A DNA stretch of 27,164 bases, from positions 1 to 27,164 of IMG/VR virus record IMGVR_UViG_3300006754_000126. One strand, written 5' to 3'. Origin of the DNA: a virus. Below the pieces are notes generated by a model, which saw nothing but the letters and a program-made list of their open reading frames with translations, was not told where the DNA came from and did not search any database. The translations under genes and the position numbers were made by a program. Below, in pieces: positions 1-27,164 of this stretch (position 1 is its first letter; the number at the start of each line of letters is the position of its first letter).

Positions 1-317
1 AAAAATCCAACTTTTTCTTCTTCCTGATCAACTGGACTAGTCTCTACTGGGCTTAATCCCAAGGTTTGCCTTGATGTATTATTTATCTGATTCTGCTGAT
101 TGTAGGCATCATAAGTTGCCTTTGATATTTCAGCCTGTATAAAATTCCCCTCATTATCTGTTTTGTTTTCATAAAACTGACCATCTTTTTCATAAACATC
201 TTTAAATGGGAATTGACGCACTCGCTGTAAGGCGGATTTTTTTCTATTCTCTTGCATCGCAAGTAGTTCATCAAGAGGGTTTTTTGCAAGTCTTTGTGTT
301 CCAAATTGTCTAGGCAT
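1..317 (-). CDS. Partial structural-region protein (3' end beyond window)
   Basis: The first 105 residues of a gene that runs off the left edge. It starts at the ATG on the minus strand at 317 (MPRQFGTQRLAKNPLDELL...), 2 nt after the stop of the upstream gene ending at 320. The visible part is hydrophilic, with many Gln, Asn and charged residues, no membrane segment, and an acidic run (DQEEEK) near the edge. I recognise no domain. Its place at the end of the virion gene row suggests a tail or internal virion protein, but that is inference from position only. The C-terminus is not visible. Confidence 0.75.
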   Translation of the reverse strand, partial: MPRQFGTQRLAKNPLDELLAMQENRKKSALQRVRQFPFKDVYEKDGQFYENKTDNEGNFIQAEISKATYDAYNQQNQINNTSRQTLGLSPVETSPVDQEEEKVGF

Positions 318-319
318 AT

Positions 320-817
320 CTAACCTGCACTTGAGGATGTAGAATTTTTGTTTTGCTTACTTAACCAACTAGTTAAAAGTTTGCCACCTCCGCCTAAAGC
401 TCCTCCCCAAAAATCTGATTGTCCCTGCCTTTTTGCTTGATCTCTATCCAATCTATAGTTAGCAAACATCTCATCTCGTCGCATTTTTTCCTGCAAGTTG
501 GCGTTATTCAATTGGTTCATTCTTGCATCGATCATTTTATTTTTTTCTATATCCAGCTTCATCCCTGCTTGTGCACCAATAATACTGTTACCAAGACCTT
601 GACCTTGCAAATTGCCCATCACACCCTGTTTTGCTAAGTCAGCTTTATCAGCCTGAAGACCTGCGGTTTGACTAACCTGACTTCTGATGTCAGCATCAGA
701 CATTCCTTTACTCTTTAAGAACCTTTCATACGCCTTCTCTGCCGAGCTACTACCTCTAAATGCGTCTATTGCTGGAGATACGAGACCCCCTGCTATTGCC
801 AATGCTTGTCCCCACAT
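320..817 (-). CDS. Candidate internal virion / DNA-ejection protein
   Basis: A 165-aa protein. The N-terminus is hydrophobic and Gly/Ala-rich (WGQALAIAGGLVSPAIDAF). The middle (about residues 25-130) is a polar helical stretch rich in Gln, Lys, Asp and Met that looks like a coiled coil. The C-terminus has a Gly-rich patch (GGALGGGGK) and a Ser-rich tail. Small helical proteins with Gly/Ala-rich ends near tail genes are typical of ejection or internal virion proteins in short-tailed phages, so that is my guess; there is no diagnostic motif. It starts 1 nt after the stop of the gene to its right (819) and is followed at 317 by another virion-region gene, so it is co-transcribed. Confidence 0.8.
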   Translation of the reverse strand: MWGQALAIAGGLVSPAIDAFRGSSSAEKAYERFLKSKGMSDADIRSQVSQTAGLQADKADLAKQGVMGNLQGQGLGNSIIGAQAGMKLDIEKNKMIDARMNQLNNANLQEKMRRDEMFANYRLDRDQAKRQGQSDFWGGALGGGGKLLTSWLSKQNKNSTSSSAG

Positions 818-818
818 A

Positions 819-1058
819 TTAACCTACCTTTGTTGCTGTTATGTAATACAAAATTCCATCCTTATCTCGAACATATAAACGTCCTTCATCTTGAGCTGGA
901 TCGGATGGAGCTATTTGGTGGGCTGTTAAACTTGTGAACTTAAAGTCTCCCATTCCCATGCTATCCGAGTTTATACTTTCGTTTGAAAAATTAATTGTTG
1001 ATTGTTTCCTGTCTAAATCACTACGTGTTGTAGTATATTTACGTTTACCCTTTGCCAT
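819..1058 (-). CDS. Small virion-associated protein, 79 aa
   Basis: A 79-aa protein beginning MAKGKRKYTTTRSD. The N-terminal half is basic and polar. The C-terminal half (about residues 50-77, DEGRLYVRDKDGILYYIT) is a short beta-rich segment like those in small head or tail proteins, and it resembles the C-terminal part of the capsid-adjacent protein at 8008-8238 (GSMYVNTSTGELYICT). Its start overlaps the 3' end of the gene at 1045-1617 by 14 nt, which suggests translational coupling. Function unknown; a decoration, fibre-attachment or chaperone role would each fit. Confidence 0.75.
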   Translation of the reverse strand: MAKGKRKYTTTRSDLDRKQSTINFSNESINSDSMGMGDFKFTSLTAHQIAPSDPAQDEGRLYVRDKDGILYYITATKVG

Positions 1059-1617
1059 CTACTTCTACCTCCAATTTTCCGATTTCTAAGCTCGTACTCG
1101 TTGAGGCGGAAGTCAATACCTCCACCATAATACTGTTTGCCCTTCTTCCAATAGCTATTGAGTCATTTGGATAGTTAGCATAATGAATATTGGCATCATC
1201 GCTATGAGTTGATGCGGTAGTACCCCTACCACCCCTCTCAACCGTTATTGATGTTGCACTGGGCACATTGTCAATTTTCATTATTTCGTTTCCAATCTTT
1301 ACCCAATCTCCGTCTTTAAAGATGGAGTTACTGTCGACTGTGATCGAGGTTGCTGTTGTACTAGACACTGCACCATTAATGTTCACACCACTATCCCCAT
1401 CATTTGCTTTTAAAGAACCTTCCCACAGGGAGTTTGTATCGTCCCCATTAGAATAAATCTTGGCGGTGACTGTTTCAGGACTTTTATAACGTGCATTAAA
1501 ACGTCGTATGGTTGTATTTCGTGCCATATCAGTTAGAGGTATCCAACCCGTTTTCCGTTTTGTCGAAAAACTTTCCCCGTCAGCACCGCCTAAGTGATAA
1601 ACTGTCGAATTTGCCAT
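1045..1617 (-). CDS. Tail/fibre protein, paralogue of the next upstream protein
   Basis: A 190-aa beta-rich protein. Residues 3-45 (VYHLGGADGESFSTKRKTGW, then TIRRFNARY) and the last 25 residues (IMVEVLTS...KLEVEVDG) match, in the same order, the C-terminal domain of the 406-aa protein encoded immediately upstream (VYQLDSSSGDESFSALYKTGW ... RIERIEIEVDD), so the two share a domain by duplication. Between these parts is an inserted segment of about 60 residues (roughly 75-140) with SSTTATSITVDSN and VERGGRGTTASTH, looking like a small beta module common in virion proteins. Start and upstream stop overlap as TAATG at 1617. Probably part of the distal tail. Confidence 0.85.
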   Translation of the reverse strand: MANSTVYHLGGADGESFSTKRKTGWIPLTDMARNTTIRRFNARYKSPETVTAKIYSNGDDTNSLWEGSLKANDGDSGVNINGAVSSTTATSITVDSNSIFKDGDWVKIGNEIMKIDNVPSATSITVERGGRGTTASTHSDDANIHYANYPNDSIAIGRRANSIMVEVLTSASTSTSLEIGKLEVEVDGKG

Positions 1618-2837
1618 TAATCATCTACCTCTATTTCAATTCTTTCTATACGCACGTTTTCATTCGCTGATTGAGTGGACTCAATCGAGACTAGAAAATA
1701 CTTAACCCTTGTACCTAACCTAATACTTCCGTGCGTGCTTGTAGAAGATGAATCAAATGATTTTGTTGCAAATGGAGTGACTATATCATCGTCCTTAAAA
1801 ATCTTAAGTGTAATAGCACTATCACTTGAATAATCAATGTTTATACGTCTAATTATTGAATTCTTTCCGAGATTATTAGGCATAATCCAACCAGTCTTAT
1901 ATAGTGCTGAAAAAGATTCGTCACCGCTAGAAGAATCAAGCTGATACACAGAACCTTTTGTTGCAATCGTTTTTGTCCAAGAATCGGTTACAGCAAGAAT
2001 CTCATCTAATAAACGAAGGTGTCCTTCAGATGCAGTATCAATAGGATTAAGTGTTTCAGCAATTGTCCTGACCTTAATCCATAATCGGGTAAGAGCTGAA
2101 TCTGATTCAGTTACTGTTATAGGCTCTTCTATTGTTCTAAACTTCTTCCATAGTCTGCTTGTAGCTGAATTGGACTCTGATACTGTCATGGGTTCAGCTA
2201 AAGTCCTAAACTTTTTCCACAAACGACTTGTTGCCGATGAAGAATCTGTTACTGTCATTGGCTCTGCTAGTGTTATAAATTTCTTCCATAATCTGCTCGT
2301 TTTTGAGTCTGCCTCCGTTACTGTCATTGGCTCTGCAAAAGTCCTTAAATATTTCCATGTTCTACTTGTCTTTGTTGGATCAGCATCTGATACTGTCATT
2401 GGCTCTGCAAAAGTCCTTAATATTTTCCAGCTATCTGTTGCCTTTGTAGGGTCTGAATCTGATACGGTAATAGGCTCTGCTATAGTACGGGATATGGTTA
2501 CAGCAGTAATAGATATTGCACTATCACTCCTGTCCTTAACAGTTGAGTCCCCTGTTTTTCTTACCCATATATAAACACTAGAGCCAGCTAAGGAAGATGG
2601 AACATCCCATGTAAATGGGTGAGAATTAAAGTTGGTTGTTATATTGTTAGAGGTAGAAAAGGTAGTAGATGAAGTCCAATATAGGTCTACATTGTCGGTA
2701 AAATTATTTTTTGTCCACTGAATACTAATATTTTGTAAGTAAGTATATGATCCTGAATTAGGTGACGTAAATACTACATACTGGGGGTCTTGTATTGTAA
2801 ACTGCTGACTGGTGGCGGATACATTCGAGACAGCCAT
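1617..2837 (-). CDS. Repeat-containing tail fibre/appendage protein
   Basis: A 406-aa protein with three parts. Residues 15-115 are an Ig-like beta domain (SPNSGSYTYLQNISIQWTK ... FTWDVPSSLAGSSVYIWVRK) related to the KRE9/KNH1-type Ser/Thr-rich domain of the neighbouring 92-aa protein. Residues 117 to about 263 are six to seven tandem repeats of 23-24 aa with the core (R/I)T(F/L/I)AEPMTV(S/T)(D/E), each ending in (S/T)RLWKKF or similar. Residues 293-406 are a C-terminal beta domain shared with the next gene downstream. Modular beta domains plus repeats fit a fibre or receptor-binding appendage. The start overlaps the previous stop at 2837 (TAATG). Confidence 0.85.
   Translation of the reverse strand: MAVSNVSATSQQFTIQDPQYVVFTSPNSGSYTYLQNISIQWTKNNFTDNVDLYWTSSTTFSTSNNITTNFNSHPFTWDVPSSLAGSSVYIWVRKTGDSTVKDRSDSAISITAVTISRTIAEPITVSDSDPTKATDSWKILRTFAEPMTVSDADPTKTSRTWKYLRTFAEPMTVTEADSKTSRLWKKFITLAEPMTVTDSSSATSRLWKKFRTLAEPMTVSESNSATSRLWKKFRTIEEPITVTESDSALTRLWIKVRTIAETLNPIDTASEGHLRLLDEILAVTDSWTKTIATKGSVYQLDSSSGDESFSALYKTGWIMPNNLGKNSIIRRINIDYSSDSAITLKIFKDDDIVTPFATKSFDSSSTSTHGSIRLGTRVKYFLVSIESTQSANENVRIERIEIEVDD
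2049..2489 (-). repeat. In-frame tandem repeat array, 69-72 bp units
   Basis: Six full units and one partial unit of 23-24 codons inside the tail-appendage gene. The DNA repeats visibly as variants of GTTACTGTCATTGGCTCTGC on the plus strand. The two units at the array's N-terminal end have 24 codons, the middle ones 23, and the last is degenerate (RTIAETLNPIDTAS). Such arrays often vary in copy number by recombination. Confidence 0.9.
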
Positions 2838-3115
2838 TAAGGACTTCCACCACCACCATCATCATGCGTGGTGTGAATCTGTATAGTATAACTAGAGGAG
2901 CTGTCTAATCCTTCGGGAATTGTCCAGCTATAAGAACTAGCCGTTCCTGATAAATTAGAGACAATTGTTTGTTCAAATGATGATCCTTTGTATAAATAAA
3001 GAACCTGATCTCCCCATGTACCTGAGGCTGGAGTTTTATTCCAGCTAATAGTTACAGTGTCTAATTTATCCCAAGTTGTACTACTAGTGGGTGACGTAAA
3101 TGAAATTGATGCCAT
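2837..3115 (-). CDS. KRE9/KNH1-like Ig-fold virion protein
   Basis: A 92-aa protein. Nearly the whole length matches the pattern of the Ser/Thr-rich KRE9/KNH1-type beta-sandwich seen in many secreted and phage proteins: SPTSSTTWDKLDTVTISWNK at residues 7-26, a LYKGSSFEQTIVSNL strand pair, SYSWTIPEGLDSSSSYTIQI at 63-82, and a flexible DDGGGGSP end. No signal peptide. The same kind of domain forms the N-terminus of the downstream 406-aa protein (TAATG overlap at 2837), so the two probably arose by duplication and assemble in the same tail structure. Carbohydrate contact is possible but not shown. Confidence 0.85.
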   Translation of the reverse strand: MASISFTSPTSSTTWDKLDTVTISWNKTPASGTWGDQVLYLYKGSSFEQTIVSNLSGTASSYSWTIPEGLDSSSSYTIQIHTTHDDGGGGSP

Positions 3116-3118
3116 TCA

Positions 3119-3697
3119 TTAGCTCACTTCTATCGTCCAAGTTATGTCTATTATATCATTAAGAGCTGGCTGTACTCTATCGCTACCAGTTAATGTTATA
3201 CTAGCAAAAGATATTTCAAAGCCATCTAAATAAGCACTCAAGCTACTACCAAGCTCAAAGTCAGTTATATAATTACTGCCACCCTCTAGAGATGGGATTG
3301 TTGCCTCAAACTCTGAGTTAATCCATTGTACCTGTGCTTTCCACCGTGCCTTAGTAGCTGTTGCCTCATCTTCTGTCTGAGAGACATTAAAGCAGATAGT
3401 TGTATCGCTCTCAGTCTCTCCACCTTGCCCTGAATACGATCCTAGAGTTACAGGGCTAGTTGCAATAATTCCATCCTGACCTACAACTGCATGAGATGAG
3501 CTTTCGTTACTCGTATAAGAATTATAACTAAAATTAGGATTTAGATATATTCCAGCATTCCCTGAGGAGGCTGAAAGGTTTCCTATTATTTTAGCCATTA
3601 AACCTACATTAGATGTATCGATATCGTTCTTTTGGACTACGGTTTTTATGACACCTTCATTTGGTCTTATTAGTTTTAAATCAAATGTTCCTACCAT
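3119..3697 (-). CDS. Tail-region protein, paralogue of 3706-4239 product
   Basis: A 192-aa beta-rich protein of unknown function. It opens with a strand pair (FDLKLIRPNEGVIKTVVQKNDIDT), has Ser/Gly/Asn-rich loops in the middle, and closes with ALNDIIDITWTIEVS. The protein from the next gene to the right has the same plan: GEWKARIDRADGTVEEFGEKNTIE at its start and GNGDQLTISWIIQ at its end. I infer the two are diverged paralogues that may form paired subunits of a tail appendage. Spacing to both neighbours is under 10 nt. Confidence 0.8.
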   Translation of the reverse strand: MVGTFDLKLIRPNEGVIKTVVQKNDIDTSNVGLMAKIIGNLSASSGNAGIYLNPNFSYNSYTSNESSSHAVVGQDGIIATSPVTLGSYSGQGGETESDTTICFNVSQTEDEATATKARWKAQVQWINSEFEATIPSLEGGSNYITDFELGSSLSAYLDGFEISFASITLTGSDRVQPALNDIIDITWTIEVS

Positions 3698-3705
3698 ATT
3701 ACTTC

Positions 3706-4239
3706 CTATGAAACACTGGTGTTTCCTTTTACAGCTTGGATAATCCAGCTTATTGTTAATTGATCTCCATTACCAATGGAGGTACTAGACCAGTTAGAGC
3801 CACTAGCAATATCTAGATCATAGTTATTATTGTTTCCACTTGCCTTTGAATGCTTTAGATAAATAGCAGTAATAGTATATGACTGGGTTACTCTAACTAT
3901 TCCTTGAAAGGTAGCCTTGTATCCATTAGTGATTGCGGTTGATGATCCTATGGTTGTTTGTGACCCAACATATTGCGATCCGCCAGTGTTTAAAACAATA
4001 CCACCCTTACCCACTGCTGGGACTGTTAAGCTACTTGTATTAGGGCTTTGACCACTGCCATCATTTGTATGAAAACTGCCACCCATTGCCCAGCTTGTAT
4101 CACTGCCAACCATCGCATCGACAATCTTCTGTTTAAACGCTGTTTCAATAGTGTTCTTTTCCCCAAATTCCTCAACAGTGCCATCTGCACGGTCAATTCT
4201 AGCTTTCCATTCACCAGTTACGCCAATACTATCTTTCAT
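3706..4239 (-). CDS. Tail-region protein, 177 aa
   Basis: A 177-aa protein, beta-rich, with a Gly/Ser/Asn/Thr-rich composition typical of tail appendage proteins. N-terminal motif GEWKARIDRADGTVEEFGEK (residues 9-28), then a segment KQKIVDAMVGSD, long low-complexity loops, and a C-terminal strand motif DQLTISWIIQAVKG. The framing motifs match those of the 192-aa protein encoded just downstream. The start at 4239 lies 2 nt after the stop of the nozzle-like gene (4242), suggesting coupling. Function not recognised; a receptor-binding or nozzle-attached role is inferred only from its place. Confidence 0.8.
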   Translation of the reverse strand: MKDSIGVTGEWKARIDRADGTVEEFGEKNTIETAFKQKIVDAMVGSDTSWAMGGSFHTNDGSGQSPNTSSLTVPAVGKGGIVLNTGGSQYVGSQTTIGSSTAITNGYKATFQGIVRVTQSYTITAIYLKHSKASGNNNNYDLDIASGSNWSSTSIGNGDQLTISWIIQAVKGNTSVS

Positions 4240-4241
4240 AT

Positions 4242-6311
4242 CTAACTTTCATTATGTGTTGTGTAAACTTTAAGGTCAGCGTCTATAGACATTAGATCAA
4301 CTGATTTCGCTGATGCAAATGTCAACTTGTTCCACGATTCCTGACCAGCAATTATTTTTAAATAATCAAGAGCATATATTTTAGTTCCATCACTCCCAAA
4401 TCTAAATAATATTCTATTTTTAATTGGATCATACACGCCAATTGTTTGGTTAAGATTAGAAGAGGCTGTATATACATCCTTAACGGCTGTAGAGACTGGC
4501 GTACTACTCATTCCTGCTCCAGTCATGTAGATATTATCTGTACCTGCAAAAAATAAATATTGACCAGCCTCTACAATACTATTGCTCGACACACAGCCAA
4601 CATTGACATCGCTCTCACGTAAACTAAAGCTAGATGGGTTTGCTGAAGGTGCGAATAGCTGGTATACCCCTCTTTCCATAAAAATAACTAAATTATCATT
4701 CAGGCTACGCATAGCCATTATTTTACCACCCTGTGAATCTTTTATTTGAATAAAATTAGATACGGGAAGTATATCAGGTTGATTAATCAAACTGAAAATT
4801 ATAAAATCTTCGTGCTTTTCTGCCTCATTGTCAGGGTCTAGCGTTACATCTCCAGCAAAGAAACGTCCGTTTACAAATGCTCCATGATTATAATTAACTT
4901 TGTTTTTTGTGGTGGTTAGGCGATGTGTGCGGTCATTAATTAAGTTTAAATCTGTTATATGTATCTTATATTGATTGCCTGATAACGCCTCATAATAATA
5001 TCCATTTGTAATTGTTCCAACGGTTTGGTCTGTACCCAAGGTTGTGCTTTCAGCATTTAACTCAATAACTCTACTAATACTGTTTGTGATTGCAAGAGTT
5101 TGTGATCCTATTACAATGTTCCAACCATTTTTTTCACCAATTGAAAAGTCCCAATTGTCTGAGGTTCGTGCGTCATAAACAACTTTACGTCCGTAATATG
5201 ACCCACTCATAGTTACTCCACCGCTATTATAATCATCTGTTCCACCTTGATCATTTTGTCTACTCGCCTTTATATTAATGTCGCCATCCCATACGTTAGT
5301 ACCTGTCGCTACATTTTGATCTAAAAATATTAAATTATCTGTAAAATGATCTGAGTCACTTCCACTGACGTTATAACCCTTTAATCCTGTGTCTTGTCCT
5401 CCTACATTCACATAAACCAGTCCATTAGTTTCAGCGTCTGCCCACGCCCATGCTGTGGCTATTTTAGCAGAAATACCTCCAGCAGGTATATATACAAAAT
5501 TTCCTATACGTGCATTACTATGTCCTGACTCCTTATCAGTAGATGTAGACTTTGTGGCTAGATTTATCGATTTAACCAGCCTATAGGTTGGCGTTAGTGT
5601 ATCATCCGCACTAAAATGTCTATATACATTTGCACCAGTAATGCGTGGGTTAAAATCATCGGTATCTACAGTTAAAGAAAAATGAATACCGTCGTCACCA
5701 CCAGCTACACCTTTTTTGAAAAATTGATCTTCATGTTGAGCTTCTTGAACACCATCAAAGACTGGGGTAATCTTATAATAATATGTTCCAGTAGCTAAAG
5801 ACCCCTCAACAGAACCTTCATAAGCAAGTTCCCAAGTAGTTGGGTAAGTAGGACTAGCAGAGTCGTATTTAAGTGCATTATAGGTATATGCACTAAAGAA
5901 AAATTGTCTATTAATAAATTGTAAAAATCCTACATCCTGATCATGCCCATTAGCAAACCTTAAACTGTTTGCCATTGGAATTATTTTTATATCAGATGGA
6001 GGGCTTGATGAAAAAGTTTTTAGAACAGTTTTACTTGAAAAGTCTTTATTGAATTTAACGATCTCATTACTTTGATCTTCGTATCCAATCCAATTTGCTC
6101 CTCCAGTTAGATTACTGTCTACCCAATAAAACAATTGAGTTAAGTGAGAGCCGTTTAATGTCCCCTTAGATTCTAGTCCTTTTCTTTTGAGAATTTTCCC
6201 TTTGACATCGATGTCAAAATTCTCTGTATCCGAACTTGCATTTTGCGGAATATCCTCAGGGTCGACATTAGTAAGTAACCCACCATCGAATATTGGTATT
6301 TCTATTATCAT
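4242..6311 (-). CDS. Tail nozzle/tubular-B-like protein
   Basis: A 689-aa protein. The N-terminus (IPIFDGGLLTNVDPEDIPQN, then ENFDIDVKGKILKRKGLES) matches the opening usual in nozzle proteins of short-tailed phages, such as T7 gp12 and P22 gp10 types, which begin with a GG-L-N...D-IP-N...A..EN-D....G.L..R.G pattern. The rest is beta-rich, in keeping with the propeller fold of such proteins. Its length is near that of the T7-type protein. It overlaps the upstream adaptor gene by 4 nt (ATGA at 6308-6311). Expected role: the distal part of the tail tube, sealing DNA and carrying appendages. Exact family is my inference. Confidence 0.8.
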   Translation of the reverse strand: MIIEIPIFDGGLLTNVDPEDIPQNASSDTENFDIDVKGKILKRKGLESKGTLNGSHLTQLFYWVDSNLTGGANWIGYEDQSNEIVKFNKDFSSKTVLKTFSSSPPSDIKIIPMANSLRFANGHDQDVGFLQFINRQFFFSAYTYNALKYDSASPTYPTTWELAYEGSVEGSLATGTYYYKITPVFDGVQEAQHEDQFFKKGVAGGDDGIHFSLTVDTDDFNPRITGANVYRHFSADDTLTPTYRLVKSINLATKSTSTDKESGHSNARIGNFVYIPAGGISAKIATAWAWADAETNGLVYVNVGGQDTGLKGYNVSGSDSDHFTDNLIFLDQNVATGTNVWDGDINIKASRQNDQGGTDDYNSGGVTMSGSYYGRKVVYDARTSDNWDFSIGEKNGWNIVIGSQTLAITNSISRVIELNAESTTLGTDQTVGTITNGYYYEALSGNQYKIHITDLNLINDRTHRLTTTKNKVNYNHGAFVNGRFFAGDVTLDPDNEAEKHEDFIIFSLINQPDILPVSNFIQIKDSQGGKIMAMRSLNDNLVIFMERGVYQLFAPSANPSSFSLRESDVNVGCVSSNSIVEAGQYLFFAGTDNIYMTGAGMSSTPVSTAVKDVYTASSNLNQTIGVYDPIKNRILFRFGSDGTKIYALDYLKIIAGQESWNKLTFASAKSVDLMSIDADLKVYTTHNES

Positions 6312-7231
6312 AATACATCTTGTACCTGTTCAGCACCATATCGCTGACGGTTTTGGTATTGACCTTTAACGAGCTGTCTGTTGGCTACATACCTTTCCAT
6401 ATGCCTGTCTGCAACATTATACCTGCCTTGGTCTTCGTGCAAAGATGCTTTTATATAATCAATTAACATTGGATGATAAGCTTGTAAAATTGCTGGTTTA
6501 TCTCCAGCCAGCGAATGTCCATATGCTAAACCTGATGTTGTGGCTCGTGCCCCTAAACCTATCGTGTCCCAGTTTGTCAGTAAGTTTTCCCAAGAGGATT
6601 GTTCTTGTTCGTTCATATACTGTTCTTCGTCAAGCTGGACTATTTGTTCGTTAGTTTGAAATGTTCCTGATATGTTAGATAATACTAGAGTTCCTGTGTT
6701 ATTGTCGTTTATATCTTCTTCAATAGTGGCTGTTGCTGAAGAAGTTCTGCCCTGTACCTGTTTACCTACTTGCCAATAACCTGATATTAGGCTTGTATAA
6801 TTAATTCGTTTATAAGCAGTTGCACTATCTTCTAGATTATTAACAGTGGCGGTATAGTAGAATTGTAGGACACCCACATTCGAAGGTGAGGGGTATAAAT
6901 ACATATTATTACCCTTTATCTCATACCATTCGGGAGTTCCTGTGCGATACGTATTGGAAGATGTTCTTCGGGGAAACAACTTGTGTTCAGGATAAAGTTT
7001 AAGAATACGATTCCTAAACTCAACATAACCAGCCATTTCAATAAAGTCGGCTGGCAGTTCAATTGAGCGATCATCTTTATCAATATAGATTCCACGACTA
7101 CGCTCATATGATCTAGTATGGTATGCGAAATCTTGTTGAGCCTCTTCCCCATACTTTTTAGCCTTAACCTTTACTTCATCATTAGGCTCAAAGGGGACAC
7201 AGGCTCGATCTACGATCTGTGACCAAAGCAT
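6308..7231 (-). CDS. Tail tubular-A / adaptor-like protein with inserted beta domain
   Basis: A 307-aa protein. Residues 40-125 (ELPADFIEMAGYVEFRNRIL ... GTPEWYEIKGNNMYLYPSP ... LQFYYTA) follow the plan of head-to-tail adaptor or tubular-A proteins, where a helical bundle meets a beta hairpin. Residues ~150-200 (GYWQVGKQVQGRTSSATATI ... GTLVLSNISGTFQTNEQI) are a small inserted beta module widespread in phage tail proteins. The C-terminal 60 residues are helical and charged. It starts at the TAATG overlap at 7231 and lies between the 238-aa adaptor and the nozzle gene, the expected position. Confidence 0.8.
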   Translation of the reverse strand: MLWSQIVDRACVPFEPNDEVKVKAKKYGEEAQQDFAYHTRSYERSRGIYIDKDDRSIELPADFIEMAGYVEFRNRILKLYPEHKLFPRRTSSNTYRTGTPEWYEIKGNNMYLYPSPSNVGVLQFYYTATVNNLEDSATAYKRINYTSLISGYWQVGKQVQGRTSSATATIEEDINDNNTGTLVLSNISGTFQTNEQIVQLDEEQYMNEQEQSSWENLLTNWDTIGLGARATTSGLAYGHSLAGDKPAILQAYHPMLIDYIKASLHEDQGRYNVADRHMERYVANRQLVKGQYQNRQRYGAEQVQDVL

Positions 7232-7947
7232 TATGCTCTACCCTGTGTACCAATTCCTTTTGGCTTTTCGACTTGATATCTCTCATTTAGTGCTTTTACT
7301 TGATTAACTGCATTTGTGTAAGCTACGCCAGCTCTATCAGGCTTGTTGTCCATTTTCCAAAGCTGAGACTCAGCAAAGTCAAGTATCGATTCATGTAGAG
7401 CTATATTCAGTTCACATTCGGTTGAGTTATCAGCTACGTCAGTCGGATTTTTAATAAACCAAACATCGATAGCTCCCTCAATACCAGTAGGTTCGATGTA
7501 TACAGCATCTTGAAATACATATGCTACGGGATTTGAATCTGAACCAGCTAGGTAAGAGTTTTCTAACCTTTTTGCGTCTTGCGGTTCTATCATATTTGCA
7601 AACCCCAAACTAGATTCTGTAAAACTCCCTGCATCCCCTGTTCTTTTAAAAACTTTGACAGCTATCACACCGCCTCTAATTGGGTCTATATTAAATTTGC
7701 CTGAGCCTGAGCCCGTAAACAGCACCTTGCCCCCAACTAAATTGTTTTCAGTGTAGCCATTTGTCGCATGAAGAGTAGGATGCTCATCAATAACTTGTAA
7801 TTCTGTTAAGTATGCGTTGTCAATTAAATTAACAACAGTTCGTTGGGCAATATTAATTGCCTTAATTTTTGTTGCACTGGTAAATGATGCTTGATCAGGG
7901 TCTTCCAACCTCAGTCCCAGCATATCTATCATTTCTGTTCCAGTCAT
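7231..7947 (-). CDS. Head-tail adaptor (phage adaptor-like) protein
   Basis: A 238-aa protein. The N-terminal 50 residues (MTGTEMIDMLGLRLEDPDQ, then KIKAINIAQRTVVNLI) form the helical start typical of phage adaptor proteins that bind below the portal. Residues 90-170 are a beta region with VFQDAVYIEPT, similar to the NTIYLYP-like motif of adaptor families. The C-terminus is helical (ESILDFAESQLWKMDNKP ... QVKALNERYQ). The ribosome binding site is the GGGG in AAGGGGAAAAAATG. Upstream is a hairpin at 7964-7999 that separates this gene from the capsid cluster. Adaptor identity is inferred from plan and position. Confidence 0.75.
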   Translation of the reverse strand: MTGTEMIDMLGLRLEDPDQASFTSATKIKAINIAQRTVVNLIDNAYLTELQVIDEHPTLHATNGYTENNLVGGKVLFTGSGSGKFNIDPIRGGVIAVKVFKRTGDAGSFTESSLGFANMIEPQDAKRLENSYLAGSDSNPVAYVFQDAVYIEPTGIEGAIDVWFIKNPTDVADNSTECELNIALHESILDFAESQLWKMDNKPDRAGVAYTNAVNQVKALNERYQVEKPKGIGTQGRA

Positions 7948-7963
7948 TTTTTCCCCTTATTGT

Positions 7964-7999
7964 GTAAGAGTGGGATGCGTTTAAACACCCCACACTTAC
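7964..7999 (+). terminator. Hairpin between capsid and adaptor genes
   Basis: GTAAG-A-GTGGG (7964-7974) pairs with CCCAC-A-CTTAC (7989-7999), leaving one A-A mismatch and a 14-nt loop that contains the palindrome GTTTAAAC. On the plus strand it is followed by GGTTTTTATT, the shape of an intrinsic terminator, so it could stop antisense transcription. On the minus strand, where the virion genes are read, the stem is not followed by a U-run. There it may act as an mRNA processing or stability hairpin setting capsid against tail gene expression. Confidence 0.5.
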
Positions 8000-8007
8000 G
8001 GTTTTTA

Positions 8008-8238
8008 TTACGATTGCGTTCCGACTTTAACCCAAGTTCCACTAGCGACTGTACAGATGTACAATTCGCCTGTGCTTGTGTTAACGTACATAGAACCTTT
8101 CACAGACGCATGATTAGGTGCACCCTGCCCAGTGTACATACGTACACCTCCGATAGCAGTGTACTGAAACCCACCAGCGTCTTTTTCAGTGATCATTCCA
8201 ACAGTTGTTTTGTCGGATGCTGATTGTGCTGTAGCCAT
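8008..8238 (-). CDS. Small capsid decoration/head-fibre-like protein
   Basis: A 76-aa protein directly after the major capsid gene (13 nt apart). It begins MATAQSASDKTTVGMITEKD. The C-terminal segment, residues 46-72 (VKGSMYVNTSTGELYICTVA, then WVKVG), is a short repeat-like beta motif common in phage fibres and head-fibre proteins. Its place next to the capsid gene suggests a decoration or head-fibre subunit. No catalytic motif. The hairpin at 7964-7999 follows it. Confidence 0.7.
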   Translation of the reverse strand: MATAQSASDKTTVGMITEKDAGGFQYTAIGGVRMYTGQGAPNHASVKGSMYVNTSTGELYICTVASGTWVKVGTQS

Positions 8239-8251
8239 TTATATACTCCTA

Positions 8252-9226
8252 TTAATAAGCAGTTGGTAAACCTGATATCATACCCATGTAGCGAGGAGCA
8301 GAACAGGTTAATGCTCCAAGCCATAGAATCTTCGCAACCCTAGCATCTTGATTAAGAGGCTTTTGGTAGGGTTCAAATGAGAAGTTTCTCTTTCTGTGAT
8401 GCCTGAACTGGATAAAGTTCTCATTAATGAAAAACATTTTTCCGTCAGGACAATGGTCGTCAGCAAACACTGGGATATCACGGAACAATAAGTTTCGGAA
8501 TCCAGCGTCAGCAGTTGAACCAGCAGATGCACCAAAACGCTTTTGAGCCACAAGTGACTCTTCATATGCGTCCAGTATTACAGGTGTGGTCACAATCATT
8601 GTTGGTCTTTGACCATCAATGGTTAATGAGCTCACCGCTTTACGTAGGTGATCTTGAATGTAGTCAGCGTCACCATCTGTTGCAAGGTCTGCATAAGTTG
8701 GTGAATTTCCACTAGCTAGAACATAACCTACATCCCACCAAGGATAGTCTGTAGAATTAATTCCGCCAAGTGTGCGATCGACTGAACAAATATGTTGTAA
8801 ACCAACAAATTCGTCTGTGCTACCAGTACCAGTACCGTATAGCGTTGTGCCGAATGTATCTTTCATAGATTTTTCGGCATTCTTAACTTTCGCCTCTAAA
8901 AGGTCAATGACTCTTTCAGCACCGCTATTCAAAGCCTCTTCCCGACCTGAAATCGAAATGGTTGCATACATTTGTTTCCATTCGTATTCTGCGTCGGTAA
9001 AAACTTCAGTTGGGGCGGTATCTAAAACATCATAACCATTATAAAATCCAGTAGTTGTGGCTTTTTCGTATTCTACAGGTTGTAAAACCTTATTACCACT
9101 AGCACTCGCTTTGGATTTTGATAAGAGACGCTTAGTCAAGACATTACTGTTGAAAATATTATCTACCATCAGAGGAATATATTGATTCTTCGTTAGAGCA
9201 GATAAATTGTCATAGTTTAAAGCCAT
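8252..9226 (-). CDS. Major capsid protein (HK97-fold type)
   Basis: A 324-aa protein that would form the icosahedral shell. N-terminus MALNYDNLSALTKNQYIPLM and the following VDNIFNSNVLTKRLL match the N-arm of capsid proteins of short-tailed phages. Residues 70-115 (YEWKQMYATISISGREEALN ... AKVKNAEKSMKDTFGTTLYG) fit the E-loop and spine-helix region. The later part (ITVDGQRPT-like SLTIDGQRPTMIVTTPVIL) fits the P and A domains. The length is normal for the fold. It follows the scaffold gene by 26 nt and precedes a decoration-like gene, the standard order. No protease gene is seen nearby, so a cleaved delta domain is not expected. Confidence 0.88.
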   Translation of the reverse strand: MALNYDNLSALTKNQYIPLMVDNIFNSNVLTKRLLSKSKASASGNKVLQPVEYEKATTTGFYNGYDVLDTAPTEVFTDAEYEWKQMYATISISGREEALNSGAERVIDLLEAKVKNAEKSMKDTFGTTLYGTGTGSTDEFVGLQHICSVDRTLGGINSTDYPWWDVGYVLASGNSPTYADLATDGDADYIQDHLRKAVSSLTIDGQRPTMIVTTPVILDAYEESLVAQKRFGASAGSTADAGFRNLLFRDIPVFADDHCPDGKMFFINENFIQFRHHRKRNFSFEPYQKPLNQDARVAKILWLGALTCSAPRYMGMISGLPTAY

Positions 9227-9252
9227 TTGACTTTACCCCCTATTTTGATTAT

Positions 9253-10167
9253 TTATTCAAAAAGCTGATAGTCAGCCATAGCGACATCCCTTGCGTGGTC
9301 AAAGTCGGGTGATTTAGTAACCTTTGGGCTATGGTCACCCTTCTTATTCGAGTCCACTTCGGGGATCGCTTTTAGCTCTTCAGCGTCCTTTAGTTTCTTC
9401 ATCGCCTTCATCATTGCGGATTCGTCTGTTGCTCTAGACTGTGCGAGGGTAAATGCGTCTTCTAAGTCCGCTATATTGCGGTCTACGGCAATATCTAACA
9501 CCTCAGATATTGCATCGCCATCTGCCTCCAACTCAGGGTGTGCCTGTACGAGCTGATTGATCTCAGTTGCAACCTGTTCTTTAAGTTGCATTTCCCGTAC
9601 CTGTGACTCTAGATGTTCAAACCTTGCATTATCTTGCTCTTCATCTACAGGTTTGACTTGCTCCTGACTCTGTTCCACATTTTCTGAAAACTGTACAGTA
9701 GACTCCTTAAAAAACTCATGGTCTTCGCCCAATACGTCTTTCATTGATTCCACAACTTCTTCGTCCTGCATCACACCTTTGATTCGGTCAAATTCAGCTT
9801 TTAAGGCTTTTTCTTGATCGGCAATATCCTGAGCTTTTTGAGTATTGCTCTTTTGCCATTCAGCCTTATTACTAGAGTCTTGTAAAGCCTCTTGTAGCTG
9901 TTCAGTTGTGTAAGTGTTTCCGTCGATATCAACTTCTGTAAACTGATAATCTTCAGACTCACTGTCTTCTGTAGGAACTGTTTCTTCAGAACTTTCGGGT
10001 TGCTCAGTTTCCTGAGTCTCTACTTGTTCGTCAGTCGTTACCTCACTGTCGGTTTCACTTGTGGGTGCTGTTTGCTGTTGCTCCCCCTCGTCGGGTGTAA
10101 ATAGGGAGTCAGCTACTTCACGGTCTACGACTTCTCCGTAAGTGCCTCCTTCTATGCTCTCACTCAT
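9253..10167 (-). CDS. Capsid scaffolding protein
   Basis: A 304-aa, very acidic protein placed between portal and capsid genes. Residues 25-90 are Glu/Thr/Ser/Gln-rich and disordered-looking (EETVPTEDSESEDYQFTEVD). Residues ~95-250 are charged and helical, probably coiled coil (EKALKAEFDRIKGVMQDEE, QVREMQLKEQVATEINQLVQ). The C-terminus carries a basic patch (NKKGDHSPKVTK) before DHARDVAMADYQLFE. An acidic helical body with a basic C-terminal capsid-binding end is usual for scaffolds of P22- and T7-like phages. The ribosome binding site is GGAG before ATGAG at 10167. Confidence 0.85.
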   Translation of the reverse strand: MSESIEGGTYGEVVDREVADSLFTPDEGEQQQTAPTSETDSEVTTDEQVETQETEQPESSEETVPTEDSESEDYQFTEVDIDGNTYTTEQLQEALQDSSNKAEWQKSNTQKAQDIADQEKALKAEFDRIKGVMQDEEVVESMKDVLGEDHEFFKESTVQFSENVEQSQEQVKPVDEEQDNARFEHLESQVREMQLKEQVATEINQLVQAHPELEADGDAISEVLDIAVDRNIADLEDAFTLAQSRATDESAMMKAMKKLKDAEELKAIPEVDSNKKGDHSPKVTKSPDFDHARDVAMADYQLFE

Positions 10168-10247
10168 ATCTACTCCAATTCGTTAGATTGTAAGAACTGT
10201 ACTGCCAAAATCTCTTCATATTCTAATGTTTAAAATAGTAAAAGCGT

Positions 10248-12017
10248 TTATGTTTGTACCTGATTCATTAGCTCAGGATTATTTAAAAGTGTTTCGTAAA
10301 TCTCGTCCTCATTTCCACCTAGTTCTTCAGGGGCTGGGGGCTGTTCTTGAGCCTCCTTTTCCTTCCTAATGTGCTCCAATAATCTTTCTTTAGATGGCAT
10401 TTCCATATTCTCCACAATATACTCAGGGTCTGTTACAATGCCGAGTTGTGCAAGTTGAAGTATTTTATTTTCAACAAACATTCTATTCTCAGGTAACATA
10501 CTTCCAGCCTTGGCACGAACCATTAAATCTATATCTCTAAACATCACACCAATCATATCACGAGGTTCGGTTACACCATCGTTTCCGACATAATTCACTC
10601 GGATTGCACTATTTCCGAGGTGTTTAAACATAGCAACCCACATTCCTCCTAATACCGAAATAGCCTGATCTAAGGTTCGAGATTTAAAATCAATTTTAGT
10701 AGTGCTGGCTTGGCGATAGATTTGTGCTTGGACACCACTATTTACATTACTTGCCTCTTTGCCTTGGGTCGCTTTATTAATTCCACTAACCGTTTCAAAC
10801 ACATCTCCTAGTAACTGATAAAAATTGAAGACATAGTTTGGCATACTTGGAGGAGTCTGCATTTGAACATTACCTGCCCCCTTCTTGCGAATAATTTGTG
10901 CTGGCTTATTAGTGATTTGATTCTCTACCCCTGTCGACTCATCGACTATCCAAATTGGATTTGCTGTCAAATTTATATTGTCGGATACCTGTGAGGCTAT
11001 TCTATCCATAGCAAGGTTTAAGGACTTTAATCTTTTTGGCTCAGGCTTTCCCCAAAACGAGTGAGGAGAACCAGTATTTTTAATCGTAACAAAAGGAAAA
11101 GGGTGCGGACAGTGATTCTCTTTGTTGAAGAAAGGGTATTTCGTTTGTCCGTCATATAACAATACTCCATTACTTACAATTACTTGGCGAACACCATTTG
11201 GGAATTTCATTTTCTTTTCTTGTTCACCGTTATCTTTAACAACATATTCTTTTGAGGGGTCTCTCATATAACACTCAATGACTAAGGCACGAGGCTCTAG
11301 GTCTTCCATAGCCTTGCCATAGCCCTCATAATAATTAGTCTCAGTGCCTTTAGTATCGGTTACTTGTATTTTATCATCTCCGAAATTTGATGTACCGATC
11401 TTTGTTGCTGAGTATTTATCAAGGTTTGCCATTGGCTTGACATATTCACCGTTCTTAAATCTGTCTTTTATCTCATATACTGGCATAGCTGAGGCAAGAC
11501 ACACCCACTCTGCGTTTTCAAGTTTAGTTGCAGATGGATTTACGTAAAAATTAAAGGGGTCTATAATATCACAATCAGGCATATCATCTGCATTATTCCA
11601 ATGTGTTTTCATTATACCCGTTCCATAGACTAGGTAGTCTAGTAAGAACTCAGGAACAATATTTTGCATATCTCTTATATGCCATAACTCATCCATAAAG
11701 GCTTGTAGAGTCTCTGCTACATTCATACCCTGATCGTCGCCCGTAACAGATAGTATATCTATCTTTGGAGGTCGGGAAGTTAAAATAGGAATCATAGTAT
11801 CAATTGCTGAGGCAATCAAATCTACTGTAATCTGATTCTTAAAGGTAGGCATATTCATACCTTCCCAGTGATTTCCTTGATATAGCCCTTCTGCCTCTCT
11901 CCATAACTTGGTCACTTCAGATCGAGCTTTTCGGGCAATTCCGAGCATATTCTCAGTTCGTTTAATAATTTCTTTGTCTTGGGGGGTTGGTTTATAACCT
12001 TCAGATTTATCTAACAT
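10248..12017 (-). CDS. Portal protein (podovirus type)
   Basis: A 589-aa protein that would form the dodecameric portal ring for DNA packaging and exit. Diagnostic stretches: WREAEGLYQGNHWEG at ~40-54, the ILTSRPPKI segment at ~79-87, DYLVYGTGIMKTHWNN at ~126-141, and DPFNFYVNP at ~152-160, all typical of portals of short-tailed phages. The C-terminal third (NRMFVENKILQLAQLGIVTD, then a charged tail with EELGGNEDEIYETLL) is helical, as expected for the barrel region. The size is between T7- and P22-type portals. The start overlaps the small gene at 12011 by 7 nt. An 80-nt gap separates it from the scaffold gene. Confidence 0.9.
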   Translation of the reverse strand: MLDKSEGYKPTPQDKEIIKRTENMLGIARKARSEVTKLWREAEGLYQGNHWEGMNMPTFKNQITVDLIASAIDTMIPILTSRPPKIDILSVTGDDQGMNVAETLQAFMDELWHIRDMQNIVPEFLLDYLVYGTGIMKTHWNNADDMPDCDIIDPFNFYVNPSATKLENAEWVCLASAMPVYEIKDRFKNGEYVKPMANLDKYSATKIGTSNFGDDKIQVTDTKGTETNYYEGYGKAMEDLEPRALVIECYMRDPSKEYVVKDNGEQEKKMKFPNGVRQVIVSNGVLLYDGQTKYPFFNKENHCPHPFPFVTIKNTGSPHSFWGKPEPKRLKSLNLAMDRIASQVSDNINLTANPIWIVDESTGVENQITNKPAQIIRKKGAGNVQMQTPPSMPNYVFNFYQLLGDVFETVSGINKATQGKEASNVNSGVQAQIYRQASTTKIDFKSRTLDQAISVLGGMWVAMFKHLGNSAIRVNYVGNDGVTEPRDMIGVMFRDIDLMVRAKAGSMLPENRMFVENKILQLAQLGIVTDPEYIVENMEMPSKERLLEHIRKEKEAQEQPPAPEELGGNEDEIYETLLNNPELMNQVQT

Positions 12018-12190
12018 TGGTGTCCTACTGGATATTGGTTTGGGTCTGCTTTTATATTTAAAAACCGATTTGCTACACCGCCAAGGGCAGACTCATATTG
12101 ATATAGCATAAATCCATCTAAATCGATTCTATCGTCATCATCGGCTTGTAAATTAATCTCATACAAGTTGTTGCTTATGGCATCAAACAT
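12011..12190 (-). CDS. Small protein between terminase and portal, 59 aa
   Basis: A short gene of 59 codons plus stop that fills the gap between large terminase and portal. It starts at ATG 12190 (MFDAISNNLYEINLQADDDD) and ends with the TAG at 12011-12013, overlapping the portal start codon by 7 nt, so the two are probably translationally coupled. It has an acidic run (ADDDDRIDLD) and a C-terminal Asn/Pro/Gly segment. There are no membrane helices and I recognise no family. The coding case rests on tight packing, the overlap, and an otherwise unexplained gap. Confidence 0.65.
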   Translation of the reverse strand: MFDAISNNLYEINLQADDDDRIDLDGFMLYQYESALGGVANRFLNIKADPNQYPVGHQC

Positions 12191-12201
12191 GACAACTAAT
12201 A

Positions 12202-13581
12202 TTAATTCCTTACTCCGTCTATGTTGCTGTCCATCGCTAATAATTTTTCTAGCTCCCTTTGTAAATAAGGTTTAACTGAGTCTTTAGTCGGACTTCCTAT
12301 ATACATAAGACCGTAACGAAGTGCGTCAGGGGCGTGGTCTTCTTGTGTTGTATCCACATCCTCAGGTTTCTTTTCAGAGTGCACTAACATCGGTAATGTC
12401 CGAATTAGGTTTTTGCAGTTTGAGAAAAATTTAATACGAGGCTCAGGTTTATCCGAGTCATTCCATTCTAAATATTCACGAAGTAGATTCCAGCCATTAA
12501 TTCTATCATTATTCGCCCTATTTACAGAAATACCATCAAATAACATTATATCAGCTATTGACATATGGGTAGGCAGTGCACTTGACCAGTTATTTGTGTT
12601 TTGAGGGTTTCTTATCCACATACTAGGATCAGCTAACGTGTTTTGATATTTTTCCTTACCACTTAACTCTTTGATTTTCTGTACATGATAGCTGAGAGGT
12701 TTCTGTTTCTCATAATGCTCTCTATATACGTATGCATCCCCGTCGTAGTCAACAGCAATCCATAAACAAGCGAAAGGAGCAGAATAGCCGTAATCAATAC
12801 ACCTATAACGATGCCAGTCACTAGGAATTTTAAAAGGTTTAACAACGTGTTTTTCATTTCTCCACTTATTAAAATACTGTCCTGAGAATACGTCCCAACT
12901 GCCTTCTAACCAAGCCTCTCTTAATTCATCGGGCAATCCCATGAGTGTTTTTACGTAATCAGGGTCATTATCCATGAGGGTAGGGTTATCATATACACGA
13001 GATGGAATAAAAATTCTATTTCTGCCAGTAATGGGGTCAATATACTCTTCTTCTCTTGACACATCTACGAACCGTTGTTTTACCCACATATGACCAGCTC
13101 CCCCAGGATTTGTCGTGCAGAAAACCTGTGGGTCTAGTCCTTTTATAGTAGAACGGCAAGTTGAGATTAGTCGTAAATAATTTTCTTCATCAGGAATGAT
13201 TGTAAGCTCTTCAATCAGGATTTTGTGGTATTCGTGACCCAAATATTTATATGTAGCGTCACTATCGGCTAAGTGACCAGTTCTTATTTTTGCTCCACTA
13301 GGGAAATTAAATTCGGCAGGATTGCCTGTGACCCTAACTCCCAGCGTTCTATAAAACATTTTGGCACGATCTATCCAGTCACGTAAGTCATCATAATTTC
13401 TACGAATAACAAGCCCTCTGTACTTCTCATTCATAAGGTAGGTGGGTTCAATCATCCAAGCTAAACCAGCTTCGGTTTTGCCCCCTCCTCTCGCACCTCC
13501 GTATAAAACTTCAAATGCAGTTTGTTTAAGAGCCTCTGTTTGTGCACCCTTATGAGGTTGCCATATTATTTCTTTAGGCAT
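12202..13581 (-). CDS. terL: Terminase large subunit (ATPase + nuclease)
   Basis: A 459-aa packaging motor. ATPase domain: Walker A GGARGGGKT at residues 28-36, Walker B ILIEEL at 121-126 with the catalytic Glu, and the coupling motif CTTNPGG at 155-161. The C-terminal RNase H-like nuclease shows CIDYGYSAP with Asp at ~263, TLADPSMW with Asp at ~318, and DHAPDALRYGLM near 415-426 as the acidic metal-binding residues. The length is normal for the family. It pumps DNA into the prohead and cuts the concatemer. It starts 2 nt after the small subunit stop; start MPKEIIWQPHKGAQ agrees with related terminases. Confidence 0.95.
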   Translation of the reverse strand: MPKEIIWQPHKGAQTEALKQTAFEVLYGGARGGGKTEAGLAWMIEPTYLMNEKYRGLVIRRNYDDLRDWIDRAKMFYRTLGVRVTGNPAEFNFPSGAKIRTGHLADSDATYKYLGHEYHKILIEELTIIPDEENYLRLISTCRSTIKGLDPQVFCTTNPGGAGHMWVKQRFVDVSREEEYIDPITGRNRIFIPSRVYDNPTLMDNDPDYVKTLMGLPDELREAWLEGSWDVFSGQYFNKWRNEKHVVKPFKIPSDWHRYRCIDYGYSAPFACLWIAVDYDGDAYVYREHYEKQKPLSYHVQKIKELSGKEKYQNTLADPSMWIRNPQNTNNWSSALPTHMSIADIMLFDGISVNRANNDRINGWNLLREYLEWNDSDKPEPRIKFFSNCKNLIRTLPMLVHSEKKPEDVDTTQEDHAPDALRYGLMYIGSPTKDSVKPYLQRELEKLLAMDSNIDGVRN

Positions 13582-13583
13582 TT

Positions 13584-13904
13584 TTAGGCTTCTGCACCAA
13601 TATCTTCTATAATCTCCTCAGCAACCCTATCAACATCAGTTGGTTTATGGGGGGTCTTGACTTTCTTTTCAGGTAAAACAATAACGCCTTGTGTTATTTC
13701 TCCCTTAACATCCATTTCAACAGACTTAAGATGTGGGGCAATACGATCTATAAGGACATTGATAGCCCTCCATTGATTATCGCTCCCATCTAACATAGCT
13801 GTGTCAAATATTTTTTGTAGAAGGGCAGGGGTCTGTGGATGGTTTCTAATCCATTCTCCCCAAGTCTTGGCTAAGTTTTTCTTTTCAGTAGTACCTTTTT
13901 TCAT
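13584..13904 (-). CDS. terS: Terminase small subunit
   Basis: A 106-aa protein immediately before the large terminase. I chose the ATG at 13904 (MKKGTTEKKNLAKTWGEW) over the upstream in-frame TTG at 13910, because AGGGAA lies at a suitable distance. The helical N-terminal half (residues 20-65: TPALLQKIFDTAMLDGSDNQ, then WRAINVLIDRIAPHLKSVEM) and short basic C-terminal half (LPEKKVKTPHKPTDVDRVAE) fit small terminases that bind the packaging site. Identification rests mainly on position and size. It is the first gene of the leftward virion operon, preceded by a long structured leader. Confidence 0.75.
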   Translation of the reverse strand: MKKGTTEKKNLAKTWGEWIRNHPQTPALLQKIFDTAMLDGSDNQWRAINVLIDRIAPHLKSVEMDVKGEITQGVIVLPEKKVKTPHKPTDVDRVAEEIIEDIGAEA

Positions 13905-14216
13905 TTGCAATATTCCCTATGACAATTACTAACTAACACTCAGGCATAGCACAAGTCCGCATCGACGGTAACGGGGGTCAACCCCTTGAAATCTATTGCG
14001 ACGCACGAGAACCTCCTGATCTTCCTCCTGACACTCTGCTCCCCACCGAGGAGAAACGACAGGTACATATCCTGTCACCCAATACATCAACACCATAACA
14101 ATGGCGGAACGGATTTCAAAATGTTAAAAGTGTGCCTGAATCGGGTGCATAATAACCATGCCTTCACTTACAAACTAACACATTCATCAATCTTTTTTGT
14201 CGACGATAAACTGCGT
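13905..14216 (-). promoter_or_regulatory. GC-rich structured leader of virion operon / candidate packaging site
   Basis: About 310 nt with no convincing gene. It is visibly more GC-rich than its surroundings from about 13940 to 14110. It holds several pairings: GGGG-TCAA-CCCC near 13973-13986, nested inside a possible 6-bp stem of the CGATGC and GCGTCG type (one G-U on the minus strand); GACAGG (14058-14063) with CCTGTC (14071-14076), loop TACATAT; and a CTCC/GGAG pairing near 14040-14055. A direct repeat CCTCCTGA occurs at 14012-14019 and 14024-14031. Being next to the small terminase gene, it could be the pac/cos site, an untranslated leader, or both. Confidence 0.5.
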
Positions 14217-14222
14217 TTAAAC

Positions 14223-14251
14223 ATTAAATAATTAAAATAACTGTTGCACAA
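14223..14251 (-). promoter_or_regulatory. Candidate leftward promoter for virion genes
   Basis: On the minus strand, TTGTGC (14251-14246) is followed after 17 nt by TTTAAT (14228-14223), close to a sigma-70 -35/-10 pair (3/6 and 5/6 matches). The -35 lies in the palindrome CACAATTGTG, shared with the rightward promoter. Transcription would start near 14216 and give a ~310-nt leader before the small terminase. It is the best candidate I can see, but a phage-specific late promoter elsewhere is possible. Confidence 0.35.
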
Positions 14252-14271
14252 TTGTGATTAGTGTGTATAGG
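14244..14271 (+). promoter_or_regulatory. Candidate rightward promoter for the accessory operon
   Basis: TTGCAC (14244-14249), a 16-nt spacer, then TATAGG (14266-14271) resembles a sigma-70 promoter. Transcription would start near 14278, giving a leader of about 220 nt with several hairpins before the first gene at 14500. The -35 overlaps the palindrome CACAATTGTG, so a protein bound there could control both directions. Confidence 0.45.
14247..14256. promoter_or_regulatory. Operator-like palindrome CACAATTGTG
   Basis: A perfect 10-bp palindrome placed over the -35 elements of the two divergent candidate promoters. This is the usual place for a repressor or switch protein to act. Candidate binders in the window are the ribbon-helix-helix protein (17885-18082) and the HTH protein (22954-23151); that link is speculation. 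Confidence 0.4.
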
Positions 14272-14328
14272 TTAAACCGTTATCTAGTTGATGTTTATTG
14301 AAAATTTGATGATTCGCTGGTGAATACA

Positions 14329-14392
14329 CGATCCACTGCCTGAGAAGGATCGAGCGAATAAGAGGAGATAAGTCTCTAGAATGCACTCCTCG
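14329..14392 (+). promoter_or_regulatory. Structured 5' leader of the rightward operon
   Basis: CGATCC (14329-14334) pairs with GGATCG (14347-14352). Just after it, GAGGAG (14362-14367) can pair with CTCCTC (14386-14391), or a smaller GAGA-TAAG-TCTC hairpin can form inside. These alternatives lie between the promoter and the first tRNA-like element. The stretch 14272-14413 holds no gene that I can support. Confidence 0.4.
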
Positions 14393-14413
14393 AACCTATG
14401 TTTAATTCTCCTT

Positions 14414-14458
14414 GGGCTTGAAGGTTCAGTCCTTATTCAGTTCGCTACTGACAAGCCC
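14414..14458 (+). ncRNA. tRNA-like element 0 (divergent, in leader)
   Basis: A 7-bp acceptor-like stem GGGCTTG (14414-14420) / CAAGCCC (14452-14458) encloses AAGG-TTCAGT-CCTT (14421-14434, a D-arm-like hairpin) and TCAG-TTCGCTA-CTGA (14437-14451), a T-arm-like hairpin whose loop begins TTCG but lacks the A at the sixth conserved position. It has no anticodon arm. It stands where the five clearer elements stand: just before a small hairpin and a ribosome binding site. I treat it as a diverged or ancestral member; TCAGT at 14426-14430 offers an alternative pairing with ACTGA. Confidence 0.55.
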
Positions 14459-14461
14459 ACA

Positions 14462-14477
14462 ACGACAATTTTGTCGT
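14462..14477 (+). promoter_or_regulatory. 5' hairpin 0 upstream of first gene
   Basis: ACGAC (14462-14466) pairs with GTCGT (14473-14477); the inner A-T can add a sixth pair. The loop AATTTT resembles the AATTAA loops of later copies. It is followed by the A/C-rich CAACACACAACAGGAG and the start at 14500. Confidence 0.7.
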
Positions 14478-14499
14478 CAACACACAACAGGAGATTAAA

Positions 14500-14820
14500 A
14501 TGATTTTAGCACAACAACTCGGAAAAATAGGGGATGAAAATGCTGAACATATTGAAGTAGTCCTATCCAATGGAGATCGTGTTTGGATTTATGATGATAA
14601 TGATGGATATGGCTCTATTGAACTTATAAGATACGACGATGCAGAAAAGTCACGAGTGACTTCCTCTACAAAAAGAGACAGCGTCCTTAGTAGAAAAAAG
14701 AAATTCAATAACACGATGTTCAAAAGTCGTACGATTGAAATAAGTTCTAAATGGGATCATGTGGAAAAAACAAACAAACGTACAGTAGTGCATTTGAAAC
14801 AGTTTTATCCACGACAATAA
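14500..14820 (+). CDS. Hypothetical protein, first gene of rightward operon
   Basis: A 106-aa protein starting MILAQQLGKIGDENAEHIEV after AGGAG at a good distance. The N-terminal half looks like a small beta domain (VVLSNGDRVWIYDDNDGYGS, then IELIRYDDAE). The C-terminal half is basic and Ser/Lys-rich (SSTKRDSVLSRKKKFNNTMF). I recognise no family. Its stop codon TAA (14818-14820) shares its last base with the first base of tRNA-like element 1. It begins a row of small accessory genes that would be the first made from the rightward promoter, a place where phages keep genes acting against host functions. Confidence 0.75.
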   Translation: MILAQQLGKIGDENAEHIEVVLSNGDRVWIYDDNDGYGSIELIRYDDAEKSRVTSSTKRDSVLSRKKKFNNTMFKSRTIEISSKWDHVEKTNKRTVVHLKQFYPRQ

Positions 14821-14864
14821 ACCTGAATGGTTCAAGAGGGTGGTTCGATTCCACCCTCAGGTTC
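14820..14864 (+). ncRNA. tRNA-like element 1 (no anticodon arm)
   Basis: Acceptor-like stem AACCTGA (14820-14826) / TCAGGTT (14857-14863), linker ATGGTTCAAGA (14827-14837), T-stem GGGTGG (14838-14843) / CCACCC (14851-14856), T-loop TTCGATT (14844-14850), and unpaired C at 14864. Acceptor and T-stem would stack as 13 continuous pairs. There is no anticodon or variable arm and no encoded CCA. The first base is the last base of the preceding stop codon. No U-run follows, so it is not a simple terminator. Confidence 0.88.
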
Positions 14865-14865
14865 A

Positions 14866-14881
14866 ATGGCAACTTTGCCAT
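14866..14881 (+). promoter_or_regulatory. 5' hairpin 1
   Basis: ATGGCA (14866-14871), loop ACTT, TGCCAT (14876-14881). It begins 1 nt after the unpaired C of element 1 and is followed by AACACAACACGGAGGAATT before the ATG at 14901. If the element is cut at its 3' side, this hairpin would sit at the new mRNA 5' end. Confidence 0.8.
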
Positions 14882-14900
14882 AACACAACACGGAGGAATT

Positions 14901-15122
14901 ATGAACATAAAAGATTGGAAGAAAAAAATGAATAATGCCAATCTCAATCAATGTGATGAAGTATTAGATAAAATCTCTAAAGCTAATGCTGAAAGTGATT
15001 CGGAGTTTATTTCAGTTGAGGCTAATCTTAGATACTCAGACCTTCAGGGCTGGGTTAAGGATAGAAAAAACTACATCCATTTTATGTCTGATTTACTTGG
15101 ATGGAAAGGCGGTATTAAATAA
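14901..15122 (+). CDS. Hypothetical protein, 73 aa
   Basis: A 73-aa protein beginning MNIKDWKKKMNNANLNQCDE. The frame is open further upstream to 14751, but that part overlaps the previous gene and element 1; CGGAGGAATT directly before the ATG at 14901 decides the start. The sequence is helical, charged and Trp-containing (LQGWVKDRKNYIHFMSDLLG at residues ~48-67), with no recognised motif. Its TAA stop (15120-15122) again shares its last base with the next tRNA-like element. Possibly a small inhibitor or regulator, but there is no direct evidence. Confidence 0.78.
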   Translation: MNIKDWKKKMNNANLNQCDEVLDKISKANAESDSEFISVEANLRYSDLQGWVKDRKNYIHFMSDLLGWKGGIK

Positions 15123-15166
15123 ACCTGAATGGTTCAAGTGGGGAGTTCGATTCTCCCCACAGGTTC
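15122..15166 (+). ncRNA. tRNA-like element 2
   Basis: AACCTGA (15122-15128) / ACAGGTT (15159-15165), with 6 pairs and one A-A at the inner end; linker ATGGTTCAAGT (15129-15139); T-stem GGGGAG (15140-15145) / CTCCCC (15153-15158); loop TTCGATT (15146-15152); unpaired C at 15166. The linker and acceptor 5' strand equal element 1 but the T-stem differs with paired changes. GT at 15138-15139 can pair with AC at 15159-15160 to lengthen the T-stem. Confidence 0.88.
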
Positions 15167-15184
15167 TACGACAATTAAGTCGTA
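15167..15184 (+). promoter_or_regulatory. 5' hairpin 2
   Basis: TACGAC (15167-15172), loop AATTAA, GTCGTA (15179-15184). It starts directly after the unpaired C of element 2 and is followed by ACACAAACACATGGAG, the ribosome binding region for the ArdC-like gene. Confidence 0.82.
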
Positions 15185-15206
15185 ACACAAACACATGGAG
15201 TTAAAC

Positions 15207-16184
15207 ATGAAAAAAGAGCAATTTGATAAATTGGTTAAGCCAGTTTTAAACCAACTTGATAAAGGCATTATTCCTTGGGATAAACCTTGGGAATGTGAAT
15301 TTGAAGGTGGTGAATTGAGTTTTGGTGTTCAGCGTTCAGCGAGTACCAGCAAATTGTACAGTGGTTGGAATAGCATTGTTCTTCAGTGTATCGCTGACGA
15401 ACAAGGACATACTAACCGATTTTGGGCTACGTATTTACAAGCTCAGAAATTAGGTGCTCAGGTCAATAAAGGTGAAAAGGGAGCTACGGTTTTCTTTTGG
15501 AAAAAATCTACTTTTATAGTAGGTGAAAAAGACTGCACAAGTTGTCAAGGTCAGCCAGTTTATAAAGGCAAATCTTGTTCCAACTGTGAACCAACAAAAA
15601 AGTCCAGTTGGATCATAAAAACTTATACAGTTTTTAATTTTGATCAGTGCACGTTTGCTGAAGAGATTCCAGCGAAATTCTTACCTAAGCCTAAGCCTAA
15701 AAAGAAGGTCAAGCCGACTGATAAACGTAAAACTATCAAGAGGGCTGAAGACTTAGTTAAAAAGTATGCTGAGACGTTAGCTGGTGGACTTCGTCATGGT
15801 GGTAGCAGAGCATTTTATGTTCCTACAGCAGACCGAGTTCAATTACCTGAGCGTGATCAATTCAAATCAGATTCTTACTACTATAGAGTAGCTTTTCACG
15901 AGCTCACTCATTCAACTGGTCATAAGTCAAGACTCGATAGATTCAAAGACTTTAAAGATCATCGATTTGGTAGTGTAGAATACTCAAAAGAAGAATTAGT
16001 TGCAGAGCTTGGAGCTTGTGGACTGTCTTCTTACTTAAACATAGACCCAAAAGTAGAGCGTAAAAATTCTATATCTTATCTTCAGAGCTGGTCAAAAGCA
16101 CTAAAAGATAAGCCGAAGGAATTTATTTATGCATCTCAACAGGCTTTCAGAGGTGTGAATCACATCTTGAAAGTTGGGTCATAA
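15207..16184 (+). CDS. ArdC-like antirestriction protein with zinc ribbon
   Basis: A 325-aa protein. Residues 1-100 match the N-terminal ssDNA-binding domain of ArdC-type proteins (GIIPWDKPW, YSGWNSIVL, FWATYLQAQKLG, VNKGEKGATVFFWKK, later TYTVFNFDQC). Residues 205-325 are the zincin-like metallopeptidase domain: HELTH at 231-235 and ELVAELGA at 263-270 with the likely third ligand Glu267. Family knowledge: ArdC protects incoming DNA from host restriction. An unusual insertion at 110-127 (CTSC...CSNC) splits the N-domain and looks like a zinc ribbon. GGAG at 15197 favours the ATG at 15207 over 15195. tRNA-like elements flank the gene on both sides. Confidence 0.9.
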   Translation: MKKEQFDKLVKPVLNQLDKGIIPWDKPWECEFEGGELSFGVQRSASTSKLYSGWNSIVLQCIADEQGHTNRFWATYLQAQKLGAQVNKGEKGATVFFWKKSTFIVGEKDCTSCQGQPVYKGKSCSNCEPTKKSSWIIKTYTVFNFDQCTFAEEIPAKFLPKPKPKKKVKPTDKRKTIKRAEDLVKKYAETLAGGLRHGGSRAFYVPTADRVQLPERDQFKSDSYYYRVAFHELTHSTGHKSRLDRFKDFKDHRFGSVEYSKEELVAELGACGLSSYLNIDPKVERKNSISYLQSWSKALKDKPKEFIYASQQAFRGVNHILKVGS

Positions 16185-16187
16185 TGT

Positions 16188-16232
16188 AACTCAGTATGGT
16201 ACTTGGGCTGGTTCGATTCCAGCCCTGAGTTC
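16188..16232 (+). ncRNA. tRNA-like element 3
   Basis: AACTCAG (16188-16194) / CTGAGTT (16225-16231), a perfect 7-bp stem; linker TATGGTACTTG (16195-16205), whose TGGTA equals the usual tRNA D-loop sequence; T-stem GGCTGG (16206-16211) / CCAGCC (16219-16224); loop TTCGATT (16212-16218); unpaired C at 16232. It begins 3 nt after the ArdC-like stop. Both stems differ from elements 1 and 2 on both strands while keeping pairing. Confidence 0.9.
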
Positions 16233-16233
16233 T

Positions 16234-16248
16234 GTGACACAAAGTCAC
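16234..16248 (+). promoter_or_regulatory. 5' hairpin 3
   Basis: GTGAC (16234-16238), loop ACAAA, GTCAC (16244-16248). It is the shortest stem of the set (5 bp). It starts 1 nt after the unpaired C of element 3. A 31-nt unpaired leader ending AGGAGGTAAATC leads to the ATG at 16280. Confidence 0.72.
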
Positions 16249-16279
16249 TAACCCTAACCTTAAACATAGGAGGTAAATC

Positions 16280-16552
16280 ATGTACGATTTACAGACGTTA
16301 AAAGTTAAAAACCGTCCGCCTCAGGAAGTAGTTCTTGATGACTTTACAGCATCAATGATTGCTGATGGCTGTTGGGATTTAGCTGGAGTAAAAGTCTCTG
16401 AATTGGGTATTGATAAGGCTGAGAAAATATATCATAAAGCCTACCAGCACCTGATAGATACTGATCTCTGTTGGCAACTTCAGGGACGTATTGGACGAGA
16501 GGCTGTACACTTGATCAATCTTGGAGTATGTCATGCTAATACAAAAAAGTAA
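16280..16552 (+). CDS. Hypothetical protein, 90 aa
   Basis: A 90-aa protein starting MYDLQTLKVKNRPPQEVVLD after a strong AGGAGG. It is mostly helical (ASMIADGCWDLAGVKVSELG, then AEKIYHKAYQHLIDTDLCWQ), with three Cys and several Trp/His, no recognised domain and no membrane segment. Its 3' end overlaps the start of the histone-fold gene (16533) by 20 nt. Unlike the other junctions here, this one has no tRNA-like element, so the two proteins are probably made together by coupled translation and may act together. Confidence 0.75.
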   Translation: MYDLQTLKVKNRPPQEVVLDDFTASMIADGCWDLAGVKVSELGIDKAEKIYHKAYQHLIDTDLCWQLQGRIGREAVHLINLGVCHANTKK

Positions 16553-16883
16553 AATAAAGCAGTTGATAAACTCTAAGGGTCTGTCAGTTAGTGCCATATC
16601 TTATGATTCCATAGACCGACTGGTCTCTGAGGTCATAGATAAAGTGTGTTTAAACACTACTAACGACGGCATGAAAACCGTTATGCCACAGCATTGCCAC
16701 TTAAATCAGGCGGTAGCTAAAGCATCTGAAAGCGTTAAGCTGGAGAATGTAGAGCCTGAGATTAAGAAGATGTCTCAATATCTTCAAAAGTGGATCGATC
16801 ACAGGTTTGACGGTCATGTTACCCTTCACATTTCCCTGACCCGTTTTGCGAAAGGAGATGTACGAAGGTCTGACATAGGATAG
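16533..16883 (+). CDS. Probable histone-fold protein
   Basis: A 116-aa protein. Residues 4-55 (SKIKQLINSKGLSVSAISYD, then RLVSEVIDKVC, then GMKTVMPQHC) follow the histone fold: a short first helix with K-x-K-x-L, loop, long central helix beginning near SYDSIDRL, and a final loop with the KTVMP motif usual in bacterial and archaeal histones and related DUF1931-like proteins. The remaining 60 residues are a helical and beta tail without known match. Such proteins bind DNA as dimers; a role in compacting or masking phage or host DNA is inferred. ATG 16533, after GGAG, is preferred to TTG 16521. The stop TAG lies inside tRNA-like element 4. Confidence 0.65.
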   Translation: MLIQKSKIKQLINSKGLSVSAISYDSIDRLVSEVIDKVCLNTTNDGMKTVMPQHCHLNQAVAKASESVKLENVEPEIKKMSQYLQKWIDHRFDGHVTLHISLTRFAKGDVRRSDIG

Positions 16884-16921
16884 TTTGGAATTTGGGGAGG
16901 TTCGATTCCTCCCCTATCCTC
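16877..16921 (+). ncRNA. tRNA-like element 4 (contains a stop codon)
   Basis: AGGATAG (16877-16883) / CTATCCT (16914-16920), perfect 7 bp; linker TTTGGAATTTG (16884-16894); T-stem GGGAGG (16895-16900) / CCTCCC (16908-16913); loop TTCGATT (16901-16907); unpaired C at 16921. The stop codon TAG of the histone-fold gene is bases 5-7 of the acceptor strand, so the final codons of that gene and the RNA element share sequence. Confidence 0.9.
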
Positions 16922-16939
16922 AAGGACAATTAAGTCCTT
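16922..16939 (+). promoter_or_regulatory. 5' hairpin 4
   Basis: AAGGAC (16922-16927), loop AATTAA, GTCCTT (16934-16939), directly after the unpaired C of element 4. The leader ACACAAACAGGAGTAATT that follows is identical to the one after hairpin 5. Confidence 0.85.
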
Positions 16940-16957
16940 ACACAAACAGGAGTAATT

Positions 16958-17158
16958 ATGAAAACCAAAAGAAAAGCTAAATGGGAAAAGGTATTAACCT
17001 TAACCGAATTAAAGCATTTACGTGAAAACACAGATGGGACATTACGTGGTGCAAAAGCAACTTTTCAATTTCAAAAGAAACTAAGAGATAAAACGGGAAG
17101 TTTAGAGCCTTGTTGGGATTGTAAATTTATCGCAGATAAGTTAGGTGAGCCTACGTAA
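16958..17158 (+). CDS. Small CxxC protein, 66 aa
   Basis: A 66-aa basic protein starting MKTKRKAKWEKVLTLTELKH after ACAGGAGTAATT. Charged helical body (LRENTDGTLRGAKATFQFQK) and one CWDC pair at residues ~52-55 near the C-terminus that could take part in metal binding or a disulphide; with only two Cys, a full zinc site would need a partner. No family recognised. It is a single-gene unit framed by tRNA-like modules on both sides. Confidence 0.75.
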   Translation: MKTKRKAKWEKVLTLTELKHLRENTDGTLRGAKATFQFQKKLRDKTGSLEPCWDCKFIADKLGEPT

Positions 17159-17173
17159 ATGATTATAAAAAAA

Positions 17174-17219
17174 AGGGTAGCTTGGTAGCTTGGGAAGGTT
17201 CAATTCTTTCCCTACCCTC
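17174..17219 (+). ncRNA. tRNA-like element 5 (TTCAATT loop)
   Basis: AGGGTAG (17174-17180) / CTACCCT (17212-17218), perfect 7 bp; linker CTTGGTAGCTTG (17181-17192, 12 nt) with a tRNA-like TTGGTA; T-stem GGAAGG (17193-17198) / CTTTCC (17206-17211) with one G-U; loop TTCAATT (17199-17205), the other common tRNA T-loop form; unpaired C at 17219. AGC and GCT at 17179-17190 could form a 3-bp D-stem-like hairpin around TTGGTA. It lies 15 nt after the preceding stop, behind an A-run. Confidence 0.9.
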
Positions 17220-17237
17220 AAAGGCAATTAAGCCTTT
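17220..17237 (+). promoter_or_regulatory. 5' hairpin 5
   Basis: AAAGGC (17220-17225), loop AATTAA, GCCTTT (17232-17237). It begins right after the unpaired C of element 5. The stem differs from hairpin 4 by paired changes, while the loop and following leader are identical. Confidence 0.85.
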
Positions 17238-17255
17238 ACACAAACAGGAGTAATT

Positions 17256-17486
17256 ATGGAAAATGTAAAACACTTCCAAGTAAAAGAAAAGACTATCAAA
17301 GGAATCACAGGATTTCAAATCCAATGGTTTCAAGAAAGTTATTTTACTAATAATGGGTTCAAGGCTGATTGGCACGATGTTGAGGACGGCTGGTTCGTCG
17401 ATAGAGACAAAGCCTGTGATCGAGCAATGGACTTAGAGTATGAAAGTGAGGAACTAAGGTATGAAAGTGAGGGACTAAATGGATAG
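17256..17486 (+). CDS. Hypothetical protein, 76 aa, with C-terminal repeat
   Basis: A 76-aa acidic protein starting MENVKHFQVKEKTIKGITGF. It has a beta-like N-terminal half rich in aromatic residues (FQIQWFQESYFTNNGFKADW, then DGWFVDRDKACD) and ends in a duplicated motif YESEELR / YESEGLN. The DNA has two 21-nt copies of TATGAAAGTGAGGRACTAADR (17439-17459 and 17460-17480). The second copy supplies the GAGGGAC ribosome binding site of the next gene, whose ATG overlaps this stop by 8 nt. No family recognised. Confidence 0.75.
   Translation: MENVKHFQVKEKTIKGITGFQIQWFQESYFTNNGFKADWHDVEDGWFVDRDKACDRAMDLEYESEELRYESEGLNG
17439..17480 (+). repeat. 21-nt direct repeat, two copies
   Basis: TATGAAAGTGAGGAACTAAGG is followed at once by TATGAAAGTGAGGGACTAAAT (17460-17480). 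The in-frame copies extend the C-terminus of the 76-aa protein, and the second serves as ribosome binding region for the gene at 17479. A recent tandem duplication is the simplest explanation. Confidence 0.85.
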
Positions 17487-17910
17487 AGGTGACTATATCA
17501 CAAGCTGGTTAGCAACTGAAGATGATGATGATGTTTACCCTTGGAAACAAGCAATACTGATCACATATGGTGAAGGTGGATATCACAAAACAGAGTGGAT
17601 GTTAAGACGAGAAGATATTATTGAACGCAATAAAGTCTCAGGAATAACGGAAGAAGATAGAATAAAGGCGGAAGGTTTGGCGATTCAATTATCAGTTAAA
17701 GAAGAAACTGAATGGGCAAAAGCGAAAAAGGAATACGACCAGCATGAGTCTTTGAAGTTTATACATTCCATTTTAAGTGGGATAAGAAGAAAACGACGAA
17801 GAACCATTAATGATGCTGAGTGGGATAAAGCAATAAAGTCTTTGAATCGTATTCAAAAAGACCTTGAAGAAAGAGAGGTGATAAATGCCGATGATAAAGC
17901 CACAGGCTAA
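17479..17910 (+). CDS. Hypothetical protein, 143 aa
   Basis: A 143-aa protein starting MDRGDYITSWLATEDDDDVY. The N-terminal half has an acidic patch and aromatic residues (YPWKQAILITYGEGGYHKTE). The C-terminal half is a charged helix likely to form a coiled coil (EETEWAKAKKEYDQHESLKF, then IRRKRRRTINDAEWDKAIKS). No catalytic motif is apparent. It overlaps the genes on both sides (8 nt and 26 nt), and neither junction has a tRNA-like element. This suggests the last three genes of the operon stay on one mRNA and are translated together. Confidence 0.75.
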   Translation: MDRGDYITSWLATEDDDDVYPWKQAILITYGEGGYHKTEWMLRREDIIERNKVSGITEEDRIKAEGLAIQLSVKEETEWAKAKKEYDQHESLKFIHSILSGIRRKRRRTINDAEWDKAIKSLNRIQKDLEEREVINADDKATG

Positions 17911-18082
17911 GACGATTCGGGCGGTGGTGACTAAGCCATTAGAAGATATGTTAAAAGTACGTGCAGTTCAAATGGGAACTAGCAAGGAAAAGCTGATTGG
18001 ACACATTCTAAAAGAGTGGTGCAGTCGAGCAAACACACAATCTGATGAGTTTAATCAAGCCCGAAGTGAATTACATAGGTAA
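17885..18082 (+). CDS. Ribbon-helix-helix-like DNA-binding protein
   Basis: A 65-aa protein. Residues 8-46 (KTIRAVVTKPLEDMLKVRAV, then MGTSKEKLIGHILKEWC) have the order of a ribbon-helix-helix domain of the Arc/MetJ/CopG type: a short strand with alternating residues, then a helix, a turn at MGTS, and a second helix. Such proteins bind DNA as dimers and usually repress their own operon. It is the last gene before the terminator at 18087, so it could feed back on the divergent control region at 14223-14271. The start codon is at 17885 or 17891 (GAGAGGTGATAA precedes). Targets unknown. Confidence 0.7.
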   Translation: MPMIKPQAKTIRAVVTKPLEDMLKVRAVQMGTSKEKLIGHILKEWCSRANTQSDEFNQARSELHR

Positions 18083-18086
18083 ACAG

Positions 18087-18124
18087 AAAGCCCCCTTAGG
18101 AGAAATCCTTTGGGGGCTTTTTTT
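18087..18124. terminator. Strong bidirectional intrinsic terminator
   Basis: AAAGCCCCC (18087-18095) pairs with GGGGGCTTT (18112-18120), enclosing AGGA-GAAA-TCCT with a GNRA loop; a run of seven T follows to 18124. It ends the rightward accessory operon 4 nt after the stop at 18082. Read leftwards it is followed by CTTTCTGTTT, so it may also stop the converging replication operon. Confidence 0.93.
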
Positions 18125-18188
18125 ATTTATACGCCAGTCAACCTAAACGCCAATCCAAGTCAATCAAGGATAATCCACATTCTGTCTA

Positions 18189-18515
18189 TCACCCTTTCAT
18201 GCGTATAAATTCTTTTCTCATTCTTCTTAGAGCCTCTTCCAACTGGCTGGGGCTACAATAAACATAGCCCTGTTTACGATACTCAATATCCCTGACCACA
18301 CTCTCAACGCAAGACATTGCATACTTGACCCCCACGCCATCAGGATAATCCTGTTGAGCAATTGCGATTCGACTAATAACAGTCTGCCAAGACTTTTGGT
18401 CAGAGTAATCAATCCTGAAATCAAAGATGTCTCCTGAAATATTACGCTGTTTAAACGCACTACTTTGACGATATCGTACTCGCTTTCGTCGTAGACCATC
18501 ACGCTTTCCACTCAT
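18189..18515 (-). CDS. Hypothetical protein, end of replication operon
   Basis: A 108-aa basic protein starting MSGKRDGLRRKRVRYRQSSA. The Arg-rich N-terminus suggests nucleic-acid contact; the rest is mixed helix and strand (KSWQTVISRIAIAQQDYPDG, then SQLEEALRRMRKEFIRMKG). No recognised domain. The start overlaps the 3' end of the Nmad1-like gene by 17 nt. It is the last gene of the leftward replication operon; about 60 nt without a gene lie between its stop and the shared terminator. Confidence 0.7.
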   Translation of the reverse strand: MSGKRDGLRRKRVRYRQSSAFKQRNISGDIFDFRIDYSDQKSWQTVISRIAIAQQDYPDGVGVKYAMSCVESVVRDIEYRKQGYVYCSPSQLEEALRRMRKEFIRMKG

Positions 18516-18840
18516 CCTTTAATACCGTGTTAAAGATTGCTCCATAATTTGTTATATCCTGTGCCGTATCAACTAGGCTCTCGTTATTTGCATTCTGTTC
18601 TTTTGATAATATATTTAATAGTCTCTGAATCTTGTCATTCAGGCGAATAGCTACTCCTAGTAGAGCCAGTTGTTTATTGCCATTCATTCCTATATTACCC
18701 ATACCATAGTCCATCTGCTTTTTAGCCATCAAATTAAAGCATTCATTCATGTGAGTCTTAACGCTATTCATAAGAGTTGGATACTCTCTCATCATGTGTT
18801 CAGTTACGTCTAGTGAACTGTCTTTTACATCCTTCTTCAT
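18499..18840 (-). CDS. Nmad1/DUF1599-like nucleotide-modification-associated protein
   Basis: A 113-aa protein. I chose the ATG at 18840 (MKKDVKDSSLDVTEHMMREY) because AGGAAAGAGAAG precedes it, although the frame is open to 18981. Residues ~35-105 contain MAKKQMDYGMGNIG, LLGVAIRLNDKIQRLLNIL and ESLVDTAQDITNYGAIF. This set of signatures belongs to the Nmad1/DUF1599 family, helical proteins related in style to MazG-type nucleotide hydrolases and often found in phage genomes with nucleotide metabolism. It may act on a nucleotide pool; no modified-base pathway is visible in this window. It overlaps both neighbours. Confidence 0.75.
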   Translation of the reverse strand: MKKDVKDSSLDVTEHMMREYPTLMNSVKTHMNECFNLMAKKQMDYGMGNIGMNGNKQLALLGVAIRLNDKIQRLLNILSKEQNANNESLVDTAQDITNYGAIFNTVLKDEWKA

Positions 18841-19105
18841 GGTCTTCTCTTTCCTTTCCATATTTAGGGAAATTGGGATATACGTCACCATAGACTTTGT
18901 CGTATACGTTTCCGCATCCTTTACACCATACGAGATGTTTGTCTCCCAAACTTTTGTCATAATTAATACTTGCGACTCCATCAGGCTTAACCTCCTGAAC
19001 TACGCTCTTATTGAGCTGGTCAAGTACCCATTGAATGCTTAGTCTTTTTGTCCATTTTTTCGATCCTTTTTTCGATCCTCTTTTCGACCCTCTTTTACCA
19101 TCCAT
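18800..19105 (-). CDS. Basic zinc-motif protein with KRGS repeat
   Basis: A 101-aa protein. The N-terminus (DGKRGSKRGSKKGSKK) is a run of four-residue repeats encoded by a 12-nt tandem repeat. Residues ~57-68 (HLVWCKGCGNVY) and ~89-94 (DHEEGCKR) hold a CxxC pair and later His/Cys that could bind zinc. GTGGAG precedes the ATG at 19105 by about 9 nt. It overlaps the upstream gene by 67 nt, in another frame, across the repeat. A small DNA- or RNA-binding protein is likely; no family match is evident. Confidence 0.65.
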   Translation of the reverse strand: MDGKRGSKRGSKKGSKKWTKRLSIQWVLDQLNKSVVQEVKPDGVASINYDKSLGDKHLVWCKGCGNVYDKVYGDVYPNFPKYGKEREDHEEGCKRQFTRRN

Positions 19106-19251
19106 AGTTGTATCTCCACAGCTTTTAGCCTATCCACCAGTCTCTCAATGGGTCTACCTCTTTTTGCATTCTCTAAAATCATTTTCTTATACGTGCCACG
19201 CACATATGTCAAATTACTCTCAAGTGTTTTCAGTTCTGCTAATTTCTCCAT
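19039..19251 (-). CDS. Hypothetical helical protein with basic repeat tail
   Basis: A 70-aa protein starting MEKLAELKTLESNLTYVRGT, with AAGGTGGCA directly before the ATG at 19251. It is almost wholly helical and charged, probably a coiled coil (ERLVDRLKAVEIQLWMVK), ending in a KEDRKKDRKNGQKD tail. The tail is encoded by the same 12-nt tandem repeat that encodes KRGS repeats in the overlapping downstream gene. No known family. It overlaps the gene at 19220-19417 by 32 nt. Confidence 0.65.
   Translation of the reverse strand: MEKLAELKTLESNLTYVRGTYKKMILENAKRGRPIERLVDRLKAVEIQLWMVKEGRKEDRKKDRKNGQKD
19055..19096. repeat. 12-nt tandem repeat, about 3.5 copies, dual-coding
   Basis: TTTTTTCGATCC, TTTTTTCGATCC, TCTTTTCGACCC, then TCTTTT. 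On the minus strand it is read in two frames by overlapping genes, giving KRGSKRGSKKGSKK in one and GRKEDRKKDRKN in the other. Both products are strongly charged. Confidence 0.85.
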
Positions 19252-19417
19252 TGCCACCTTCTGTTCCAATTAATAATAACTCTCGTTGCATCTTACTGGC
19301 GATCTTGAAGTGTTCATCAGTTACGATGCTAGGATATTTAAATCCATACTTCTCAAACACCTGAAGTGCTAGTAATAAGACCTCAAGTCCCCCTTTTGGA
19401 ATCTTATACTCTTCCAT
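19220..19417 (-). CDS. Hypothetical protein, 65 aa
   Basis: A 65-aa protein starting MEEYKIPKGGLEVLLLALQV. Helical with a hydrophobic N-terminal helix (GLEVLLLALQVFEKYGF), then TDEHFKIASKMQRELLLIG and a polar tail. The hydrophobic helix is short and holds charges nearby, so I think it is soluble rather than membrane-bound. It overlaps the HNH gene by 14 nt and the next gene by 32 nt. No recognised domain. Confidence 0.68.
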   Translation of the reverse strand: MEEYKIPKGGLEVLLLALQVFEKYGFKYPSIVTDEHFKIASKMQRELLLIGTEGGNGEISRTENT

Positions 19418-19823
19418 TTTTTAACTCCTTTATAAGGATTTTAATTCTTTCTCTTTCCTTTTGTTCATATTTTTTATCTATTCTTCTCGTTCTTTTTTCT
19501 GCATACTGGTCTTTGACGTATAGTATTTCATATACGGTAAAGTGCTGATGAAGTAGCCATATGGAACGAAAAGGATGACTATCAATCCACAGGTGACACC
19601 CACTACAGAGAGCAAGACAGTTATACTCATTCCAGCGAGTAGGAATATGACCACGACCATAGCCAATATGACAGCAGTGAAGTTTTCTAGACTCCTTACC
19701 ATTATTCTTGTCAAACTCTTTATCACACTTTGGGTGCTGACACTTCCAGTCAGCCCTTTCCCTGATGTAGTTGCTGAATAGTGTGTCCGTCCATGTTCTT
19801 TTGATCCTTTTCTTGAAGTACAT
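19404..19823 (-). CDS. HNH endonuclease-like (NinG-type) protein
   Basis: A 139-aa protein. The zinc/HNH module runs from CQHPKC (residues 28-33) through LHCCHIGYGRGHIPTRW (48-64), NCLALCSGCH (68-77) to H83. This order, C-x4-C ... HCxH ... RW...N...LC-x2-CH...H, is close to lambda NinG-like recombination nucleases and other phage HNH proteins. The C-terminal 50 residues are a basic helix (EKRTRRIDKKYEQKERERIK). Expected role: structure-specific cutting of recombination intermediates, in line with the two PD-(D/E)XK nucleases in the same operon. Start ATG 19823 with GGAGAAAGAA upstream; it overlaps the previous gene by 74 nt. Confidence 0.8.
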   Translation of the reverse strand: MYFKKRIKRTWTDTLFSNYIRERADWKCQHPKCDKEFDKNNGKESRKLHCCHIGYGRGHIPTRWNEYNCLALCSGCHLWIDSHPFRSIWLLHQHFTVYEILYVKDQYAEKRTRRIDKKYEQKERERIKILIKELKNGRV

Positions 19824-20001
19824 CTAATTCTTTCTCCATCTCATCATAGTTTTGCTGATGATGTTGAATCAACCCCCTACTTCCCTCACCCAGTTTAAGT
19901 CTCAGTATCTCTATTTGTAATTTTCTCAAGTTCTTTTCTAAGTTCATTTTCTTCCAATGTATTAGTGTATCTGTAATTTCTTCTTTGCTTGGTTTCGCCA
20001 T
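19750..20001 (-). CDS. Hypothetical coiled-coil protein, 83 aa
   Basis: An 83-aa protein starting MAKPSKEEITDTLIHWKKMN. I prefer ATG 20001 to the upstream in-frame ATG at 20016. Almost all of it is a charged amphipathic helix (LRKLQIEILRLKLGEGSRG, then NYDEMEKELDVLQEKDQKNM) likely to form a coiled coil. It shares 107 nt with the end of the zinc-motif gene at 19895-20497 in another frame, and its 3' end overlaps the HNH gene. Such long overlaps lower my confidence. No family recognised. Confidence 0.55.
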   Translation of the reverse strand: MAKPSKEEITDTLIHWKKMNLEKNLRKLQIEILRLKLGEGSRGLIQHHQQNYDEMEKELDVLQEKDQKNMDGHTIQQLHQGKG

Positions 20002-20497
20002 TATTTCTATCCTCATTTAACTTTGACTGGTACTCACGCTGTTTATGTGTAACCATTTGAGGGTAGTTATATCCATCCATAGCCTCATTGAACTGGACAG
20101 TTTTGAATGTATTAAAATATCTATTGACATTTTTTGGTACATCCTGTCCAGCACTACACTTACAGGCGTATACCTCCGTATTGTATGAAGTTACTCTCTT
20201 ATCTCTTTTTGGACTAAGCAAATATGGAATATATCCCACCCCTCCACAATAGTAACAATCGTCATAAGACTTTAGCTGAGACTGTGACCTATTTATTAAA
20301 CCAAGACTATTAATAATTCCCCATAACTGTTTAATCGTAGGGAATCGTTCCTCATTATCCCTGACGTGTTCAAAAACCTTCTGAGATTTTTCCACGCCCA
20401 ATTGATCAAATATTTTCAGGTACTCATTAAACTGAGCCTCCATTGATCTCTTGCCATGTACGGCAAACATTGTTTCTAATAAAGTTTCTGTACTCAT
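19895..20497 (-). CDS. Zinc-motif replication protein, possible helicase loader
   Basis: A 200-aa protein. The N-terminal ~70 residues are helical (FNEYLKIFDQLGVEKSQKVF, then RFPTIKQLWGIINSL), as in replication proteins that monitor host helicases. Residues 81-113 contain CYYCGGVGYI and later YACKCSAG, a CxxCxGxG...CxC set that should bind zinc. The C-terminus is basic and helical. It follows the HTH replication protein with an ATGA overlap (20494-20497), the arrangement of an initiator with its helicase loader (lambda O/P-like). Loader identity is inferred from layout; no AAA+ motifs are present, so it is not DnaC-like. Confidence 0.72.
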   Translation of the reverse strand: MSTETLLETMFAVHGKRSMEAQFNEYLKIFDQLGVEKSQKVFEHVRDNEERFPTIKQLWGIINSLGLINRSQSQLKSYDDCYYCGGVGYIPYLLSPKRDKRVTSYNTEVYACKCSAGQDVPKNVNRYFNTFKTVQFNEAMDGYNYPQMVTHKQREYQSKLNEDRNNGETKQRRNYRYTNTLEENELRKELEKITNRDTET

Positions 20498-21192
20498 CTA
20501 TATTGAAACGCCTTTCTGATTTTTTCTTGTTCTTCAGGCACAGACTCCCATCGTTTCTCACTCAGCCACGCATAGCTAGTCTTGATGTACCTTGCCTCAA
20601 CACGCTCCACGGTAAGTACCATTGCATCTTGTATCGTTTCAGGACTTACCTTTTGTGTTGCCTTTATCCAGTTCTTTTTAGTGCGTTGTTTATTAATCCT
20701 TCTAATGGATGGAATTGTTTTCCAAAATACTTCAAAGCTATTTTCCCTATCCTTACCTAATTTGTTAGAATTAGACACATTCTCAGCTTTGTTATCTTCT
20801 TTTTTATATATATCCTTTATTATAATACCTTCACCTATATTGCGTAGTGGCTCACCCTCGGAGACCTTCTCACCTATATTGGCTACCCCTCCCTCCAATT
20901 TGTAATAGTTGCTAGTAGGTCTGATTTCCCTGAAACGCACTTCTTTGGTGGTTTTATCCCTACGTAAACGCACTGTAACTCTACCTACAGCTTTCAAGTT
21001 TCCAATGTGCCTACTAACTGTATGCTCAGATAATCCAAGTCTTTCTGCGAAGTAAGAATTGGATGCAGTACAAGGTCTTTCACCAGCAAGGTTTTCAATC
21101 ATAGCATAAATAATTTTTTGATGGAGTGTCAGGTTTTTATCCTGAAGTGTTTTATCAGGTATCCATATACCTTTATATTCTTTAGACTTCAT
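20494..21192 (-). CDS. HTH replication initiator-like protein
   Basis: A 232-aa protein. I chose ATG 21192 (MKSKEYKGIWIPDKTLQDKN), 2 nt after the upstream stop, over the longer form from 21243. Residues ~20-80 are a winged helix-turn-helix of the HTH_36/phage replication type (LTLHQKIIYAMIENLAG, SNSYFAERLGLSEHTVSRHI, LKAVGRVTVRLR). A middle linker is polar. Residues ~165-225 form a second helical domain resembling DnaD-like or lambda O C-terminal regions (FWKTIPSIRR, AYLMP-less, YAWLSEKRWESVPEEQ). Expected role: binding the phage origin and recruiting the loader encoded next. The origin itself is not recognised. Confidence 0.78.
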   Translation of the reverse strand: MKSKEYKGIWIPDKTLQDKNLTLHQKIIYAMIENLAGERPCTASNSYFAERLGLSEHTVSRHIGNLKAVGRVTVRLRRDKTTKEVRFREIRPTSNYYKLEGGVANIGEKVSEGEPLRNIGEGIIIKDIYKKEDNKAENVSNSNKLGKDRENSFEVFWKTIPSIRRINKQRTKKNWIKATQKVSPETIQDAMVLTVERVEARYIKTSYAWLSEKRWESVPEEQEKIRKAFQYR

Positions 21193-21194
21193 GG

Positions 21195-21650
21195 CTAACC
21201 CTGTTCTTCTACATCCCAGCGAGTAGATTTTTTTGTGATCCATTCTTTAGGCATAAGATAAGCTCTCTTTTCTACCGTATCCCCATTACCAACAAATCTT
21301 TTTTGTTCAATTCCTGATGTTAATATTAGGTTCTTAATGGTATCAGGGTCAATCCAATAATAATGATTCCCATCATTAAAGACCCAAAAGTCGGCAGTTG
21401 TAGTTGTGATTCCACTGGGCTTTCCGTAATGAAATGTTTCAACAACGAAGTTGCCAGTAAAATTGGATTTTCTATCGGTCTTTAATTCGACCTTAGATTC
21501 AATGTCAGGTATATAAAAATCAAACTGTTTAAACGACCCTTCTATCTTGACAGCGTGAGGGTACGTTGTTTTTAGTCTCTTTAAAAATCTTATTTCTTCT
21601 TCTATCCCTAGGGCTAACTGAGACTCAAAATTGGGCTTGTTCTCTTGCAT
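21195..21650 (-). CDS. PD-(D/E)XK endonuclease-like protein
   Basis: A 151-aa protein. Residues ~43-80 hold the nuclease core: FDFYIPDIESKVELKTDRKS, with Asp and E-L-K as likely metal ligands, then TGNFVVETFHYGKPSGI. The phrase (G)NFVVE...GKPSGI followed by TTTADFWVF is a signature I associate with small phage endonucleases or Holliday-junction-resolvase-like enzymes of the PD-(D/E)XK superfamily. The rest is helical with YWIDPDTIKNLILTSG. It lies among recombination genes, suggesting branch or restriction-like cleavage. It overlaps a 43-aa basic gene by 26 nt. Confidence 0.8.
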   Translation of the reverse strand: MQENKPNFESQLALGIEEEIRFLKRLKTTYPHAVKIEGSFKQFDFYIPDIESKVELKTDRKSNFTGNFVVETFHYGKPSGITTTTADFWVFNDGNHYYWIDPDTIKNLILTSGIEQKRFVGNGDTVEKRAYLMPKEWITKKSTRWDVEEQG

Positions 21651-21756
21651 TTTTTTTGGCTTGTTTTTGTTGTCGCTTATAGCGTTTTATGGCATTGTGT
21701 TTTTTACGTCGAGCTTGTTTTCTTGCTTTAGCACCTCTGTTAATTAATTCGTACAT
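21625..21756 (-). CDS. Small very basic peptide, 43 aa
   Basis: A 43-codon reading frame starting ATG 21756 (MYELINRGAKARKQARRKKH) and ending TGA 21625-21627. Nearly half the residues are Lys/Arg/Gln, so it should bind nucleic acid if made. It starts 1 nt after the stop of the 59-aa Cys-rich gene and overlaps the nuclease start by 26 nt, which fits the packing style of the operon. No family known; expression uncertain. Confidence 0.5.
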   Translation of the reverse strand: MYELINRGAKARKQARRKKHNAIKRYKRQQKQAKKNAREQAQF

Positions 21757-21757
21757 C

Positions 21758-21937
21758 TTATTCCTTAACTAGTAGATTCAAGCACCAGCATGGCTCAATG
21801 CTGTCGGTATTAAAATCATGTGAGTGACCGCCTCCATGACAGGCAGTACAGCCCTTGTCCGCATATTCTCTGTACAGAGCAATCTCTTGCTCATATTCCA
21901 TAGGTTTAGCCAACTCACATAATTTATCATAGGTCAT
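21758..21937 (-). CDS. Small Cys/His-rich protein (CxxCH), 59 aa
   Basis: A 59-aa gene starting at ATG 21937 in an ATGA overlap with the SSB-like gene stop, and ending TAA 21758-21760. It begins MTYDKLCELAKPMEYEQEIA. Residues ~32-50 (CTACHGGGHSHDFNTD, then CWC) hold a CxxCH with further Cys and His. In the cytoplasm this is more likely a zinc site than a haem site, as there is no signal peptide. The coupling and the filled gap support it as a real gene. Function unknown. Confidence 0.65.
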   Translation of the reverse strand: MTYDKLCELAKPMEYEQEIALYREYADKGCTACHGGGHSHDFNTDSIEPCWCLNLLVKE

Positions 21938-22155
21938 CAGAAAGGCAATCCGTCTTCTTCTTCTTGCTTTGCCTGTTTAACTGATAGTTTCATGCTCATG
22001 TAAGGCTTTCCCTCCTTTGACTTAGTCTTCCAACCAGCCAACTGGATTTCTTTACCTTCCCATAAAGCACTACCAGTCATGTCAGGTGCTTTGTCATTGC
22101 CTTTTTTATCATTGGCAAACATTGAACCATGACCTTCTTTGTGTGCATAAGCCAT
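21937..22155 (-). CDS. Small SSB-like protein
   Basis: A 72-aa protein. The centre (GSALWEGKEIQLAGWKTKSK, then EGKPYMSMKLS) looks like two or three strands of a small OB-type domain, and the C-terminus (EEEDGLPF) resembles the acidic tail by which bacterial SSB proteins recruit partners (DDDIPF-like). It is much shorter than a normal SSB (usually >110 aa), so it may be a reduced OB fold. It sits directly after a RecB-like nuclease gene (stop and start adjoin at 22155), the order of an exonuclease plus single-strand-binding pair in phage recombination modules. Confidence 0.6.
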   Translation of the reverse strand: MAYAHKEGHGSMFANDKKGNDKAPDMTGSALWEGKEIQLAGWKTKSKEGKPYMSMKLSVKQAKQEEEDGLPF

Positions 22156-22973
22156 TATTTAGCTCCTTTTAGTTTAAACTTTTTGCGAGGCTCAAATCTT
22201 TTGGGAAACTTCCATCTCCCATCCTTGCCATGTATATTAATGGCTAAGTTAACAATGCGTTTCCAGTCGTCCTCTAAGTCCCAGCTTACCTCTGACATTT
22301 TATAGATGGGCTTTATCCTGAAACCGCCTTTTAAATATAATGTGTATAATTTCTTCACCTTATGTTTAGGAAACATATAATTGTGTAGTAATCCATATGC
22401 AACTAGCTGGAAGTCGTGGCTACCTACCTCAGCCCCTGTCTTAATATCTAAGATCGATGGCTCTCCATTAATTCTACCTATGAAATCCACAGTACCAGCA
22501 TAAGGAACTTTGTTGTCAAATAGCTGTAGTTCAGTTTCCCAAGTCACAACCTTATGGTCATCATACCACTTGCAAAAGCTCTCAAGGTACAGCCTCACAG
22601 TTCGTTCAATCGATGTATATCCGCCACCTTCCGCAAGGTCTCTATCAGTTAAGTGATTATTTATAAAGGATGATATTTCACTTATTTTAACTTCTGATCC
22701 ATTGAATAGATTCTCACAAAGGATGTGAACGACTGTACCAAGATGAGCTTTATAGTCCCTAATATAATCCGAAAATCGACCATTGTTCTTAAGCCAAAGG
22801 TCAAACCCTATTCCCTTGTTGAGTACGAGACCGAGGATTGTGGTAACGGATAGGGCTAAAAACGGATGATCAGATTCGTCAGTAGGGTCGAAGTAAGCAC
22901 GACCCAATGGGGTTGTCTGACGAACAGTATTAGGGAAGTATTCTTGTAAGTATTTAACCAATACGTAGCCCAT
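22155..22973 (-). CDS. RecB/Cas4-type PD-(D/E)XK exonuclease
   Basis: A 272-aa protein. Catalytic signatures: GTVVHILCENLF (residues ~79-90) with the first His; AGTVDFIGRINGEPSILDIKTG (~158-179) with the D...DIK ligands; then FQLVAYGLLH (~186-195), the Q-x3-Y motif. This set is that of RecB-, AddB- and Cas4-like nucleases, and the size agrees with phage single-domain exonucleases. It probably resects DNA ends for recombination, aided by the SSB-like protein encoded next. The start overlaps the HTH gene by 20 nt; no clear ribosome binding site is seen, so coupling is likely. Confidence 0.85.
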   Translation of the reverse strand: MGYVLVKYLQEYFPNTVRQTTPLGRAYFDPTDESDHPFLALSVTTILGLVLNKGIGFDLWLKNNGRFSDYIRDYKAHLGTVVHILCENLFNGSEVKISEISSFINNHLTDRDLAEGGGYTSIERTVRLYLESFCKWYDDHKVVTWETELQLFDNKVPYAGTVDFIGRINGEPSILDIKTGAEVGSHDFQLVAYGLLHNYMFPKHKVKKLYTLYLKGGFRIKPIYKMSEVSWDLEDDWKRIVNLAINIHGKDGRWKFPKRFEPRKKFKLKGAK

Positions 22974-23151
22974 CTAGAAAGCGATTTAGCTCATCCCTAT
23001 GGATTCTATAGCCACCATTATTCGGCAATCTATGGGCATACAATTGGTTTAAAGTAATATAAGACCTAACAGTCTTTGCAGTCGTTTTCAGTATTTTAGC
23101 GACTTCTTTGACCGTATAAAATAGTTCTTGTGGGTTTTCTCTCTTTTGCAT
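22954..23151 (-). CDS. HTH excisionase/MerR-like regulator
   Basis: A 65-aa protein. Residues 10-60 (FYTVKEVAKILKTTAKTVRS, then YAHRLPNNGGYRIHRDELNR) match the helix_turn_helix_17 / excisionase type: V-x-E-x-A-x-x-L at the first helix, T-x-R-x-x-I at the recognition helix, and GGYRI wing. It is the first gene of the leftward replication operon and stands back-to-back with the integrase, a place usual for Xis/AlpA-like proteins that steer excision. It could act on recombination, on the divergent promoters, or on both. Confidence 0.85.
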   Translation of the reverse strand: MQKRENPQELFYTVKEVAKILKTTAKTVRSYITLNQLYAHRLPNNGGYRIHRDELNRFLDGLRIG

Positions 23152-23154
23152 AAC

Positions 23155-23184
23155 TTTAAATACGTTGAATACCTTTGATATGAT
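23155..23184 (+). promoter_or_regulatory. Candidate integrase promoter
   Basis: TTTAAA (23155-23160), 18-nt spacer, TATGAT (23179-23184). A weak sigma-70-like match facing the integrase, whose start at 23228 is preceded by GAGGTG. The -10 overlaps that of the opposite promoter. Confidence 0.3.
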
Positions 23185-23209
23185 TATAAGAAACTACGAA
23201 TTTAAACAA
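23183..23209 (-). promoter_or_regulatory. Promoter of the leftward replication operon
   Basis: A perfect TATAAT on the minus strand (23188-23183), with TTGTTT (23209-23204) 15 nt upstream, or ATTGTT with 16 nt. The start would fall near 23176, 25 nt before the HTH gene. It overlaps the candidate integrase promoter, so the two may compete. Confidence 0.5.
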
Positions 23210-23227
23210 TGAGGTGCAAATAATTTC

Positions 23228-24187
23228 ATGAGACAAATATTTAAAATAAAAAGAAGTCCATTCTATTATTACGAGTCCAAGGGCTATATAAAGAGAGTTA
23301 GCCTAGGAGTTAAAGACATGGAATCTGCGAAAAAACTTAAAAAAGATTTAGACGATAGGGCTAATCGCATGAGACTTGGCTTGTACAAAGAACCTGAGAA
23401 AACTTTAACAGTTAAAGAATTGTTTGAAGAGTTTGATCGGTTTGTAATGATAGGGAAAAAAGATAAATACCGTAAACAATTATATCCACTACTAAATAGA
23501 ATGGTAGATATGTTTGGAGATTATAATATTCAGGATATCAAACACACTCACATGGAAGACTTTAAGTCACAGTGTTTAAACGATGTAACTAACAAGACCA
23601 CTCACAATATATTATCAGCAAATAAAGAGATGTTCAATTATGCAGTATACTGCGGATATCTATCTACCAACCCCTTACACTTAATAAAGTTTCCATCTAG
23701 GAAACCAACAAACCCTCGGATACCATTTGATCATTCGTATGTCGAAAGGTGTATAGAAGATACTGACAATAAAAAGGATAAGGTATTTTGGAGTATCCTA
23801 TTATATACAGGTCTCAGAAGAAATGATGCTGGCAATCTAAAGCCTGAACATATTGCTCAGGGCATTGTTCAGGAGAAGTCTTCCGAAACTCGTAAGGTTG
23901 TCCTGATTGATAAGCTATTAAAAATGGGTGATAAAATATTTAATGTATATCCAACCAAGTCAATGCAAGATGATAGCCTGACTAGATATAAAGAATTAAT
24001 GTTTAAGCTGTACGGCATTAAAACTGATATTCATACGATCAGTCATATCACAGCGTCCCTTCTAGTTAATAATGGGTATGATAGAAGTCAGGTTGGCGAG
24101 ATTCTAGGAAAGTCCTCATCGATTAAAACCTATGCCCATGAGAACTACCAAACAATAAAGAACAATATGGAGGTGATGTTTGACTAA
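23228..24187 (+). CDS. int: Tyrosine integrase with altered catalytic box
   Basis: A 319-aa tyrosine recombinase of normal length. Residues 1-50 are a small arm-binding-like domain, 60-150 the core-binding helical domain (ELFEEFDRFV ... NKEMFNYAVYCGYLSTNPL), and 165-319 the catalytic domain. Visible active-site positions: Arg197 in TGLRR, His269 in HTISHITAS, and Tyr302 in KTYAHEN. Two usual residues differ: the HxxR arginine is Ser272 (codon AGT at 24041-24043), and the LGHSS histidine is Lys295 (LGKSS). The enzyme could be weakened or inactive. It would integrate and excise the phage with the HTH protein encoded opposite. No attP is recognised. Confidence 0.88.
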   Translation: MRQIFKIKRSPFYYYESKGYIKRVSLGVKDMESAKKLKKDLDDRANRMRLGLYKEPEKTLTVKELFEEFDRFVMIGKKDKYRKQLYPLLNRMVDMFGDYNIQDIKHTHMEDFKSQCLNDVTNKTTHNILSANKEMFNYAVYCGYLSTNPLHLIKFPSRKPTNPRIPFDHSYVERCIEDTDNKKDKVFWSILLYTGLRRNDAGNLKPEHIAQGIVQEKSSETRKVVLIDKLLKMGDKIFNVYPTKSMQDDSLTRYKELMFKLYGIKTDIHTISHITASLLVNNGYDRSQVGEILGKSSSIKTYAHENYQTIKNNMEVMFD

Positions 24188-24270
24188 ATTTAAACATATT
24201 CTGCATATTTTTCTTCAAAACTTCATGTTTAATGTTTGGTTTTATTTTGAAACCTGTGGATAAAAACACA

Positions 24271-24298
24271 AAGCCCCCCCGATTTCTCAGAGGGGCTT
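24271..24298 (-). terminator. Terminator ending the lysis operon
   Basis: AAGCCCC (24271-24277) pairs with GGGGCTT (24292-24298), loop of 14 nt. Read leftwards the stem is followed by TGTGTTTTTAT, a usable U-run, so it ends the leftward lysis genes 58 nt after the endolysin stop. Read rightwards there is no T-run, so it is a poor terminator for the integrase. The stretch 24188-24355 is otherwise AT-rich and holds no gene that I can support; an attP could be here. Confidence 0.7.
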
Positions 24299-24355
24299 AA
24301 CACAGGAATTAAATCACGATAAGTGAAATAAATTTTCCCTATCCTTGCTTACAAG

Positions 24356-24757
24356 TTACACTAATACTTCAAAGTGAACAAGGTCTTTAAACTTTTCTTT
24401 TCCAGTATATTTTCCACGAGTTCCAAATTGATTGTCTGAATCCCAGTCTCCTCCCCAGCGAACCTTAACGCCCATAGAATATCCATAGGCTTTCATCATA
24501 CCAGCTAAATAATAGAACCTAGCTAGATTATCCCAGTCCACAGGATAAGGAGCTATATCGACTGCACGACCTTCGAGGTGTTTTGACTTAAGCGTCTTTG
24601 ACTTTCCTTCTTTGACGTATTTCTTCTGCGTCTTCAGGCTACGTAAACCCTCAATGACCGTAATATCGAAATCCTTTACCACCGCATGACACAGGGCGAC
24701 CAATCGAGGGTCTACCCCGTTTAAACGTGATAAAGACTTAGCTCCTAGTTTAGGCAT
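24356..24757 (-). CDS. Endolysin, peptidase M15 (L-Ala-D-Glu endopeptidase-like)
   Basis: A 133-aa enzyme. Zinc site motifs: SKHLEGRAVDI with His60 and Asp67, and VHFEV with His128, giving the SxHxxGxAxD...HxE set of M15C/VanY-type peptidases. EGLRSLKTQKKYV (36-48) is the usual N-terminal motif of the fold. It would cut the peptide stem of peptidoglycan at the end of infection. There is no signal peptide, so it needs a holin to reach the wall. It starts directly after the stop of a 49-aa gene (TAA then ATG), and it is the last gene of the lysis block. Confidence 0.92.
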   Translation of the reverse strand: MPKLGAKSLSRLNGVDPRLVALCHAVVKDFDITVIEGLRSLKTQKKYVKEGKSKTLKSKHLEGRAVDIAPYPVDWDNLARFYYLAGMMKAYGYSMGVKVRWGGDWDSDNQFGTRGKYTGKEKFKDLVHFEVLV

Positions 24758-24907
24758 TTAGAAAGTCTCAAGAAGAGTTTTTACTTCTTCCCAAACTTTA
24801 TCATCTTCTTTGGATTTAGTCGCCTTCACAGCGTGGTCACCTATTAGCATTAATAGACCTACCATGCCATGCTTACGAACCATCCTCTGAATCATTCTTT
24901 TAAGCAT
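24758..24907 (-). CDS. Small protein next to endolysin, 49 aa
   Basis: A 49-codon gene from ATG 24907 to TAA 24758-24760, fully filling the gap before the endolysin. It begins MLKRMIQRMVRKHGMVGLLM; the basic N-terminus and following hydrophobic stretch (MVGLLMLIG) could associate with a membrane, and the C-terminal half is acidic and helical (EDDKVWEEVKTLLETF). It overlaps the holin-like gene by 8 nt. It might modulate lysis, but there is no family match. Confidence 0.6.
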   Translation of the reverse strand: MLKRMIQRMVRKHGMVGLLMLIGDHAVKATKSKEDDKVWEEVKTLLETF

Positions 24908-25085
24908 TCTTTGCCTTTCCTACGTTTGCTCCAATAAAGTTGATTACTCGCATTACTGCGTCAACAACTCTATTGTCTGCTGAATTGGGAGTCATTGTTG
25001 CGAGGATACTAAATCCTCCCACAATACTCGAAACTCCCATTAAAACTTGCTCCCAGTTTTCCATTACCCAGTCTATCATTTCCAT
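24900..25085 (-). CDS. Putative holin, 61 aa
   Basis: A 61-aa protein with one clear membrane helix at residues ~13-31 (QVLMGVSSIVGGFSILATM) and a second amphipathic helix at ~40-56 (VVDAVMRVINFIGANVG). A short acidic N-terminus and positively charged C-terminus (GKAKNA) suit a small holin. Position two genes before the endolysin supports the call, but holins are recognised largely by context. AAGGAGTATATGTT lies upstream of the start. Confidence 0.65.
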   Translation of the reverse strand: MEMIDWVMENWEQVLMGVSSIVGGFSILATMTPNSADNRVVDAVMRVINFIGANVGKAKNA

Positions 25086-25107
25086 TATAACATATACTCC
25101 TTAACTC

Positions 25108-25389
25108 TTAAGTTTTACCGTTTATACGTGATACCGAGCCTTCTACTCGATTCATTATATCCCCAAGATCATTGACCTCTTCAACAAGTTTTTCGTGTCT
25201 ACGATCACGGGTTTCATCAGATCGATTCCATCTGTTTATTAAATCCACTACAATTTTTCTAGTTGCTTTTTCTTCATTCTCAAGATCAAGCAATCTAGCC
25301 ATTAAAGTCTTTTGTAAAAATAGAATTTGCCCTACAAATAAGAAAACAATTACGCCAATTGCCCCGTATTCTGCCCAAACTTCATACAT
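25108..25389 (-). CDS. Membrane-anchored coiled-coil protein (holin/BhlA- or spanin-like)
   Basis: A 93-aa protein with an N-terminal membrane helix (residues ~9-26, GAIGVIVFLFVGQILFLQ) and a long charged coiled coil (LENEEKATRKIVVDLINRWN, then RRHEKLVEEVNDLGDIMNRV). This plan, one helix then coiled coil, is that of BhlA/UviB-type holins and also of inner-membrane spanins. Position in the lysis block fits either. Its ATG follows the stop of the next gene to the right after 0 nt (TAAATG). Confidence 0.65.
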   Translation of the reverse strand: MYEVWAEYGAIGVIVFLFVGQILFLQKTLMARLLDLENEEKATRKIVVDLINRWNRSDETRDRRHEKLVEEVNDLGDIMNRVEGSVSRINGKT

Positions 25390-25950
25390 TTATTTTTTCT
25401 TACCTTTACCACGATCCTTAAAAACATTTTTCCCTTTTCTTCCTCTGCCTTTAGCTTTCCAACCTTCAAGACCTATAGACTCACGATACTCTTTGTGTTG
25501 CTTACGATTTGGACTGAATCGTTGATCAGGAAACCCTTCACCACTTATCATTTTATCATGCTTAAGCTCAGTTCTTGCCTTCTTGTCGCTACTAACAGCC
25601 ATTTTTATCCGCTTAGATTTTGACCTTTTCTTGCTAAATCGTGGGTCAGGTACGCCTTTTTTCTTTTCAGGAAGAGTAGGCGACCATCCACCTGATCCCC
25701 AAGGGCGTTCCCATCTTTTCATCATAGACGCTTTTTTATCCGCCCGTCTATTCGGATTTTTGAACGATTCAACACCTCTTTCATCTCGTTCTTTTCTCCA
25801 TTCTTTATGTTTTTTTCGGCTTTTTAAACTTTTCCTATCATCAACAAATTTCTTGTTTGCAGATTTTAATTCTGTTGACGCATCTTGCCTAACGCTCTTT
25901 TTTGTTGGTCTACCTACTTGGTCACCATACGTACCTGTGCCTGATGGCAT
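25390..25950 (-). CDS. Very basic protein, 186 aa (possible DNA-associated virion protein)
   Basis: A 186-aa protein with extreme Lys/Arg content throughout and a Gly/Lys tail (GRGRKGKNVFKDRGKGKKK). The N-terminus MPSGTGTYGDQVGRPTKKS resembles short conserved starts of small proteins in other environmental phages. Two internal segments are alike: GVPDPRFSKKR (~98-108) and GFPDQRFSPNR (~139-149), each followed by a basic run, so it may have arisen by internal duplication. Such a charge suggests DNA or RNA binding, perhaps packaged with the genome. AGGAGAATATT precedes the start. Confidence 0.75.
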   Translation of the reverse strand: MPSGTGTYGDQVGRPTKKSVRQDASTELKSANKKFVDDRKSLKSRKKHKEWRKERDERGVESFKNPNRRADKKASMMKRWERPWGSGGWSPTLPEKKKGVPDPRFSKKRSKSKRIKMAVSSDKKARTELKHDKMISGEGFPDQRFSPNRKQHKEYRESIGLEGWKAKGRGRKGKNVFKDRGKGKKK

Positions 25951-25999
25951 AATATTCTCCTATTTGTTTACTAAAATTCTAAACATTGGGGCGTTTAAA

Positions 26000-26239
26000 C
26001 TATGGAAACAGTCTCTTGAATGCCTCTATACCAGCAACACATAGGCTAAGGAAAACCCCAAATGACTTAGCCCATGTTTTTGCTGATGATATCTCTTCCC
26101 TTAATTCTCCAACCTCCCCCTCAAGTATCTCTACCATATGGAAATCAGATCGTAGCAAGTGAACTTCAGTCCAAATTTTGGATCGGTATTCCGTAAGATT
26201 CTCAGGTACTGGTGGAATATCGAGAGAAGAGCGAGACAT
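26000..26239 (-). CDS. C-terminally membrane-anchored protein, 79 aa
   Basis: A 79-aa protein with a charged helical body (LLRSDFHMVEILEGEVGELR) and one membrane helix near the C-terminus (FGVFLSLCVAGIEAFKRLF, ~60-78). The plan, soluble helix then C-terminal anchor, resembles haemolysin-XhlA-like cell-lysis proteins, where a coiled coil precedes one membrane segment. Starts in a TAATG overlap with the 49-aa gene to the right. Part of the row of small membrane proteins in this block. Confidence 0.7.
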   Translation of the reverse strand: MSRSSLDIPPVPENLTEYRSKIWTEVHLLRSDFHMVEILEGEVGELREEISSAKTWAKSFGVFLSLCVAGIEAFKRLFP

Positions 26240-26388
26240 TATTTTTTCTTAGTTTCCTCTTTTGGAGGATTTTCTTCGTCAGCAACCTGTTGCTCTAATA
26301 CGGCTACTGCTCCTGTGATCTGATGGAAGTTAACTTCAGCTTGACGCTGTTGTTCTTTTAACTGTTCCAGTCTTTCTTTTATTGTCAT
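26239..26388 (-). CDS. Small coiled-coil protein, 49 aa
   Basis: A 49-codon gene from ATG 26388 (MTIKERLEQLKEQQRQAEVN) to TAA 26239-26241, overlapping the next start by 1 nt. Heptad-like pattern in residues 3-40 (LEQLKEQQRQAEVNFHQITG, then VAVLEQQVADEE) and a Lys/Glu tail (PPKEETKKK). No membrane helix. Many phages carry a small gene with this Gln/Glu-rich helix near fibre or lysis genes; function not known to me. The coding case is the exact fit between neighbours. Confidence 0.7.
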   Translation of the reverse strand: MTIKERLEQLKEQQRQAEVNFHQITGAVAVLEQQVADEENPPKEETKKK

Positions 26389-26404
26389 GTTAGGGTTTCC
26401 TTTT

Positions 26405-26695
26405 TTATGGTTTCTTTAATCCGAGCCTTTGCATTAAGGATCGGTTAGTTTCAATTAATTCTTCGTTGTGATGTTCCAGCTCTTCAATATGCTCTGCCTC
26501 CATTTTTGCAACCTTTGAGCTCAGTACAACCACTTCGTCATGTAAATCATTCAATCTTGCCTCTATATTCGCAAATTGCATCTGAGCCTGATACCAGCCA
26601 CCCGTGACTACCGCTACGAGAAAACCAACCTTAAGTAACATTGCAACGCTGATATGTACGGTAGCAGACTCACTAATGCCTTTACTCATGTCCAT
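26405..26695 (-). CDS. Membrane-anchored coiled-coil protein, 96 aa (XhlA-like plan)
   Basis: A 96-aa protein. I chose ATG 26695 (MDMSKGISESATVHISVAML), which overlaps the end of the lipoprotein-like gene, rather than the longer frame from 26752. One membrane helix at ~18-36 (MLLKVGFLVAVVTGGWYQA) is followed by a long coiled coil (FANIEARLNDLHDEVVVLSS, then EAEHIEELEHHNEELIETNR). It probably crosses the inner membrane with the coiled coil outside or inside; an inner-membrane spanin partner for the lipoprotein encoded just upstream is one reading. Confidence 0.68.
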   Translation of the reverse strand: MDMSKGISESATVHISVAMLLKVGFLVAVVTGGWYQAQMQFANIEARLNDLHDEVVVLSSKVAKMEAEHIEELEHHNEELIETNRSLMQRLGLKKP

Positions 26696-26918
26696 TGTTA
26701 ATTCTTTGTGCGTCAATATAGAACTTTTTAAAATCAATGGAAGTGCTATCAAGTTGCATTTGTATTGTCATTAGTAAGGAATCTACTTCAAACATTTCTC
26801 TTGTTAATTCTTCCCTTGTTTTACCTAAATAGTATTCATCAGTACAAGCTATAAAAATTAGGGATGCTAAAAACCCAATAAATGCGGATGCTATAACAAC
26901 CCGAAGGACTTTATTCAT
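26682..26918 (-). CDS. Putative lipoprotein (outer-membrane spanin-like)
   Basis: A 78-aa protein. I chose ATG 26918 (MNKVLRVVIASAFIGFLASL) because GGAAAG precedes it and it gives a proper signal sequence; a longer frame starts at 26951. Residues 1-26 form a lipoprotein signal with a lipobox-like FIAC; the mature part would begin at Cys26 (CTDEYY) and continue as a charged helix (KTREELTREMFEVDSLLMTI). A lipidated, short, helical protein next to a one-helix coiled-coil protein is the layout of Rz/Rz1-type spanins in phages of Gram-negative hosts. Confidence 0.6.
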   Translation of the reverse strand: MNKVLRVVIASAFIGFLASLIFIACTDEYYLGKTREELTREMFEVDSLLMTIQMQLDSTSIDFKKFYIDAQRINNGHE

Positions 26919-27105
26919 TTCTTTCCAGTCGGGTACTACTCTCATCTTCAAGCTCGAATGTAAATGGATCTATTTCTGTTGTATCAGGAGGTGTATATAT
27001 CCCAATCTTTTCTTCAAATTTGTTTACAGCAGGTTCTAATATTCCTTTAGCATCTGCAATAAGTATAACTACTGCTACTACACAATGTAAGTAAAACCAA
27101 GTCAT
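26911..27105 (-). CDS. Small membrane protein, 64 aa
   Basis: A 64-aa protein starting MTWFYLHCVVAVVILIADAK at ATG 27105; GGGGAAG lies upstream, so I prefer it to the in-frame TTG at 27123. One membrane helix at residues ~4-20, then a polar, acidic region (IGIYTPPDTTEIDPFTFELE). It overlaps the partial gene upstream (TAATG at 27103-27107) and the lipoprotein gene by 8 nt. No family recognised; position suggests a lysis or membrane-related role. Confidence 0.65.
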   Translation of the reverse strand: MTWFYLHCVVAVVILIADAKGILEPAVNKFEEKIGIYTPPDTTEIDPFTFELEDESSTRLERNE

Positions 27106-27164
27106 TAGTTTTTCTTCCCCCAACTATCTGTTCTTTCTTGTGGAGTATGGTTAAAGGATTTAGT
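27105..27164 (-). CDS. Partial CDS (5' part beyond window)
   Basis: The last 19 codons of a gene entering from the right edge, ending ...DSWGKKN and TAA at 27105-27107, overlapping the next start by one base. The visible tail is polar (TKSFNHTPQERTDSWGKK). The tight TAATG overlap supports a true gene end. Identity cannot be judged. Confidence 0.55.
   Translation of the reverse strand, partial: TKSFNHTPQERTDSWGKKN

Follow-up and report, generated by a model that had tools for sequence, protein, structure and literature searches.

Minimal tRNA-like elements between phage genes as likely RNase P processing sites

The non-overlapping genes of an early phage operon are separated by small tRNA-like RNA elements, each reduced to an acceptor stem, a short linker carrying GG, and a T-arm. 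The elements are likely to act in cis as sites at which RNase P, and perhaps RNase Z as well, divides early polycistronic mRNAs; this cleavage is inferred, without RNA-end or enzyme data. The elements were found in the window, by which we mean the whole stretch of viral DNA analyzed (27,164 nt; IMG/VR record IMGVR_UViG_3300006754_000126, positions 1 to 27,164).

Elements at the gene junctions of the window operon

Every feature of the operon lies on the plus strand. Gene 1 (14500 to 14820; 106 aa, unknown, with a weak match to phrog_27531) and gene 2 (14901 to 15122; 73 aa, unknown) precede gene 3 (15207 to 16184; 325 aa), which encodes an ArdC-like anti-restriction protein (Pfam ArdcN and MPTase-PolyVal, phrog_7245). 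Gene 4 (16280 to 16552; 90 aa) overlaps gene 5 (16533 to 16883; 116 aa), and their junction has no element. Gene 6 (16958 to 17158; 66 aa) is followed by genes 7 to 9 (17256 to 17486, 17479 to 17910, and 17885 to 18082, spanning 17256 to 18082), which overlap one another and also lack elements. The operon ends at its sole convincing intrinsic terminator (18093 to 18125), the stem-loop of weak His_leader and Phe_leader matches. Promoter-like sites within the operon were no more frequent than in shuffles.

An earlier note, made from the sequence alone, had claimed five elements here, one per non-overlapping junction and none at the overlaps (16533, 17479, and 17885). Both claims held: elements occupied 5/5 non-overlapping junctions but 0/3 overlapping ones. 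Element 1 (E1; 14820 to 14864) has the acceptor AACCTGA/TCAGGTT and the T-arm GGGTGG-TTCGATT-CCACCC. The corresponding parts are AACCTG/CAGGTT and TGGGGAG-TTCGATT-CTCCCCA in E2 (15122 to 15166), AACTCAG/CTGAGTT and GGCTGG-TTCGATT-CCAGCC in E3 (16188 to 16232), AGGATAG/CTATCCT and GGGAGG-TTCGATT-CCTCCC in E4 (16877 to 16921), and AGGGTAG/CTACCCT and GGAAGG-TTCAATT-CTTTCC in E5 (17174 to 17219). The note's description of a canonical T-loop (TTCGATT in four of the five, TTCAATT in E5), a linker of 11 to 12 nt (11, 11, 11, 11, and 12 nt in E1 to E5), and no anticodon arm also held. Its claim of a 7-bp acceptor and a 6-bp T-stem in each element held only in part, since E2 is 6+7; the total of 13 pairs was confirmed in all five, the other four being 7+6. 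The break between acceptor and T-stem is uncertain by one pair in several window copies. A GG occurs at a nearly constant place in all five linkers, and the base directly after the stack is C in 5/5 elements.

The elements sit close to the stop codons of the upstream genes, which end at positions +1, +1, −3, +7, and −15 relative to base 1 of E1 to E5, respectively. Base 1 of E1 is the last base of the gene 1 TAA, base 1 of E2 is likewise shared with the gene 2 TAA, and the TAG of gene 5 falls within the acceptor strand of E4.

Two further features had been overlooked by the earlier note. First, a 5- to 6-bp hairpin lies 1 to 2 nt past the end of the stack in all five cases: ATGGCA-ACTT-TGCCAT after E1 (14866 to 14881), TACGAC-AATTAA-GTCGTA after E2 (15167 to 15184), GTGAC-ACAAA-GTCAC after E3 (16234 to 16248), AAGGAC-AATTAA-GTCCTT after E4 (16922 to 16939), and AAAGGC-AATTAA-GCCTTT after E5 (17220 to 17237). 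Each is followed by an ACACAAA-like leader, a Shine-Dalgarno sequence, and ATG. Second, the operon leader contains a three-way-junction RNA before the first gene (element 0; 14413 to 14459; fold z-score, −4.79), with an 8-bp acceptor-like stem (TGGGCTTG/CAAGCCCA), a hairpin (AAGG..CCTT), and a 5-bp arm (TCAGT-TCGCT-ACTGA). It too is followed by a hairpin (ACGACA-ATTT-TGTCGT; 14462 to 14477), and it is conserved with compensatory changes in L007, L009, L010, and L011. Element 0 is likely a diverged, degenerate relative of the elements that bears an arm.

Covariation and constant stack length

The earlier note had held that its reading would be refuted if the stems were not conserved by compensatory changes in relatives. 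We saw the opposite. A gap-free alignment of 38 elements contained 198 pair-cells changed on both sides, and its covariation score was 0.982 versus 0.166 ± 0.020 for shuffled alignments, with 0/500 shuffles reaching the observed value. The GG lay at identical columns in 38/38 elements. Among 101 candidates sampled blind to the acceptor, 71 had at least 11 stacked pairs, whereas 4.0 were expected (maximum, 10) when 3′ halves were swapped among candidates.

The length of the stack was narrowly distributed, even though the search for this count was run without an upper limit: distinct elements had 11 (84 elements), 12 (103 elements), or 13 (50 elements) stacked pairs, and only two had more than 13. 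Acceptor/T-stem splits of 5+7, 6+6, 6+7, 7+5, 7+6, and 8+5 were all seen, with a sum that scarcely varied within a clade (13 in 34/36 elements of the window clade and 12 in 40/51 Bacteroidota elements). The conserved quantity is thus the total stack length of 11 to 13 bp and not the individual stems, as a tRNA ruler enzyme would need; the length is shown, while the enzyme is inferred.

Chance controls and searches for known RNA families

A strict descriptor requiring a 7-bp acceptor, a T-stem of no fewer than 4 bp, and a T-loop recovered four of the five window elements, E2 failing only the 7-bp acceptor criterion; its one other match, at 21462 to 21503, was weak and AT-rich (4+7). Dinucleotide shuffles of the whole window gave a mean of 0.07 matches (maximum, 2). 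A covariance model built from Mycobacterium phage and Bacteroidota prophage elements alone also found four of the five (E values of 6e-5 to 4e-4; 253 kb) and no other match inside the window.

Known families did not account for the elements. No window element matched an Rfam 15 family at its gathering score, and scanning Rfam at an E-value threshold returned nothing beyond chance matches and pieces of tmRNA T-arms. The sole gathering-score match elsewhere was RF00005, to an arm-bearing, near-complete tRNA-like RNA in L115 (12606 to 12680; 30.7 bits with the Rfam tRNA model). ARAGORN called one false tRNA-Phe in the window (15095 to 15166), built on the 3′ half of E2. Rfam and ARAGORN therefore overlook this class. 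The elements meet the canonical tRNA criterion of a coaxial acceptor/T-arm stack of about 12 bp with a TTCRANY T-loop (11 to 13 bp and TTCRA in the elements), but all five window elements, with a linker of only 11 to 12 nt, fail that of a cloverleaf with anticodon and D arms.

Distribution among phages

The class is widespread, occurring in many phages that are unrelated to one another. About 250 distinct elements were found, compared with about 1 per 2.6 Mb in shuffled sequence (3 in total from 3 shuffles of 2.58 Mb). The carriers are marine relatives of the window, Bacteroidota Mu-like prophages, and isolated actinophages, namely, Mycobacterium phages Cuke and Papyrus and Gordonia phage VanLee. 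In VanLee, an element was present in 15/16 junctions that were 50 nt or longer and in 0/13 shorter ones; the counts were 12/13 versus 1/6 in Papyrus and 9/15 versus 2/16 in Cuke, where several of the remaining long junctions held arm-bearing or diverged versions. All 40 elements of these three phages were on the coding strand. The spacer between stop codon and element was often 8 to 9 nt in actinophages.

The downstream hairpin was present in 36/36 elements of the window clade (2.3 expected) and 34/40 mycobacteriophage elements (4.7 expected). Bacteroidota elements lacked it, the 12/51 seen comparing with 7.6 by chance, so a role for the hairpin as a stabilizer cannot be universal. Arm-bearing variants kept the acceptor, T-arm, and GG while their middle arms varied freely; only the features read by RNase P and RNase Z are thus conserved.

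A whole-phylum search of 296 Bacteroidota genomes gave a match in only two, and the element is therefore not a common cellular feature. Neither the L081 prophage (megablast) nor L074 (blastn) matched any named phage. Pattern matches in Klebsiella phage Miami and in the tRNA cluster of Pseudomonas phage 254 were not elements of this mini-tRNA kind, and a Clostridiales match (L261) was the 3′ end of tmRNA.

Proposed role in mRNA processing

In the mechanism we propose, the acceptor and T-stem would stack into a rod of about 12 to 13 bp, and the T-loop would dock on the linker GG to form a tRNA elbow, much as C56 and pseudouridine 55 contact G19 and G18 in tRNA. The GG would then be the D-loop half of the elbow; this docking is inferred. 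Host RNase P would clamp the elbow, measure the rod, and cut at its 5′ end, just past or within the upstream stop codon. The 3′ side would then probably either be processed by RNase Z or by exonucleases or remain attached to the mRNA that follows. That mRNA would, in most lineages, start at or near the small hairpin, which may shield the 5′ end from decay while leaving the ribosome-binding site open. The predicted outcome is a set of single-gene mRNAs of independent stability from one early operon.

Published work is consistent with such a role. RNase P gauges a set distance from the elbow of tRNA; the T-loop is needed and the D-loop is dispensable (PMC4919913). The enzyme also cuts polycistronic mRNAs in their intergenic regions (PMC2777011). 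The statement in the earlier note that acceptor plus T-arm is a minimal RNase P substrate holds in vitro, where the E. coli enzyme correctly cuts hairpins made of acceptor, T-stem, and T-loop (PMC11143913). Our elements satisfy this substrate criterion, being such hairpins of ruler length. They also satisfy the criterion for tRNA punctuation, one coding-strand signal per junction, by the counts for the window, VanLee, Papyrus, and Cuke. The note's interpretation of tRNA punctuation is therefore supported, its placement, orientation, and absence from short junctions holding in isolated phages; cleavage and the RNase Z step remain unproven.

Several observations count against the RNase P model. 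The elements fail the 3′ RCCA criterion, as they do not encode CCA; usually a single C is conserved, either right behind the stack or one unpaired base farther on (C adjoins the stack in 34/36 elements of the window clade, and A-C is found in most Bacteroidota and mycobacteriophage elements). A 3′ RCCA is helpful to RNase P but is not required in every bacterium. The stack is not exactly 12 bp in some clades but 11 bp, as in many actinophages, or 13 bp, as in the window clade. The minimum free energy folds of E1 and E2 prefer an alternative, a 4-bp AACC/GGTT hairpin that beats the acceptor by about 1.3 kcal/mol. Finally, because the stop codon of gene 5 ends at +7, inside the acceptor, 5′ cleavage at E4 would yield a nonstop mRNA unless it is blocked during translation, and such cutting of stop codons in the window clade is a feature that a simple punctuation model does not need.

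Alternative explanations

One alternative, which we regard as unlikely, is that the elements are tRNA-like 3′ end caps: RNase Z or another nuclease would cut downstream only, leaving the element on the upstream mRNA as protection against 3′ exonucleases. Plant viral RNAs have tRNA-like 3′ ends. In favor of this reading, an element that adjoins or overlaps the stop codon would make a natural 3′ end, the hairpin of the window clade lies 1 to 2 nt past the stack, and 5′ cleavage would strip part of some stop codons. Against it, the actinophage spacer is what 5′ cleavage needs, and a T-loop/GG elbow at a fixed distance is not required for mere stability.

It is also unlikely that the elements serve mainly as cassette boundaries, i.e., as homology islands for the exchange of small genes, like T4-type PeSL or att sites, with incidental folding. 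In the window clade, elements beginning AGGATAG and AGGGTAG are retained on either side of a gene that varies (families F8, F10, and F15), so gene exchange at element boundaries does occur. The exchange criterion for PeSL- or attC-type boundaries is thereby met, but that of conserved site DNA is not, since only the GG and T-loop region is constant. DNA homology would conserve the stems, whereas neighboring stems differ and pairing alone is kept; in the three annotated phages, moreover, every element lies on the coding strand and short junctions almost always lack one. We regard exchange as a secondary effect; covariation disfavors it as the main function.

Two other readings are very unlikely. 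The first is that freed tRNA mimics act in trans as decoys that titrate tRNA-targeting defense enzymes. Phages do encounter tRNA-cutting defenses, and the operon carries an ArdC anti-restriction gene. Decoys for anticodon nucleases are ruled out by the missing anticodon arm, and against decoys in general the elements occur one per junction rather than clustered and have diverse acceptors. The second is that the elements, as GC-rich intergenic hairpins, are transcription attenuators or terminators, but no U-tract follows them, the operon has its only good intrinsic terminator at its end, and termination needs neither T-loop nor GG.

The elements may have originated as debris of tRNA genes (decayed phage tRNA genes or att-site fragments), phage tRNAs being common and a graded series running from the L115 RNA to minimal elements, but debris is all but excluded as a sufficient explanation: the elements lack an anticodon arm and come in arrays, an att fragment occurs once and without a matching 5′ acceptor strand, whereas dozens of copies with compensatory evolution, regular spacing, and a common anatomy imply selection.

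Comparison with known systems

We favor, though without great confidence, a bolder form of the RNase P reading, in which the elements are a widespread, unnamed class of phage RNAs, minimal tRNA mimics that would punctuate early mRNAs via host RNase P, alone or together with RNase Z, to give single-gene mRNAs. The class would span phages of at least Actinomycetota and Bacteroidota as well as uncultured marine phages, with 5′ hairpins built in in most lineages. The earlier note knew of no described phage equivalent, and we found no description of the elements in the open-access literature searched (subscription journals and most preprints were outside its scope).

The closest parallel is mitochondrial tRNA punctuation, in which tRNA-shaped processing signals likewise lie between polycistronic genes, beside stop codons. 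Those signals are real, aminoacylatable tRNAs, whereas the phage elements are reduced mimics without an anticodon arm, are repeated one per junction in bacterial DNA phages, and are only inferred to be cleaved. AT1, a precursor made of the acceptor, T-stem, and T-loop of E. coli tRNA-Phe (PMC11143913), has the same reduced architecture, but it is an artificial in vitro substrate whose 3′ end pairs with RNase P RNA; the phage element is natural and repeated, its linker carries GG, and it does not encode CCA. RNase P, our proposed cutter, also cleaves between genes in E. coli polycistronic mRNAs (Li and Altman 2003, cited in PMC2777011). The E. coli sites are not known to be a repeated family of recognizable tRNA mimics. 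The tRNA-like RNAs of MALAT1 and MEN-beta, named as RNase P substrates (PMC4919913), resemble the phage elements in being tRNA-like parts of non-tRNA transcripts cut by that enzyme, but they are eukaryotic, single copy, and in long noncoding RNAs. The early mRNA of T7-like phages is split at intergenic hairpins by host RNase III. Those sites differ in both enzyme and structure, as the phage elements lack a long duplex.

SAS and ESAS of Cluster K mycobacteriophages are, like our elements, repeats before phage start codons. SAS is a conserved 13-bp sequence, and ESAS is a sequence-conserved 17-bp inverted repeat (PMC3203893). We rejected identity with them, given the different sequence conservation and the absence of any match to covariance model R1 in the parts of TM4 (24 to 53 kb) and Adephagia (30 to 60 kb) searched.

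If the bolder reading is correct, tRNA punctuation would exist outside organelles, through reduction of tRNA to its ruler part; bacterial viruses would have mitochondrion-like gene punctuation, and the minimal in vitro RNase P substrate would have natural counterparts. It suggests how tiny phage genes in long early operons get expressed one by one. The idea is directly testable, because carrier phages grow on Mycobacterium smegmatis mc2 155 and Gordonia rubripertincta. Synthetic operons could also draw on the elements as compact, variable processing sites, and many "dark" phage genomes can have their intergenic regions annotated with the covariance model.

Elements lie between the genes of the window operon

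The 27,164-base window, an IMG/VR virus record, contains portal, large-terminase, and integrase genes. It also contains an operon of nine small plus-strand genes (14500-18082), one encoding an ArdC-type anti-restriction protein, closed by an intrinsic plus-strand terminator (18093-18116 plus T-tail). An earlier note had claimed that five tRNA-like elements lacking anticodon arms punctuate this operon, one per nonoverlapping junction. All five are present on the plus strand (elements 1 to 5, at 14820-14864, 15122-15166, 16188-16232, 16877-16921, and 17174-17219), occupying 5/5 nonoverlapping and 0/3 overlapping gene junctions. In each, an acceptor-like stem of 6 to 7 bp and a T-stem of 6 to 7 bp give 13 stacked pairs, with a linker of 11 to 12 nt containing GG and a TTCGATT T-loop (TTCAATT in the last element); the base following the stack is always C. 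A strict descriptor requiring a 7-bp acceptor matched four of the five, versus 0.07 matches per dinucleotide shuffle; its one further match in the window (21462-21503) was weak, AT-rich, and built of 4 + 7 pairs. The tRNA-Phe called by ARAGORN at 15095-15166 is an artefact joining the last part of gene 2 to element 2, and false calls of this kind may conceal elements in annotated genomes.

We found four features that the earlier note had overlooked. The GG lies at a nearly constant place in every linker; the corresponding bases of tRNA belong to the D-loop and dock on the T-loop. A hairpin of 5 to 6 bp starts 1 to 2 nt 3′ of the stack in all five copies, followed by an ACACAAA-like stretch, a Shine-Dalgarno sequence, and ATG; among the window's relatives the hairpin was found in 36/36 cases, versus 2.3 by shuffling. 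The upstream stop codon shares bases with the element or lies ≤15 nt away. Finally, a conserved three-way-junction RNA (14413-14459) precedes the first gene, its stems varying among relatives (loci L007, L009, L010, and L011) with compensatory changes, and is followed by a hairpin of the same kind as those of the elements. With 8 + 5 = 13 stacked pairs, this leader looks like a diverged, arm-bearing relative; the whole stretch (14413-14477) could be an ancestor-like, arm-bearing element or a separate regulator.

The elements are widespread among phages

By terminase, the window has 22 close relatives (79 to 100% identity), and arrays of the same kind, differing in their stems, are present at many of their loci. 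Searches of viral contigs with a T-loop plus leader pattern and with a linker plus T-loop pattern (the latter giving at least 120 hits) uncovered the class in unrelated phages. Carriers include Bacteroidota Mu-like prophages, a prophage from an isolate genome (L081/L112/L113), Mycobacterium abscessus prophages, and isolated actinophages, namely Mycobacterium phages Cuke, Fowlmouth, MrMiyagi, Indlulamithi, Papyrus/Send513 relatives, and Conspiracy (one element), and Gordonia phage VanLee (15 elements within 12 kb).

In the array regions of three annotated phages, all 40 elements lay on the coding strand. VanLee had an element at 15/16 junctions of ≥50 nt, the sixteenth having a weaker model match, and at 0/13 shorter ones; the corresponding counts were 12/13 and 1/6 in Papyrus and 9/15 and 2/16 in Cuke, where several other long junctions held versions with a middle arm or an altered T-loop. 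The structural region of Cuke (28 kb) contained no element. Cuke and Papyrus most often had 8 to 9 nt between stop and element; in VanLee this distance varied more. The placement rule of the earlier note therefore held and generalises to annotated phages.

Across lineages, the elements retain the T-loop, the linker GG, base pairing, and overall stack length, in most cases with a C soon after the stack. They differ in stem sequence, in where the acceptor gives way to the T-stem, in linker length to a limited extent, and even in whether a middle arm is present. The stack totals 13 pairs in the window clade (the window and its marine relatives), mostly 12 in Bacteroidota, and 11 to 12 in mycobacteriophages. 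A lone C lies at or next to the C74 position in nearly all lineages, the L081/L112 prophage being the exception. Possible roles for this C are pairing with RNase P RNA or a part in CCA addition.

Middle-arm versions occur at the same kind of junction (L257 6562-6656 and 9985-10049; L112 17102-17048, minus strand; L115 12606-12680). They retain the acceptor, GG, T-arm, and usually the downstream hairpin, and the fullest version is a near-complete tRNA-like RNA, giving a gradation between tRNA-like and minimal forms.

Pairing exceeds chance and covaries

An unlimited-length search of 2.58 Mb of fetched loci yielded 13, 84, 103, 50, 1, and 1 distinct elements with 10, 11, 12, 13, 14, and 16 stacked pairs, respectively, versus 3 elements in all from three shuffles. 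Because such features had partly guided the choice of these loci, an acceptor-blind sample, whose pattern specifies nothing beyond the linker core plus the T-loop and its first two pairs, is the cleaner test. Here 71/101 distinct hits had ≥11 stacked pairs; swapping 3′ halves among hits gave an average of 4.0 such hits (maximum, 10).

In a gap-free alignment of 38 sequences, both sides had changed in 198 pair-cells, and the covariation score was 0.982, versus 0.166 ± 0.020 when shuffled (0/500 shuffles), collapsing once partners slid by one column. Since this set was picked by pairing, it illustrates rather than proves covariation. A covariance model trained solely on elements of Mycobacterium phages and Bacteroidota prophages recovered all but one of the five window elements (E, 6e-5 to 4e-4) and gave no match in array-less control loci. 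We consider the elements as observed close to certain.

Proposed processing of the elements

The features kept are those that tRNA ruler enzymes read. RNase P grips the elbow and gauges the acceptor/T-arm stack, needing a T-loop-like loop but not the D-loop (PMC4919913); the Escherichia coli enzyme correctly cuts model hairpins of acceptor, T-stem, and T-loop (PMC11143913), and intergenic regions of polycistronic mRNAs are known targets (PMC2777011). Host RNase P would thus be predicted to cut the elements in infected cells, the same kind of device as tRNA punctuation, here through minimal tRNA mimics that form a new family. We regard this mechanism as probable, with cleavage inferred. A role for RNase Z is a weaker inference: the missing CCA and the 5′ hairpin 1 to 2 nt downstream are compatible with it, but Bacteroidota elements lack this hairpin, and in mycobacteriophages it lies further from the stack.

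The window clade allows the upstream stop codon to lie inside the acceptor, as in element 4, so a 5′ cut would remove it. Folding and cutting might be held back by translation up to the stop and begin only once the ribosome has gone. Alternatively, the 5′-side cut may not be the main event, the elements instead providing stable tRNA-like 3′ ends. In nearest-neighbour folds of elements 1 and 2, a competing hairpin of 4 bp was favoured by 1.3 kcal/mol; elbow docking, absent from the calculation, could reverse this preference.

In the window clade (L005, L007, L017, and the window), elements beginning AGGATAG and AGGGTAG are kept and the gene between them replaced; the elements therefore double as cassette borders. 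In a punctuated operon, exchange of this kind would do expression no harm. Recombination as the primary function is unlikely, since covariation argues against it.

The elements are largely confined to phages

A 20-base pattern occurred in 79 stretches in IMG/VR. Bacterial and archaeal genomes (257 Gb) gave 13 stretches, mostly from Bacteroidota, with a recognisable element in nine. Model searches of eight whole bacterial genomes gave eight matches in all at E ≤ 0.01, spread over five genomes, and 2/296 Bacteroidota genomes had a match. Real tRNA genes were not detected by the model: L116, with three by ARAGORN, gave only one partial 17-bit match beside its element. Rfam 15 has no family for the elements, ARAGORN misses them, the named phage records examined do not annotate them, and no description was found in the open-access full-text literature searched.

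M. abscessus prophages such as prophiBWHA-1 and prophiT49-3 are related to the element-carrying locus L209. In L209 (982-1127, minus strand) and L212 (1726-1988, minus strand), GC-rich repeats (GGCAAGGC/GGCTCGGC type) come after neighbouring elements; L212 has three near-identical tandem elements about 110 nt apart. T7-like cyanophages have tRNA-like hairpins upstream of the major head protein gene, at about 690-740 in Prochlorococcus phage P-GSP1 (L272) and, in an arm-bearing form, at about 660-730 in Synechococcus phage S-RIP1 (L277).
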